Assembly: GCA_001899235.1 (NCBI GenBank)
Contig: MKVR01000035.1
Coordinates: forward strand, 1 to 58,771
Direction of reading: 5' to 3'
Length of the DNA: 58,771 bases
DNA from: Nitrosospira sp. 56-18
GTDB taxonomy: Bacteria > Pseudomonadota > Gammaproteobacteria > Burkholderiales > Nitrosomonadaceae
Position numbers and translations under genes: made by a program. A model generated the notes under the pieces. It was not told the origin of the DNA, did not search any database, and saw nothing but the letters and a program-made list of their open reading frames with translations. This document shows positions 1 through 58,771 of this stretch, in pieces. Position 1 is the stretch's first letter, and every line of letters starts with the position of its first letter.

Positions 1-24
1 GGGATGCCAGACCGCGCTAAAGTA

Positions 25-255
25 TACATGGGGCGCCAGCAGCCCGCTACGGGGTCGCATCTTCCTTCGGAAGAAACTGCTCCGCCCTGCGCGGTCTCGC
101 CCGATTTTACCGCAACCCTTATGGGACGGGACTTTGCTGGCGGTCTGCCTTGTCAGGCTCCTGGCGAAGGGGATCAACCATTCGCGTCGTCGCCTTTCGC
201 GCATCCCATCCCGCAAAGCCACCGCCGCGCCAGCGGAGATTTATTCAGCGCTTCC
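25..255 (-). repeat. Dispersed intergenic repeat, family A, long copy
   Basis: Read on the minus strand this begins GGAAGCGCTGAATAAATCTC at about 255. It continues through a GC-rich block (CGCTGGCGCGGCGGTGG, then TTTGCGGGATGGGAT) and ends near a block AGGAAGATGCGACCCCG. The same ordered blocks recur at 24955-25085. Shorter pieces occur at 8527-8549, 25392-25440 and 45067-45082. This copy carries roughly 100 extra bases in the middle compared with the 24955 copy. The repeat lies downstream of the TPR-like gene, and no convincing gene is seen in 1-352. Confidence 0.6.
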
Positions 256-352
256 TTAAAATTGCTGCCCACGCATCCGGCTGACCGGGATCACGGGCAG
301 GCGTGCGGTCCATGGTTCACGATAGAACTGGCTGCCATCAAGGCGTTATTCG

Positions 353-2098
353 CTATCTCCCTATGCGTGAGGCCGTCAGTTCTATATCAGCATCCTTCCA
401 GGCCTTTTTGAAGCGTGCCTCGATGACTTCCGCTTCGGCTTCCTTCTTCTGGGCGCGCAGGGCCTGCAACAACCCGAAAAGGGCCCAGCCATTTTCACGG
501 TTGCGTTGCAGGTCGTTCCAGTAGACCGTTTCCGCCTCATCCGGATATCCCGCCTCGATCAGGATGGCGCCCAGCGCGAGCCGCGGCGGATAATGCCATT
601 CCGCGGGTTCCGTATAAACCAGCGCGTCCTCATAGCGGACCGCACGTTCAAGATGCGCGATGGCCGAATCGAATTTGCCGCGCGCGGCGTCGATTTCACC
701 GGCCAGCACTTCGGGAGCGATCCTGAGCACCGTTCGTGTCGTGTTCTTGGATAAGAGTGCGCCGTCCAGGCCTGGATCCTTCATGATCTCGCGCAAACTT
801 CCCAGTTCCTGATCGGCCCTGGGGAGATCTCCCGTTGCCACGAATGCGAGGCCCCGGACATAGTGCCAGATCCCGTTGAGGAACAGGTTCGTCGCGGGAG
901 GCGAGGGCTCATCGAGTATCTCCTGCCAGTGCCCGAACCTCGCCAGAACCAAATAAGGCACCATGCGGAATTTGGCAGTGAGGGGTATTGCCTTCAGCGT
1001 GGCATCGTCTATCTTGCTGGCGGTCTGGCGGGCCATTTTGATCGCCATGCCACTTCGGCCGCTTGCCGTAGCAGAAAACGAAAGAAAATCGATGTTATGA
1101 GGATAATAGGCCATAGGGTACAATCCCTGTGCCTGGCATTGGGCGATGTAGTCCTCGTCGGCCGCTATTGCCAACTCGTTGCTTTTTATCGCATCCATAT
1201 AACGGCCCACTCGCTGATAGATATGCGATGGCATGTGTATCATGTGCCCCGCTGCGGGCATCAGCGGAAGCAGGGCGTCCGCGGCTTGCTCCGCGCGCTC
1301 CGGCGTGGCGGTCGGCTCCAGCAGGTGAATCTGCATGTGCAATGCGGCCGGGTGCGCGGGATGGCGACGCAGCACGTCCCCGGTCAGCGCAACGATCTCG
1401 GCCGTTCCCTCATAGGGGGCTCCATCACGCATCCAGTATCCCCAGGGACGAATGTCCATTACTGATTCCACATAAAGCATCGCGATATCGGGGTCAGCGG
1501 GAAAACGCCGATGCACCGTCTGCATTGCCTGCGCATAGGCCTTGTCATTGGCCGTGCGATCTGCGGCATTGCCCGAATAGCGTTTCTCCAGTGCGATGAT
1601 CAGTGCCTGCTCCCTTTGCGAGGCCGATCCCATCAGCGATTTCGCCTTCTGCACCAGCTTCAAGGCATCGGGTTCATCCTTGGGATCCATTGGTGCGTTT
1701 ATATTGGGACCCAGTACCAGCGCCTGGCCCCAGTACGCCATCGCCAGCACGGAATCGAGCCGTGCGGCTTCGCGGAATGCACGCCCCGCTTCGGCATGGT
1801 TGAACCCGTAGGCCAGGTTGATGCCCTGGTTGATGAAGAGCTGCGCTCTTTTATTTCGCGTGCTGACCGGGAATGCATGAGTCCCGAGGTTCTGCAGCCT
1901 GGGCGCCATTTGCCCATCCGGTCCCGGCTGATTCGCCATGGGGGAAGCTTCATAATGCTTGTGGGTCGGGCCTTGCGCCGCAGGGGCCTGGCGTTGTTCG
2001 CCCGGAACCGCGTCGCGCGCTTCCGAGGATGTACCGAAAACACTTGCCCCAACCAGTACCAGTCCCATTATCAGGGAATTAAAAGTACGGGATTCCAT
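353..2098 (-). CDS. Secreted TPR-like repeat protein
   Basis: A 581-residue protein of unknown function. The ATG at 2098 is chosen because AAGGAG lies just upstream; a start nine codons earlier has no such site. Residues 1-30 form a signal peptide (hydrophobic stretch LIMGLVLVGASVFG followed by small residues), so it should be exported. The rest is alpha-helical with TPR-like helix pairs, for example around NLAYGFNHAEAGRAFREAA and YQRVGRYMDAIKSNELA, plus a His-rich segment (HMIHMPSHIYQR). These resemble large TPR proteins found near metal or redox genes, but no enzyme motif is visible. It is preceded by the DUF4242 gene on the same strand with a 45-base gap, so they may be co-transcribed. Secretion is well supported; function is not known. 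Confidence 0.8.
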   Translation of the reverse strand: MESRTFNSLIMGLVLVGASVFGTSSEARDAVPGEQRQAPAAQGPTHKHYEASPMANQPGPDGQMAPRLQNLGTHAFPVSTRNKRAQLFINQGINLAYGFNHAEAGRAFREAARLDSVLAMAYWGQALVLGPNINAPMDPKDEPDALKLVQKAKSLMGSASQREQALIIALEKRYSGNAADRTANDKAYAQAMQTVHRRFPADPDIAMLYVESVMDIRPWGYWMRDGAPYEGTAEIVALTGDVLRRHPAHPAALHMQIHLLEPTATPERAEQAADALLPLMPAAGHMIHMPSHIYQRVGRYMDAIKSNELAIAADEDYIAQCQAQGLYPMAYYPHNIDFLSFSATASGRSGMAIKMARQTASKIDDATLKAIPLTAKFRMVPYLVLARFGHWQEILDEPSPPATNLFLNGIWHYVRGLAFVATGDLPRADQELGSLREIMKDPGLDGALLSKNTTRTVLRIAPEVLAGEIDAARGKFDSAIAHLERAVRYEDALVYTEPAEWHYPPRLALGAILIEAGYPDEAETVYWNDLQRNRENGWALFGLLQALRAQKKEAEAEVIEARFKKAWKDADIELTASRIGR

Positions 2099-2143
2099 TG
2101 CGTCTCCTTGAAAGTATTTTTGCAATCAAAAGGGTATCTTTGT

Positions 2144-2443
2144 CTATTGTCCAGATTCCGCGTTCTGGCAACTCTCCGCCGTGGTGGGATCGATTACGGA
2201 CAGGATGCGGGAAACACGATTTGCGGGAAAATTTCCTTGCTCGGCGTGAGCTCTTATGGCCGTCTCGTCGGGCGCAATGTAGACGCAATAAATCCTGTCG
2301 CCGGTCACATAGCTCTCCACCCACTGGACTGGAGATCGCATGCTGGCAAGCACACTGCATGATTTTTGCGAAATGGCTTGCAGATCCTGCGCGGTGAACG
2401 AGCCTGCTTCGGGAATTTCACGTTCAATGATGAATTTGGGCAT
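2144..2443 (-). CDS. DUF4242 family small protein
   Basis: A 99-residue protein opening MPKFIIEREIPEAG with the strongly conserved stretch WVESYVTGDRIYCVYIAPDE, which I recognise as DUF4242 (SCO4226-like, ferredoxin-like alpha/beta fold; a Streptomyces member binds nickel). No signal peptide is present, so it is cytoplasmic. The start at 2443 is supported by AGGAGG a few bases upstream. Its promoter region (2444-2519) contains ACCAGTCGT, which recurs in the promoter of the neighbouring TetR gene, so repression by that TetR protein is likely. What it binds or does here cannot be told from sequence. Confidence 0.85.
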   Translation of the reverse strand: MPKFIIEREIPEAGSFTAQDLQAISQKSCSVLASMRSPVQWVESYVTGDRIYCVYIAPDETAIRAHAEQGNFPANRVSRILSVIDPTTAESCQNAESGQ

Positions 2444-2480
2444 GTATGCCTCCTATTTCTGGTTGATATGGTTAAATATG

Positions 2481-2493
2481 ACCAGTCGTTTTA
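2481..2493 (+). promoter_or_regulatory. Putative TetR operator, copy 1
   Basis: ACCAGTCGTTTTA lies 38-50 bases upstream of the DUF4242 start. The same motif with one mismatch (ACCAGTCGTATTA) is found on the minus strand just upstream of the TetR start. The site is centred on an imperfect inverted repeat GAC-CA-GTC (2480-2487). A shared motif in front of a TetR gene and its neighbour is the usual pattern of autoregulation; binding is inferred. Confidence 0.5.
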
Positions 2494-2519
2494 ATAAAAT
2501 GGAAAAAAATTAGCGAGAT

Positions 2520-3128
2520 TCAAGGGGCTTGATGAGGCCTGAAAAAGTCGCCGAGCAGATCCTGGCAGCACTGCCTGACGGGCCCGGATGATTTTTCGAT
2601 TTTCGCTCTCAGCAAGGCTCCCTGCCAGGTATTGACCAATAAATCGGCCATGCCCGCTGCCGGTTTGTCTGTTCTAACCGTGCCTTGCTGCTGCGCCTTG
2701 GCCAAACCGGATTGCAGCAAATCCCGATAGCGGTTAACAGCCATCTGGAGGGATTGCTGGCAAAGCGGGCTGGTATCCCCGATCTCGCCCATTAGATTGC
2801 CAAGCAGGCAGCCCCCCTTGAAATCGTTTTTTTCCAGTTCCGCGACAAGCTCATCGAAGTAACGCTGTATCGCTCCTAGTGCGTCCGTCCCGGATTGTTG
2901 TAAATGAGTGGTCAGTTGGATGATAAAGGGATCCACGTAATGCTGGATGACCTTGGCGCCAAAATCTTCCTTGCTCTCGAAATAATTATAAAAAGAGCCT
3001 TTGGGAATATGCACCGCATCCAGAATCTCCTGGAGCCCGGTGCCGTGGTAGCCTTGCCGCATGAGCATGCTCACACCTTGATTCAACAGGTTGTCCCGGT
3101 TCGATTCCTTTTTCGCAGATCGAGGCAT
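2520..3128 (-). CDS. TetR/AcrR family transcriptional repressor
   Basis: A 202-residue protein starting MPRSAKKESNRDNLL. The N-terminal helix-turn-helix is clear (TGLQEILDAVHIPKGSFYNYF, roughly residues 33-53). The C-terminal ligand domain carries GGCLLGNLMGEIGD, a cysteine-containing motif like that of NemR-type repressors of electrophile or oxidant response genes. The reading frame continues upstream with no stop to about 3389, but that stretch looks non-coding, so the ATG at 3128 is preferred. It is likely to control itself and the adjacent DUF4242 gene through the repeated ACCAGTCGT site. The inducer is unknown. Confidence 0.88.
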   Translation of the reverse strand: MPRSAKKESNRDNLLNQGVSMLMRQGYHGTGLQEILDAVHIPKGSFYNYFESKEDFGAKVIQHYVDPFIIQLTTHLQQSGTDALGAIQRYFDELVAELEKNDFKGGCLLGNLMGEIGDTSPLCQQSLQMAVNRYRDLLQSGLAKAQQQGTVRTDKPAAGMADLLVNTWQGALLRAKIEKSSGPVRQCCQDLLGDFFRPHQAP

Positions 3129-3135
3129 GGGAGAA

Positions 3136-3148
3136 TAATACGACTGGT
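3136..3148 (-). promoter_or_regulatory. Putative TetR operator, copy 2
   Basis: Read on the minus strand this is ACCAGTCGTATTA, ending eight bases before the TetR start codon. It matches 2481-2493 at 12 of 13 positions. Its location over the expected promoter or leader of the regulator suits autorepression. Confidence 0.5.
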
Positions 3149-3318
3149 TGTCTTTATTTGTCAATTGCTTTTTGCTCGATGATTTGAAGCAGAGAATGCG
3201 AAGAGAAACAGGTACGAGGCGGTGGATAGGTTTATGGAAAAGGACTGCAAGCCGCAGCGAGGGTATCGGCGAACACGGAAATGCCAGCGCGCCGGCCGCC
3301 TGAACAGGATTTGATCGA

Positions 3319-3519
3319 TCAGGCCGTGCGCCGCTGCAAACTCCGATGGGGGAGGAATTCGTGACTGCAATGGTTTCCTCCTTCTTCAATCAGAATTGAA
3401 ATTCCTTCGGGTGCGAAGGAGGTGTCCGATTCGAGGCGAAGAAACAGATCGTCCAGCCGGGCATTTTCCGTCGGATCTCCGCTCAGGCCGAACAAGTCTA
3501 AAAGTTGAGGTTTTTTCAC
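3319..3519 (-). CDS. Possible small protein, unknown
   Basis: A 66-codon frame with a GTG start at 3519, preceded by GGAGA. The peptide begins MKKPQLLDLFGLSGDPTE and has the mixed acidic/hydrophobic composition of a real protein, but I recognise no family. It sits alone between the TetR gene and the large regulator. It could be a chance frame. Confidence 0.3.
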   Translation of the reverse strand: MKKPQLLDLFGLSGDPTENARLDDLFLRLESDTSFAPEGISILIEEGGNHCSHEFLPHRSLQRRTA

Positions 3520-3763
3520 GGGGTCTCCATAACATTGCGTGCGATTATCAACAAATACCAGCTCCTGCAGATACCATCCACCCCCGCTTCCTTGCGCTTT
3601 TCCGTCATCCGGGTTGTGCTGGTCTTGCGAGACCAGCCAGACATGACGATCCGGAAGCGCGGTGATTGGACGATACCGAACCCGGATCGGGAAGTCGTAA
3701 AGAAACGGTCAAATATCGGTTAAATTTCGAGGGTGGGAACAGTTTCCGCCCGGATCGGTTGCC

Positions 3764-3801
3764 CATTCCCATCATTGGGAGAATAATCCGGATGGGGAAT
3801 G
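3764..3801 (+). other. Imperfect stem-loop upstream of large regulator
   Basis: CATTCCCATC at 3764-3773 can pair with GATGGGGAATG at 3791-3801 with one bulged base. It lies about 160 bases before the regulator start. The rest of 3520-3961 shows no gene I would defend. Confidence 0.3.
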
Positions 3802-3961
3802 TTGCTTGAGCCGCCAGCCTTGCCGGCGTGGCGCCCCGGATAATCTGAGTTCATGCAGGAGCTGTCTGGAAATGCGAGGCCTGGCCTGTCCATAAACATG
3901 CAGGAACGCAGATGCGAGGATAGAATTGGCCGGTCAAGAAAAAGGAAAAAAAGGGGATGGC

Positions 3962-6900
3962 ATGAGTCAGGTGAGTGAACCGCGAGAAAACTGCTGGCAG
4001 TTTCATGCGTTTCGGCTGGATAAGAAAAATGCCACCTTATGGCATATTGACGAGGTGGTCCCGTTACGCCCCAAGAATTTTTCAGCGCTGTGCTATCTGG
4101 TCGAACGGCATGGTCAACTGGTGACCAAGGATGAGTTGCTGGATGAGGTATGGCAAGGCCGCTGCGTAGGGGATTCGGTGCTGAAAGTCTGCATCAACGA
4201 GCTGCGTCAGGCATTAGGGGACGACGCTCGCACCCCTGCCTACCTGGTAACGGTGGCACGCCGTGGCTATCGATTTATTGCTCCCGTTACCGTACCTGCA
4301 TTACGGCCGGAAAGAGAGGAATACGCCCCGCGCATCCCGCCCGGAAATGGTGACCGGGGCCACTCGTTCATCAGATCCGGCTGCCGGATTCTCCGGGATA
4401 TGCCCAGGACGCAATTGACGGCTGCCTGGCAACGCTCCCTGGAACACTCCCGCCAGATCCTGTTCCTGGCAGGCGAACCTGGAATCGGCAAGACCACGCT
4501 TATCGAGATGTTTCTGGAGGAGATTCGCCATCATGCTCCCATGATCCTGCGCATGCGCTGCGTCAGGCACCTGGGCCAGGGCGAAGCGCTGCTTCCGGTG
4601 ATCGAGGCCATCGAGAAGCGTTGCCGCGCAGCGGAAGGCGCCGGATTGATCGGGCTATTGCGTCGCCATGCGCCCATCTGGCTCGCGCAATTGCCATCAG
4701 TGCTGCCGCCGGTGGAGAGAGAAGTTCTCCAGCGCGAAATTTTCGGCGCCAGCCGCGAACGGATGATACGGGAAGGGTGCGAGCTGCTGGAAGCCATCGC
4801 CCGGGAGGCGCCTTTGATTCTCGTCTTCGAGGATCTCCACTGGAGCGACCACGCTACCCTGGATTTGCTGAGCCTGCTGGCCCAGAGAGACGAACCGGCG
4901 CAGCTTTTTGCAATAGCCAGCTACCGTCCGGCCGATGCCAGCCGGCAGGCTCATCCGCTTGTTTCGATTCACGAGGAGCTGGTGTCGCGCCGCATAGGCT
5001 CGGAGGTTGTCCTGGAGCCATTTTCCCTGGACGAGGTGAACGATTACCTCTCCCGGCGCTTTCCTGGCATTCGCGTTTCGCGCTCGATTGGCGAAGCTCT
5101 TTTCCGCCGTACCAGCGGGCTCCCTCTGTTCGTTTCCGATCTGGTCGAATATCTGGTGGCGCAGCACCCGAACTGGCCCGTTTCTCACGAGCCCATGGCC
5201 GAGAAAGGATTGCCGCAAGGCATCCACCGCATGATCGAAAGCGAGATCGGGAGGTTGAGCCCGAATGAACAGCAAATGCTGGATGCCGCCAGCGCTATCG
5301 GCGCTCATTTTTCCGCGATATTGCTGAGCTCCGTGCTCGGCATGGAACTGGCCGAGGTGGATCGCTGCTGCGATGGGCTGGCTCGGCGCGGCCAGGTATT
5401 GCTTCGGGATGGCATGGAGCAGCGCGCCGACGGCAGCGTTGCCGGCAGCTATGCATTCCGCCATGCGCTCTATGTCGAGGTGCTCTATCAGCGGCTTGCT
5501 CCCGGACAGGCGATCCGGCTGCATTTCCGCATAGGCGAGGCGATCGAGCGGGAAGGCGACAAGCAGGATCTGACGCATGCAGCGCAGGCCGCCCTGCATT
5601 TCGAGAGAGGATGGGACTGGAGCCGGGCGATCAGCTATCTGGCGCAGGCGGCTGCCAGATCATCGCAGCGTTTTGCCAATCGGCAGGCCCATGATTATCT
5701 TGCGCGCGCGCTGGCGATGGTCGAGCGTTTGCCGGCGGAAGGCCAGGCTGAGACCCGCATGAGCCTGCTGAAGCAGTCATCGGCAATCAAGCGCTCGATG
5801 GGGGAAATGGCGGGAGCCAAGGCGGATCTCGAGAATCTGCTTGCCTGCGCCATCGCCTCGGGAGACCTGAGAAACGAGGTCACGGCGTTTCTCGAACTGA
5901 GCCGCATCCTGGCCTGGATGGACAGCCGCAAATGCCGCGAACGGGCCGAACAGGCGCTGATGCGTGCCAAGGTCCTGGGAGACCCGATTCTTCAATCCAT
6001 AGCGGAAGGCATATGGGGCGGGATGAATCTTCTATTTGGTCCATGGCGCCCCGAGCATGCGCGTGCATGCTACCACGCCATGGAGTTGGCGCGGGCTACC
6101 GCAAACCCTCTCGTCCTGCACTCCCGGCTGACGCAGCATGTTTATATCGAAACGCTGGCCTCGCGCTACCGGCATGCCTGCCTGACGGCTGAAGAGGCCC
6201 TGGCCCTGTCGCGTACCCTGGGCGATGGCTATATGTTCATGATCGGCCACTATTATTATGGCCTGGCTTTGCTGCATTCCGGCGACTGGGGAAGGTTGCG
6301 GGAAATATCCGAGGAAAGCCGGCGCGCGTTCGAACGCAACTGCGACGACGCGAGCCTGCCTCTTCGCCTGCATTCCCAGATTTTGACAGCCTGGCTCCAT
6401 GTGGAGGCAGGGGATTTTGAAAGCGCGAGGGTCTTGTGCGAAGAGGCACTGCCTCAGGATGCCGGCCGCTGGGCACTCTTTATCCGTATTCATTTTGCAG
6501 CCATACATGGCCGGGCGCTGCTTGGGCTTGGGGATCAGAAAGGAGCAATCCGTTGTTTCGAAGTTTTTTTCCAGGCCGAGCAGGACGAATCGCTGCCCAT
6601 AGCCCGCAATTATTTTTTTCCGGCGTGCCAGGGAGTGTGCGAAGCCTGGCTATCCCTGGGTGAATTTGGAAAGGCTCGCCATTATGCCCTGCGCCTGCAT
6701 GAATTCTCGGCTGCCGCTCCCGAACGCAGCTATCTTGCCATCAGTCTTGTCCTGCTTGCCGCTATCGATCTAATGGAGGGATCATTGGATGAGGCGGATA
6801 TCCGGCTCGCCGAGGCGCTCGGGATCGTGGCCGAGGCCGATATCCCGCTGGCCGCCTGGCGCGTTTATGGCGCAGCCGAGAAATTTCACGATTTGCGCGG

Positions 6901-7120
6901 CCAGGCAGAGCTGGCGAGCCAATTCCGGTTCAGAAAGCGGCAGGCGATAGAGCAACTGCTCGACTCGCTTCACGAAGCCGACCCCCTGGGAGAAAGCCTG
7001 CAGGGTTTGAAGGATATCTCATTTCCAGCCACCCAGAAGAGCAGGGTTGATGCTTCGCCCGAGATTCCTGAGCGGGGGCAGCGGCGCGGGCTGGTCGCCA
7101 TGCATCCGGATGCCGGTTGA
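3962..7120 (+). CDS. Large winged-helix / AAA ATPase / TPR transcriptional regulator
   Basis: About 1052 residues. Residues roughly 10-105 form an OmpR/CadC-type winged-helix DNA-binding domain (RPKNFSALCYLVERHGQLVT through VARRGYRFIAPV). An AAA-type ATPase follows with Walker A GEPGIGKTT and Walker B LILVFEDLHWSD. The C-terminal 600 residues are repeated helical hairpins, as in MalT/SARP-like STAND regulators. Such proteins hold a multidomain switch in an ADP-bound off state until a ligand allows ATP binding and oligomerisation. No receiver domain is present. A TTG 12 codons earlier is possible, but the ATG at 3962 follows a GGGGA-like ribosome site. It stands alone, so its target is unknown; the DUF2278 gene downstream on the same strand is 350 bases away with its own promoter. 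Confidence 0.9.
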   Translation: MSQVSEPRENCWQFHAFRLDKKNATLWHIDEVVPLRPKNFSALCYLVERHGQLVTKDELLDEVWQGRCVGDSVLKVCINELRQALGDDARTPAYLVTVARRGYRFIAPVTVPALRPEREEYAPRIPPGNGDRGHSFIRSGCRILRDMPRTQLTAAWQRSLEHSRQILFLAGEPGIGKTTLIEMFLEEIRHHAPMILRMRCVRHLGQGEALLPVIEAIEKRCRAAEGAGLIGLLRRHAPIWLAQLPSVLPPVEREVLQREIFGASRERMIREGCELLEAIAREAPLILVFEDLHWSDHATLDLLSLLAQRDEPAQLFAIASYRPADASRQAHPLVSIHEELVSRRIGSEVVLEPFSLDEVNDYLSRRFPGIRVSRSIGEALFRRTSGLPLFVSDLVEYLVAQHPNWPVSHEPMAEKGLPQGIHRMIESEIGRLSPNEQQMLDAASAIGAHFSAILLSSVLGMELAEVDRCCDGLARRGQVLLRDGMEQRADGSVAGSYAFRHALYVEVLYQRLAPGQAIRLHFRIGEAIEREGDKQDLTHAAQAALHFERGWDWSRAISYLAQAAARSSQRFANRQAHDYLARALAMVERLPAEGQAETRMSLLKQSSAIKRSMGEMAGAKADLENLLACAIASGDLRNEVTAFLELSRILAWMDSRKCRERAEQALMRAKVLGDPILQSIAEGIWGGMNLLFGPWRPEHARACYHAMELARATANPLVLHSRLTQHVYIETLASRYRHACLTAEEALALSRTLGDGYMFMIGHYYYGLALLHSGDWGRLREISEESRRAFERNCDDASLPLRLHSQILTAWLHVEAGDFESARVLCEEALPQDAGRWALFIRIHFAAIHGRALLGLGDQKGAIRCFEVFFQAEQDESLPIARNYFFPACQGVCEAWLSLGEFGKARHYALRLHEFSAAAPERSYLAISLVLLAAIDLMEGSLDEADIRLAEALGIVAEADIPLAAWRVYGAAEKFHDLRGQAELASQFRFRKRQAIEQLLDSLHEADPLGESLQGLKDISFPATQKSRVDASPEIPERGQRRGLVAMHPDAG

Positions 7121-7156
7121 CTGGCATTTCCCTGGTGCTGCAGATGTGTTTCTGAT

Positions 7157-7177
7157 GGGTTGCGTTTCACTCCACCC
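7157..7177 (+). repeat. 21-bp dispersed intergenic motif, copy 1
   Basis: GGGTTGCGTTTCACTCCACCC is repeated exactly, in inverted orientation, at 40433-40453. Both copies are intergenic. Confidence 0.7.
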
Positions 7178-7357
7178 ATCCTACCGTTGCGACCGCTGCT
7201 GCCGCTGGTTTCAAAATAAAACCCGATTGGCGCGCGCCGTTCGCGCGAAAAATGCCGCCAACATATTCCTCGCCTGGCGGCAGTGAATCGAAGCAGGTGC
7301 TTGAGCTGCGGGCTGTCATCTTCTGGCCGCCATTCTTCAGCCGGGGCAACGGATGAT

Positions 7358-7386
7358 TTGCTTTTTTCGATTTTACGGCTATAAAT
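7358..7386 (+). promoter_or_regulatory. Candidate sigma-70 promoter for DUF2278 gene
   Basis: TTGCTT at 7358-7363 and TATAAAT at 7380-7386 are separated by 16 bases and lie about 90 bases before the start codon, in a locally AT-rich stretch. This is inferred from consensus only. Confidence 0.35.
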
Positions 7387-7473
7387 ACAATAACAGCTCT
7401 TTATAAATGTAGGCGCCGGCGCTGATGCAACACCGGCGGCGCTTCCAATTCCAATAACCGGGAAATCGAAAAA

Positions 7474-8526
7474 ATGCCACTGAAATCCTATGGAGTACTG
7501 AAGGGCCGCCCCGTGGGCCGCCAACTCGGCTCAGGCGCCAATCCACACTACCAGATCCATATCGTCGATGACACTACGCACTACCGCATTGCAGTGAATG
7601 TGGCTTCGCAAATGGCTCCCTCCGAGCTTGAATTTCTGGTGGACTCGCGCTTCGATCATCCGATCCTGGCCGAGCTCGCCAACATACCGCTGGGGTGGCT
7701 TGCGCTTCCACCGCGGCCTGGCGGTCTTGCGCTGGATTTTATCCGGGGAAATCTGCTCGACCCGCGCGATATGCGCGTGCTCCCGTTCAATGTTCCGGGT
7801 CCCGACAACGATTTGAACGAAAAAATCGACCAGTTCGTGCAGCGCGCGATGGCCGATGAAGATGCGCAGATGTATGCGTTCGGCGAACGCTGGGGACCGG
7901 AGAACAATGTGACAGACAAGATATTCGGCTTTGTTCCTGGCAATGGCGTTCACGACATTCATATGAACCAGGGTAATGCGGGGCGTTTCGTAGGGGATGA
8001 TGGCGTGTACCAGGATGGCGCGCTGATGTTTCATTTCCCCAGGACCAGCCAGTGGGTTGCCGTATTCCTGAAATTCCAGTCCCAGACCTGGCACACCGAT
8101 GACAGGACCGGGCACCAAACCCGGGCGGCAACCAGCGGCCCGCCTTCGGACCGGAATATCGTATCCAATCCGTTCATCCCTGGCGGGCAGCCTGGCCCGG
8201 AAATGCCGGATGGGGCGGTCCGCATCGTCGCTGCGCTGGTCAACAGCATGCAGTCGCCCGAAATCGAGTTCGTCACGCTTCTGAACACTACCCCTGAAAC
8301 CATTCCGCTGGGGGGATGGCAGATCGCGGACCGGGACAAGAACAGGATGAGCCTCGCGGGTTCCATCGCGGCTGGAGAGACTCTGCGGATACAGCTGCTG
8401 CCGCCTGTTTTCCTTCCCAACAAGGGCGGGATCATCACGCTTCTGAACGATCGCGGGTTGCGTGTGGACGGCGTGGCCTACACCGGCGCCCAGGCAGGCA
8501 ACCCGGGCTGGACGGTGAAATTCTAG
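7474..8526 (+). CDS. DUF2278 family protein with lamin-tail-like C-terminus
   Basis: A 350-residue protein. Residues 1-215 match DUF2278 (YukJ-like): the opening MPLKSYGVLKGRPVGRQ, then NPHYQIHIVD, and a core with GNGVHDIHMNQGN and WVAVFLKFQSQTWHTDD. The last 110 residues (IEFVTLLNTTPETIPLGGWQ, then GIITLLNDRG) look like a lamin-tail beta-sandwich often fused to this family. No signal peptide or catalytic signature is evident, and the function of the family is unknown. It is followed by a strong hairpin that separates it from the convergent CpxP-like gene. Confidence 0.85.
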   Translation: MPLKSYGVLKGRPVGRQLGSGANPHYQIHIVDDTTHYRIAVNVASQMAPSELEFLVDSRFDHPILAELANIPLGWLALPPRPGGLALDFIRGNLLDPRDMRVLPFNVPGPDNDLNEKIDQFVQRAMADEDAQMYAFGERWGPENNVTDKIFGFVPGNGVHDIHMNQGNAGRFVGDDGVYQDGALMFHFPRTSQWVAVFLKFQSQTWHTDDRTGHQTRAATSGPPSDRNIVSNPFIPGGQPGPEMPDGAVRIVAALVNSMQSPEIEFVTLLNTTPETIPLGGWQIADRDKNRMSLAGSIAAGETLRIQLLPPVFLPNKGGIITLLNDRGLRVDGVAYTGAQAGNPGWTVKF

Positions 8527-8549
8527 GGAAGCGCTGAACAAGTCTCCGC
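8527..8549 (+). repeat. Repeat family A, 5' fragment
   Basis: GGAAGCGCTGAACAAGTCTC begins directly after the DUF2278 stop codon and matches the start of the longer family A copies. Confidence 0.5.
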
Positions 8550-8556
8550 CGACGCC

Positions 8557-8580
8557 GCGGCCCGGCCTGAGCCGGGCCGC
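8557..8580. terminator. GC-rich hairpin between convergent genes
   Basis: GCGGCCCGGC, loop CTGA, GCCGGGCCGC: a perfect 10-bp stem located between the convergent DUF2278 and CpxP-like genes. No long T-run follows, so it is a likely but not canonical bidirectional terminator. Confidence 0.6.
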
Positions 8581-8595
8581 ATACGATATTGCACC

Positions 8596-9087
8596 TCAGC
8601 TTTTGCCGCGATGCCCCGATTTTTCACGCATCTGGTTCATCTGCTCCCGCTGCGCATCAGTCAGAATATCCTGGATCTCCCCCCGTACCTTGCTGCGCTG
8701 GACGATCAGGTCCGCCACCAGTTGGCCGCGTTCCTGCGCCAATGCTGCTACCTGGCTGCTATCGCTCTTGCCGCTGCGGGCCAGTTGCTTTAGCGCCTTG
8801 CGGTTGGTTTGCATCTTTTCCCGCAGGTTGGCTCGCTGGGGTTGCGATTTTTGCAAAACCGCCTGGACCGAAGAGCGCTGTTCCGCCGTCAGTTTGAGGC
8901 GATCGGTCATCCGGTCCAGAAATTTTTCTCCTCCGTGCATGCCTTCTCCTTTCATTCCGGAATGCCTGCCATGGTGGCAGTCATGCCAGGTTTTGGTCGA
9001 ATTGCTGTTGTCCGGGCCGGGAGCGGCCAGAACCATGCTGCTTGCCAGCAGGCCGCTGATCAATACGATTTTCGCGATGGATTTCAT
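8596..9087 (-). CDS. Spy/CpxP family periplasmic protein
   Basis: A 163-residue protein with a signal peptide (MKSIAKIVLISGLLASSMVL, cut near ALAA-like small residues). Mature features are a His-rich stretch (WHDCHHGRHSGMKGEGMHGG) and the two family LTxxQ motifs, LTAEQ and LTDAQ, within a mostly helical, highly charged protein. Family members are periplasmic chaperones or feedback modulators of envelope stress; the His/Met cluster suggests metal contact. The ATG at 9087 follows TAGGAGACATCAGCTC. It is divergent from the response regulator/sensor pair, with a perfect CpxR box in the shared upstream region, so it is very likely a Cpx target. Confidence 0.88.
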   Translation of the reverse strand: MKSIAKIVLISGLLASSMVLAAPGPDNSNSTKTWHDCHHGRHSGMKGEGMHGGEKFLDRMTDRLKLTAEQRSSVQAVLQKSQPQRANLREKMQTNRKALKQLARSGKSDSSQVAALAQERGQLVADLIVQRSKVRGEIQDILTDAQREQMNQMREKSGHRGKS

Positions 9088-9206
9088 GAGCTGATGTCTC
9101 CTAGAGGTCATTTGCCAGATTCCACCGTGATAGCGTGATAGTCACGCAGTGCCCACGGTGTGAGCAAATAATAGAACCGGGGCATGTCAATGTGGGTGAG
9201 GGAAGC

Positions 9207-9221
9207 GTAAAGTTGTGTAAA
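9207..9221 (+). promoter_or_regulatory. CpxR box
   Basis: GTAAA-GTTGT-GTAAA, an exact match to the CpxR consensus GTAAA-N5-GTAAA. It lies in the 221-base divergent region between the Spy/CpxP-like gene (start 9087) and the response-regulator gene (start 9309), 88 bases before the latter. It supports a Cpx identity for the two-component pair and joint autoregulation. Confidence 0.8.
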
Positions 9222-9308
9222 GAAGCGGAAAGGCGCTTTATTTGACCGAGATGGTTTGGCAATATCCTTCTACAGCAAGCCGGAACAATCCATGGAACCT
9301 ACAAGACG

Positions 9309-10004
9309 ATGGCGCGCATACTCCTGGCCGATGATGACACTGAATTAGGCGATATGCTGGCCGACTATCTCGGCAGGGAAGGCTTCGAGGTCGAACTGGC
9401 GCATGACGGCAGCACCGCGCTGGCCAGGGCACTGGCCGCTGAATACGATCTCCTGATACTCGACATCATGATGCCGGGCCGCAACGGCTTCGACGTGCTG
9501 CGCGAGTTGCGCACGCATTCCATGCTTCCCGTGCTGATACTGACAGCGCGGGGGGATGACGTCGACAGCATCGTGGGGCTCGAACTCGGAGCCGATGATT
9601 ACCTTGCCAAGCCGTCCAACCCAAGAGTACTGGCGGCGAGGATTCGCGCGATTCTGAGGAGAGTCGAAGCGCAAGCCGAGTCCGGCGGGGATGGAACCCC
9701 GGGCAGGATCGCACTGAATGATATTGTCATCCATTCCGGTTCGCGTGCCGTGGAATGCGCGGGCAAGCCCCTCTCCATGACCAGCACCGAATTCAGTCTC
9801 CTGCATGTGCTGCTCGATGAAGCCGGCAATGTCGTTTCGAAAGCGGTTTTGTCCGAGCGGGCGCTCGGCCGCAAATTGAGCCGTTATGATCGCAGCCTCG
9901 ACATGCACGTGAGCAATCTGCGCAAGAAACTGGGACCGCTGCCCGATGGCCAGGAACGGATCAAGACCGTCCGGGGCATCGGTTATATTTATTCCCGGGC
10001 ATGA
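9309..10004 (+). CDS. cpxR: OmpR-family response regulator, CpxR-like
   Basis: A 231-residue protein. The receiver domain has the acidic pocket ADDD (residues 7-10), phosphoacceptor Asp52 in LLILDIMMPG, the Thr in LILTARG and the Lys in YLAKPSNPR. The last is unusual, with Ser where Phe or Pro normally follows KP. A winged-helix domain follows (MTSTEFSLLHVLL, SNLRKKLGP, TVRGIGYIYS). The stop overlaps the start of the sensor kinase, so the two are translationally coupled. A CpxR box upstream and a CpxP-like neighbour support a role in envelope-stress response. Confidence 0.9.
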   Translation: MARILLADDDTELGDMLADYLGREGFEVELAHDGSTALARALAAEYDLLILDIMMPGRNGFDVLRELRTHSMLPVLILTARGDDVDSIVGLELGADDYLAKPSNPRVLAARIRAILRRVEAQAESGGDGTPGRIALNDIVIHSGSRAVECAGKPLSMTSTEFSLLHVLLDEAGNVVSKAVLSERALGRKLSRYDRSLDMHVSNLRKKLGPLPDGQERIKTVRGIGYIYSRA

Positions 10005-11383
10005 TGGTCCTCGCGGTGCATAAGCTCTTCTGGAAAATATTTCTCTCGTTCTGGCTTACGTTGATCATCTTCACCGGCGTGCTGATGTTCGCCGCTTCCA
10101 GCTATCTGGAACATATACGGACGCAGCAGGATATCGGCAGTGTCCGCTCCCGCCTGTCGGGCTACCTGGAGCAGGCACGGGCGGTCACCCAGCAAACAGG
10201 TGTTCAAGGGCTGAGGGAATGGCTGGAACACCTGGACCGCAGCGAAGCCATACCGATCTTTCTGATAGATGAAAAGGGGCAGGATCTGCTCGGGCGGGAC
10301 GTACCGCCGGATATCATCGCGAGAATGGAGCGCAGGCGCGAGTATGCTGGACGCATGGAACGGAAGCGGCACCGGCATGCGGAGCCCATTCTGCTGGCGG
10401 ATGGAAGCGCCTACCGTATGGTACCCGATTTCCAGAGCGCCACGTTGCTGCGGATCTTGCAGCGGCCCAGGGTCATCGCGCTTCCCGTCACGATCGCGGC
10501 GCTGATAAGCATATTGGCTTGCATGCTGCTCAGCCGCTATCTGACGCTTCCGCTCGAGCGGCTGCGGAGGGCCGCCCAGCATATCGCGGCGGGCGATCTT
10601 GCCCAGCGCGTGGCCCCTTCCATGGGCCGCCGCCAGGATGAAATCGCGGACCTGGCGGGAGCGTTCGACAGGATGGCTGAACGGCTGGAAAGAGCATTCA
10701 ACGCCCAACGGCAACTGCTGAGCGATGCATCCCATGAATTGCGCTCGCCTCTCGCGCGGCTTCAGGTCGCGCTGGAGCTTGCGCGGCAACGGTCCCGCGG
10801 CGATGCGGAAGAAGAGCTTGGCCGCATCGAGCTCGAAATAGAACGCCTGAATGGGTTGATAGGCCAGCTTCTGGAGTTTTCCCGCCTGGAAGCGGGAGTG
10901 GATGCTGCGCATATCCAGCGGGTCGAAATGCAGGAGCTGCTGGAAGGTATCATAGCGGATGCGCAATTCGAGGCGGAATCAAGGGGCTGCAAAGTCAGCC
11001 TGGGTGTATCCTTCGAGGCGGTCATCAATGGCAATGCCATGCTGCTGCGCAGTGCCATCGAGAACGTCGTTCGCAATGCCGCCAGATACACGAAGCCGGG
11101 CACAGCAGTGGAGATCGGCATGTGGAAAGAGGCGGGGAAACCAGGCGGCATCGTTATCCAGGTGCGCGATCATGGGCCTGGTGTCCCGGAGGAAATGCTG
11201 CCCCATCTTTTTGAACCATTCGTCCGGGTGGAAGCAGCCCGGGACCGCTCGAGCGGCGGGCACGGGCTTGGCCTTGCCATCGCCGATCGCGCGGTTCGCT
11301 TGTATGGCGGCAGTATCGCCGCCAGGAACGAGCAGGGCGGAGGGTTGAGTGTGCTTATACGCCTGCCGCTCGCGAAAACCTGA
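10001..11383 (+). CDS. cpxA: Sensor histidine kinase, CpxA-like
   Basis: A 460-residue inner-membrane kinase. The first transmembrane helix is at about residues 10-32 and the second near LPVTIAALISILACMLL, with a periplasmic sensor loop of roughly 130 residues between. A HAMP segment follows, then the H-box SDASHELRSPLARLQ with phospho-accepting His245, N-box ENVVRNAARYT and G-boxes VRDHGPGVP and GHGLGLAIA. The start overlaps the regulator stop by four bases (an ATG four codons... one codon later is equally possible). It is the expected partner of the adjacent CpxR-like regulator. Its signal is inferred to be envelope or metal stress. Confidence 0.9.
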   Translation: MMVLAVHKLFWKIFLSFWLTLIIFTGVLMFAASSYLEHIRTQQDIGSVRSRLSGYLEQARAVTQQTGVQGLREWLEHLDRSEAIPIFLIDEKGQDLLGRDVPPDIIARMERRREYAGRMERKRHRHAEPILLADGSAYRMVPDFQSATLLRILQRPRVIALPVTIAALISILACMLLSRYLTLPLERLRRAAQHIAAGDLAQRVAPSMGRRQDEIADLAGAFDRMAERLERAFNAQRQLLSDASHELRSPLARLQVALELARQRSRGDAEEELGRIELEIERLNGLIGQLLEFSRLEAGVDAAHIQRVEMQELLEGIIADAQFEAESRGCKVSLGVSFEAVINGNAMLLRSAIENVVRNAARYTKPGTAVEIGMWKEAGKPGGIVIQVRDHGPGVPEEMLPHLFEPFVRVEAARDRSSGGHGLGLAIADRAVRLYGGSIAARNEQGGGLSVLIRLPLAKT

Positions 11384-11558
11384 GGCTGGCAGGAGAGCGT
11401 AGGGAGTTTTTTAACCTTGCAGTGAAGTCACCATGCAGGTGAGCGCCGAATATCGCGAAAGCCTTTGCGGATCAAGGTTCCAAACTAAAAATGAGTGACC
11501 GGTTGCCGGATTTTGGGATGACGGGTCACGCTTTGCTCCGTCCATTCCACGTCTGCTT

Positions 11559-13526
11559 CTACATTTCCTTCGATGAATTCGCTTTCTCCCGGAAGAATTT
11601 CTCCACTTCCTCCAGCTCGCGGGTGCGCTTCATGGGCGGCAGGCTCTGCCAGATTTTCCTGCCGTAGGGCTTGGTGATGAGCCGTGGATCGCAGATCATC
11701 AGCACGCCGTGATCCTTCTCGTCGCGGATCAGGCGTCCCGCCCCCTGCTTGAGGTTGATGACTGCGCGCGGCAACTGGTATTCCAGAAAGGCGTTGCGTC
11801 CCTCCCTGTTGATCTTGTCGATGCGTGCCGCGAGCACCGGGTCGTCGGGCGGGGCGAAAGGCAATTTGTCGATCACCACCAGCGATAATGCCTCGCCGCG
11901 CACGTCCACTCCCTCCCAGAAGGATTGGCTGCCGACCAGCACGGCATTGCCCATGTTGCGGAAACGCTCCAGCATATGGGTGCGCGAGCCCTGGCCTTGC
12001 AGCAGCAAAGGATATTCCAGCTTCTCCTGCTCGAACGCCTTTGCCAGCAGGTCATGGGTGCGCTGCATGGCGCGCAGGCTGGTGCACAGGAAGAAGGCAC
12101 GCCCGCGGCTGGCTTTCAGCACGGGGAGCGCGGCTTTCACCACGTCCTCGGCGTAGTGCAGGTTATTCGGGTCGGACATGCCTGCCGGCACGTAGAGCAG
12201 GGCCTGGTTGGCGAAGTCGAACGGGCTCTCCCAGCAGGCGGACTGGGCCGCATGCGGCGGCGCGCTCAAGCCCATCTCTCCATGATAGTGCGAGAAATCG
12301 CCCTTCACTGACAAGGTTGCGGAAGTAAAAATCCAGGCGCGTGGAGATCCGGCGAGCTGTCTGCCGAATATTTCCGCGATGGACAGAGGGGTGGCGTTGA
12401 GCTGCAGCGCATGGCTGAATACTTCGACCCAGCGCACGAATCCTTCGGCTTCCGCCTGGTCGCGCCAGCGCCTGACGCTCCCGGTTATTTCCCTGGCGCG
12501 CTGCCAGCAGCTTTCCAGACCTTCCGAGCGTTCCGCCTGGCTTTCCAGAAGCTCGCCCAGTGAATCGAGAGCGCCGAGCAGTGTGTCGAGCGCGGCGCCA
12601 AACCGGGGATTCTGCTTCACGGCGGCCAGCGGCAGCCGGAGATTCTCGCCTTCGACGGCCAGGCGGAAATCGCGCGCCGCTTTTTCCATCGCAGCGATTG
12701 CCGGGGGCAGGGCGGCAAAATCCCTGGCGCCGCGCAACGCCTCCGCCTCCGCGTCGCGCCCCAGCTCCAGCAACTGGCTGGTGCTCACGGATTCCCCGAA
12801 AAACAGACTGGCAGTTTCAGGGAGCTGGTGGGCTTCGTCGAATATTACCGTATTGCAGGCAGGCAGCAGTTCCGACACGCCCTCGTCCCGCAGCATGACA
12901 TCGGCAAAAAAAAGATGGTGGTTGACCACGACCACATCCGAGAGCAGCGCCTGCTTGCGCGCCTCCATGACAAAGCATTTTTTATGGTGCGGGCAATCCG
13001 AGCCGAGGCAATTGTCCCGCGTGGAAGTGACCTGTTGCCAGACCGCGGCATTCTCCGGCACTTCGCTCAGGCCGCTTTTGTCGCCGCTCCTGCTCACGGC
13101 GGCATAGCGCTCGATCAGCTTCAGGTATCTGGTTTCCTGGCGGCTGGCAAAGCTCAGCCGCTCATCCTGAAGCGTTCGTTCCAGGTGATAATGGCATACG
13201 TAGTTGGCGCGGCCTTTCAATAGCGAGACGGTCACAGGCGCCTTGAGCGCCACCCGCACGGTCGGTATGTCGCGATTGAAAAGCTGGTCCTGCAAGGTTT
13301 TGGTGCCGGTGGAGATGATGACCTTGCCGCCGGCCAGCAATGCCGGCACCAAGTAGGCAAACGTTTTCCCGGTACCGGTGCCGGCTTCGGCCACGAGGAT
13401 GCGATTTTCCGCTATGGTATCGGCTATCGCCCGCGCCATCTCGAGTTGCTGGGCGCGTGCGCTGTAGCCGGGGACAGCGCGCGCAAGCGGGCCCTGGGCG
13501 GAGAAAAAGGAATCGATATCGGGCAT
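11559..13526 (-). CDS. DinG/YoaA-type XPD-like DNA helicase
   Basis: A 655-residue superfamily 2 helicase. Walker A is VAEAGTGTGKTFAYLVP (about residues 45-60) and Walker B is the DEAH box in VIFDEAHQLPE. Cysteines at YVCHYH, DNCLGSDC and KKCFVM are placed as the four ligands of an iron-sulfur cluster between motifs I and II, as in XPD, DinG and YoaA. C-terminal motifs include GSQSFWEGVDV and QGAGRLIRDEKD. It is expected to unwind 5'-3' at forks, R-loops or damage; DinG and YoaA cannot be separated here. It has its own transcription unit, convergent with the CpxA-like gene. Confidence 0.92.
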   Translation of the reverse strand: MPDIDSFFSAQGPLARAVPGYSARAQQLEMARAIADTIAENRILVAEAGTGTGKTFAYLVPALLAGGKVIISTGTKTLQDQLFNRDIPTVRVALKAPVTVSLLKGRANYVCHYHLERTLQDERLSFASRQETRYLKLIERYAAVSRSGDKSGLSEVPENAAVWQQVTSTRDNCLGSDCPHHKKCFVMEARKQALLSDVVVVNHHLFFADVMLRDEGVSELLPACNTVIFDEAHQLPETASLFFGESVSTSQLLELGRDAEAEALRGARDFAALPPAIAAMEKAARDFRLAVEGENLRLPLAAVKQNPRFGAALDTLLGALDSLGELLESQAERSEGLESCWQRAREITGSVRRWRDQAEAEGFVRWVEVFSHALQLNATPLSIAEIFGRQLAGSPRAWIFTSATLSVKGDFSHYHGEMGLSAPPHAAQSACWESPFDFANQALLYVPAGMSDPNNLHYAEDVVKAALPVLKASRGRAFFLCTSLRAMQRTHDLLAKAFEQEKLEYPLLLQGQGSRTHMLERFRNMGNAVLVGSQSFWEGVDVRGEALSLVVIDKLPFAPPDDPVLAARIDKINREGRNAFLEYQLPRAVINLKQGAGRLIRDEKDHGVLMICDPRLITKPYGRKIWQSLPPMKRTRELEEVEKFFREKANSSKEM

Positions 13527-13643
13527 GGGAGCCGTCGAAATAACGAGCTGCCATGATAACCCAGGTCAGCCGCTGCTTCACGTCAATCGATCCGATGCCG
13601 AATCGGGAGAGGAATGGGCGGCAGGGGTGGTTATCCCAAATCC

Positions 13644-13808
13644 GGCAGTTGGAAAGGGTGGAGTATGCAGTTCCCGGAGTGCAGGGCAAGGCGCTGCGAC
13701 GCGCAATGGCTATTTCATTCGGGAGCTGCAACGCAGCCGTATGCCCCAAAAATCGCGTAATCCACCTTGCGGCGAACTCGCCATGTAGATAAATGTCGAG
13801 TTCCGCAA
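13644..13808 (+). repeat. Dispersed intergenic repeat, family B, copy 1
   Basis: About 165 bases, diverged but clearly alignable with the reverse complement of 36991-37169. Shared blocks in order include CGGAGTGCAGGG, GCGCAATGGC, GCTGCAACGCAG (GTTGCAACGCAG in the other copy), AAAAATCGCG, GCGAACTC and GTCGAG. It occupies the gap 13527-13867 upstream of the helicase gene. No transposase-like frame is seen in it. Confidence 0.65.
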
Positions 13809-13867
13809 AAAATTTTTATGGATCACGGCTCCAAGCTGGAATCGAGCGCTCAGCGCCGGATTTGCGG

Positions 13868-14083
13868 CTATTCAGGCATCGCGGAAAAGCCGCTGTTTTT
13901 CAGCTTCTTCGCCGGTGACGCGCTGCGTCCGACCTGATACGTTTTTTTCCATACGATCTTGCATAGCGGATCCCCGAATATCGTCCGCTTCTGGGCGATG
14001 TTTTTTGCCACTGCGCTCAATGCAGCCATGCTGATTACGGCGAATATCACCAGAAGTATCAGCGGAAGCCATCTCTTTACCAA
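13868..14083 (-). CDS. Small membrane protein, unknown
   Basis: About 71 residues with a single transmembrane helix (WLPLILLVIFAVISMAALSA) at the N-terminus and a basic, Lys-rich tail. The TTG at 14083 is chosen because AAGGAGG sits five bases upstream; the frame extends 10 codons further but lacks a site. I recognise no family. The topology suggests a membrane-anchored peptide with a soluble tail. Confidence 0.55.
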   Translation of the reverse strand: MVKRWLPLILLVIFAVISMAALSAVAKNIAQKRTIFGDPLCKIVWKKTYQVGRSASPAKKLKNSGFSAMPE

Positions 14084-14205
14084 TGTAACCTCCTTGGCAT
14101 GATAGCCGATCAAGTTATGCCGAACAGCCCATGCATGGCCGGCAAAAAAATGGCGGGGATCACCCCGCCAGAGGGGAATCGAAATAAGCTCTCAGGGATA
14201 GGAAT

Positions 14206-14679
14206 TCATCGCTCTCCCACGACCTGGCCGTGAGACCCGCTCATCATGGCTGGAGTCGCAGCAGACCGGGCTCCGGCGTGCGTCAACCGCCGCCCGGCAG
14301 CGGGAGCGTCGCGATGTTGCAGCCTTGCGGCGGTCTGCCGATGAAAGGCGGCCTTGTTCAAACTCGTCTTTGCCGCCTGTTCGTACTTGACCATCAGAGC
14401 CCAGGTGTGGGATTGTTTGTCCTGTGCTTGCCGGCCATAGAAATAGCTTTTTTCCTGGTAATGATCGAGCAGATTCTGCTGTTCCCGAGCGTTTGTCTGC
14501 ATTTCCCTGGCAAGGTTTTCATAGTGTTCCGTCAGAGCCAGATGATCGCCCGGAGTTCTGGCATTTTTTGAGGCCTGGCGCAATGAGGGATTATCCACGG
14601 CTTCGTACCGGCTCATGGGCGCGCAAGAAGCAAGCAGGCAAGGAATAATCATGCATAACAAAAATCTTCCCGGTTTCAT
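14206..14679 (-). CDS. Lipoprotein, paralogue of 51901-52251
   Basis: A 157-residue predicted lipoprotein: signal FLLCMIIPCLL followed by lipobox LASC. The mature part is helical with the stretch DHLALTEHYENLAREMQ and later YGRQAQD, which match DHKALAKHYEDVARDMD and YGKRAQD in the lipoprotein inside the copper island at 51901-52251. The C-terminal 40 residues are Ala/Arg-rich and likely disordered. The function is unknown. The recurrence beside envelope-stress and copper genes suggests an envelope role. Confidence 0.75.
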   Translation of the reverse strand: MKPGRFLLCMIIPCLLASCAPMSRYEAVDNPSLRQASKNARTPGDHLALTEHYENLAREMQTNAREQQNLLDHYQEKSYFYGRQAQDKQSHTWALMVKYEQAAKTSLNKAAFHRQTAARLQHRDAPAAGRRLTHAGARSAATPAMMSGSHGQVVGER

Positions 14680-15137
14680 CCCGTACCTTCGCGATTCCGT
14701 CTGTGTCTGCTATAGCCATTTAAAGAATATGCGAAGCATCATGTATGGCTGCAGTTTACCGGCTGCCGGGTACTTTGTCAACTTATGTATGTATAAAGTG
14801 CGCCAAACATTGCGGAAGATCCTTTATTGGCGGCCATCCAGATATGCCATGTCATTTTTATCCCACTTGAAACGTGTCGTTGACATGAAGAAAATGAATG
14901 TGCAGGCAATGCATTCCGGCCAGGATGATTCCCTGGCAGCCATTTCCATTCGTCTTCGTATTACGATGATAAGATTGTCATGCCTGCGACTGCATCAGGC
15001 GATGCGCTTCTATGCCGCTACTGGATTGGGACCTGCTGACAGGCCCTGATGGAGGGGAGGGCGCAGTCAGGCAAATCAGTCCTTGATTTGCGTTTTCCTT
15101 TCGGGACGATGCCTGATTTATTATTTCCGGATTCTGC
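14680..15137. other. Intergenic region without recognised gene
   Basis: This is a 458-base divergent gap between the lipoprotein and the first RND pump. Frames here look like chance. It must contain promoters for both flanking genes, but I see no convincing consensus match. Confidence 0.4.
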
Positions 15138-18100
15138 ATGATCGAGATCGTCCGCGTTGCCCTGCGACGTCCTTATACATTTGCTGTGCTGGCGCTGCTC
15201 ATCCTGCTTATCGGGCCGCTGACGATTTTGCGCACGCCAGTCGATATCTTCCCTGAGATACGCATCCCGGTGGTCGCGGTCGTATGGCAGTACACCGGCT
15301 TGCCGCCCGATGAAATGGCAGGGCGCATCATGACGCTATTCCAGCGTTCGTTGACGACAACAGTCAACGACATCGAGCATATCGAGGCAAATTCGTACGC
15401 CGGCTCGGGCGTCGTCAAGATATTCTTTCAGCCCGGCGTGGATATCGCTACGGCCAATGCTCAGGTCACGGCAATTTCGCAGACAGTCGTCAGGCAAATG
15501 CCGCTGGGCACGACACCTCCCCTGATTCTCAACTATAACGCCTCGACCGTGCCGATCATCCAGCTCGCCTTATCCGGCAAGGGGATGTCCGAGCAATCGC
15601 TTGCCGATCTTGCCCTGAATACTGTTCGCCTGCGCCTGGTTACCGTGCCCGGCGCCGCGCTTCCGTTTCCCTACGGGGGAAAGACGCGCCAGATCCAGAT
15701 TGATCTCGATGCGGCGGCGTTGCAGGCACGGGGCTTGACCGCGCAGGATGTAGGCAATGCCCTTGCCGCCCAGAATCTCATCACGCCCATCGGCACGCAG
15801 AAGATCGATGCCTTCGAATATACCCTGCAGCTGAACAACGCCGCTTCGTTTATCGAGGATCTCGGCGACCTGCCGATCAAGGCAGTCGATGGCGCAACGA
15901 TTTACATCAGGGATGTAGCCCAGGTGCGTGATGGCAGCGCGCCGCAAACCAATATCGTGCATGTGGACGGCACGCGCTCGGTGGTCATGACAGTTCTGAA
16001 GAATGGCATGATTTCCACGCTGGCCATCGTTTCCGGAATCAGGAAAAAGCTTGCTGAGATAGCGCCTGCGTTGCCGGAAAATCTCGAAATCGTGCCGATC
16101 AACGACCAGTCGTTCTTTGTGCGCGCGGCCATCAAGGGGGTTGCGCTGGAAGGCGCGATCGCGGCTGTATTGACAAGCGTCATGATACTGCTGTTCCTCG
16201 GGAGCTGGCGCTCGACGGTAATCGTTGCCGTATCGATTCCTCTTTCCATACTCGGTGCGATCATCTGCCTGGCGGCGCTGGGTGAAACATTGAACATCAT
16301 GACGCTTGGCGGCCTTGCGCTTGCCGTCGGCATACTTGTTGACGATGCCACGGTCACCATCGAGAGCATCAATCTCCATCTCGAGCAAGGCAAGGATGTT
16401 GAAACCGCCATCATGGATGGCGCCACCCAGATCGCGACCCCGGCGTTCGTATCGCTGCTATGCATCTGCATCGTGTTTATCCCGATGTTCTTTCTCGAAG
16501 GCGTGGCGCGCTATCTATTCGTACCCATGGCAATGGCTGTCATGTTTTCGATTGCCTGGTCCTTCCTCCTTTCGCGCACGCTCGTGCCGACCATGTCCAA
16601 ATATCTGCTGCGCCCCCATGTGCTGGAGGCCGTCAAAGCGCCGCCGCGCAATTTTCCGGAGCGTTTCCAGCGCGGCTTCGAAGTACGGTTCGAGCACCTT
16701 CGCTCCCGCTATCATGTTTATCTGCAACTGGCGCTGGCGCACCGGCGCATATTTGTGATGAGCTTTCTGGCTTGTGTGCTAGCCTCGTTTTTGCTATTGC
16801 CGTTTCTGGGCATGAATTTTTTTCCGTCGGTCGATAGCGGCCAGATCCTGATGCACGCGCGTACGCAGGTCGGGACGCGCGTGGAGGAAAGCGCAAACCA
16901 GTTCGCCGACATCCAGAAGGCAATCCGGAAAATCATTCCGCCAGAAGAAATCGAGGTAATGATCGATAATATCGGCCTGCCGCCCAGCAGCATCAATCTC
17001 ACCTACAACAATACCGGGGTAATGGGAACGCAGGACGGGGACATCCAGATCGCGTTGAAGAAAGGTCATCAGCCCACCGAGGGCTATGTGCGCGAGCTGC
17101 GGGAACAGCTCCCTCCAGCCTTTCCCGGCGTGACATTTTCGTTTCCGCCGGCGGATATCGTCAGCCAGATATTGAACTTTGGTTCGCCGGCGCCCATTGA
17201 AATACAGGTGCGCGGCAGCGATCTCGCAGCAAACTTCGATTATGCCAATTCCCTTTTGCCGGAAATACGCCGTATTTCCGGGATCGCGGATGTTCGCATA
17301 CAGCAGTCCCGAAGAAGGCCCGTCTTCGACATCGATGTCGACCGCACGCGTGCCCAGCAGCTGGGCATCACCATGCGCGACGTGACCAACAATCTGGTCG
17401 CCAGCCTTGCCGGCAGCAGCCAGGTCGCTCCGACCTTCTGGTTGAACCCGAAAAATGGCGTCCAGTATCCGATCGTGATACAAACACCGCAGTACCGTCT
17501 GGATTCGCTCGCCGCACTTGCCAATCTGCCGGTTGGCGCGAGCGGCGATATCCCGCAGGTGCTTGGCGCGGTTGCCGAATTCACGCGCACAAGCGGCAAC
17601 GCGCTGGTAAGCCAGTATGATATCCAGCCGATGGTGCAGATCCATGCAGCCACGCACGGACGCGACCTGGGCGCAGTCGCAGCGGAATTGCGCCGGGTTC
17701 TCGACGATAACGCGAGTAAAGCGCCCAGAGGGTCATCCGTTTCGCTGCTCGGGCAAGTCAGCACGATGGAAAGCGCATTCTCGGGCCTGCTGTTCGGCCT
17801 GTTAGGCGCCATTGTGCTTATTTACCTGCTGATCGTCGTGAATTTCCAATCCTGGACAGATCCTTTCGTCATCATCACAGCATTGCCGGCAGCGCTCGCC
17901 GGCATCATCTGGATGCTATTCATCACCCGCACGCCGATATCCGTGCCGGTGCTGACTGGCGCGATCATGTGCATGGGCGTGGCGACCGCCAACAGCGTGC
18001 TCATGATCAGTTTTGCGCGCGAACGGCTAGATGAGATCGGGAATGCGGCTGCCGCTGCGCTTGACGCCGGATTCGTGCGTTCCCGCCCGGTTATCATGAC

Positions 18101-18317
18101 GGCCCTGGCGATGATCATCGGCATGGTGCCGATGGCTCTGGGCCTGGGCGAGGGCGGGGAGCAGAATGCCCCGCTTGGCCGCGCCGTTATCGGCGGATTG
18201 ATCTTTGCCACCCTGGCCACGCTCATTTTCGTCCCGGTCGTTTTCAGCATCGTGCATGGAAGGCACGGCAAGGCGCCTGGGTCGGGTCTTGCAACGGAAA
18301 AACCTCATGCCACCTGA
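15138..18317 (+). CDS. RND efflux pump inner-membrane subunit (RND0)
   Basis: A 1059-residue HAE1/AcrB-like transporter with 12 transmembrane helices and two periplasmic loops. It opens MIEIVRVALRRPYTFAVL. The TM4 proton-relay motif GILVDDATV has both aspartates (402 and 403). In TM10 the position of the AcrB lysine (Lys940) is Ala within VATANSVLM, as in the two related pumps of this window, so all three form one subgroup. The cognate adaptor follows with an 11-base overlap; no outer-membrane factor lies in this operon, so it may borrow the one at 25629-27401. The substrate is unknown (organic compounds rather than metals by subgroup). Confidence 0.93.
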   Translation: MIEIVRVALRRPYTFAVLALLILLIGPLTILRTPVDIFPEIRIPVVAVVWQYTGLPPDEMAGRIMTLFQRSLTTTVNDIEHIEANSYAGSGVVKIFFQPGVDIATANAQVTAISQTVVRQMPLGTTPPLILNYNASTVPIIQLALSGKGMSEQSLADLALNTVRLRLVTVPGAALPFPYGGKTRQIQIDLDAAALQARGLTAQDVGNALAAQNLITPIGTQKIDAFEYTLQLNNAASFIEDLGDLPIKAVDGATIYIRDVAQVRDGSAPQTNIVHVDGTRSVVMTVLKNGMISTLAIVSGIRKKLAEIAPALPENLEIVPINDQSFFVRAAIKGVALEGAIAAVLTSVMILLFLGSWRSTVIVAVSIPLSILGAIICLAALGETLNIMTLGGLALAVGILVDDATVTIESINLHLEQGKDVETAIMDGATQIATPAFVSLLCICIVFIPMFFLEGVARYLFVPMAMAVMFSIAWSFLLSRTLVPTMSKYLLRPHVLEAVKAPPRNFPERFQRGFEVRFEHLRSRYHVYLQLALAHRRIFVMSFLACVLASFLLLPFLGMNFFPSVDSGQILMHARTQVGTRVEESANQFADIQKAIRKIIPPEEIEVMIDNIGLPPSSINLTYNNTGVMGTQDGDIQIALKKGHQPTEGYVRELREQLPPAFPGVTFSFPPADIVSQILNFGSPAPIEIQVRGSDLAANFDYANSLLPEIRRISGIADVRIQQSRRRPVFDIDVDRTRAQQLGITMRDVTNNLVASLAGSSQVAPTFWLNPKNGVQYPIVIQTPQYRLDSLAALANLPVGASGDIPQVLGAVAEFTRTSGNALVSQYDIQPMVQIHAATHGRDLGAVAAELRRVLDDNASKAPRGSSVSLLGQVSTMESAFSGLLFGLLGAIVLIYLLIVVNFQSWTDPFVIITALPAALAGIIWMLFITRTPISVPVLTGAIMCMGVATANSVLMISFARERLDEIGNAAAAALDAGFVRSRPVIMTALAMIIGMVPMALGLGEGGEQNAPLGRAVIGGLIFATLATLIFVPVVFSIVHGRHGKAPGSGLATEKPHAT

Positions 18318-19512
18318 TTCGCCCGCACCCCCGGCCTCTGCCCGCAAACTTCGCCTTGCCGGCATGGCTGCCATGCTCGGCGTCCTGATTATCGTCGGCA
18401 GTGGCCTGGCCATGCGAGCGTTCGATGACAAGCGTTTGCGCGATTGGACCGACGAACAGATTATCCCGACTGTTACGGTTCTTGAACCGGTCTCCAGCGG
18501 GGGGACGGTGCGATTCGATCTGCCTGGCCGTCTGCAGGCCTATTCGCGCGCGCTGCTCTATGCGCGCGTCGACGGGTATCTGAAAAGCTGGAAAACCGAT
18601 ATTGGCGCACAGGTCAAGGCTGGAGAGTTGCTCGCCGAAATCGAGACACCCGATCTTGATCAGCAGTTATTGCAGGCAAAAGCCGACCTGGCCAGTACAC
18701 AGGCGACCGCTGCGCTTGCCAGAACGACTGCTGAACGCTGGGAGCAGCTTGTGGATTCGGGGTATGCTTCAAAACAGGCTGCCGCTGAAAAAACAGGCGA
18801 CTTCAAGACCAAGGAGGCTCTGGTTAAATCGGCTCAGGCGAATGTCGAGCGTCTGGTGGCATTGAAGAAGTTTACCCGCATCGTTGCTCCCTTTGACGGT
18901 ATCGTCACTGCCCGCCTGACTGACATCGGGGTACTGGTCAATGCGGGCAGCGGCGTGGGCCAGCAGCTCTTCGAAATATCGAATACCCGGACATTGCGGG
19001 TATATGTCAGCGTACCGCAGGTTTACGTACCCCGTATTCCGCCTGGCAGCCCGGTTGCCATCACCGTACCGGAACGGCCGGGCAAGGCCTACTCCGCGAC
19101 AGTCGCGGCATCGGCGCAGGCGGTTGACAGTACTGCGGGAACGACGCTCATGCAGATTCACGTCGACAATGCCGATGGCGAGTTGCTGCCCGGGGCGTTC
19201 GCAAATATCAACTTCCAGTTACCCGGAGACGAGACAGTGATGAGCGTGCCTGCGAGCGCGCTGATGTTCGACAAGGCGGGATTGCGTGTTGCGACGGTGG
19301 ATGCGAACAACAGGGTTGTGCTAAAAACGGTGACTATCATGCGCGACTTGGGCAAGACTGTCGAGCTTGCCTCGGGCCTGGTTCCTGGCGATCGCGTTAT
19401 CGAAAGCCCCCCGGATGGCATCGCGGATGGCGATGGCGTGCGCATCAGCCACGCCGCGGGCAAGCCAGACAGAACCAATGGCGCGCCCAGCGGCGGCAAG
19501 GGCTTTTACTAG
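18307..19512 (+). CDS. RND periplasmic adaptor (HlyD/MFP family)
   Basis: A 401-residue membrane-fusion protein. The N-terminal anchor is AAMLGVLIIVGSGLAM. A lipoyl/barrel-sandwich half-motif (ARVDGYLKSWKTDIGAQVKAG) follows, then an alpha-hairpin rich in Ala/Gln/Lys, the second lipoyl half (RIVAPFDGIVTARLTDIGVL) and the beta-barrel and membrane-proximal domains. The ATG at 18307 overlaps the end of the pump gene out of frame, so translation is coupled. It links RND0 to an outer-membrane channel. Confidence 0.92.
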   Translation: MPPDSPAPPASARKLRLAGMAAMLGVLIIVGSGLAMRAFDDKRLRDWTDEQIIPTVTVLEPVSSGGTVRFDLPGRLQAYSRALLYARVDGYLKSWKTDIGAQVKAGELLAEIETPDLDQQLLQAKADLASTQATAALARTTAERWEQLVDSGYASKQAAAEKTGDFKTKEALVKSAQANVERLVALKKFTRIVAPFDGIVTARLTDIGVLVNAGSGVGQQLFEISNTRTLRVYVSVPQVYVPRIPPGSPVAITVPERPGKAYSATVAASAQAVDSTAGTTLMQIHVDNADGELLPGAFANINFQLPGDETVMSVPASALMFDKAGLRVATVDANNRVVLKTVTIMRDLGKTVELASGLVPGDRVIESPPDGIADGDGVRISHAAGKPDRTNGAPSGGKGFY

Positions 19513-19593
19513 CCATATTCTGCCATGGTCTTGATCAAAATCCGCATCCCTGCCGGATACGAGGTTCGTCCTCCGATAGCATCCGCTTTTGCT

Positions 19594-19630
19594 CCAGGCA
19601 AGGCTGCAAGGTTGCAAAGCCGCCGCCTGG
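19594..19630. terminator. Possible stem-loop between convergent genes
   Basis: CCAGGC at 19594-19599 pairs with GCCTGG at 19625-19630, and inner GGCT/AGCC and GCAA/TTGC segments add to the stem. It lies between the convergent adaptor gene and the gene at 19644. No T-run is present. Confidence 0.35.
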
Positions 19631-19643
19631 AACAGGATGGCGC

Positions 19644-20225
19644 CTAACGCCGGCGGGAATCCATCCAGTTCCGCATCCGTCTGGACTTCACGATTTTGTA
19701 CGCGAACAGGCTCAGCAGCATCATCACGATCAGCGGCCCGATCGCGGAACGAAAAATGTTCGTGTAATTGATCATGCGTACTCTCAAGGGATACTGGTAA
19801 TGCACGGGCGGTACCGCGTCTCCCGTGATGAAGACGGTATAGAGGCCCTTGTCCAGGGTCGTTTCGCCCTTGATTACGCCGTCCGGATGATAGCTGGGCC
19901 GGACATATGTCACGGTCTCATCTTCGGCCTCGCTGGTGCCCCGTACAATGCGCATCCCTACGGGTATGTCCCGTAGCGCCTGATCCACCAAATCCACAAC
20001 GAGGAATGTTTCGCCTTCCTTCGGAATTTCCGTACAGTATTGGTCTCCCGGCTCGTATTGTGGTTGATAGGCACTCAAATGCACCATGCTATTGTCGCCC
20101 ATCCGCCTCATGCAGGTATCTTCTTCCATGGTTACTTTTCCATGCGCTCCGGCTGCGCCGCAGTATAGCGCCGCCGCCAATGCCAGCACCGAGGTGCAAG
20201 CTTGCATCACTCGCTTTATCACCAT
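19644..20225 (-). CDS. Periplasmic protein with C-terminal membrane anchor, unknown
   Basis: A 193-residue protein with a signal peptide ending GAAGAHGKV; a histidine near the mature N-terminus is also typical of copper-site proteins. Two cysteines (DTCMRRMGD and QYCTEI) may form a disulfide. A beta-rich domain follows (YTVFITGDAVPPVHYQYPLRV), then one transmembrane helix (AIGPLIVMMLLSLFAYKIV) and a basic cytoplasmic tail. The layout (exported beta-domain plus one anchor) recalls small membrane-anchored cupredoxin-like proteins, but I cannot name the family. It follows the PPK2 gene on the same strand after about 300 bases. Confidence 0.7.
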   Translation of the reverse strand: MVIKRVMQACTSVLALAAALYCGAAGAHGKVTMEEDTCMRRMGDNSMVHLSAYQPQYEPGDQYCTEIPKEGETFLVVDLVDQALRDIPVGMRIVRGTSEAEDETVTYVRPSYHPDGVIKGETTLDKGLYTVFITGDAVPPVHYQYPLRVRMINYTNIFRSAIGPLIVMMLLSLFAYKIVKSRRMRNWMDSRRR

Positions 20226-20529
20226 TTATATCCTCTTTTTCACTATTGCTTGCCATGTTGTTCGCCAGGGACGGCCGTCCCATTTTCATTCCCGCAATAT
20301 TCGTGCCCGGGTCGGCAAAAACTGTTCCAGTCGATTCCATCCAGCGGGCAAGATAAAAACGCCGTTTAATCCTGCTAACGCTTGCACAATGAAAGTATAT
20401 TAAATTCATGGCCAATGCAATCAAAATTTACAGACGGCACGAGTTGGAACGAGCTGCCTTGCCTTCGCTATCCAGGGTCTGCCAATATTTCAGAGTATGG
20501 TAGCGTCCTTGTTTGCCCATGTCCTCCGG

Positions 20530-21348
20530 CTACTGCGCCAGCAATCCTTTCTCGAGATAGGCGATATCGAACGGCATGATGATGCGCGAATCGGGTGAGA
20601 TCAGCGACCCATCCTTACCGGCATAGTCAAGCCGGCTCAGCATATCCTTGATGACATTGAGCCGGGTAAGCGGCTTGTCATCGGCGCGCACCACCGTCCA
20701 GGGGGTGATGAGATTATGGGTGCGCGCCAGCATCTCGTTTCGCGCCTGTGTATATTGTTTCCATTTTTTTAGCGCGAGCTCATCCAGTCCGCTGATCTTC
20801 CACTGGGTAAGCGGATTTTTCTTCCGGTCTTCCAGACGTTCCGCCTGTTCCGGTTTGCTGATGTCAAGGTAGTATTTCAGGAGTTTGACGCCGGACCGGA
20901 TCAGCATATGCTCGAATTCCGGCACAGAGGTCATGAATTCCTCGTATTCTTCGTCGGTGCAAAATCCCATGACCCGTTCCACCCCCGCCCGGTTGTACCA
21001 GCTGCGATTGAACAGCACGAGTTCCTGAGATGCCGGCAAATGCCGCACATAGCGCTGAAAATACCACGAGTTGTTGTCGCGGTCGGAGGGTTTGCCAAGG
21101 GCGACCACCCGTGTTTCGCGGGGACTGAGGTGCTCGGTGATGCGCTTGATGGTTCCATCCTTTCCCGCGGCATCCCGGCCTTCGAAGATGACCAGTATCT
21201 TGTCGTTACACTGTATGAAATGGCGCTGCAGCTTGACGAGCTCGACCTGAAGGCGATAAAGCGTCTCCTTATACTCCTTTTTCGAGATTTCTGGCACTTC
21301 CATCTCGAAGTCCATCCCATTCTTTTTTGTCTTTTTACTTTTGCTCAT
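20530..21348 (-). CDS. ppk2: Polyphosphate kinase 2 (PPK2-A)
   Basis: A 272-residue cytoplasmic kinase that moves phosphate between polyphosphate and nucleotides. Family motifs are Walker A EGRDAAGKDG (near residue 55), the lid and Walker B region FNRSWYNRAGVE, and the conserved WKISGLDELALKKW, TPWTVVRADDK and LNVIKDML. The single-domain length suits class I. The ATG at 21348 (MSKSKKTKK) is preferred over an upstream extension, with AGGAG 11 bases before it. It lies 124 bases after the RND1 pump on the same strand. A second PPK2 is at 37675-38601. Confidence 0.93.
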   Translation of the reverse strand: MSKSKKTKKNGMDFEMEVPEISKKEYKETLYRLQVELVKLQRHFIQCNDKILVIFEGRDAAGKDGTIKRITEHLSPRETRVVALGKPSDRDNNSWYFQRYVRHLPASQELVLFNRSWYNRAGVERVMGFCTDEEYEEFMTSVPEFEHMLIRSGVKLLKYYLDISKPEQAERLEDRKKNPLTQWKISGLDELALKKWKQYTQARNEMLARTHNLITPWTVVRADDKPLTRLNVIKDMLSRLDYAGKDGSLISPDSRIIMPFDIAYLEKGLLAQ

Positions 21349-21472
21349 GGCATATCCGCTCCTGTTTTGTTCGCCGCCCTGGTCTTCATGCAGAGATGCC
21401 TGTTCCTCGCGGAGGCCCATGCTGCATCATACACTTCTTCCGCAACGCATCCGCGCCCCTGCCGAACCCCGC

Positions 21473-24400
21473 TTATGCACGCCGGGAGCGCCTTCCTTGT
21501 CGCAGGAACGCTTTCCATGTCGAGGAACTTTTTCCATGTTGAGGAATTTTTTCCTGGTCTTCAGGAGCGCTGCGTGCGCGATACATGATGGCATACATGC
21601 AGGGAACAAAAAATAGCGTATATATCGTTGCAAACGTCAGGCCGCCAATGACTGCACGGCCCAGCGGCGCATTGGTGGATCCTCCCATCGCCATCGGGAG
21701 CATGCCCATGATCATGGCCGCCGCAGTCATGAGCACAGGGCGAATCCGGGCTTTGCCGGCCTCGACGGCGGCAAGCAGCAGGTCGCCATGCGCTTCGATG
21801 CGCTCCAGCGCATAGGCCACGACCAGTATGGAATTTGCCGTAGCCGTTCCCATGGCCATGATGGCGCCTGTCAGGGCCGGGACGGAAATATTCGTCTGGC
21901 TCAGGAACAGGGCCCAGGCGATGCCTGCCAGAGCGCCGGGCAGGGCGGTGATGATGATGAAGGGAATCAGCCATGATTGAAAATTGATGACAAGCATGAG
22001 ATAGATCAGCACCACGGCCGCCAGGAGGCCGACCAGCAGTTCTCCATAGGTGGCGATCATGATCTCGGCCTGGCCGCTGATTTTGACGGTGGAGCCGCGG
22101 GGAAGCTCATCCTTCATCTCGTCGACGATTTTCCTGACGTCGTCCAGCACTCCGCCCAGCCCCCGTCCTTCGGCGGACACATAGACTTCAATCAGCGGCA
22201 TGACACCCCTGTGGGTCACCAGGCCAGGCGTGCCTACCGGCGATTGCTCCGTGAGATTGCCCAGGAGCTGATAACCCTGATCCAGGCCGGCATCCCCAAC
22301 CGTCTTGACGGGAATCAGGTTCAAGTCATTGGTGCTTGCGACCTGATGTTGAGGATTATAGATATTGATCTGGTATGAAATGCCGGTCTTCAGATCCAGC
22401 CAGTATTTCTGGTCGATCTGCTGGGTTCCGTTGGTCGTGATCAGCATATTCAGGGCGATATCCGCTTCGTTCCTGTCAATATCGAGCCCGTATGTCCTCT
22501 GGCCTTCAACAAGCAAGGTGGGCGTGCGCATGGTTTGCTGGATCACCACATCGGAGGAGCCGGGAATTTTACGCAGCTTGCTTTGCAATTTACGGGCGTA
22601 TTCGTAGTTGCTGTACATATCCATCCCCTTGATCTGAACATCGATCGGAGAAGGGGAACCGAAATTCAGGATTTTCGCTATCAGGTCGGCCGGCTGAAAG
22701 GTGAATTCACTTCCCGGATAGCGCTCCTTCAGGCCGTCATGCAGAATTTTCCGGATATCCCACACCGCTGATTTATCGTTGAACAGGGTGATCGTCAGGT
22801 CGCAGTCCTGCGATCCGATGGTGGGCGTCGGAATGAACGCCAGGTTATGCGGCCCGACGGGTATGCCGCAATTGCTGATGATTTCTTCGACCTGCCCGGG
22901 AAGCATCTGATGGATATCGTTCGAAACGAGCGTGGTGATGCGGTTTGTGGCCTCCATCCGCGTGCCAAGAGGCGCCCGCATGTGCATCTGTATAATCCCG
23001 GACCTGACCTCGGGAAAAAAATCGCGGCCGTTGAAGTAGAACAGGATAAGAGAGACGAGCGCGAAAGCCAGCATGATCGTGGCGAACCGGCGGCGGTTTG
23101 CAATCGTTTGTTCGAGCAGCCCGCCATACCAGCCGCAGAACCGGAGAAAGCGAACCTCGAATCCCTCCTGGAAACGGGAGAAAATCCCCAGATGATATTT
23201 TAGCCTCTGTAGAAAACCTGCAAACTTTCCCGTTGGCTTTTCCTTGCTCTGGCCACTCTCTTTTTTGTGCTTTTCTGCATGATTTCGCTGAAATGTTGCA
23301 AATTTCCCCTGCGGTTTTTCCTCGGTCCGGTCGCCATCCTTTTTACGTTTTTCTGTGCCAGGATGCACCAGAATATATTTCGCCAGGGTCGGCACCAGCG
23401 TAAACGACAGGATGAAGGACGCCAGCATGGCAAATATCACTGACAGCGCCATCGGCTTGAACAGAAAGCCCGATACGCCGGAAAGCGTGAACAGCGGCAG
23501 CCAGACTATGGATATGCATAATGTGGCGAGCAGCGTCGGAATAACGATCTGGTTTGCCGCATCGATAATTGCCTCATCGAGTTTCTTGCCCATTTTCAGG
23601 TGAGTATCGATGTTCTCGGTCATCACCGTCGCGTTGTCGACAAGAATCCCCACCGCCAGCGCCAATCCGCCCAGCGTCATGACATTCAACGACTCGCCCA
23701 GCGCCTGCAGACAGATGACGGAGGTGAGAATGCACAACGGGATGGAAGTCGTAATGACGATCATGGGACGCCACGAACCGAGCAAAAGCATGGCGATCAA
23801 ACCGACAAGCAGGCCGGCGATCAGCATTTCATGCGTCACCTCCCTGATGGATTCCCGCACGAAAACCGATGCGTCGTTGAGGACTTCAACCTTCACGTCA
23901 GGCGGCACGATCTCCTTGATGAGCGGAAGGGCTTCCTTGACGCCGGCAACCACGTCCAGGGTCGACACATCGCCGCTTTTCATGACGACAATAGTGACAG
24001 CCTGTTTACCCTTCGCAATGATGGAGTTCGTTTGCGGCGGACCCGCGAGCTGGACATCGGCGACATCGCGCAGAAAGATGAACGAATTTCCCTCCCGCTT
24101 TATCGGAATACGGTTGAATCTCTCGATATCCGGCGGCATCGCGTTTGTCTGGACCATCCAGTCGGTCTGCTTGATCTTCATGTCGCCCGCGGGCAGCACG
24201 ATATTCTGGTGATCGAAGACCGCATGGATATCGGTTGGCGACAGGTTGTGATCCAGCAATTTTTCCCTATCGAGGGATACCAGAAGCTGTATGGGCTTTC
24301 CACCGTAAGGATGCGGAACGATCGCCCCCGGGATCACGATAATCAGGGGTCTGATTCGAGCGAAGGCAAGATTGTAGAGGTCTGCCGGCGTCATGCTTTC

Positions 24401-24841
24401 CGAGGTAAGTTTCAGCATGACAACCGGTACCGAAGAGGCTTCCAGGCGCATGATCATGGGCGGGGAAATATCCGGCGGCAACGCCTTGACGATCGTCTGG
24501 CTTATCGCGGTAACTTCCGCTTCGGCGCCAGGGAGACTGGTGTCGGGCTGAAGAAAAATATTGGTGATGCTGATGCCGTAGTACGCCTGGCTGACGATGT
24601 CCGCGATGCCTTCCACCGTCGACGTCAATGCGCGCTCGAAATAAAAGGTGATACGGCCGGATACATCCAGCGGCAGCATGCCGGCGTATGCCCAGACCAC
24701 GGAAATGACGGGGATTTTGATGGAGGGAAAAATGTCCGTCGGCGAATCTCGTATCGCCCGGATTCCGAATATGACGATCAGAATCGAAAGAACCACGAAG
24801 GTATAAGGCCTGCGCAACGCGATAAGCACGAGCTGGTTCAT
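21473..24841 (-). CDS. RND efflux pump subunit with Asp-Asn proton relay (RND1)
   Basis: A 1122-residue AcrB-like transporter, paralogous to RND2 (28671-31964). The TM4 motif is GILVDNATVMTEN: Asp402 is kept but Asp403, equivalent to AcrB Asp408, is Asn (codon AAC read on the minus strand, plus-strand positions 23633-23635), and the following residue Ile is Thr. A cytoplasmic loop after TM6 (about residues 493-550) is Lys/Glu-rich with an internal duplication (EEKPQGKFATF, then KEKPTGKFAGF). The C-terminal half is close to RND2. The C-terminus is extended and basic. It has no adaptor of its own; those of the RND2 operon are upstream on the same strand. It may act as a non-proton-driven partner or be losing function. 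Confidence 0.93.
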   Translation of the reverse strand: MNQLVLIALRRPYTFVVLSILIVIFGIRAIRDSPTDIFPSIKIPVISVVWAYAGMLPLDVSGRITFYFERALTSTVEGIADIVSQAYYGISITNIFLQPDTSLPGAEAEVTAISQTIVKALPPDISPPMIMRLEASSVPVVMLKLTSESMTPADLYNLAFARIRPLIIVIPGAIVPHPYGGKPIQLLVSLDREKLLDHNLSPTDIHAVFDHQNIVLPAGDMKIKQTDWMVQTNAMPPDIERFNRIPIKREGNSFIFLRDVADVQLAGPPQTNSIIAKGKQAVTIVVMKSGDVSTLDVVAGVKEALPLIKEIVPPDVKVEVLNDASVFVRESIREVTHEMLIAGLLVGLIAMLLLGSWRPMIVITTSIPLCILTSVICLQALGESLNVMTLGGLALAVGILVDNATVMTENIDTHLKMGKKLDEAIIDAANQIVIPTLLATLCISIVWLPLFTLSGVSGFLFKPMALSVIFAMLASFILSFTLVPTLAKYILVHPGTEKRKKDGDRTEEKPQGKFATFQRNHAEKHKKESGQSKEKPTGKFAGFLQRLKYHLGIFSRFQEGFEVRFLRFCGWYGGLLEQTIANRRRFATIMLAFALVSLILFYFNGRDFFPEVRSGIIQMHMRAPLGTRMEATNRITTLVSNDIHQMLPGQVEEIISNCGIPVGPHNLAFIPTPTIGSQDCDLTITLFNDKSAVWDIRKILHDGLKERYPGSEFTFQPADLIAKILNFGSPSPIDVQIKGMDMYSNYEYARKLQSKLRKIPGSSDVVIQQTMRTPTLLVEGQRTYGLDIDRNEADIALNMLITTNGTQQIDQKYWLDLKTGISYQINIYNPQHQVASTNDLNLIPVKTVGDAGLDQGYQLLGNLTEQSPVGTPGLVTHRGVMPLIEVYVSAEGRGLGGVLDDVRKIVDEMKDELPRGSTVKISGQAEIMIATYGELLVGLLAAVVLIYLMLVINFQSWLIPFIIITALPGALAGIAWALFLSQTNISVPALTGAIMAMGTATANSILVVAYALERIEAHGDLLLAAVEAGKARIRPVLMTAAAMIMGMLPMAMGGSTNAPLGRAVIGGLTFATIYTLFFVPCMYAIMYRARSAPEDQEKIPQHGKSSSTWKAFLRQGRRSRRA

Positions 24842-24879
24842 ATCATGTTTCCCCTTATACCTTGATACTTTAGGTAAAA

Positions 24880-24930
24880 AAATTCATTACCTGCAATACT
24901 GCACGCAAGAGGAGGCGATTCTGATTCTTT
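24880..24930 (-). other. Remnant of the 3' end of the MBL gene upstream of RND1
   Basis: Read on the minus strand, the bases before RND1 (AGAATCGCCTCCTCTTGCG, GCAGTATTGCAGG, AATGAATTTT) align with 31993-32042 (AGAATTGCCTCATCCCTGCG, GCAATATTGTAAG, AATGAATTTT), which is the last part of the metallo-beta-lactamase-fold gene and its stop. It is a footprint of the duplication that produced RND1. Confidence 0.55.
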
Positions 24931-24954
24931 TACAGACCTTTATCGACGATCAAG

Positions 24955-25085
24955 GGAAGTCCCGAGCAAGTCACCGCTGGCGCGGCGGTGGTTTGCGGGA
25001 TGGGATACGCAAAAAGCGGCGATGCGAATGGATCTCTTCCAGAGGAAGATACGACCCCGCAGCGGGGCATCGTTGCCCCGGCTAC
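24955..25085 (+). repeat. Dispersed intergenic repeat, family A, copy 2
   Basis: The copy begins GGAAGTCCCGAGCAAGTCACC and runs through GGCGCGGCGGTGG, TTTGCGGGATGGGAT, GCGAATGG and AGGAAGATACGACCCCG to GTTGCCCCGG. It lies in the 787-base gap between RND1 and the outer-membrane factor gene. A further fragment of the family is at 25392-25440. The rest of this gap shows nothing I can name. Confidence 0.6.
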
Positions 25086-25391
25086 GACCTGCCTCGCGCG
25101 CCTCATGCTCATCCCGATTCTGCCGCCAACGCGCCCGGTGAGGTTATTCAGGACTCCCCCGAATTAGACATCGAAATGGCCCCGGAATTCGGACCGTTGG
25201 ATAATTAGGAGCTTTGGTTCACGATCCAGGCAGGCCAGGTGCAGGCCCTGATTCGGCGACTAAACAGTACAACAGTACGAACGTTATCCCGGCGGGAGCC
25301 GGTATCCAGTGGCGTTCGAAACATGCTGTTTGCTGGCTTGGGGTGTATTCCGGCTCCAACCTGGAATGATCAGAATGGCCGGAATGGCTCA

Positions 25392-25440
25392 CTGGCGTGC
25401 CGGTGAGCCTTGCGGGATGGGATGCGTGAAAGGCGGAGAC
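25392..25440 (+). repeat. Repeat family A, internal fragment
   Basis: Contains TTGCGGGATGGGATGCGTGAAAGGCG-type sequence matching the centre of the longer copies; the ends of the family are missing. Confidence 0.45.
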
Positions 25441-25628
25441 ACCAACAGATCGCTTGTTTTCATCCCAAGGTTGAAACCACCGGCTTCAGCCGGACAGCTT
25501 TAGCTGGTGGTTGTTGAGTATCGGGCTCAGGAAGCCAGCGAAGGCAATCTGGCATTGATACGCTAGTGCTGAAAGCCGCTGCGCCGAATTCAACAATCCC
25601 GATATTTCAGCGCAGCGCGATCAGTCAG

Positions 25629-27401
25629 TTATGGAACCAGAACCTGTGACAAATTGTCATTTTTGTAGTTTCTATCGCTGAGATCCCGATATGGAGCGAG
25701 TGGTTTCATCAAATTGGTGTTTTTGTTGCCTCTGGCATTCTGATCCCTGTCAGGTTCAAGCGGAATCAGGGGTTTCATCAAATTATTGTTTTTGATGTTT
25801 CTATCGGCGGGATCCGCATTGACATCAATTCCCCCGGCTGGTACAGGCTTGTCAAGATTTGTATATTGCAATATGCCAAAAGGTTGAATTTCACTGTCAG
25901 CGGGTAATTGATCGCGGTTCCAGCCTCCTCCCAGCGCACGGATAAGCGCCACCGATGATCTCAGCAGATCGGTCTTGATCTGTACGGAATCGATGCTTGC
26001 CGTCAGTGTGCCGAGCTGGGCATAAATGAGTTCAAGGCTGGTAGCCAGACCGCCCTTGTAGAGATCCATGGTAAGATTTTGCGTCGTGCGTGCGGCTCCG
26101 ACGGCGGCATCCTGCCGTTCGGCGGCAATCGTCATCCAGTGCGTCTTGGTCAGATTGTTCTCAACCTCACGAAAGGCATTCAGCACCGTCGAGCGGTATA
26201 AATTTTCTGTCTCGCGATAGACCGCCCACGATTGTTGCAGTTGAGCCCGGCGATAGCCGCCCTGGAAAAGCGGAATGGAAAAAGAAGACCCATAGGCCCA
26301 GAAACTGTTAGCCAGTGCGAGCAGATTGAGCCCGGAATCTTCCATTCCTCCTCCGAGCCGGATGGCCACATCCGGGAAAAAAGCGGCGCGTGCTATTCCA
26401 ATGCCGCGGTTGGCCTGCGCCATCTGGCGTTCCATTGCGGCAATATCGGGCCGGCGCTCAAGTAGCGTGGAGGGAACGGTCTGCGGCAGGCTGAACCTCG
26501 CGGAAAGGAGGATATCTACCGGTTCGATCCTGAAGCTGGCTGGAGCAAGATTGAGCAGAATGGCTATGGACTGCTCCGCCACCTTGCGATCGGCATTCAT
26601 CAGGGCCAGCTTCGACTCGGTAGCGAACAGCAGCGACTGGGCCCGTGCTACGTCGAGATTGGAGGCGATCTTGCCTTCGAACTGAGTCATTACGACATCC
26701 AATGAGTAGTTATAAAGGCTGATCGACTGTTTATAGATCGCGATTTGCGCATCCAGTCCGCGCAGCGTGAAATAATTCGTTGCAACTTCCGCCTGCAGAA
26801 TAAGGCGCGCGAGCCCATAATCGGCTGCGCGCTCTTCCGCGCGATAGATTTTGGCTTGCGCCGCATTTCGCAGTTTCGACCAGAAGTCCGGTTCCCAGGA
26901 TGCAATCCCATTCATCAGAACCTGGGTGTCGCTGTCAGGTTCTCCGGGAGCGCGGAAGAGGGTATGGTCGGATTGCCTGTTATTACTGCCACCGAACCCA
27001 AAGCCGAGCTGGGGGAAATATTGGGACCGTGCCTTCATCATGGAATTGCGCGCCTGAATGAAGCGTTCAGCCGCTGCCTGCAAGTCCGGGTTGGCTGCGA
27101 TCGCCTGCTCTACGAGGTTGTTCAGAACGGGATCGTCATAGAGTTTCCACCAGTCGGGCCGGACTGCATCATCCGACGGAGTGGCCTTGACGAAATCACT
27201 TGTTCCCTCCCAGGTATCCGGAACAACAAATTCGGTCGGTTTATAAGTGGGCGACAGATCGAATGCAGGAAAAGGGAGATTGGCGCAACCCGTCAAGCCT
27301 GCCGCCACAAGCAGGAAACCACCATATCTGGCGCTGGAACGGCAGAAGCTTGATATAGGGGTTTCTTTTTTACGCCGCAAGTTGGTCATGGTCGGTGTCA
27401 T
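25629..27401 (-). CDS. Outer-membrane efflux factor (NodT/OprM type) with C-terminal repeat tail
   Basis: A 590-residue lipoprotein channel: the signal ends at lipobox LTGC near residue 35. Two outer-membrane efflux domains follow (PDWWKLYDDPVLNNLVEQA and LLERRPDIAAMERQMAQANR are typical). The last 60 residues are unusual: an Asn-rich, three-fold degenerate repeat with the core KNNNLMKPL, KNTNLMKPL and KNDNLSQVL, beyond the normal end of the family. The start ATG overlaps the adaptor stop in ATGA, giving translational coupling. It forms the exit duct for RND2 and probably for RND1 and RND0. Confidence 0.93.
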   Translation of the reverse strand: MTPTMTNLRRKKETPISSFCRSSARYGGFLLVAAGLTGCANLPFPAFDLSPTYKPTEFVVPDTWEGTSDFVKATPSDDAVRPDWWKLYDDPVLNNLVEQAIAANPDLQAAAERFIQARNSMMKARSQYFPQLGFGFGGSNNRQSDHTLFRAPGEPDSDTQVLMNGIASWEPDFWSKLRNAAQAKIYRAEERAADYGLARLILQAEVATNYFTLRGLDAQIAIYKQSISLYNYSLDVVMTQFEGKIASNLDVARAQSLLFATESKLALMNADRKVAEQSIAILLNLAPASFRIEPVDILLSARFSLPQTVPSTLLERRPDIAAMERQMAQANRGIGIARAAFFPDVAIRLGGGMEDSGLNLLALANSFWAYGSSFSIPLFQGGYRRAQLQQSWAVYRETENLYRSTVLNAFREVENNLTKTHWMTIAAERQDAAVGAARTTQNLTMDLYKGGLATSLELIYAQLGTLTASIDSVQIKTDLLRSSVALIRALGGGWNRDQLPADSEIQPFGILQYTNLDKPVPAGGIDVNADPADRNIKNNNLMKPLIPLEPDRDQNARGNKNTNLMKPLAPYRDLSDRNYKNDNLSQVLVP

Positions 27402-28669
27402 GGTGCATGTGATCCGTTCAATGCTTGCTTCAACTTCGGATCGGACGTTTCCGAATGAGAGGCTGGTTTGGATGACTCCGGAGCTGCTTCCCTTGGTTTG
27501 TTGATCAGGTCATATCCGGGCGCGGGCGTCACGATGGTCACCTTGTCGCCGTCGAGTATGGCAGCGCTGGGATTGTTGATGATCCGGTCCTCTGTTGTGA
27601 CGCCCTCGCTTAATTCGACCGTGGCGTCCAGGATTCTGGTTATCTTGATCGGCTTGAAGTGAACAATGTTGTTGTCATCCACCACGGCCACCCGCGTTCC
27701 CATCTCATCGAATACCAGGGAGCTGGATGGAATGGAAAGGTGTTTGTTCTGCACATCCACGGTCAGGGTGACCGATGCATAGGAGCCGGGCCACAGATCC
27801 TTCTCTTCATTATCAATCACAAACTGGGTAACCACCGTACGCGTGCTCACATCGAAGCCACGAGCGGTGGTCAGAAACTCGGCAGTAAATTCCCGATTGG
27901 TAAATTGCGGCACTGTCAGGTGGGCTTTCAGGCCATCATGCATCAGCGCGCCGAAGCGCTCGGGCACGCTGACGAACAAACGCAGCCGGCTGATGTCCGC
28001 GACAGTATAAAGATTGCGGACTTCACCCTGGGGCGTGCTGATCGTGCCTTCCTTGTTGATGAAATCCCCTACGTTGATGGCGCGGTTGATGACTACGCCG
28101 TCATACGGTGCAATAATCGTTTTAAACCCGATCAATGCCTCGAAGTTGCGGACATTCTGCATGGCGGCATTGACCTTTGCCTGCTGGGCCTTTGCTTCGG
28201 CCACCTTCACCGAAATCGCCTGCTCGGATACCGCCTGGTTTTTGCGCAAAGCTATCCATCGGTCCGCAGTAAGTATGGCGAGCTCGTTGAGGGCCACTTC
28301 CGACGCCAGATCCGCCTTGGCTTGCCGGTATTGGGCATCGAGCGCCGGCGCGTTGATTTCGGCAAGGACATCTCCTTTTTTGACTCTCGCTCCCCAATCC
28401 TTATGCCACATCTTGACGTAACCGGATACCTGGGCATAGATCGGCGCCTGGAACCATGCCTCGATGGTACCTGGAAGCTGGATGGTTTCCTGGGCAGGCA
28501 ATGGTTCGGCATGGACGATAGCCACTGTGGGAACGTCATTTTCCATCGCCTGATTTTTTAAGGAAGCCATATCCTTCCTGGATTCAACGACCCTGTAACC
28601 CAGGTAGATAACAGAAACAAGCAGAACGATCGCAATGATTACCGTACTTTTTTTACGTGATTTTTCCAT
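27398..28669 (-). CDS. RND periplasmic adaptor (HlyD/MFP family)
   Basis: About 423 residues. The anchor is TVIIAIVLLVSVIYLGYRVV. Lipoyl halves are APIYAQVSGYVKMWHKDWGA and TIIAPYDGVVINRAINVGDF, with a coiled hairpin between. Beta-barrel residues follow (LRLFVSVPERFGALM). A Ser/Lys/Pro-rich tail of about 40 residues closes it. The start at 28669 (MEKSRKKS) is chosen because it lies right after the RND2 stop at 28671; ATGs at 28678 and 28684 inside the pump gene are possible. The end overlaps the outer-membrane factor start by four bases. Confidence 0.9.
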   Translation of the reverse strand: MEKSRKKSTVIIAIVLLVSVIYLGYRVVESRKDMASLKNQAMENDVPTVAIVHAEPLPAQETIQLPGTIEAWFQAPIYAQVSGYVKMWHKDWGARVKKGDVLAEINAPALDAQYRQAKADLASEVALNELAILTADRWIALRKNQAVSEQAISVKVAEAKAQQAKVNAAMQNVRNFEALIGFKTIIAPYDGVVINRAINVGDFINKEGTISTPQGEVRNLYTVADISRLRLFVSVPERFGALMHDGLKAHLTVPQFTNREFTAEFLTTARGFDVSTRTVVTQFVIDNEEKDLWPGSYASVTLTVDVQNKHLSIPSSSLVFDEMGTRVAVVDDNNIVHFKPIKITRILDATVELSEGVTTEDRIINNPSAAILDGDKVTIVTPAPGYDLINKPREAAPESSKPASHSETSDPKLKQALNGSHAP

Positions 28670-28670
28670 A

Positions 28671-31600
28671 TCAGGCATTTCCATGTTGTGAAGCGATTTC
28701 CTTGTGGCCAGGGATGGGTTCCTGGTCTTTAGGAACGCTGCGTGCGTAATACATGATGGCATATACAGCCGGGACAAAGAACAGGGTATATATCGTTGCA
28801 AACGTCAGGCCGCCAATGACCGCACGGCCCAGCGGCGCATTGGTGGATCCTCCCATCGCCATCGGGAGCATGCCCATGATCATGGCCGCCGCAGTCATGA
28901 GCACAGGGCGAATCCGGGCTTTGCCGGCCTCGATGGCGGCTAGCAGCGGGTCGCCATGTATTTCGATGCGCTCCAGCGCATAGGACACGACCAGTATGGA
29001 ATTTGCCGTGGCCGTTCCCATGGCCATGATGGCGCCTGTCAGGGCCGGGACGGAAATATTCGTCTGGGTCAGGAACAGGGCCCAGGCAATACCTGCCAGA
29101 GCGCCGGGCAGGGCGGTGATGATGATGAAGGGAACCAGCCATGATTGAAAATTGACGACAAGGAAGAGGTAGATCAGCACCACGGCCGCCAGGAGGCCGA
29201 CAAGCAGTTCTCCGTAGGTGACGACCATATTCGCGGCCTGGCCGGCGATTTTGACCTCGGAACCGCGGGGAACTTCCTCGTCCATCTCCTCGACAATTTT
29301 CTCGACTTCCGCCAGCACGCCGCCAAGTCCCCGTCCTTCGGCAGATACGTACACTTCGATCAACGGCATGATGCCCCTGTGGGTGACCAGGCCGGGCGTG
29401 CCTACCGGCGATTTCTGCGTCAGGTTGCCCAGGAGCTGATAATTCTGATCCAGGCCGCCTTCTCCTATCGGCTTGACAGGAATCCTGTTCAACTCATTGA
29501 TGCTTGTGACTTGAGGTTGAGGCTGGTATATGTTGATCTGGTACGACATGCCAGTCTTCAGATCCAGCCAGTATTTCTGGTCGATCTGCTGGGTTCCGTT
29601 GGTCGTGATCAGCATATTCAGGGCGATATCCGCTTCGCTCCTGTCAACACCGAGCCCATATGTCCTCTGGCCTTCAATAAACATGGTGGGCGTACGCATG
29701 GTTTGCTGGATCACCACATCGGAGGAGCCGGCGATCTTGCGCAGCTTGCCTTGCAATTTGCGCGCGTATTCGTAGTTTCCGTATATATCCATCCCGTTAA
29801 TCTGGACAGTAATCGGAGAAGGGGCGCCGAAATTCAGAATTTTCGCTATCAGGTCGGCCGGCTGAAAGGTGAATTCACTTCCCGGATAGCGCTCCTTCAG
29901 GCCGTCATGCAGAATTTTCCGGATATCCCACACCGCCGATTTATCATTGAACAGGGTGATCGTCAGGTCGCAGTCCTGCGTTCCGATGGTGGGTGTCGGA
30001 ATGAACGCCAGGTTATGCGGGCCGACGGGCAGACCGCAATTGCTGATGATGGCTTCGACCTGCCCGGGAAGCAGCCGGTGGATATCGTTCGAAACGAGCG
30101 TGGTGATGCGGTTTATGGATTCCATCCGCGTTCCCAGAGGCCCCCGCATGTGCATCTGGACGGTTCCCGATCTGACCTCCGGGAAAAAATCGCGGCCGTT
30201 GAAGTAGAACAGGATAAGGGAGAGGAGCGCGAAAGCCAGCATGATCGTGGCGAACCGGCGGCGGTTTGCAATCGTTTGTTCGAGCAGCCCGCCATACCAG
30301 CCGCAGAATCGAAGAAAACGGGCTTCGAATCCCTCTTGAAAACGGGAAAAAACCCCCATGTGATGTTGTAGCTTCTCCTTGAAACTGAGAGCCTGCCCCG
30401 CTGGCTTTCCGTCGCCATGCTCGCCGTGGTGGCCTTCCTTTCCGTGCCCTTCCGCATGTCCTTCTCCGTGTCCTTCCGCGTGAGGATGCTTGATAAGATA
30501 TTTCGCCATGGTCGGCACGAGCGTACGCGACAGGATGAAGGACGCCAGCATGGCGAATATCACCGCCAGCGCCATGGGCTTGAACAGATAGCCCGATACG
30601 CCGGAAAGCGTAAACAGCGGCAGCCAGACAATGCATATGCATAATGTGGCGAGCAGCGTCGGAATGACGATCTGGTTTGCCGCATCGATGATTGCCTCAT
30701 CGAGTTCCTTGCCCATTTCCAGGTGAGTATCGATGTTCTCGATCATCACTGTCGCGTCATCGACCAGAATCCCCACCGCCAGCGCCAGTCCTCCCAGCGT
30801 CATGACGTTCATCGACTCGCCCAGTGCGTGCAGGAAGATGAGGGAGGTGAGAATGCACAACGGAATGGAAGTGGTCACGACGATCATGGGACGCCACGAG
30901 CCGAGCATGAGCATGACGATCAAACCGACAAGCAGGCCCGCGATCAGCATTTCATGCATCACCTCGTCGATGGATTCCCGCACGAAGACCGACGCATCGG
31001 TGATGATTCTCACGTCCACATGGGACGGCACGATCTCCTTGATGCGTGGAATGGTCGCCCTGATGCCGTCGACCACGTCCAGGGTCGATGCCTCGCCGCT
31101 TTTCATGACGACGATAATGACGGCCTGCTTCCCGTCCACCATGACGGAGTTTGTTTGCGGCGGACCCGCGAGCTGGACATCGGCGACATCGCGCAAAAAG
31201 ACGAATGAATTTCCTACCCGCTTTATTGGAATATCGTTGAATTCCGGAATTTCCGGCGGCATCGCGTTTGTCTGGACCATCCAGTCGGTCTGCTTGATCT
31301 TCATGTCGCCCGCAGGCAGCACGAGATTCTGACGATCGAAAGCCGCATGGACATCGGTTGGCGATATATTGCGAGCCAGCATCTTGTTCTGATCGAGGGA
31401 TACGAGGAGCTGCTTGGGTTTTCCACCGTAAGGATGCGGAACAATTGCCCCCGGGATCACGACAATCAGGGGCCTGAGCTGGTTATAGGAAAGGTTATAG
31501 AGATCTGCCGGCGTCATTTCGTCCGAGGTGACCTGCAGGCTGGCTACCGCTACCTGAGAGGCTTCCAGACGCATGATCATGGGCGGGGAAATATCCGGCG

Positions 31601-31964
31601 GCAACTGCTTGACGATTGTCTGGGCGATGGCTGTGACTTCCGCTTCCGCGCCAGGGAGATTGGTGTGGGGCTGAAGAAAAATATTCGTGATGCTGATGCC
31701 ATAATACGCCTGGCTGACGATGTCCGCGATGCCTTCCACCGTCGAGGTCAGGAAGCGTTCAAAGTAAAAAGTGATACGGCCCGACACATCCAGCGGCAAC
31801 ATGCCGGCGTAAGCCCAGACCACGGAGATCACGGGAATCTTGATGGTGGGAAAGACGTCGGTTGGCGCGTGCCGTATCGCCCTGACTCCGAATATGACGA
31901 TCAGGATCGAAAGAACCACGAAGGTATAAGGTCTGCGCAACGCGATAAGTACTATCTGGTTCAT
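28671..31964 (-). CDS. RND efflux pump inner-membrane subunit with His-rich loop (RND2)
   Basis: A 1097-residue AcrB-like pump with the intact TM4 relay GILVDDATVMIEN (Asp402, Asp403). The TM10 segment GTATANSIL lacks the AcrB Lys940, as in RND0. The loop after TM6 (residues about 493-518) has eight histidines in 26 residues (for example EGHGEGHAEGHG and EGHHGEHGD), a likely metal-binding or regulatory insert absent from RND0 and RND1. It has GAGGAAA before the start. It is third-last of a probable operon: MBL-fold protein, RND2, adaptor, outer-membrane factor. The C-terminal half is close to RND1 in DNA as well as protein. Confidence 0.94.
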   Translation of the reverse strand: MNQIVLIALRRPYTFVVLSILIVIFGVRAIRHAPTDVFPTIKIPVISVVWAYAGMLPLDVSGRITFYFERFLTSTVEGIADIVSQAYYGISITNIFLQPHTNLPGAEAEVTAIAQTIVKQLPPDISPPMIMRLEASQVAVASLQVTSDEMTPADLYNLSYNQLRPLIVVIPGAIVPHPYGGKPKQLLVSLDQNKMLARNISPTDVHAAFDRQNLVLPAGDMKIKQTDWMVQTNAMPPEIPEFNDIPIKRVGNSFVFLRDVADVQLAGPPQTNSVMVDGKQAVIIVVMKSGEASTLDVVDGIRATIPRIKEIVPSHVDVRIITDASVFVRESIDEVMHEMLIAGLLVGLIVMLMLGSWRPMIVVTTSIPLCILTSLIFLHALGESMNVMTLGGLALAVGILVDDATVMIENIDTHLEMGKELDEAIIDAANQIVIPTLLATLCICIVWLPLFTLSGVSGYLFKPMALAVIFAMLASFILSRTLVPTMAKYLIKHPHAEGHGEGHAEGHGKEGHHGEHGDGKPAGQALSFKEKLQHHMGVFSRFQEGFEARFLRFCGWYGGLLEQTIANRRRFATIMLAFALLSLILFYFNGRDFFPEVRSGTVQMHMRGPLGTRMESINRITTLVSNDIHRLLPGQVEAIISNCGLPVGPHNLAFIPTPTIGTQDCDLTITLFNDKSAVWDIRKILHDGLKERYPGSEFTFQPADLIAKILNFGAPSPITVQINGMDIYGNYEYARKLQGKLRKIAGSSDVVIQQTMRTPTMFIEGQRTYGLGVDRSEADIALNMLITTNGTQQIDQKYWLDLKTGMSYQINIYQPQPQVTSINELNRIPVKPIGEGGLDQNYQLLGNLTQKSPVGTPGLVTHRGIMPLIEVYVSAEGRGLGGVLAEVEKIVEEMDEEVPRGSEVKIAGQAANMVVTYGELLVGLLAAVVLIYLFLVVNFQSWLVPFIIITALPGALAGIAWALFLTQTNISVPALTGAIMAMGTATANSILVVSYALERIEIHGDPLLAAIEAGKARIRPVLMTAAAMIMGMLPMAMGGSTNAPLGRAVIGGLTFATIYTLFFVPAVYAIMYYARSVPKDQEPIPGHKEIASQHGNA

Positions 31965-32005
31965 ACTATGTTTCCTCTTTTACCTTCAGTAGAAAATTCA
32001 TTTGC

Positions 32006-32950
32006 TTACAATATTGCCCGCAGGGATGAGGCAATTCTTTCAAGTTTGGACATGCAGCTTCCAGCCTTGCGCCTCCAGACGGTCTGAACAGGGTTGTTGC
32101 CGATTCCCTGCCAGACCCAGGAGTTGATCGCCAGGCAGAATATTGCAGGTATCCGGTTCGCCTTCGCCATGTGCTCGATCGCTGCGTCGCTGGATGGCTC
32201 GGCAGGTTGTGATGGCCAGATTGGCTGCCCGATATCGATAAGATGGACGTTGCAGTACCGGCCCCCGGTATCGAAGCGCAGCTGATTCGGAAGTGTCTGA
32301 TTAGGAAGCGTTCTGGCAATCAAAAGGAAGATGGCGCCGAAGGCCGCGGTAGCCGGATTATTTCCCGATGCGATGGCGATCGCCGCGGCTACCGAGGATA
32401 TTTTTGCGATGCGTCTCCCCGTTTCGCTAACCTGGAGGGTGGGAAAGCTCTGAAGCTTGCTGGTATGCTTCAGGGCATAGTTGAATCCAATCTCGGCAGC
32501 CTCGTCGTCTGTCTTTCCGATAGCGCGGGGGAAAACAGCCTGGCACATTGCAAGGATCTGGTTCACGTTGAGGCCCCAGGCCCCGAGGATCGTTGCCGAT
32601 GCGGCCACGGCTCCGCAGGCGATTTGCTGGGGGCGAGTGCCTGTTGCGGCCCACTGTGCCGCATTGGCTACCGCGCTCGAGATGGCTTCGCTTACGACTC
32701 GCATGTTATCCGCATTCAGGAGTCCTATGACCCCCCCCGAGTGGTCCTTGTCGTAGTGGCTGACCAGGAGAGGGTAATCGTGATCTGTGAGGATGGGATC
32801 GATAAAATTTTGCACTGTCTCCGCATAGCCGAGTACTCCGCCATCAATCAATATCGTTCGATGCCGCCCGGCTGCCACGTCTGCCGCGACAACGAGCGCG
32901 CTTTCTTCCCGCTCGACGTCAATCGTATGGATGGTGAGTTGCAGGGCCAT
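32006..32950 (-). CDS. Metallo-beta-lactamase-fold protein, first gene of the RND2 operon
   Basis: About 314 residues. An N-terminal beta-strand pair leads to ILIDGG and the metal motif LVSHYDKDHSGGV (HxxxDH type; the family consensus is HxHxDH, so the second His is replaced by Asp or Tyr here). A long middle region contains a hydrophobic helical stretch (SSVAAAIAIASGNNPATAAF), unusual for a soluble hydrolase, before a C-terminal FDTGG-like strand. This resembles ComEC-related hydrolases. The ATG at 32950 is used; a GTG at 32995 is possible. The stop is 41 bases before RND2, so co-transcription is likely, but the biochemical link is unknown. Confidence 0.7.
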   Translation of the reverse strand: MALQLTIHTIDVEREESALVVAADVAAGRHRTILIDGGVLGYAETVQNFIDPILTDHDYPLLVSHYDKDHSGGVIGLLNADNMRVVSEAISSAVANAAQWAATGTRPQQIACGAVAASATILGAWGLNVNQILAMCQAVFPRAIGKTDDEAAEIGFNYALKHTSKLQSFPTLQVSETGRRIAKISSVAAAIAIASGNNPATAAFGAIFLLIARTLPNQTLPNQLRFDTGGRYCNVHLIDIGQPIWPSQPAEPSSDAAIEHMAKANRIPAIFCLAINSWVWQGIGNNPVQTVWRRKAGSCMSKLERIASSLRAIL

Positions 32951-33038
32951 GAGCTTGCAAGTTTTCCTTCCAAAATGAATATGTGGTTTGCACACCCGGG
33001 AGTGTGCTGCCAGGGTGAGTTCAAGTTATCACACCTTT

Positions 33039-33120
33039 TGTCAGGGGAACATGATATATCGGTGGTTATTTTGTGAATGATGTCAAGGGAATATCATGTA
33101 TTAGTGGTCATTTTGTGAAT
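33039..33120 (+). repeat. Two-unit 40-bp tandem repeat
   Basis: Units 33039-33078 and 33081-33120 share TGTCAxGGGAA near the start and end GTGGTxATTTTGTGAAT, with a 42-base period. They lie upstream of the metallo-beta-lactamase-fold gene on the other side of its start. This is the only distinct structure in the gap 32951-33589; several frames there look like chance. Confidence 0.7.
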
Positions 33121-33589
33121 ACTGCGTCCGGAATGACCAAAGCCGCGCTGGCGGCCGCAGAAAATATGAAAGGGGAATATGCTGGCCGAGATGCAGGTTT
33201 TTGCTCTGGAGAAGATACAGGATGGCGTGTCTTTTTCCGCCGGGAATATTTATGTGTATGGCATATATTTCTAGGATGCGCACGAGAGGTCCCGGCACTT
33301 CAGGCGGTGTTGCAGCACGATTCGAGATATCGACGATACGGGGCAGGCCGCCGGTTCCCCTGGCACGGAATTCAGAAAAGCCGGCTGCTAAAAATACATC
33401 TCCTCACTCGTACTCTCGACTTGTTTCGCTCCGGGGAGGCGATCGAAGCGGGAAAGAAAACCAGCGTCGCCACGGAAGAGGTGAGGGTGGGGATGGGAAT
33501 GGTGGGATCATGGCCGATCATGGCCTGAAGCAGGCAATATCAATGCCGGGTTGACGCAACCGGCAGGAGTCAGGATGATGTTGCAGGAT

Positions 33590-34285
33590 TCAGGGGTAGG
33601 GGGTAACTTGTTCAGCTTTCAGCTGGTAGCCCGCCTGGCCGAATTCGGACTCCACGCTTCGGACCTGCATTATACCGCTGACCCACATGGTATCCATGGT
33701 TCGCATGCCCGCCACCGGCCTTGCCGCCCTGACATGGATGATTTGATTGGGCGGGGGAGGGGGCGTGTGAATGCAGGCGCCAAAATAGGGGACCAGCAAA
33801 AATTCCTTCACTTTGTTGCCGGATTTCTCCAGGGGAATAACGAAACCGGGAATGCGGATGCGTTCGCCATTCAGCGCCGGTTCCACTGGTGCATTGCTCC
33901 ACGCCTCGCGCATTTTTTCCAGCGCCTCCATGGCGCGTGGATCGCTGTCCTTCAGATTTTCCAGCTTTAACCCCTTCAGCGAAGCCATGGGATCCCAGTT
34001 CCTGGGCATTAGGTCATCCCAGTTTTTCTCCTTGTATGCAGCGGCAGAGCCGGATGCAGAGCTGCCTGGGCTAGCTGGACTAGCGGATCTGGTTTTCGCC
34101 TTGCCGGGGTCCGGCGCCAGCTGGTCCCCGACCTTGTAGTCCCGGTTTCCGGAAGGCGCGGGGGAACCGGCAGAGCCGGCGGAAAACACCGGCGATGCCA
34201 GCAGGAAAAAAGCAAGAAGGAGGAAGAAACCAGGCAGCCGGAAAACAGCTAATTGAATTGAATGAGTTGAATGAAATTTCGCCAT
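33590..34285 (-). CDS. DUF3299 family exported protein
   Basis: A 231-residue protein with signal peptide (LPGFFLLLAFFLLASPVFSA) and a Gly/Ser/Pro-rich linker. The DUF3299 core includes IRIPGFVIPLEKSG and the hallmark VPYFGACIHTPPPPPNQIIH. It is probably lipid- or metal-transport associated, since it follows an ABC permease by 13 bases. AGGAG spacing favours the ATG at 34285 over 34294. It belongs to the operon interrupted further upstream by phosphate genes. Confidence 0.88.
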   Translation of the reverse strand: MAKFHSTHSIQLAVFRLPGFFLLLAFFLLASPVFSAGSAGSPAPSGNRDYKVGDQLAPDPGKAKTRSASPASPGSSASGSAAAYKEKNWDDLMPRNWDPMASLKGLKLENLKDSDPRAMEALEKMREAWSNAPVEPALNGERIRIPGFVIPLEKSGNKVKEFLLVPYFGACIHTPPPPPNQIIHVRAARPVAGMRTMDTMWVSGIMQVRSVESEFGQAGYQLKAEQVTPYP

Positions 34286-34298
34286 GCGGCGCATTCTC

Positions 34299-35558
34299 CT
34301 ATAGTCTGGGCGTCAATCCATCGGCGAGGGACAGCCGGTAAGCGCGGTAGCCCGGTATCAGGCTGGCCAGGAATCCAGTCGCCATGACAAGCAGCAACAA
34401 TTGAAGCGTCTCGGGGGATAATCCAGCATGCAGCGTAATGCCCAGATGCGCTTCGAGCATGGACGCGGCGAAGAAACTGGCGGCAAACAAGCCCGACAAG
34501 CCCAGCAGCGAGCCCGTGAGTACCACCATCGCCCCTTCGATTGCCAGCAGAACCAGCACCACGAGCGGGCCTGCTCCCACGGAACGCAGGATGGCCAGTT
34601 CGCGCCGGCGCTCGCCCAGGCCAGCAAGCACTACCGCCACCAGTCCGCTCAAGCCGACGGCGACCACCAATACGGAGATCCCCAGGAGAGATTTTTCCAC
34701 GATGCTGACGATGGACCAAAGTTCATCCAGCGCGACGCCCGGCAATACGGCCAGCAACGGCTCGCCTTTATAGTGATTGATGAACCGCTGCACCTGGAAC
34801 ACGCCGGCGCGGTTTTTCAGCCCTACCAGGGCGGCTGTTATTTCCTTGGGCGCAAGATCGAATTTGCGCACATATTCCGCAGGTATGGACAGTCCGGGCA
34901 GGGGGGCGCCGCCCTGCCAGTCCAGATGAATTGCCTGGATAGCCTGGAGGCTGACATGGACGCTGCGATCGACGGGCAATCCCGTGCGCGCGAGTATGCC
35001 CGCAACCTTGAATGGCTTGTCGGAATGTTCCGCCAGGCCCAGGTCGCCGGTTCCATGATTGAGCACGATGCGATCTCCGACATGGTAATCCAGCTGGCTC
35101 GCAACCTCGGCACCGATCACCGCATCGAAAATATCGGCAAAGGGATGCCCGGCGGTAAAAGCCAGCGATCTGCCATCTCCGTAACGAAAGTGCTCGAAAT
35201 AATCCAGGTTGGTCCCCACCACTGAGAAACCGCGGTGGGAGTCTCCCAGCGAAATGGGGACCGCCCATGCGACTGCAGGATGGGTAACGACCGCCTGGAA
35301 GCTTGACCAGCGGATATTGTGCGTCGCATCGCCGAGGCGAAACACGGCATAAAGGATGAGCTGGATCGGGCTCGTTCGCGCCCCGACAACCAGATCGGTC
35401 CCCGATATTGATTGAGCGAAGCTCTCCCGCGCCTGTGTCCGCAATTGTTCCACGCCCAGCAGCAATATGACGGAAAGCGCGATACTGACCGCCATCAAGC
35501 CGAGAGTGGCGCGCCGGTTCCATGCGCTGGCAAGCGCGAGGGAGAGCAGCGGCTTCAG
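34299..35558 (-). CDS. FtsX/MacB-like ABC transporter permease
   Basis: The usable sequence starts with the conserved stretch WNRRATLGLMAVSIALSVIL (first membrane helix) and ends with three more helices around LGISVLVVAVGLSGLVAVVL, VLVLLAIEGAMVVLTGSLL and LQLLLLVMATGFLASLIPG, the FtsX 4-helix layout with a large periplasmic domain. The start is damaged: in this frame only a CTG (35558), a TTG (35498) or an ATG (35495) is available, while a good AAGGA-ATG at 35580 is out of frame by one base. Deleting one G in the run at 35567-35569 would join ATG 35580 to this frame. The partner ATPase is probably the one at 40631-41329, about 5 kb away. Confidence 0.85.
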   Translation of the reverse strand: MKPLLSLALASAWNRRATLGLMAVSIALSVILLLGVEQLRTQARESFAQSISGTDLVVGARTSPIQLILYAVFRLGDATHNIRWSSFQAVVTHPAVAWAVPISLGDSHRGFSVVGTNLDYFEHFRYGDGRSLAFTAGHPFADIFDAVIGAEVASQLDYHVGDRIVLNHGTGDLGLAEHSDKPFKVAGILARTGLPVDRSVHVSLQAIQAIHLDWQGGAPLPGLSIPAEYVRKFDLAPKEITAALVGLKNRAGVFQVQRFINHYKGEPLLAVLPGVALDELWSIVSIVEKSLLGISVLVVAVGLSGLVAVVLAGLGERRRELAILRSVGAGPLVVLVLLAIEGAMVVLTGSLLGLSGLFAASFFAASMLEAHLGITLHAGLSPETLQLLLLVMATGFLASLIPGYRAYRLSLADGLTPRL

Positions 35559-35613
35559 CCCACTCTCCCGGCGAGCTCATCTTCCTTGCTCGTCCTTGCC
35601 GCTGCGTTTGTCG

Positions 35614-36635
35614 TCAATTTTCGTAAAAACGGGCTTCCCGCTTGAGCAGGTCGTCGATGGTCAGGCCTTCGGGCACGAACCCGTCGAATACGGTTCCCAA
35701 GCGTTTGGTTTTCAGAAATTCCAGGTTAGCCCGATAAGCACGGGGAGGCAGCGGAAAATAGTGGGTCCCCCGCGCCGCCGCAGACGCATTTTTCATATAG
35801 AACTCGACGAATTCCCTGACCTCCGGCCTCTCCGCCGCCTTCATGTTCACATAGATGAAGATGGGACGGGATAAAGGCTGATAGGTTCCATTTTCGACGG
35901 TTTCGGCCGATGGCGCAATTGCCTCGCCAGTATCGTTATCGATGGCAACCGCCGTGACCTTGTCCTGATTTTCCGAATAATATCCAAAACCAAGGAAACC
36001 GAGCGCATTTTTGTCGCCCGCCACGCCCTGAAGCACGACGTTGACATCATCTTCCCTGGATGCCGTGAAATCGCTGCGGCTGGCTTTTGGCTTGCCCATG
36101 ATCGCCGTGGTGAAATAATCGAAGGGCCCGATCCCGGCCCCGCGGCGTAAAGCTTGAGCTTCTGGTCAGGCCATGCGGGATTTACCTGGCTCCACCTGGT
36201 GATTTTATTCGTCGCGTCGGGTTGCCAGATTTCCCTCAACTCGTCGACGGTCATGGTTCTACTCCAGTCATTGCCGGGGTTGACCACCACGGTCAGCGCA
36301 TCAAAGGCCACCGGCAATTCCACGTATCGCACGCCAGACTTGCTGCAGGCTCTCATTTCCTTTCCCAGGATGGGACGGGAAGCGTTGACGATATCTATTT
36401 CCTGGCGGCAGAATTTTGCAAAGCCGCCGCCTGTTCCGGATATGTCAATTTTTATGCCGATTTTGTCCTTTTTTGTTTCCTTGAAACTTTTCGCTACATT
36501 GTTGGTAATGGGATACATCGTGCTGGAGCCATCGATCCTTATCTCCGCGTTGGCGCCAGCGACGTTGGGAATCATGACCAACGGGACAAGCGCAGCAATG
36601 AGAACAACTACTTCAAGAATGCGGGATTTAAACAT
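35614..36635 (-). pseudogene. pstS: Frameshifted phosphate ABC transporter substrate-binding protein
   Basis: The two halves make one PstS. The N-terminal half has the export signal and phosphate-site motif IDGSSTMYPIT, the region ISGTGGGFAKFCRQ and LYAAGPGSGP; it then runs out of frame. The C-terminal half continues GPFDYFTTAIMGK through VAGDKNALGFLGFGYY to the stop. The frame shift lies at about 36122-36130, in a GGGCCC run; adding one base restores the family sequence. Total length is 1022 bases, one short of 341 codons. AAGGAGG precedes the start at 36635. Decay, a sequencing error or programmed frameshifting remain possible. Confidence 0.85.
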
Positions 36636-36990
36636 TTTTTCCTCCTTTTCTTAGACAGGCTGGTGAATCCGGCAGATGAAAAAATAGCCCAATTTTGCCG
36701 TAATCACCGTGAGACAAGCTTTGTGACCGTTCTTGTCAGATTGTTCGCGAAGGAAGCAGTCGTTTGCATCATCGCCTTTTGCGTACCCCAACCCGCCGGG
36801 CCCCATCGCACCAGCGGAGATACGCGTCCTTAAGTATGAACTATTGCACCCAGGATGAACATCTCCGGCGGAAATATGCACCCATTTTCCGATGTCATCG
36901 AATCTGTTCTCATATTGCATATGCCGTATTAAACCCGAATCCGGAGTTGACTGCTCATTTTCCGGTTTGGGACCATGATCCACAAAGGCT

Positions 36991-37169
36991 TTCCGCAGTG
37001 CTCGACGTCAATCGGCATGGTGAGTTCGCTACAGGGCAAGTTGCGCGATTTTTCGGCAGATGCCTGCGTTGCAACTCCCTGGAATGGAATGGCCATTGCG
37101 CGCCGCAGCACCTTACCCTGCACTCCGCCTGCACTCCGGAAACCGCACACTTCATCCTGTCCAACCGCC
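36991..37169 (-). repeat. Dispersed intergenic repeat, family B, copy 2
   Basis: The inverted copy of 13644-13808. It contains an extra short duplication, CGGAGTGCAGGCGGAGTGCAGGG on the minus strand, which accounts for part of its greater length. Confidence 0.65.
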
Positions 37170-37369
37170 AAGGGTATAAAAGATCCGGCAAGGCATCTCC
37201 ATGCATCCGGTACGCTACCGGAATCGCGGGAAGAGAAAGGAAAATGATGCTCGGGGATTGTATCGGGGTGCAACACGCAGAATTACTATGATGCGGCGGC
37301 GCGGCCTGAATAAACGCTTGGCTCATTCCCGCGAAGGCGGAAATTCAGTAGCTTGCAACAGCTCTTGGA

Positions 37370-37401
37370 TTCCGGCTCATCGCGCCAGCGATGAGCCGGA
37401 A
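37370..37401. repeat. REP-like palindrome
   Basis: TTCCGGCTCATCGC, loop GCCA, GCGATGAGCCGGAA: a perfect 14-bp stem. A degenerate relative is at 40520-40550. Both flank the phosphate block, so they may be repetitive extragenic palindromes rather than dedicated terminators. Confidence 0.65.
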
Positions 37402-37674
37402 TGACGAAAGTTTTTATACAATAAATTTACGATTTATCACTCCACCCTTCCATGAATGCAGTCATTTGTCGGGTTGCGCTGCGCTAACCCGGCCTACGGG
37501 GATGGAGATATTCCGTTGGAATAGTTTGATCAATTGCTCTTGACCCTGCTGTGCTTCTGGAGTCCGGAATACCCCCTCACGCCTGGTTTGCCGCATTGGC
37601 ACGCCGCGCAGTAGCCGCAGGTCGGATTAGCGCAGCGTAATCCGGCATCGGGGCGGCCAGCGTCGCATCATGGA

Positions 37675-38601
37675 TCAATAGACGCTGGGCACAAACATTT
37701 CCCTGGGCACCGGATGCCGCAGGTAGTCAGGATTATGAACCCGATCCGGAAGTATGACGGGATCATGCTCGATCTCGCCGTAGGGAATCTGCGTCAGGAA
37801 ATGATGAATACAGTTGAGGCGCGCTTTTTTCTTGTCCACGGCCTCGACCACCCACCAGGGGGCCTCGTGGATATGAGTGCGTTCCAGCATGGTTTCCTTG
37901 GCCTTGGTATATTGCTCCCAAAGACGGCGGGACTCCAGATCCATGGGGCTCAGCTTCCATTGCTTCAGGGGATCGCGGATTCGCATCAGGAAACGCATGA
38001 ACTGTTCGTCATCCGTAATGGAAAACCAGTATTTGATCAGGATGATGCCGGAACGAACCAGCATCTTTTCAAACTCGGGAACGCTACGGAAGAACTCCTC
38101 ATATTCCTCTTCGCTGCAAAAACCCATGACTTTTTCCACGCCTGCCCGGTTATACCAGCTCCGGTCAAAAAGAACGATTTCCCCGCCGGATGGCAAATGC
38201 GCCACGTAGCGTTGAAAATACCACTGGGTGTGTTCCCTTTCGCTCGGAGCCGGAAGGGCGGCTACCCGGCATACCCGGGGATTGAGCCGCTGGGAGAAAC
38301 GTTTTATCACTCCACCTTTTCCTGCGGCGTCGCGGCCTTCGAACAAGACGACCACCTTCAATTTTTTGTGCACGACCCAGTCCTGCAGCTTGACCAATTC
38401 TCCCTGAAGGCGAAAAAGCTCCTTGAAATAGAATTGCCTTTCCACCTGCATTTCATCAACCGGCCTCGTAGCGTCGGCGACCAGTTCATCCATGCGGAAA
38501 TCGTCGATTTCCATTTCCAGCTCCTCGTCGAGGCTATCCATCATGTCTGCATGGACATGACGCTCCAGTTCCGGGGAATTATCGTTGTAATCCAGGCTCA
38601 T
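37675..38601 (-). CDS. ppk2: Polyphosphate kinase 2 (PPK2-B)
   Basis: A 308-residue paralogue of PPK2-A. Walker A is EGRDAAGKGG, with FDRSWYNRAGVEK and the C-terminal WKLSPMDLESRRLWEQY. Its first 50 residues are acidic and extra compared with PPK2-A. It transfers phosphate between polyphosphate and nucleotides in the cytosol. It lies 18 bases downstream of the Pit transporter gene on the same strand, so phosphate uptake and polyphosphate turnover are likely co-expressed. Confidence 0.93.
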   Translation of the reverse strand: MSLDYNDNSPELERHVHADMMDSLDEELEMEIDDFRMDELVADATRPVDEMQVERQFYFKELFRLQGELVKLQDWVVHKKLKVVVLFEGRDAAGKGGVIKRFSQRLNPRVCRVAALPAPSEREHTQWYFQRYVAHLPSGGEIVLFDRSWYNRAGVEKVMGFCSEEEYEEFFRSVPEFEKMLVRSGIILIKYWFSITDDEQFMRFLMRIRDPLKQWKLSPMDLESRRLWEQYTKAKETMLERTHIHEAPWWVVEAVDKKKARLNCIHHFLTQIPYGEIEHDPVILPDRVHNPDYLRHPVPREMFVPSVY

Positions 38602-38619
38602 TTAAATTCTGGCACCGAT

Positions 38620-40227
38620 TTAAAATATTCTTGCGAACAGCCAATACAGGGAGCCGGAAAGAATCATGGAAGCAGGAAGCGTCAGCACCCAGGCCATGGC
38701 CAGATTGCGCACGGTATCCCATTGCAGGCCGGATTTATTGGCGGCCATGGTGCCTGCCACGCCCGATGACAGGACCTGCGTGGTGGAAACCGGCAGGCCA
38801 TAGAGATCAGCCACCCCGATAGTGGTCATGGCGACCAGTTCCGCAGATGCTCCCTGCGCATAAGTCAGGTGGGACTTCCCGATCTTTTCGCCGACGGTCA
38901 CCACGATGCGCTTCCATCCCACCATCGTGCCCAGACCCAGGAATATGGCCACCGCCACCTTCACCCAAAGCGGAATGAATTTGGTCGCTTCATCGATATT
39001 CTTCTTGAAAGCCTTGAGATTTTTCCGGGTATCGTCATCGAATTTCACGGCGTCGTTCTTTTCCAGGAAACGGATGGTCTCCGAGGTCAGATACATATCG
39101 TTGCGGACATTCCCTACCGCCTCCATCGGTATGCGCTTGAGGCTCCCGTGCTGCTCGATCTGATTGCCGATATCCTTGACCATGCCAGCCAGCGCGGACA
39201 GCACTTCGGGGTTGTACTCCTTGGTGCGCACATACTCGGAAAGCACTGCGCGAGGCTCTTCGGGTACAGGGGCCGTAACGGCCTTGAGCAGGGATTCGTG
39301 GGTGACATGAGAAACCGCCGCGAACTGGGTCATCTGATCGGCCGGCATGGCCCGATTCAAGGCATACGCCATGGGCACCGTGCCGATCAGGATCAGCATG
39401 ATCAATCCCATGCCTTTCTGGCCGTCATTGGAGCCATGCGCAAAAGAAACGCCTGTACAGGTCAATATCAGCAGGCTGCGAATCCAGAATGGCGGTGGCG
39501 TGTTTCCCTCGGGTTCCCGGTATAAAGCCTGGTTCTTTACCAACGCCCGCATCGCCCACAAGAGCAGCGCGGCACAGCAAAATCCGATCATCGGCGAAAG
39601 CAGCAGGGAATATCCAACCTTGCTTGCCTGGCCCCAATCAACCCCGCTGGTCCCGTCCCGTCCATGCATGAGCGCGTTGGCGAGGCCGACTCCGATGATC
39701 GAGCCTATCAGGGTATGGGATGAAGAAGCCGGCAGCCCCAGCAGCCATGTGCCCAGGTTCCAGACGATAGCCGCGATAAGCAGGGCGAAGACCATGGCGA
39801 AACCCGCCTTGGATCCCACCTGCAGAATCAGTTCGACCGGAAGCAGGGAAATGATGCCGAAAGCAACGGCACCGCTTGAAAACATGACACCGAGAAAATT
39901 GAATGAACCGGACCACACAACGGCAAAATTGGCGGGAAGCGCATGCGTGTAGATGACGGTTGCAACCGCATTGGCGGTATCGTGGAAACCGTTGACGAAT
40001 TCGAAACCCAGGGCGATAAGCAACGCTACCCCCAGAAGAATATAGGGCAGCCAGGTGACGGCAACCTCTCCTGCTTCGCTGATATCCCTCATGAGGCTGA
40101 AAACGGTATATGCCAACGCTCCGGCAAGCGCGCACACAAAGATGAAAGCGGTGAGAAGTCCAGGGTTTTGATCGAGATTCGGACGGGAACCAATGGAAGG
40201 CCGTGTCGCTGATAGAATGGAATTCAT
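38620..40227 (-). CDS. pit: Pit-family inorganic phosphate transporter
   Basis: A 535-residue membrane protein of the PiT family. Duplicated signature halves are GFHDTANAVATVIYTHALP and FAHGSNDGQKGMGLI, with about ten hydrophobic helices; a central cytoplasmic loop of about 110 residues (PEEPRAVLSEYVRTKEYNPEV onward) separates them. It moves metal-phosphate or phosphate with H+ across the inner membrane. ATG at 40227 is used; an extension of 13 codons is open but has no better site. PPK2-B follows. Confidence 0.92.
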   Translation of the reverse strand: MNSILSATRPSIGSRPNLDQNPGLLTAFIFVCALAGALAYTVFSLMRDISEAGEVAVTWLPYILLGVALLIALGFEFVNGFHDTANAVATVIYTHALPANFAVVWSGSFNFLGVMFSSGAVAFGIISLLPVELILQVGSKAGFAMVFALLIAAIVWNLGTWLLGLPASSSHTLIGSIIGVGLANALMHGRDGTSGVDWGQASKVGYSLLLSPMIGFCCAALLLWAMRALVKNQALYREPEGNTPPPFWIRSLLILTCTGVSFAHGSNDGQKGMGLIMLILIGTVPMAYALNRAMPADQMTQFAAVSHVTHESLLKAVTAPVPEEPRAVLSEYVRTKEYNPEVLSALAGMVKDIGNQIEQHGSLKRIPMEAVGNVRNDMYLTSETIRFLEKNDAVKFDDDTRKNLKAFKKNIDEATKFIPLWVKVAVAIFLGLGTMVGWKRIVVTVGEKIGKSHLTYAQGASAELVAMTTIGVADLYGLPVSTTQVLSSGVAGTMAANKSGLQWDTVRNLAMAWVLTLPASMILSGSLYWLFARIF

Positions 40228-40432
40228 CGCATGGACCGGTGGTGGGAACTCAAAAAAGGCTAACAAATGTTCATTACAGAAAAATTACAAAGCCGCACTG
40301 CGTGCCAGCGGTTATGCTTACGCATAGTTGCGAAAGAAGCTCTTTCAGCCTGCAAAACGATGAAAATCAGGAGGGGAGAGGATGTCAGGGCCAGGGTAAC
40401 GCTGAACAAATCGCGACTGTAGACTGTAGAGT

Positions 40433-40453
40433 GGGTGGAGTGAAACGCAACCC
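40433..40453 (-). repeat. 21-bp dispersed intergenic motif, copy 2
   Basis: Exact reverse complement of 7157-7177 (GGGTTGCGTTTCACTCCACCC on the minus strand). Confidence 0.7.
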
Positions 40454-40519
40454 ACTAAAGATACCTATCTACTATCTGGTGTGGTGAATCGTAAATTCAT
40501 TTCATAAAAACCCCCGTCA

Positions 40520-40550
40520 TTCCGGGCGCCGCGCCAGCGGTGAGCCGGAA
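40520..40550. repeat. Degenerate REP-like palindrome
   Basis: TTCCGGGCGCC-GCGCCAGCGGTGAGCCGGAA resembles 37370-37401 with several substitutions in the left arm. Confidence 0.4.
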
Positions 40551-40630
40551 CCCAAAAGCACCAGGAAAATGATGAGCTATGCTTTTCTGCATCCATCCTG
40601 TGCAAGCTGGCGTCATAGCCCAGCTACGGT

Positions 40631-41329
40631 CTACGGCTGATCTTCGCAAAGCTCGGCCAGATCCACTGCCCGGCTGAAATGCGACCCCAGGCGCTCGTCA
40701 TGGCTGACAAAAATCAGCGTGACGTGCTCATCCTCGCAACGCTCCAGCAGCAGATCGAGAAATTCCCCCTGCCGGGCCGCGTCCAGTGCGGAGGTAGGCT
40801 CGTCGGCGATGATCAATTCAGGATGGCCGATCAATGCACGGGCAGCCGCCACGCGCTGCTGCTGCCCCACGGAAAGGGAGGTCACGGGCTGGCGCGCCAG
40901 TGTCGTGTCCAGACCCAGTTGATCGAGCAGCCGGTCCACCGATTGCCCCAGCGAGCCAGTGTTTTCCAGCGCGCTGTCGTGCCGGCGGCGGGAGAAACGG
41001 CAGGGCAGGAGCACATTCTCGCGCACCGAAAGATAGGGCACCAGATTGAATTGCTGGAAAAGAAAGCCGATATGGTCGACGCGAAACCGGTCGCGCGCGC
41101 TGGATGACAATGCGGTGAGGTCGGTATCGAGGACGCGCAGATGGCAGGGCCGGGGCAGCAGCACCCCGCCCAGCAAGCCCAGCAAGGTACTCTTGCCGCT
41201 GCCGCTTGCGCCCTGGAGAAAGATGCGCTCGCCGCGCCGCACCAGAAACTGCGGAATCGACAGGCGAAAGCCGTGCCTGCCCGGCCACTGGTAAACGAGA
41301 TTCTGAATCTCGATTACGAATGGGTTCAT
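40631..41329 (-). CDS. LolD/MacB-type ABC transporter ATPase
   Basis: A 232-residue ATPase. Walker A is LQGASGSGKSTLLGLLGG, the Q-loop FLFQQFNLVPYLSV, the signature LSVGQQQRVAAARALIG, Walker B LIIADEPTSALD and the H-loop IFVSHDERLG. This set belongs to the MacB/LolD group that pairs with FtsX-like permeases. The DUF2796 gene lies 35 bases upstream. No permease gene is adjacent; the best candidate is 34299-35558, beyond the phosphate genes. Confidence 0.9.
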   Translation of the reverse strand: MNPFVIEIQNLVYQWPGRHGFRLSIPQFLVRRGERIFLQGASGSGKSTLLGLLGGVLLPRPCHLRVLDTDLTALSSSARDRFRVDHIGFLFQQFNLVPYLSVRENVLLPCRFSRRRHDSALENTGSLGQSVDRLLDQLGLDTTLARQPVTSLSVGQQQRVAAARALIGHPELIIADEPTSALDAARQGEFLDLLLERCEDEHVTLIFVSHDERLGSHFSRAVDLAELCEDQP

Positions 41330-41364
41330 AGAGGGTTCATGGATGGACTCATGCCCTCATGGTT

Positions 41365-42066
41365 TCATCGCCACCGCACCCGGGTGGACTGGGGCGTGAG
41401 CCGCAGGCTCGACTGCTTTCGCGGTCCGGCCATGGCGACATCGAGCCGCCGCAGGCCGGAAAATGCCCGGAATAATTCCACGTCGAATTCCTGCAGCGCC
41501 TGCGGTGCGGAACAATGGAAGACCCAGGCCGCTTCCAGTTCCCCGTGAGGCTCATGGTCTTCATGAGCGCTGCGAGCTTCGTCAGCATGAGGAGGAGAGG
41601 GCAGGGAGGACGCAGGCTTTGATGCTTCACCTTTTCGCTGGCCGGAGTTCGCACCCTGGTTTTTGCCGGATGGCGGAACGGCCGCCAGCAGTTCCGGGGA
41701 AAGCGCGGCAGATTGCAAATGGCTTGATTCCAGCCGGCATCGGGCCGCTGGCGTGAAGACGAACAGGGTATCGCCCTGGTGCAATTTTGCCGCCATCGTC
41801 CGGACAGCCCGATGCTCCTCCGGGGTTCGCGGCGCGTGCTCGAATCCCACCAGATTGTCCAGCGGGGTGTACAGGTTGAGCTGCACTGTACCGCCATCCA
41901 CGGCTACTTCCAGGGCTGCCTGTCCGTGAACATGCGCACCCAGAGATTGAGCCGGGGCAGAGGTCGCGGGTCCCATCGCCAGGCCCGCGGCAAGCATGAT
42001 TTTCTTCGAAAAATCTAAAAAACCCGAAAAACTGGAAAGAACCGGCGAGCGGAGCGATTGTTTCAT
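41365..42066 (-). CDS. DUF2796 (ZrgA-like) periplasmic metal-binding protein
   Basis: A 233-residue exported protein. The N-terminal basic and hydrophobic region is a signal peptide (MLAAGLAMGPATSAPAQS). The mature start has the family motif GAHVHGQAALEVAVDGG. A His/Glu-rich linker (HADEARSAHEDHEPHGELE) and a C-terminal domain with FRAFSGLRRLDVAMAGP follow. DUF2796 includes ZrgA, the zinc-regulated periplasmic protein of an ABC system reported in Vibrio cholerae (from memory). The His clusters fit zinc binding. It heads the ATPase gene, and the permease and DUF3299 are its likely further partners. Confidence 0.85.
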   Translation of the reverse strand: MKQSLRSPVLSSFSGFLDFSKKIMLAAGLAMGPATSAPAQSLGAHVHGQAALEVAVDGGTVQLNLYTPLDNLVGFEHAPRTPEEHRAVRTMAAKLHQGDTLFVFTPAARCRLESSHLQSAALSPELLAAVPPSGKNQGANSGQRKGEASKPASSLPSPPHADEARSAHEDHEPHGELEAAWVFHCSAPQALQEFDVELFRAFSGLRRLDVAMAGPRKQSSLRLTPQSTRVRWR

Positions 42067-42534
42067 CCCTGGTATCCTTCAATGCACGCAAGAAAAACTT
42101 GTCAGTTTCGGCTTCCGGTACCGCCACGCCGGTTAATAGCGATGCCTATTCTCGCCCGCTTTCCATTCGCGGCACCAGACGGAAAGCCGGTCGAGACTCC
42201 AGCAAGCCATCTGGCAGCATTCCTGAACAGCGCGCGATTTCATAGGCTGCTGCAACAGCGGGCCGTGCTGGAAAGCCCGGCATACTTATAACATTTTTAT
42301 GGCTGGGGAACCCGAATATTCTTCGATTAATCACATTAAAGTAATGGTTATCGAGCGGTGGCAGAATGGTGGGAAACCACATCTGGCGAGCCGCCAAGGC
42401 CGGCGGATCATGGCGGGTGAAGCTCATGCATAAACCTGACGGATTATCGCGAAGGAAAGCTGAAAACATGTAAGTGAAATATTGCGGATGCAACATGCGG
42501 GTCTTCAATTCACCTATTTCTGACTGGAGTATCC
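42067..42534. other. Intergenic region without recognised gene
   Basis: A divergent gap between the DUF2796 gene and the phosphoesterase gene. A 120-codon frame on the minus strand looks non-coding. No Pho box or other consensus is convincing. Confidence 0.35.
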
Positions 42535-43776
42535 ATGATTACCCTGTCGTCCGCACCGCGCAGTCGCGATGGCCTTGCCCTGGTTCTCGCAGCATGCCTG
42601 GCCCTTGCTGCATTGTTTCCCGCCGCTGCCCGGGCGGATGCTGTAATCCTGTCCTTTTCCACGGTGGGGGATTCCCGCCAGGATCCGGTCGCGCCCGATG
42701 CAACCACGCTTCCCTTGTCCGGCCAGGACCAGATCTGGCTTCAGAATACAAAGGCCTGGTCGCGCATCATGCGTTCGATTCAATCGCAGAAATCGAACTT
42801 CCTGTTCTTCAACGGCGACATGATCATGGGCTATGGCAAGGCTGACGTGCCAGCCGACACGTCGACCGTGTCGGCCATCGTTGATTCAGACCTGGTGCAA
42901 ACGTATCGTCAATATGCGTTCTGGCGCGGCATGGTTGCGCCCCTCATGGAAACCGGCACCTATGTGGTGCCGGTTCCGGGGAATCACGAGGTGCAATGGA
43001 AAGCGGGCGGCAAGATTGCGCTGGAAGTCAATGAGAATGCCTGGCGCGAGAACATGGGTGACCTGATCCTCGATCCCATCCGGTTCAAAACCCTGTTAGG
43101 CGCGCCCGTCGATCACTTCGATATGGACAACCATCCTCAAATCGGCGGAGCGCCCGGCAACGCGGCGGATATCAACGGTTCCAGCGGCACCGACCTGATC
43201 ACAACCAGCCAGCGCCAGTTATCCTATAGTTTCGACTTCAAGGGATCGCACTTCGTGATTATCAACACAGATCCGGCCGGGAACGACAGCCATGCTCCGG
43301 TGAACTGGCTCGCGGCTGATCTCGCGGCCGCCCGCGCGCGGGGTGCAAGGCATTTCTTTGTCTTCGGCCATAAGCCCGCTTACACTTATTTCTACAACGA
43401 TGCCTCCGGAACCCCGCCAAAAGACAAGCCGATCACCAAGACAGCCGGGTTTGATTCCGACACGAAGAACCGGGATCTGTTCTGGAACCTGATCGAAACC
43501 TATGGCGCGACCTACTTCTGCGGCCACGAGCATATCTTCAACGCCCAGCAACCCACCAAAACCACTGGCGGCAATGCGTGGCAGGTGATCGTGGGCTCCG
43601 GCGGTTCCCCGTTCGAGGCTGCCATCGTCGATAGCCATAACGCCGCGACCGACCGCATGTATGCCTGGGCCAACGTTCGTGTATTCCAGAGTGGCAAGGT
43701 GCAGCTCGATGCGTATGGGTTCGATGATGCCTACGGCCCCACGCAGTTGATCAAGACAATCATCCTGGCTCATTAA
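42535..43776 (+). CDS. Secreted calcineurin-like metallophosphoesterase
   Basis: A 413-residue exported protein with signal ALVLAACLALAALFPAAARA. Metal-site motifs run in order: TVGDSRQD, FFNGDMI, PVPGNHEVQ, FVFGHKPAYT and FCGHEHIF. This is the calcineurin-like phosphoesterase fold with a two-metal centre. It should hydrolyse phosphate esters in the periplasm; the substrate is unknown. Position next to the phosphate block suggests a role in phosphate scavenging, but it is divergent from it. Confidence 0.9.
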   Translation: MITLSSAPRSRDGLALVLAACLALAALFPAAARADAVILSFSTVGDSRQDPVAPDATTLPLSGQDQIWLQNTKAWSRIMRSIQSQKSNFLFFNGDMIMGYGKADVPADTSTVSAIVDSDLVQTYRQYAFWRGMVAPLMETGTYVVPVPGNHEVQWKAGGKIALEVNENAWRENMGDLILDPIRFKTLLGAPVDHFDMDNHPQIGGAPGNAADINGSSGTDLITTSQRQLSYSFDFKGSHFVIINTDPAGNDSHAPVNWLAADLAAARARGARHFFVFGHKPAYTYFYNDASGTPPKDKPITKTAGFDSDTKNRDLFWNLIETYGATYFCGHEHIFNAQQPTKTTGGNAWQVIVGSGGSPFEAAIVDSHNAATDRMYAWANVRVFQSGKVQLDAYGFDDAYGPTQLIKTIILAH

Positions 43777-43920
43777 TTTCAAGACAGGGCGAATACAAAT
43801 GCAGAGTGCAGAAATTTTGTGTCTTGCGGCTCTGGCCGCGGCGTTTGCCGCACCGGGCGACAATCCCAGCTTTACTGCTGCTATCTTCCTTTATATTCCG
43901 TTATCTTAGATTATTTTTCG

Positions 43921-44346
43921 CTATTTCCCTCGGGATCGTTCCTGGAACTCGTGACGCTCCTGTGCTTCGATGCACAGGGTGGCGGTTGGCCGCGCCAGCA
44001 GGCGGGGAATCCCGATCGGCTCGCCTGTTTCCTCGCACCACCCGTACATTCCGTTTTCGATACGCTGCAGCGCATCCGCGATTTTCCGCAGCAGTTTGCG
44101 TTCGCGGTCCCTTACCCGGAATTCGAGCGAGAAATTTTCCTCGGTGCTTGCCCGGTCATTGGGATCGGGTTCCGAAACGATCGCATGCATGTTTTCAAGC
44201 GTGCCCTGGGCATTTTCCAGCAATTTGCGCCGCTCATCCTCGAGCAGTGTACGGAAGAATTGCAGTTGCTCCGCGGACATGTATTCGCCCGGCGGAACCT
44301 GGGAAACCGTTTTCTCTGCAGGAGAAGGGATTTGCTCTTTTTCCAT
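43921..44346 (-). CDS. DksA/TraR-like protein with reduced zinc ligands
   Basis: A 141-residue cytoplasmic RNA-polymerase-binding protein. A coiled-coil (FFRTLLEDERRKLLENAQGT onward) leads to the globular YGWCEETGEPIGIPRLLARP and LCIEAQERHE. In E. coli DksA the zinc pattern is CxxC...CxxC; here it is CxxT...CxxA, like the zinc-poor DksA2 type, so the domain may fold without zinc. It probably mediates stringent-response control with ppGpp under zinc or oxidative limitation. It is isolated, divergent from the copper island. Confidence 0.85.
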   Translation of the reverse strand: MEKEQIPSPAEKTVSQVPPGEYMSAEQLQFFRTLLEDERRKLLENAQGTLENMHAIVSEPDPNDRASTEENFSLEFRVRDRERKLLRKIADALQRIENGMYGWCEETGEPIGIPRLLARPTATLCIEAQERHEFQERSRGK

Positions 44347-44640
44347 GGCATCTCACGAATATGAAATGGATCGGGCGTATCAGAAAAATAGCACCGGAAA
44401 GGCGAAGTTCAAATCCTTTTTGTCGCCGCCTTTAAAAAAACTCTGTACATAATAGGGTTATTTGGGGATTTGATAAAGCACTTGTATGCATTTGATTTGT
44501 GCAGTGAGATTTCCCCAGCCATGAAAGCGTCACGGCCGAAATCCGGGCAATGTCCAGACACACTCCGGACACCTGGTTCATTCCTTGTTTTTTATCAGCG
44601 GCTGCTTGCTCTTCATGGGAAAAACGCCCATACTGGTTAA

Positions 44641-45054
44641 ATGAAGTCCCGAAGCCGCCTGTTTGCCGTTGTTCTGGTCATGCTGGGGCTGCCAGTGCAG
44701 GGTGCGTTGGCCGCCATCATGCCGCTTTGCGCCCAGGTTTCCCAATCCATCCAGGCCCACCCGGCGCTCAACCCGTTCCCCGGGTTCGAGGCGCAAAACC
44801 ATTCATCCAGCCTGGCCTCGCCCTGTTCCCAGCACGATATGAACGATGCGGATGAATCCGCGCCTGAAACCATCGATCAGCCGGATGAAATGGCGCTGGG
44901 GTGCGATGGGGCCGTGTGCCATATAAGCGGCAGCAGCCTGCCTGCCTTTACTCCTCAAATAAGCTCGACCGGCGCATTTTCCTATCTTGCCGTGTCAAAT
45001 GCCCGCTTCACCTCGCTTATCCTGAAACAGCCGCAACGCCCCCCTCTCTCCTGA
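44641..45054 (+). CDS. Small exported protein of the cus island
   Basis: A 137-residue protein with signal peptide (LFAVVLVMLGLPVQGALAA). The mature part has four cysteines (PLCAQV, SPCSQHDMND, LGCDGAVCH), scattered His and Met, and an acidic middle. Such short proteins are commonly encoded before cus/czc systems, where they are thought to be periplasmic metal-associated proteins. No enzymatic domain is seen. It precedes the outer-membrane factor gene by about 300 bases. Confidence 0.7.
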   Translation: MKSRSRLFAVVLVMLGLPVQGALAAIMPLCAQVSQSIQAHPALNPFPGFEAQNHSSSLASPCSQHDMNDADESAPETIDQPDEMALGCDGAVCHISGSSLPAFTPQISSTGAFSYLAVSNARFTSLILKQPQRPPLS

Positions 45055-45066
45055 CTCTTTTTTCCG

Positions 45067-45082
45067 GGAAGCGCTGAACAAG
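45067..45082 (+). repeat. Repeat family A, 16-base 5' motif
   Basis: GGAAGCGCTGAACAAG, identical to 8527-8542. The rest of the gap 45055-45355 holds nothing else I recognise. Confidence 0.4.
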
Positions 45083-45355
45083 CCGCGCGCCTGCGCGAAG
45101 GATCTGTTCGCTAGCGCTTTCCGGCCGGCACAGTCCGGCTGCCCGGTTGCCCGAATGCGGCTCTCGCCGCTGTCGCCAGCCATTGCCGTGCAGGCTGTCC
45201 GTTTGCTGCTCCGGCTCCATGCGGCGGCGCCAGCCATTCCGGCAATAGTCCCCGCAACCGCCTGCCTGGAACCCGGCAATCAAGCGGGATGCATCGCGCC
45301 GCCCTGGCGCGCGCGATGTTCCCTTCCAGTTACGAACGATTTTCGGGGAAATCAG

Positions 45356-46933
45356 ATGATGACCTTGCTCTCACTCTCCATGGCGTTGCCGCTGGCCATG
45401 AGCCGGCGATTCACGCGGGCGCGGCGTCGCCGGCCTTCATGGCTGCCTGGCGGATCGGAGAAGGCGCGGCCATGCGAGACCGGCACGGCTCCAGCGGACT
45501 CGGGGAGCCGCTTGCGCAGAAAATATTCATATGGCGACGCCGGTTCCAGACTGGCGCCGTTCTGGCGCGCTGTCCGGCTTCGTGCCGGGATCCTTGCGCT
45601 ATCGGCGAGCGTCATTTTTCAGGCGCACGCCACAGATGCGCTTCCAGACCAGGGAAGCGCAACAGCGCATCTGCATGCCGGTGTCATGCAGAAGGAGGAT
45701 GCATCCACCGGCGTATTTGCAAAAGCTGCGGATGGCTCCATCACACCGCTGCAGGCCCTGATAGCGGAGGCGCTGGAGAGAAATCCGGAAATCCGGGCTG
45801 CGCTGCGCCAGCGCGAGGCGGCCAGCCAGAGGATCGCACCCGCTGGAGCGCTGGATGACCCGGTGCTGGAAGCGGGAATCATCAATGCGCCCCTGGCTTC
45901 GTCAACCTTCAACCGGGAAGACATGACGATGAAAATGATCGGCTTGTCCCAGCGCTTGCCTTTTCCGGGCAAACGCGATTTGCGCAAGGAGGTCGCCGCC
46001 AGGGATGCGGAGAGCGTTGGCCACGGCTACCAGGAAACGGTGAACCGCGTAGTGCGGGACATCAAGTTCGCTTATTTCGATCTGGGGCTCATCCTGGAAA
46101 GAACCCGCATCGTGGAGAAAAACAAGCTGATCCTGGAAGACCTGCTCCACATTGCCGAGCGCCACTATGGAGTGGGCATAGGAAGCCTGGCCGATGCGCT
46201 GAAGGCGCAAACCCAGGTATCCAGGATGGCGGATGAACTGCTCCGGCTGGCGCGGGAAAAGCCTGCCATGGAGGCGGAGCTTATCCGCGCGCTCAACCGC
46301 CGCGCAACTGAGGCAGCGCCCATACCGGAGCCGCCGCGACTCGGGGAAGAGACCCTGAGCCTGGAATTCCTGCGGGAAGCGGCTCTTGCGCAGCGCCCCC
46401 AACTGCTGGCGCTGCAGAGCATCGCTGCCCGCAACGACAAGGCGCTGGAACTGGCCCGTAAAAATTACTACCCCGACCTGGATGTGCGTTTGTCATATGG
46501 CCAGCGCGACACTATGCTGGATGGCAGCAGGCGTCCCGACATGGTGACCCTGACCGTGGCGATGAACCTCCCCATATGGCGCGAGAGCAAGCTCGAGCCG
46601 CGCGTGATGGAGACACTGGCGCTGCGCGACCAGGCGCTGGACCTGTATCAGGCGCAGCGTAACGAAGTGGATGCAAGACTGCGGCAGCAGGTGGAGACGG
46701 CCGAACAAAACCTGAGATCCGTGCGGCTGTACCAGACCGCGATCCTGCCGCAGGCGCGGCTCACGGTCGAAGCTTCGTTGAGCGCCTATCGCGTCAATCG
46801 TGTTGATTTCCTGACATTGCTCGATAGCCAGATGACCGTGTTCAACTATGAAATCGGCCTTGCCACGGCCATTGCCGGCTATAACAAGGCGCTTGCGGAA
46901 ATCGATTTGCTCGCCGGCAGGCCGCCGCGGTAA
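45356..46933 (+). CDS. cusC: CusC/CzcC-type outer-membrane efflux factor
   Basis: About 525 residues from the ATG at 45356 (GGGGAAATCAG before it); a frame open to 45155 reads through repeat-like sequence and is less likely. A 60-residue basic stretch precedes the hydrophobic export segment (AGILALSASVIFQAHA). The TolC-like domains follow: ALERNPEIRAALRQREAASQ, IGLSQRLPFPGKRDLRKEVA, and KNYYPDLDVRLSYG. It is the outer channel of the tripartite copper/silver pump. The long basic N-terminus before the signal is odd and suggests a later true start. Confidence 0.88.
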   Translation: MMTLLSLSMALPLAMSRRFTRARRRRPSWLPGGSEKARPCETGTAPADSGSRLRRKYSYGDAGSRLAPFWRAVRLRAGILALSASVIFQAHATDALPDQGSATAHLHAGVMQKEDASTGVFAKAADGSITPLQALIAEALERNPEIRAALRQREAASQRIAPAGALDDPVLEAGIINAPLASSTFNREDMTMKMIGLSQRLPFPGKRDLRKEVAARDAESVGHGYQETVNRVVRDIKFAYFDLGLILERTRIVEKNKLILEDLLHIAERHYGVGIGSLADALKAQTQVSRMADELLRLAREKPAMEAELIRALNRRATEAAPIPEPPRLGEETLSLEFLREAALAQRPQLLALQSIAARNDKALELARKNYYPDLDVRLSYGQRDTMLDGSRRPDMVTLTVAMNLPIWRESKLEPRVMETLALRDQALDLYQAQRNEVDARLRQQVETAEQNLRSVRLYQTAILPQARLTVEASLSAYRVNRVDFLTLLDSQMTVFNYEIGLATAIAGYNKALAEIDLLAGRPPR

Positions 46934-46972
46934 ACCACCCGAATCATTTTTAGCGAAAACAGTTCGTAACGG

Positions 46973-48634
46973 ATGAAGCCGATGAAACCGATGAAACCAA
47001 TCGCCAGATCGATCATTGTTGCCGTTCTGATAGCGGGCGCGCTGGCTGCCGGATACTGGTGGGGCAGCGCCAGGACGGCGGCACCAGCGGCGAATCCGCC
47101 GGAAGCAGCACCGGAAGGCAGGGGCGGCAGGGGCAAAATCCTCTATTACCGCAATCCGATGGGGCATCGCGACACCTCGCCAGTGCCGAAGAAAGATTCG
47201 ATGGGCATGGATTACATCCCCGTCCATGAAGGCGAAGAATCCTCGTCCGGCGCCTCGGTAGTCAAGATCAGCCATGAAAAAATACAGAAGCTCGGGGTGA
47301 AAACGGAAGTGGTCGCGCCGCGTGAACTCACCCGCACAGTGCGGGCAATGGCAACCGTGCAGCCGGATGAGCGCCGGCTGTACACCGTGACGCCCAAGTT
47401 CGAGGGCTGGATCCATAAGCTCTACGTCAATGCCACCGGGCAGGCGGTAAGAAAGGGCGAGGCCCTGATGGACGTATACAGCCCGGAGCTGATCACGGCG
47501 CAGCACGAATATCTCATCGGAAGGAAAGGGATGCAGCATGCCGCAGCGGAAGGCAGTCCGGAGGGTGGAGCGGCAATGCAGCGGCTGGCTGAAAGCACCT
47601 TGAACAGGCTGCGCAATTGGGATATCTCGGAGGCGGACCTGCGGGCGCTGCAGCAGGAAGGCCGGGTCAGGCATTATGTCACCCTGCGTTCCGGGGCCAG
47701 CGGCGTCGTACTGGAGAAACCTGCTGTCGAAGGCAGACGCTTCATGCCGGGAGACATGCTGTACCAGATCGCGGATCTGTCCAGGGTATGGATGCTGGCC
47801 GACGTGTTCGAGCAGGATCTGGGCCTGGTTGATCGGGGGCAGGGCGCCACTATCAGAATGGTTGCCTATCCGGGCAAGGTGTTCAGCGGGACGGTGACGT
47901 TCATCTATCCCACGGTGGCGCCGGAAACACGGACCGCGAAGGTGCGGATCGAGCTCCCCAACAAGGAAGGCCTGCTCAAGCCGGACATGTACGGAAGGGT
48001 CGAACTGGCTTCGCTACAGGGCATGCAGGGCAAACGGAAGCTGCTGGCGGTGCCTGACTCGGCGGTGCTGGATACAGGCACCCGGCGCCTGGTGCTGGTG
48101 GAGCGGGGCGAGGGCCGGTACGAGCCGCGCGAGGTCATGCTCGGCATGCACGGCGATGGCTACGTTGAAGTGCTGGGCGGACTCGCGGCGGGAGAAGCGG
48201 TGGTGGTCAGCGCAAACTTCCTGATCGATGCCGAGAGCAACCTCAAGGCGGCACTCGACGGCTTCACTCGCGATGCTTCCCGTCCGGGGGGAACCGATGA
48301 GGCTGCGCACGATAACCACCACACATCCGGGATGGCCGTGGCGCAGGGCCATCGCGGCGAGGGAAGCGTCGAGGCGGTGGATTGGGCGCGCTCGACGGCT
48401 ACGATCCGCCACGGGCCGATTGCCAGCCTCGATTGGCCGCCGATGACCATGGATTTCCGCGTCAGGGACCCGGCGTTGCTGCGCGCCTTGAAGCCCGGTC
48501 AGAAGGTCGATTTCGACCTGGTCGAGGAGCAGGCCGGCGAGTATGTCATTGTCCGCATCCAGCCGGTTGCCGGCAGCCTCCCTGCCAGTTCTGCCGGCCC
48601 CGGAGGCCCCGGTGGCGGCCAGGGAGAACGCTGA
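46973..48634 (+). CDS. cusB: CusB-type adaptor with fused CusF domain
   Basis: A 553-residue adaptor. The N-terminus has a 9-base triplicated ATGAAACC(G) start, so the exact start is uncertain. After the anchor (SIIVAVLIAGALAAGYWWG) a heavy-metal-binding domain carries YYRNPMGHRD and DSMGMDYIPV. Adaptor beta-barrel and lipoyl segments follow. The C-terminus (about residues 460-540) is a CusF-like domain with the Cu(I)/Ag(I) ligands in DWPPMTMDF. Fusion would deliver metal straight to the pump. It overlaps CusA by one base (TGATG). Confidence 0.92.
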   Translation: MKPMKPMKPIARSIIVAVLIAGALAAGYWWGSARTAAPAANPPEAAPEGRGGRGKILYYRNPMGHRDTSPVPKKDSMGMDYIPVHEGEESSSGASVVKISHEKIQKLGVKTEVVAPRELTRTVRAMATVQPDERRLYTVTPKFEGWIHKLYVNATGQAVRKGEALMDVYSPELITAQHEYLIGRKGMQHAAAEGSPEGGAAMQRLAESTLNRLRNWDISEADLRALQQEGRVRHYVTLRSGASGVVLEKPAVEGRRFMPGDMLYQIADLSRVWMLADVFEQDLGLVDRGQGATIRMVAYPGKVFSGTVTFIYPTVAPETRTAKVRIELPNKEGLLKPDMYGRVELASLQGMQGKRKLLAVPDSAVLDTGTRRLVLVERGEGRYEPREVMLGMHGDGYVEVLGGLAAGEAVVVSANFLIDAESNLKAALDGFTRDASRPGGTDEAAHDNHHTSGMAVAQGHRGEGSVEAVDWARSTATIRHGPIASLDWPPMTMDFRVRDPALLRALKPGQKVDFDLVEEQAGEYVIVRIQPVAGSLPASSAGPGGPGGGQGER

Positions 48635-51600
48635 TGCTCGGCCGGATCATCGAATGGTCTGCCCGCAATATGTTTCTGGTGCTGCTGGGCACAGCCTTCA
48701 TTGTCGGCCTCGGCATCTACTCCACGCTCCGCACGCCATTGGACGCGATTCCCGATCTCTCGGATGCGCAGGTCATCATCTATACCGAATACCCGGGGCA
48801 GGCGCCGCAGGTCGTTGAAGACCAGATCACCTATCCCCTGAGCACGGCCATGCTGGCCGTGCCGAAATCCAGGGTGGTGCGCGGCCTTTCGGTATTCGGC
48901 GCCTCCTTCATCTACATCATCTTCGAGGACGATACCGATATCTACTGGGCACGAAGCCGGGTGCTCGAATACCTCAATTTTGCGGCAGGGCGCATGCCGC
49001 GAGGCGTCACGCCGACCCTGGGGCCGGACGCAACGGGGGTTGGCTGGGTATACCAGTATGCCGTCCTGGCGGCCCGGCATACGCTTGCGGAACTGCGCAC
49101 CATCCAGGACTGGTTCGTGCGCTACCAGCTTACCAAGGCGCATGGCGTGGCCGAAGTGGCGAGCGTGGGGGGATTCGTCCAGACCTACCAGGTTACGGTC
49201 GAGCCGCGCAAGCTGCAGGCTTACGGCATTCCTCTCAGCCGGATCGCCGCCGTGATCCGGGCCAGCAACCGCGACGTGGGAGGGCGCGTGCTCGAAATGG
49301 CCGAGACGGAATACGTGGTGCGGGGGCGCGGCTACCTGCATGGCATAGCCGACATCGAAAATCTCGTGCTCAAGGCGGAAAAAGGCACGCCGGTGCTGAT
49401 CCGCGACGTGGCAAGGGTCGAACTGGCGCCGGACGAGCGGCGCGGGATCGCGGAGCTGAATGGCGAGGGCGAGGTGGTTTCCGGCATTGCCGTGGCGCGC
49501 TATGGGCAGAACGCGCTTGCCGTCATCGACAACGTGAAAAGAAGGATCGAAGAAATATCCAGCGGTTTGCCGGAGGGAGTGTGGCTGCAGACCGTCTATG
49601 ATCGTTCCGACCTGATCTACCGGGCAATCGAAAACCTGAAACGGGTGCTGGTCGAAGAAAGCCTCATCGTGGCCGCCGTCTGCATGGTATTTCTCATGCA
49701 TGCGAGGAGCGCGCTGGTGGCCATCGTCATGCTGCCCATCGGCGTGCTCATCGCGATGATCGCCATGCACATGCTGGGACTCAATTCCAACATCATGAGC
49801 CTGGGCGGCATCGCCATCGCCATCGGCGCCATGGTGGATGCGGCGATCGTGATGATCGAGAATGCCCACAAACACCTGGAGCGGGCGCCGCCGGATGCGC
49901 CGCGCCAGCAAATCGTGATCGATGCCTGCCGCGAAGTGGGTCCCGCCCTGTTTTTCAGCCTGCTTATCATTACCGTTTCGTTCCTGCCGGTATTCACGCT
50001 GGAAGCGCAGGAGGGGCGAATGTTCGCGCCGCTGGCGTATACCAAGACGTTCGCGATGGCGGGCGCGGCGCTGCTGTCGATCACACTGGTGCCGGTGCTG
50101 ATGTTCCTGTTCATCCGCGGCAGGATCCTGCCCGAGCAAAGAAATCCGGTCAATCGCTTCCTGATAGGGATTTATCGTCCTGTCATTGCCTGGGTGATGC
50201 GATGGAAAAAGCTCACCATCGCACTTGCCGCGATTGTGCTCGCCATTTCGATATTTCCTGCAGCGAAACTGGGCAGCGAGTTCATGCCGACGCTGAACGA
50301 GGGAAGCCTGCTGTACATGCCCATCACCTTGCCGGCATTGTCGGTCACCAAGTCCGCCGAGCTGCTGCAGACTCAGGACAGGATCATCAAGACGTTCCCC
50401 GAAGTCGAATCGGTATTCGGAAAGGCGGGACGCGCCAATACCGCGACCGACCCGGCGCCGCTGGAGATGGCCGAGACGGTGATCAACCTCAAGCCGGAAA
50501 GCGAATGGCGGCCAGGCATGACTGTCGATAAATTGATAGCCGAACTGGACCAAGCGCTGCAAATACCAGGCGTCAGCAACGCCTGGACCATGCCCATCAA
50601 GAACAGGATAGACATGCTCGCCACGGGCATCCGCACGCCGATCGGCATCAAGGTGTTCGGAAAGGACCTGGAGGAAATCGAGGAACTCGCCCGGCATATC
50701 GAGGCTGTCGTAAAAACGGTGCCGGGCACCACCAGCGCTTATGCGGAACGCATTACCGGCGGCTACTATCTCGACATCGAGCCCGACCGGCTGGCGCTGG
50801 CGCGCTACGGCCTGGCAGTGGGCGACCTGCTGGAAGCGGTCTCGCTGGCGCTGGGCGGAGAGACGCTGACGACCACGGTGGAAGGCCGCGAGCGCTTTGC
50901 TGTCACCCTGCGCTATCCGCGCGAGCTGCGCCAGGATCCGCTGGCTATCGCCAGCCAGGTCCTGATACCGGTCATGAATGATGCCGTGATCCCGCTAGGG
51001 CAGGTAGCCAGCGTCAAAACGGTCAGGGCCCCCCCCGCCATACGCACCGAGAACGCGCTGTTGTCGGTGTATATCTTTGTCGATATCCGCAACCGCGACA
51101 TCGGAGGCTATGTCGCCGACGCGCAAAAAGCAGTGACGGAACAGGTGAAATTCCCGCCCGGATACTACGCGACCTGGAGCGGCCAGTTCGAATACATGGA
51201 ACGGGCCAAGCAGAAGCTGAAGGTAATCGTGCCGCTTACCCTGTCGATCATTTTCCTGCTTCTTTACCTCAATTTCAGGCGATTTACCGAAACCCTCATC
51301 GTCCTGCTTTCGGTGCCGTTTTCCCTGGTGGGTGGAATCTGGCTGCTCTGGCTGCTTGGCTACAATCTCAGCGTTGCGGTAGTCGTGGGCTTTATTGCGC
51401 TCGCCGGCGTCGCTGCCGAGACGGGGGTCGTCATGCTGATCTATCTCGATCACGCCTGGGAAGCCATCGGAAGAAAATGCGCAGCCGCAGGCAGCAAGCC
51501 GACAGTAGCCGATCTGTATGCCGCAGTGATGGAGGGAGCCGTCGAGCGCGTGCGGCCGAAGATGATGACCGTGGTGGCAATCATGGCGGGGCTGCTGCCG

Positions 51601-51759
51601 ATCATGTGGGGTACCGGTACGGGCTCCGAAGTGATGCGGCGCATCGCCGCGCCCATGGTGGGCGGCATGGTGTCGTCCACCATACTGACATTGATCGTGA
51701 TTCCGGCCATCTATGCCTTGATTAAGGAGTGGGATCTATGCGGACGGAAAGGAAGCTGA
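48634..51759 (+). CDS. cusA: CusA-type Cu(I)/Ag(I) RND efflux pump
   Basis: About 1041 residues starting MLGRIIEWSARNMF. TM4 has IAIGAMVDAAIVMIENAHKH, typical of CusA/CzcA proton relay. The periplasmic three-methionine site of E. coli CusA is retained: LLYMPITLPAL, APLEMAETVINL and KNRIDMLATGI, which indicates monovalent copper or silver rather than zinc or cobalt. Its start is set by the one-base overlap with the adaptor. It exports metal from the periplasm through the CusC-like channel. Confidence 0.94.
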   Translation: MLGRIIEWSARNMFLVLLGTAFIVGLGIYSTLRTPLDAIPDLSDAQVIIYTEYPGQAPQVVEDQITYPLSTAMLAVPKSRVVRGLSVFGASFIYIIFEDDTDIYWARSRVLEYLNFAAGRMPRGVTPTLGPDATGVGWVYQYAVLAARHTLAELRTIQDWFVRYQLTKAHGVAEVASVGGFVQTYQVTVEPRKLQAYGIPLSRIAAVIRASNRDVGGRVLEMAETEYVVRGRGYLHGIADIENLVLKAEKGTPVLIRDVARVELAPDERRGIAELNGEGEVVSGIAVARYGQNALAVIDNVKRRIEEISSGLPEGVWLQTVYDRSDLIYRAIENLKRVLVEESLIVAAVCMVFLMHARSALVAIVMLPIGVLIAMIAMHMLGLNSNIMSLGGIAIAIGAMVDAAIVMIENAHKHLERAPPDAPRQQIVIDACREVGPALFFSLLIITVSFLPVFTLEAQEGRMFAPLAYTKTFAMAGAALLSITLVPVLMFLFIRGRILPEQRNPVNRFLIGIYRPVIAWVMRWKKLTIALAAIVLAISIFPAAKLGSEFMPTLNEGSLLYMPITLPALSVTKSAELLQTQDRIIKTFPEVESVFGKAGRANTATDPAPLEMAETVINLKPESEWRPGMTVDKLIAELDQALQIPGVSNAWTMPIKNRIDMLATGIRTPIGIKVFGKDLEEIEELARHIEAVVKTVPGTTSAYAERITGGYYLDIEPDRLALARYGLAVGDLLEAVSLALGGETLTTTVEGRERFAVTLRYPRELRQDPLAIASQVLIPVMNDAVIPLGQVASVKTVRAPPAIRTENALLSVYIFVDIRNRDIGGYVADAQKAVTEQVKFPPGYYATWSGQFEYMERAKQKLKVIVPLTLSIIFLLLYLNFRRFTETLIVLLSVPFSLVGGIWLLWLLGYNLSVAVVVGFIALAGVAAETGVVMLIYLDHAWEAIGRKCAAAGSKPTVADLYAAVMEGAVERVRPKMMTVVAIMAGLLPIMWGTGTGSEVMRRIAAPMVGGMVSSTILTLIVIPAIYALIKEWDLCGRKGS

Positions 51760-51900
51760 AATGTTGTTGTTTCGCAAGAAACGCTGCGCAGGTCTCCAAA
51801 GATAGCTTGGGCGATGGGATGCGCGAGAGAACACCATGCCGGGTTGCAGGGCTAAGATAATATATTTTCATTTATTAACTCAACCATCAGGAGATGTATC

Positions 51901-52251
51901 ATGAAAACAAAGAGTTTTATTGCAATTTTGGTCGTTCTTGGCTTCTTGACCTCGTGTGCGCAAATGAATCCACATCCGATGGATATGACAAGTGCGATCC
52001 AGAATGCTAAAACCAGTGCAGACCATAAGGCGTTGGCCAAACACTATGAAGACGTGGCCAGGGATATGGATGCGAAGGTGGAGGAACATAAAAAGTTACT
52101 CAATGAATACGAAACACACCCTTACTACGGAAAGCGCGCTCAAGATCTCAAGGCGCATTGCGAGGTCCTGATCAGGAGTTATAAGCGGGCAGCGGAAGAA
52201 AACATGAGCATGGCAAAAATCCACCGCCAAATGGCAGAGGAAGCGAAATAA
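51901..52251 (+). CDS. Lipoprotein of the copper island, paralogue of 14206-14679
   Basis: A 116-residue lipoprotein (lipobox LTSC) with a long charged helix: SADHKALAKHYEDVARDMD, YGKRAQDLKAH and KRAAEENMSMAKIHRQ. AGGAGATGTATC precedes the start. It shares its core with the lipoprotein near the helicase and Cpx genes. The function is unknown; the position between CusA and CusF suggests periplasmic handling of metal or envelope damage. Confidence 0.75.
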   Translation: MKTKSFIAILVVLGFLTSCAQMNPHPMDMTSAIQNAKTSADHKALAKHYEDVARDMDAKVEEHKKLLNEYETHPYYGKRAQDLKAHCEVLIRSYKRAAEENMSMAKIHRQMAEEAK

Positions 52252-52402
52252 CGAGCTTCAGGAAACTTCGGAAAAGTTGGGCAGTCCCTGATGAAAACAG
52301 CGTGAAGGAATAGGCGGGGGCGAAGTGCATCGTGCCAAAACCAACATGGCACATCAAATCACGAACCGTTTACGACCAACCTACATGCAAAAAAGGCAAA
52401 CC

Positions 52403-52729
52403 ATGAAATTCACTCCGATTCTTGTCTTGATTCTCGCCTTTTCGGCCACCGGGCTCGCCACTGCGCAATCCGGCGCCATGCGCGACAAGGCAGCCACGAA
52501 CTCAGAGGCAGCCAGACACAGGACCACTGCAGTGGTCAAAGCCGTGGATACCGCCAATGGAAAAATCAAGCTTGCGCATGAGCCAGTCAAGAGCCTGAAC
52601 TGGCCTGCGATGACCATGAATTTCTCTGTCAAGGATCCGGCACTGTTCGACCAGCTCACGGTCGGCAAAAAAGTGGAGGTCGAGTTCATCCAGGAAGGCT
52701 CCGCGTCCGTCATTACGGTGGTAAAGTAA
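52403..52729 (+). CDS. cusF: CusF-type periplasmic copper/silver chaperone
   Basis: A 108-residue protein with signal peptide (FTPILVLILAFSATGLATAQ). The OB-fold metal site has the aromatic-Met pattern SLNWPAMTMNFSV, matching CusF Trp and Met ligands. The start at 52403 is preferred (AAGGCAAACC upstream) over 52385. It carries Cu(I)/Ag(I) to the Cus pump. A second such domain is fused to CusB. Confidence 0.9.
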   Translation: MKFTPILVLILAFSATGLATAQSGAMRDKAATNSEAARHRTTAVVKAVDTANGKIKLAHEPVKSLNWPAMTMNFSVKDPALFDQLTVGKKVEVEFIQEGSASVITVVK

Positions 52730-52945
52730 TGGCCTGAACAAGGGCTGAAATCATGGCGGCGATAGTGGGAATGAGGGCATGGATTCAATTAGGAGGAAGG
52801 GTGCAGCAGATACTGAAATCACGGAAGACGGTGGCGAACTTCAGCGTTCCGCCCATTCGCCATACGGCTTCCTTGTCAGGCGCCGTCCACCCGCCGAGGT
52901 AGATTGGCCGGACGGTTTCGGCTAAATTTCATGGGGGAGGACTTC

Positions 52946-55165
52946 ATGGAATCGGAAACGAATGCGGATCGTCATCCTTCCGCCCTGCCGCGGGTTAGTC
53001 ATCCCTCCGCTGAAGATGGAGCAACGTTCATCCAGGTCGGCGTGAAACCCGGCCCTCAATGGACCTGCCCCATGCATCCCGAAATACGGCGGGAAGCGCC
53101 CGGGGACTGCCCGATCTGCGGCATGGCGCTGGTGCCTGTTGCAGGCACGGGCGGGAGCGATGCCAGCGATGCCGAGCTGCATGATCTCGCATGGCGGCTG
53201 CGCGTTGGGATCGCGTTGTCGATCCCGCTGGTGGCGATCGCGATGTTGCCCATGATCGGCATCCATGAGCCGTTTGGGCTCAAGCCGCATGCACGCGGTT
53301 GGGTCGAGTTCCTGCTCGGCACGCCCGTCGTGCTATGGGCCGGCTGGCCGATTTTGCGCAAATTCCGGTTTTCGCTCGCGCATCGCGCACCCAATATGTA
53401 CACCCTTATCGGCTTGGGGGTAGGGTGCGCCTATCTGTTCAGCCTTGCCGCTATTTTTATGCCCAGCTGGTTCCCGCAGGAGTTTCGGGCGCATGAGGGC
53501 GCGGTGGGCACCTATTTCGAGGCGGCAGCGGTCATCGTGACGCTGGTGATACTGGGCGACTACCTTCAGACACGCGCAATGGGCCAGACCGGCAGGGCAA
53601 TACAGCAATTACTGAAGCTCGCACCCAACCTGGCATGGCGCCTGCGCGACGATGGAAGCGAAGAACAGGTGCCGCTCGAGGCCATCGCGGTGGGTGACCG
53701 GTTGCGGGTAAAACCTGGAGAGAAAATTCCGGTTGATGGAACGGTGCTCGAGGGGTCGAGCCGGGTAGAGGAATCCATGATAACGGGTGAGCCGGTTCCC
53801 GTGACGAAGGCTGCCGGGGACAAGGTCACGGGCGCGACTGTCAATGGCAACGGCTCGCTGGTCATCCGTGCCGAGCGCGTGGGCGCCGACACGCTGCTGG
53901 CGCGTATCGTTCATATGGTCGGAGAGGCACAGCGCACGCGCGCGCCTATCCAACGGCTTGCGGATGTCATCGCCGCCTATTTCGTCCAAGCCGTTATCGC
54001 CATTGCGATCGCCACGGCCTTTGCCTGGTGGGTTCTCGGCCCGGAACCGAAATTTGCCTATGCCTTTGTCAACGCCATTGCCGTCCTCATCATTGCCTGT
54101 CCGTGCGCTGTCGGTCTCGCCACACCCATATCGATGACAGTCGCCATGGGGCAGGGCGCTCGTGCCGGAATCCTGTTTCGCAACGTGGAGGCCATCGAGC
54201 GCATGCGTGATATCGATACCCTGGTGGTGGACAAGACCGGCACGCTCACGCTCGGACGCCCCGAGCTGGCAGATTTTGCCGTTGACGGTATGCCGCCGCA
54301 GGAAGCCCTTGCCCTGCTTGCGGGAGTGGAGCGGCTTTCCGAGCACCCTATCGCGCATGCCATCGTCGAGGGCGCCAGGTCGCGCGGCGCAACCCCTCTC
54401 GCAGCGGAAGCTTTTGCCGCCGTCAATGGCATGGGCGTGCAGGCTCGAATCAACGGCAAGCGCGTGCTGGTGGGCAACCGTGATTTTCTCGGGCAGGAGA
54501 GCATCGACACGCAGCGCTGGGAGGCGCGCGCGGAAACCTGGCGCGATGAAGCCAGGACCGTGGTATTTTTCGCAATCGACGGCAGTGCCACCGGTATCGC
54601 GGCAGTTGCTGATCCGATCAAGGAAAATACGGTGGAAGCCATTGCCTTGCTACGGAAGCAGGGCGTTCATATTGTCATGCTTACCGGGGACGCGCAACGC
54701 ACCGCCGAGGCCGTTGCCTGGCAGTTGGGCATCGATGAGGTGCTGGCCGAAGTCCTGCCGGAAGATAAGGCCAGCCATGTCAGGCGCCTGCAGGCCGAAG
54801 GACGCAAAATCGGGATGGCGGGTGATGGCATCAACGATGCTCCTGCACTGGCACAGGCGGATGTGGGAATCGCGATGGGAACGGGAACCGATGTAGCAAT
54901 GGAAAGCGCGGGCGTTACGCTGGTCAAGGGCGACCTGCGCGGCATTGCGCGGGCCATTATTCTGTCTCGCGCCACCATGCGCAACATTCGCCAGAATCTC
55001 ATCTTCGCATTCGGCTATAATGTGCTTGGCATTCCCCTTGCCGCAGGAGTGCTGTATCCCGCTTTCGGGCTGTTGCTTTCGCCGATGTTTGCCGGTGCGG
55101 CCATGGCGATGAGTTCGGTATCCGTGGTCACCAACGCCTTGCGGCTCAACCGCATCGAGCTATGA
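52946..55165 (+). CDS. copA: CopA-type P1B copper/silver ATPase
   Basis: About 739 residues. The N-terminus has a heavy-metal-binding motif [20 protein letters not shown] rather than a GMTCxxC domain. The metal channel motif is [12 protein letters not shown], phosphorylation site [11 protein letters not shown], hinge [16 protein letters not shown] and TM8 MSSVSVV, all as in copper-exporting P1B-1 ATPases. Start ATG at 52946 follows GGGGGAGGACTTC. It exports Cu(I)/Ag(I) from cytosol to periplasm, where Cus removes it. It ends six bases inside the convergent PEP-CTERM gene. Confidence 0.93.
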
Positions 55166-56452
55166 TGGATAGCTCGACGGATATCCCAGGCGACGGCGCG
55201 CGATCGAGCCAAGCAGCGCCAGTCCTGCGGCGTAAAGCGCCCAGCTTTCCGGCTCGGGGACGGGCGCGGCCTGAAGCCTGCCGAAGAGGCCCTCGGTCTC
55301 GCCATGTGGCCCGGCCGCGAAATAGAGCGCGTTGGCCATGCCCAGGCTGGCGCCGTTGCCGAATTGCAATCCCCACAACCCATCGATCGAAATGATATTG
55401 CCCTGGTCATCGCGCAGGTAGTCGATTGCCCGGTGGGTCGCAGGATCGAAAGCGACGATGGTGCCGTCGCCAAAATTGCCCACCAGCAGCTTTCCGCTAT
55501 ATATCCCGAAATCATCAGGGGCGAAGGCGACGCCCCAGGGCGCATTCAACAGGCCGCGATCATCCCAGGTATGCATGAGCGCGCCGGACGCGTCGAATTG
55601 CGCGAGCCGGCCCAGCCCCGGACCGCTGGCTTCTTCACCGCCAAGAATATGTCCCGACGCCGAGGGATCCTCCTGGGTCTTGGCATAGGGCACGAACAGG
55701 CTGGCCCCTTCCGGGCCGGTCAGGGTCTGAATATTGAAGGGCGCATAATCGCCGGGCTGCGGAGTGGCCGATGCGGAAAAAGGATTTGCGAACGCGCCTT
55801 GCTTGCTGACCTCGGCAAAGTTGCCATCGAAGCTCTGGATGCCGGCATCGGCGCCGAAATTCGCCACATGGATGCGATTATCGCCCGAGCCCATCGCAAT
55901 GCCGAAGTAGTGCGCGCCGGCGGATGACCGGTCGATCATGAGTTTGGCAAAGGCAGGGCGATCGAAGCTGCCATCTGGATTCTTGCGTTCTGTCCAGGCT
56001 GAAATAGTGCCGGTATCCGTGGCAAACAGGAATTTTGCCGAAGCGGTAATGGAACCTTGGGTGATCGCGAAGTCATTGCCGGGGTTGAACACCACGCCGG
56101 TAGGCGTGCCGGCGGATACAGCTGGCCCCGCTGGGGAGCCGGGGACAGTCACCAGCCTGAGATCGTCCGAATACAATGGGGTGCCTCCGACATCCCCGAT
56201 ATACTGGTTGCTTGTCCCCCCGCCATTGCTCTCCACCCAGAAATGGCCGCCCAGGCCCGCAGGCCGAATCGCGATTCCCCAAGCATTGATGAGGCTCGGG
56301 TCGACGATGCCGGCGCCGTAAGCGTCGGTGCTCGCGACAAGATTGGTTTGCGTGTACCCGGCCGCATGGAGCGCAGGCGCAACCGAAAGCGCAAACACAA
56401 GCATGCAGCCCCGTAACGTGGCTGACCCCTTGGTACTGGTGATCAGATTCAT
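55160..56452 (-). CDS. TIGR03118-type beta-propeller protein with PEP-CTERM anchor
   Basis: A 430-residue exported protein with signal ([18 protein letters not shown]). The body is repeated beta-strands with [40 protein letters not shown] and [15 protein letters not shown], the TIGR03118 family. The C-terminus is a PEP-CTERM signal, [19 protein letters not shown] then a basic tail, so it should be processed by an exosortase. AGGAGG lies before the ATG at 56452. The function of the propeller is unknown. Confidence 0.9.
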
Positions 56453-56750
56453 ATGGTTTCCTCCTCCGTCGTTTTGTTGAAATTCCAGAACGTTGCCTGC
56501 ATTGCCTGTTTTTTTCATTGTCCGCATGGCGAATGCGCGAAATGAGAAAAACGGGCAGGGGGGTTGCCGGAGAGGAAATAGGAATTGCCGCCTGGCGACC
56601 GGAAGGTCGAAGCAAACGGCAAGCACTCGTCCTGGCCGATTGCCAGGCGTGGATAGCCCATCCCCGACAAATTCTGTTTCAAACAGGCTGGCTTGCCGGG
56701 TGGGCTGGCGGGCGTTTAGCGGCGGAGCGGAAAAGCCCCGCGGGATAAAA

Positions 56751-57215
56751 TTACATCTGGCTCTGCAGCCAGTTCTGGAGGCCGACCTTCGGCATGACAT
56801 CGAGCTGGGTTTCCAGCCAGTCGATATGCTTTTCGGTATCTTCCAGAATTTCCTTCAGAAGTTCGCGGGAGACATAATCCTTCGCAGTTTCGCAGGCCGC
56901 AATGCCTGCAAGCAGTGTTTCCCTTGAAGCCATCTCCAGCCTGAGGTCGCACGCGACACATTCTTCCGCCTTTTCGCCGATCATGAGCTTGCCGAGGTCC
57001 TGGAGATTGGGCAGCCCTTCAAGAAACAGGATGCGCTTGATCAGCGAATCGGCATGCTTCATTTCCTCTATGGACTCTTCATACTCGCGCTTGCCCAGGT
57101 CATCGAAGCCCCAGTTTTCGTACATCCGGGCGTGAAGGAAATACTGGTTGACGGCCGTCAACTCGTGCTGCAGCTGGCGGTTCAGCCACTGGATGATATC
57201 TGTATTGCTTTTCAT
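56751..57215 (-). CDS. bfr: Bacterioferritin
   Basis: A 154-residue ferritin-like subunit. Ferroxidase ligands are present: Glu18 ([13 protein letters not shown]), Glu51 and His54 in SIEEMKHAD, and Glu and His in [14 protein letters not shown]; the heme-binding Met is the one in EEMKHAD. It forms the 24-subunit iron store. The Bfd gene is directly upstream (10-base gap). Confidence 0.95.
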
Positions 57216-57225
57216 GTTTGCCTCC

Positions 57226-57450
57226 TCAGGCGGAATCTCGAATCAACGAGTGGGTATGTGTGAAATGGCGTTGCGCCACGACTTTTTGCATCAGCGCCTG
57301 TTCCAGCACCTCCTTGGCATGGCAGGCGCATATCCCGCATTGCTCGCTCACGCCAAGGTTGGTTTTCAAATCCCGCATCCGGTCGGCACCCCTGCGGACG
57401 GCATCGCGGATCGCGGTATCGGTGACACCTCTGCATACGCAAATATACAC
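57226..57450 (-). CDS. bfd: Bacterioferritin-associated ferredoxin
   Basis: A 74-residue [2Fe-2S] protein: Cys ligands in [11 protein letters not shown] and [10 protein letters not shown]. Bfd reduces bacterioferritin heme to release stored iron. It is the first gene of a bfd-bfr pair, downstream of hemP; the whole is likely iron-regulated. Confidence 0.92.
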
Positions 57451-57469
57451 GATTAACGTCCCCGAGTCT

Positions 57470-57685
57470 TCATTTTGTCAGGATGAGTTTGCCGTTGCGG
57501 GTTCGGCGCAGGAGATATTGCTCCCCGCGGTGCTGAATAAAGACCTGATCCCCGTCCGAAAAAAGGGCGTCGCTATCGATTGATCTTATCCGGTTGAGCA
57601 TCACGAATTTGTGCGGCGATTGATCGCCGTCCGCTTCAAGACTTCTGCTTGATGCTTCCATTATTGAATCCGCTATTGAACTCAT
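57470..57685 (-). CDS. hemP: Hemin uptake protein HemP
   Basis: A 71-residue protein ending with the family motif (VFIQHRGEQYLLRRTRNGKLILTK, given here from VFIQ to ILTK in two parts: VFIQHRGEQYLL and RRTRNGKLILTK). ATG at 57685 follows AGAGGC; the longer open frame upstream is antisense to the transposase and not real. HemP is a small regulator or helper of heme uptake. A Fur box lies just upstream. Confidence 0.9.
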   Translation of the reverse strand: MSSIADSIMEASSRSLEADGDQSPHKFVMLNRIRSIDSDALFSDGDQVFIQHRGEQYLLRRTRNGKLILTK

Positions 57686-57701
57686 GATAGAGCCTCTTTG
57701 C

Positions 57702-57730
57702 GATAATGAATGATAATGATTCGTAATTAT
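57702..57730 (-). promoter_or_regulatory. Fur box upstream of hemP
   Basis: Contains overlapping GATAAT units: GATAATGAATGATAATGATT, then CGTAATTAT, close to the Fur consensus of three GATAAT-type hexamers. It sits 17-45 bases before the hemP start. It predicts iron repression of hemP and probably of bfd-bfr. Confidence 0.75.
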
Positions 57731-57754
57731 ATTTGAGTTGGAGCGAAATGCAAG

Positions 57755-58497
57755 AATAAATCGCCGCTTGTGGATAATCGCGCGACTTACGGATACAGAA
57801 GGATTTGTGCGCTGCTTAACCGCAAACTGAATGAGATGGGCAGGCCTGCCGTCAATCACAAGCGGGTCTATCGCATCATGCGCCAGAATGGGCTGCTGCT
57901 GACCCGGCATACGGGCAAACAGCGAATGCTGCCTCACGAAGGCAAGGTCATCACCTTGCGTTCCAACCTGCGCTGGTGTTCGGATGGCTTCGAGATTGCC
58001 TGCTGGAACGGACAAGTGGTGCGGGTTGCCTTTGCCCTGGATTGCTGCGATCGCGAAATCATCAGCCATGTTGCCACCACTGGCGGCATTAGCGGCGAGA
58101 GGGTGCGGGATCTGATGATTGAATCGGTTGAGTGCCGCTTCGGCCCGGCAGTACGGCTCCCACACCCCGTGGAATGGCTCAGCGACAACGGCAGCTGTTA
58201 CACCGCCAGAGAAACGATTGCTTTTGGGCAGGATATGGGCTTCATCAGCTGTTTTACCCCCGTCCGAAGCCCTGAGTCCAATGGTATGGCCGAAGCCTTC
58301 GTCAAAACCTTCAAGCGGGATTATGTTTATGTTCATGATCGACCCGATGCAAAAACGGTCATAGCACAGCTTGATCAGTGGTTCGAGGATTACAATGAAT
58401 ATCATCCTCACAAGGGGCTGAAGATGAAGTCACCACGGCAATTCATCCGCAGCCAATTATTAACCGCATCCTGTCCGGTTTAATAGGGGCAACTCCA
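57755..58497 (+). mobile_element. Truncated IS3-family element (IS2 subgroup)
   Basis: The right part of an IS3-type element: catalytic domain of OrfB followed by TAGGGGCAACTCCA (58484-58497), which resembles the right terminal repeat of this subgroup (from memory). No orfA and no left terminal repeat are present; the element breaks off into the hemP promoter region near 57755. Confidence 0.7.
57770..58483 (+). pseudogene. IS3-family transposase OrfB, 5'-truncated
   Basis: About 237 residues of the DDE transposase. The N-terminus begins at RATYGYRRICALLNRK; about 50-60 residues and the OrfA frame are missing. DDE residues are present: FALDCCDRE, EWLSDNGSCYT and SPESNGMAEAFVKTFKRDYV. A GTG at 57770 could start it, but no ribosome site is seen. 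It is unlikely to be active. Confidence 0.85.
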
Positions 58498-58568
58498 CAG
58501 CCATTTCTGGGGTGCATCAAAATTCTGTCTTATGTAGGTGTACGACTGACGTGCTTGCGTCTAAAAAA

Positions 58569-58604
58569 CTTTATGAATGATAAAGGACATTATCATTCAT
58601 AAAG
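58569..58604. other. Perfect AT-rich hairpin between IS pieces
   Basis: CTTTATGAATGATAA, loop AGGACA, TTATCATTCATAAAG: 15-bp perfect stem. On the minus strand it is followed by TTTTTT, so it may be a terminator for leftward transcription, or part of the end of the right-hand insertion sequence. Confidence 0.55.
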
Positions 58605-58700
58605 AGGTGATCAGAAAACGACTGGAATTTTGTTATTGATTAAATACTGTAGTCACGAGATGAGAGATATGAGATTCTTATAAAGATGAAAGGATCGCAC

Positions 58701-58771
58701 ATGACACATTCACACCGCAGGCATGACATATCAGATGAAGTATGGGCGCTGCTTGAGACTCATTTGCCTGG
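58701..58771 (+). CDS. IS5-type transposase, start only
   Basis: The window ends inside a frame that begins MTHSHRRHDISDEVWALLET, typical of the N-terminus of IS5/IS1031-like transposases (HDISDEVWALLE pattern). Only 24 residues are visible. A second mobile element therefore abuts the truncated IS3 piece. Confidence 0.65.
   Translation, partial: MTHSHRRHDISDEVWALLETHLP

Follow-up and report, generated by a model that had tools for sequence, protein, structure and literature searches.

Comparison with characterized RND permeases

The AcrB-type proton relay consists of D407, D408, and K940. According to the parts of the cited articles available to us, D408 of AcrB, the HAE-1 RND pump of Escherichia coli, is proton binding and K940 bridges the two repeats (PMC8277102, PMC4359379), while the TM6 residue S481, which belongs to the same repeat as D408, donates a hydrogen bond to D408 (PMC4359379). 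The substitution D408N abolishes efflux in AcrB (PMC4359379, PMC5546932), and for the AcrB D408N structure, protonation of D407 in the O state has been predicted (PMC4359379, PMC8277102). The number of protons per cycle and the role of D408 as an essential carrier are treated as an open question in the available part of PMC8277102. MdtB and MdtC, of the HAE-1 clade, form heterotrimers from two permeases served by one adaptor, and in the accessible text of Bodilis et al. (2024) 203 tandem permease pairs are reported, all within clade B (PMC10872679). MexB divided into two halves still works (Eda et al. 2003, as cited in the available part of PMC4359379).

The window analyzed here, by which we mean the whole stretch of 58,771 nucleotides of contig MKVR01000035.1 from Nitrosospira sp. 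56-18 (genome G000), contains the permease genes RND0, RND1, and RND2 with the following features.

15138 to 18317, plus strand: RND0, a more distant D-type permease (Ala at the K940 position, R480), 43% identical to RND1
18205 to 19512: adaptor ORF of RND0, downstream of RND0
21473 to 24841, minus strand: RND1, RND-family permease of the N type (D402, N403, F480, Ala at the K940 position), 1122 aa
23402 to 23404, minus strand: codon 480 of RND1, TTT (Phe), equivalent of AcrB L486, in TM6
23633 to 23635, minus strand: codon 403 of RND1, AAC (Asn), equivalent of AcrB D408, in TM4
24842 to 25628, minus strand: gap of 787 bases between the outer-membrane factor gene and RND1
25629 to 27401, minus strand: outer-membrane factor (OMF), NodT type (NCBIfam TIGR01845, 308 bits, cut-off 210)
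27398 to 28801, minus strand: periplasmic adaptor of the RND2 operon (NCBIfam TIGR01730, 188 bits, cut-off 94.9), the true start probably lying within the listed ORF
28671 to 31964, minus strand: RND2, permease of the D type (D402, D403, R480, Ala at the K940 position), 1097 aa

The minus-strand gene order RND2, adaptor, OMF, RND1 is kept in two further genomes of the genus, G011 and G012, and RND1 lacks dedicated adaptor and OMF genes, in agreement with an earlier sequence-only reading of this DNA that counted one adaptor and one OMF for two pumps. RND1 and RND2 are 83% identical across the whole protein.

RND1 belongs to the RND fold family, matching Pfam ACR_tran (PF00873) in two pieces of 347 and 217 bits against a cut-off of 28, and it reaches no specific cut-off among the matched NCBIfam models. 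Its best match is the RND_permease_2 model NF033617 (463 bits, below the cut-off of 1250). It scores 250 bits against a cut-off of 1584 for MdtB/MuxB, 270 against 1774 for MdtC, and 356 against 701 for the HME model TIGR00914 (CusA/CzcA), the CusA profile being second only to the general RND models. The AcrB-type triad is D, N, A in RND1 and D, D, A in RND2 and RND0. Like RND1, AcrB carries the equivalents of D407, R971, T978, and E414/N415, but it has K940, D408, and L486 where RND1 has Ala, Asn, and Phe; the two proteins are related at a level of about 20 to 30%, and the NCBIfam cut-off for AcrB is not reached. CusA, of the HME type, resembles RND1 in having no acid at the D408 position (Ala in CusA) and in keeping the single TM4 Asp, but differs in having Glu at the K940 position and Ile at 486, where RND1 has Ala and Phe. 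As in MdtB/MdtC, one adaptor serves both RND1 and RND2; however, MdtB and MdtC are direct neighbors that both retain D, D, and K, whereas the adaptor and OMF genes lie between RND1 and RND2. Compared with the clade B tandem pairs, as described in the available text of PMC10872679, RND1 and RND2 are likewise near neighbors but have two genes between them and lack such a profile match.

From the evidence given below, RND1 is probably a maintained efflux permease, predicted to be working with a changed proton relay pair.

The intergenic region upstream of RND1 retains traces of an RND2-like leader. About 75 to 90 bases 5' of the RND1 start codon resemble the RND2 leader in all three genomes with this arrangement (G000, G011, and G012), most clearly in G011 and G012 (87 to 89%), and the end of the OMF-RND1 gap nearest RND1 resembles the G011 RND2 leader (77% over 78 bases). 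Scans with promoter and terminator consensus sequences found no sigma-70-like or terminator-like sites before RND1 or RND2. Within the gap, two seemingly similar stretches around the words GGGATGGGATRCG were spotted by eye. On the other side of RND1, a polyphosphate kinase 2 gene (TIGR03707, 362 bits; window positions 20530 to 21420) begins about 50 bases past the permease gene; in G011 and G012, the sequence read around RND1 contained no ORF resembling it.

The relay site of RND1

The reading frame of RND1 is open, with no internal stops. In a MAFFT alignment with AcrB, MdtB, MdtC, and CusA of E. coli K-12, N403 aligns with AcrB D408 and D402 with D407, and the equivalents of AcrB E414, N415, R971, and T978 are kept. 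The codon at 403 is GAC (Asp) in RND2, at 30756 to 30758, and the Asp403 codon of RND0 starts at 16344. The Asn at the D408 equivalent and the otherwise intact protein, both pointed out by the sequence-only reading, are thus borne out. The RND1 orthologue of G011, which is 90% identical to RND1 of G000, also has AAC at 403, so N403 is not the base error of one assembly.

That reading had overlooked two further differences. The AcrB K940 position is Ala in all 13 aligned genus sequences (12 of the RND1/RND2 type plus RND0), and position 480 is Arg in RND2, RND0, and the remaining D-type relatives in the genus, as opposed to Phe in RND1. Because the Lys is missing from the whole group, the rule from AcrB that D408N kills the pump, as given in the available parts of the cited articles, is not simply transferable, and a D408N reading alone is no ground for calling an RND pump dead when Lys940 is missing.

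The TM6-TM7 cytoplasmic linker also varies among these permeases. It is His-rich in RND2 (10 His in 49 residues), contains 4 His in 64 residues in RND1 of G000, and none in 23 residues, as delimited by script, in the G011 RND1; the RND2 linker may bind metal.

Distribution and selection within the genus

Genes of the RND1/RND2 type are present in 9 of the 23 genus genomes and absent from 14, which shows that the genus can do without the system. All nine carriers have RND2, adaptor, and OMF as a conserved block, and a second permease follows the OMF in three of them, namely the window's own genome (G000), G011, and G012. The six single-copy genomes have D403. Of the expectation that Asn403 would be fixed among RND1 orthologues, one part held, since N403 is shared by G000 and G011 and is not peculiar to this genome, and one did not, since RND1 of the third two-copy species, G012, has D403 and R480. 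In a sample of 369 genomes of the window's class, which did not include G011, the N motif was found in the window's own genome only.

In a tree of N-terminal halves (N-halves), the three RND1 genes cluster (support, 94) apart from the RND2-type genes (support, 99), with the two N-type genes forming a subcluster (support, 100). The duplication therefore predates the three species, and N403 originated, jointly with R480F, in the common ancestor of G000 and G011. The two N-type RND1 genes are identical over 53 consecutive bases from residue 380 onward, ahead of the Asn, and the two proteins share 36 residues that are absent from the 10 other genus sequences; F480 is among these, its counterpart being Arg in all 10 and in RND0.

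Pairwise Nei-Gojobori comparison of the G000 and G011 genes gave whole-gene dN/dS values of 0.156 for RND1 and 0.138 for RND2 and N-half values of 0.135 and 0.073, respectively, so purifying selection acts on RND1, its N-half evolving somewhat faster. Among RND1 and RND2 of G000, G011, and G012, 49 third codon positions were shared within a genome versus 37 between orthologues, compared with 18 versus 98 first and second positions. This pattern suggests that the two copies have undergone partial gene conversion while retaining their protein differences.

These results bear on the possibility that RND1 is an inactive or decaying duplicate, or that it acts as a sensor and transports nothing. An Asn at a position essential in AcrB and the faster evolution of the RND1 N-half would fit decay, as would a decayed relative in Nitrospira, where one of two N-type copies in genome G086 (C106) has four internal stops. 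Against it stand the open frames in both species, the dN/dS of 0.156, the 53-base identical run between the two RND1 genes, and the signs of RND1/RND2 exchange at third positions with first- and second-position differences kept. We consider a dead copy very improbable.

The gene amoA was detected in 16 of the 23 genomes, which marks the genus as ammonia oxidizing. No amoA match was found in the window's own draft genome, probably as a result of a draft gap.

Joint exchange of residues 403 and 480

A scan of genome contigs with the genus alignment returned 593 loci, and the best 80 of these gave 83 RND ORFs. Of the 83 ORFs, 72 have Asp at position 403, 6 have Asn, 3 have Glu, 1 has Gln, and 1, a CusA-type gene, has Ser; all six N403 ORFs come from Nitrospira or relatives (L038 to L043). 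Residue 480 in the best 80 loci was Tyr with every N403, Phe with the Q403 (L070), and Arg with D403 and the two readable E403, the exceptions being L077 (Tyr) and L082 (Gln). The same pairing was found in a set of 149 distinct N-halves, which admitted only D, N, E, and Q at 403, skipped windows too short for both sites, and left out L001 to L011, L020, L033 to L036, and L147 (other families, E. coli controls, and duplicates of the window's genes). An acid at 403 was accompanied by Arg480 in 109 of 112 cases and an amide (36 N and 1 Q) by Phe or Tyr480 in 37 of 37; Asn403 together with Arg480 did not occur among the 149. The three exceptions kept Asp403 without Arg480 (L077, Tyr; L082, Gln; L186/L204, Phe).

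Fitch parsimony over 296 branches of a single FastTree topology placed six amide gains and eight aromatic gains, and every one of the six amide gains coincided with an aromatic gain on the same branch. The number of amide gains would be lower if Nitrospira pumps had reverted from N to D, and the placement of L121/L150 among the D types has a support of 65. We count the amide gains as at least five because L202 and L148/L149/L157, which are split genes, may represent one event. A hypergeometric figure for the joint gains is 3e-11, a rough value that ignores branch lengths. N403 is more than a chance substitution, being shared by two species, lying in a gene under purifying selection, and belonging to a joint 403/480 change that is seen in other lineages.

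Columns 403 and 480 were the only ones changed in all four N lineages when these were compared with their nearest D relatives (33 N and 51 D rows), every other column having changed in at most two of the four. Among 62 full-length pumps (23 N and 39 D), selected from part of the loci by LAVGILVD(D/N)A and not including the exceptions L077, L082, and L186, the two types were separated by columns 403 and 480 alone; in the C-terminal half, with TM10 and TM11, no column separated them. In the codons that were read, Arg (CGT/CGC) is two substitutions away from Phe or Tyr (TTT/TTC/TAC/TAT). Two other candidate partners of N403 in RND1, T408 and K416, were rejected, K416 recurring in one other N lineage and T408 in none.

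The association of N403 with loss of Arg480, also where the normal partner pump is absent, argues for an alternative relay rather than a dead copy. D403 and R480 would function jointly, R480 being the counter-ion of the Asp within the first transmembrane repeat, and this pair would replace the inter-repeat D408-K940 bridge of AcrB. With N403 and Phe or Tyr480, both charges would be lost and the charge balance preserved, leaving D402 (AcrB D407) as the sole titratable TM4 residue in RND1. RND1 would then run on one proton-binding Asp and RND2 on two, and RND1 would borrow the adaptor and OMF of the RND2 operon, either as a homotrimer or alongside RND2.

The proximity of TM4 and TM6 at the relay site is known from the S481-D408 hydrogen bond of AcrB, as described in the available part of PMC4359379. 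AcrB S481 aligns with S475 of RND1, and a direct contact between residues 403 and 480 is plausible, if uncertain because residue 480 lies five residues further along the helix. A structure prediction for RND1 from 13 close sequences reached a mean pLDDT of 47 and a pTM of 0.30 and was set aside. The literature searched, which included few subscription papers, named no TM6 Arg as counter-ion of D408 and described neither a natural D408N with a partner change nor the 403/480 pair.

It is also conceivable, if quite unlikely, that the pair tunes the coupling ion, the response to membrane potential, or mere TM4-TM6 packing rather than the number of protons. The pair is exchanged as a unit, and with the TM10 Lys missing anyway, the rules established for AcrB do not necessarily apply. 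Across seven further RND genes of the window's own genome, a comparison that leaves out locus L003 and the C39 match, Asp at 408 goes with Lys at 940, and Ala, Gly, Ser, or Pro at 408 goes with Glu, Leu, or Gln at 940; the families with A, G, S, or P still keep D402, so that 403 is not universally a proton carrier. Yet 403 corresponds to D408, the known proton-binding residue of AcrB in the available text of PMC8277102 and PMC4359379, and the occurrence of both D and E with Arg speaks for a charge pair.

N-type pumps and split permease genes in Nitrospira

A motif scan of 79 Nitrospira genomes found GILVDNA(A/T)VM in 23 (33 sites) and GILVDDA(A/T)VM in 12 (32 sites), with 11 genomes having both motifs, 12 the N motif only, and one the D motif only. 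All readable N403 sites were combined with Tyr or Phe480, and D403 with Arg480 except in L186 (Phe). When the 12 N-only genomes were queried with the N-half of RND2, 23 matches of at least 54% identity were obtained. Of these, 21 are the N sites themselves, and the remaining two are a split N/F gene in G108 and a fragment in G077 that ends before the site. All 12 also carry a more distant RND gene (32 to 35% identical) in which the relay site was not covered. Several of the N-only genomes are drafts; G048 is a single contig of 4.13 Mb.

Gene context was read in nine N-only genomes (G056, G077, and G086 being outside this reading), and in these nine of the 12 the N-type gene is followed by adaptor and OMF genes (G044, G045, G048, G051, G052, G108, G109, G117, and G119). 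The Nitrospira N-type pumps resemble RND1 in having N403 with an aromatic residue at 480 and Ala at the K940 position, and their adaptor and OMF are related to those of the RND2 operon. They differ in their separate origin on the tree, in having mostly Tyr480 where RND1 has Phe, and in possessing adaptor and OMF genes of their own.

A non-driving or sensor-like dead pump, which the sequence-only reading had suggested, is not supported as the default interpretation: Lys940 is Ala in all these pumps, so there is no triad to break; N403 is accompanied by R480F, and the same pair change recurs elsewhere; and N-type pumps occur in Nitrospira with their own adaptor and OMF, 12 of the 23 N-bearing genomes having no close D-type copy.

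Naturally split RND permease genes were found in Nitrospira, with the N-half and the C-terminal half (C-half) as separate ORFs.

L148, 1974 to 9595: split RND locus
L149, 10296 to 17905: split RND locus
L157, 10457 to 18066: split RND locus
L160, 6521 to 12557: split RND locus
L202, 2095 to 6555: split RND locus
L204, 4422 to 12084: split RND locus

G099, G100, and G107 have a piecewise pump beside an N-type operon, in the order D/R N-half (499 aa), N/F N-half (499 aa), one C-half (566 aa), adaptor, and OMF. In L148 a relic of the start of a C-half follows the first N-half. G050 has one D/R N-half and a C-half, G098 has D/R and D/F N-halves, and G108 has a split N/F N-half followed by its C-half, the 10 kb read containing no other N-half. 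The genes are cut after TM6 and before the amphipathic helix. Since sites 403 and 480 both lie in the N-half, the relay type can change with the C-half untouched. The cut matches that of two-half MexB, between TM6 and the amphipathic helix in the available part of PMC4359379, but the latter is a laboratory construct with one N-half, whereas the natural loci carry one or two N-halves of differing type. No naturally split RND genes with two N-halves were found in the literature searched, which included few subscription papers.

The split loci bear on another explanation, in which RND1 joins RND2 in mixed trimers as a subunit that drives transport weakly or not at all, the one adaptor and OMF working with the mixed pump. 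A single adaptor and a single OMF accompany two permeases in three species; RND1 and RND2 are 83% identical with similar C-halves, so the subunits could assemble; and where D-type and N-type N-halves stand in tandem before one C-half, as in three Nitrospira genomes (L148, L149, and L157), mixing would be hard to avoid. However, N-type pumps exist without close D-type copies, the N/F N-half and C-half of G108 have no second N-half in the 10 kb read, and the pair change alone would explain N403 without a partner. The analogy with MdtB/MdtC that the sequence-only reading had drawn is weak, both proteins keeping Asp-Asp and Lys and lying side by side. RND1 and RND2 may form mixed trimers as such; we regard a non-driving or weakly driving role for RND1 within them as unlikely.

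Several observations weigh against our preferred reading, in which RND1 is maintained as a pump and its relay pair has been exchanged: the three cases of Asp without Arg, the loss of efflux in AcrB D408N (PMC4359379 and PMC5546932, in their available parts), the G086 copy with four stops, the lack of an adaptor and OMF belonging to RND1, the D/R pair kept in G012 RND1, the 14 of 23 genus genomes without the system, the faster RND1 N-half, and the distant RND gene in each N-only genome.

A wider proposal can be made tentatively, and it may well prove wrong. The clade would have moved its relay counter-ion from TM10 (Lys940) to TM6 (Arg480) and toggled, on at least five occasions, between two-Asp and one-Asp relays by pair exchange; in certain Nitrospira, this switch would reside in exchangeable N-half genes sharing one C-half, with trimers of mixed proton stoichiometry possible. 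RND1 and RND2 constitute a natural, near-identical pair (83%) differing at the relay site and one TM6 partner site. As natural pump pairs differ at exactly these positions, the choice between a one-proton and a two-proton relay is directly testable.

Neighboring RND0-type permeases were also observed outside these groups. In a Bradyrhizobium metagenome-assembled genome (L083, 767 to 5497), two such permeases adjoin each other with Asp-Asp and Asp-Glu at the relay, the latter being cut by the contig end. In Dyella flava (L067, 9956 to 19404), two RND0-type permease ORFs, both Asp-Asp, lie on one strand about 3 kb apart.
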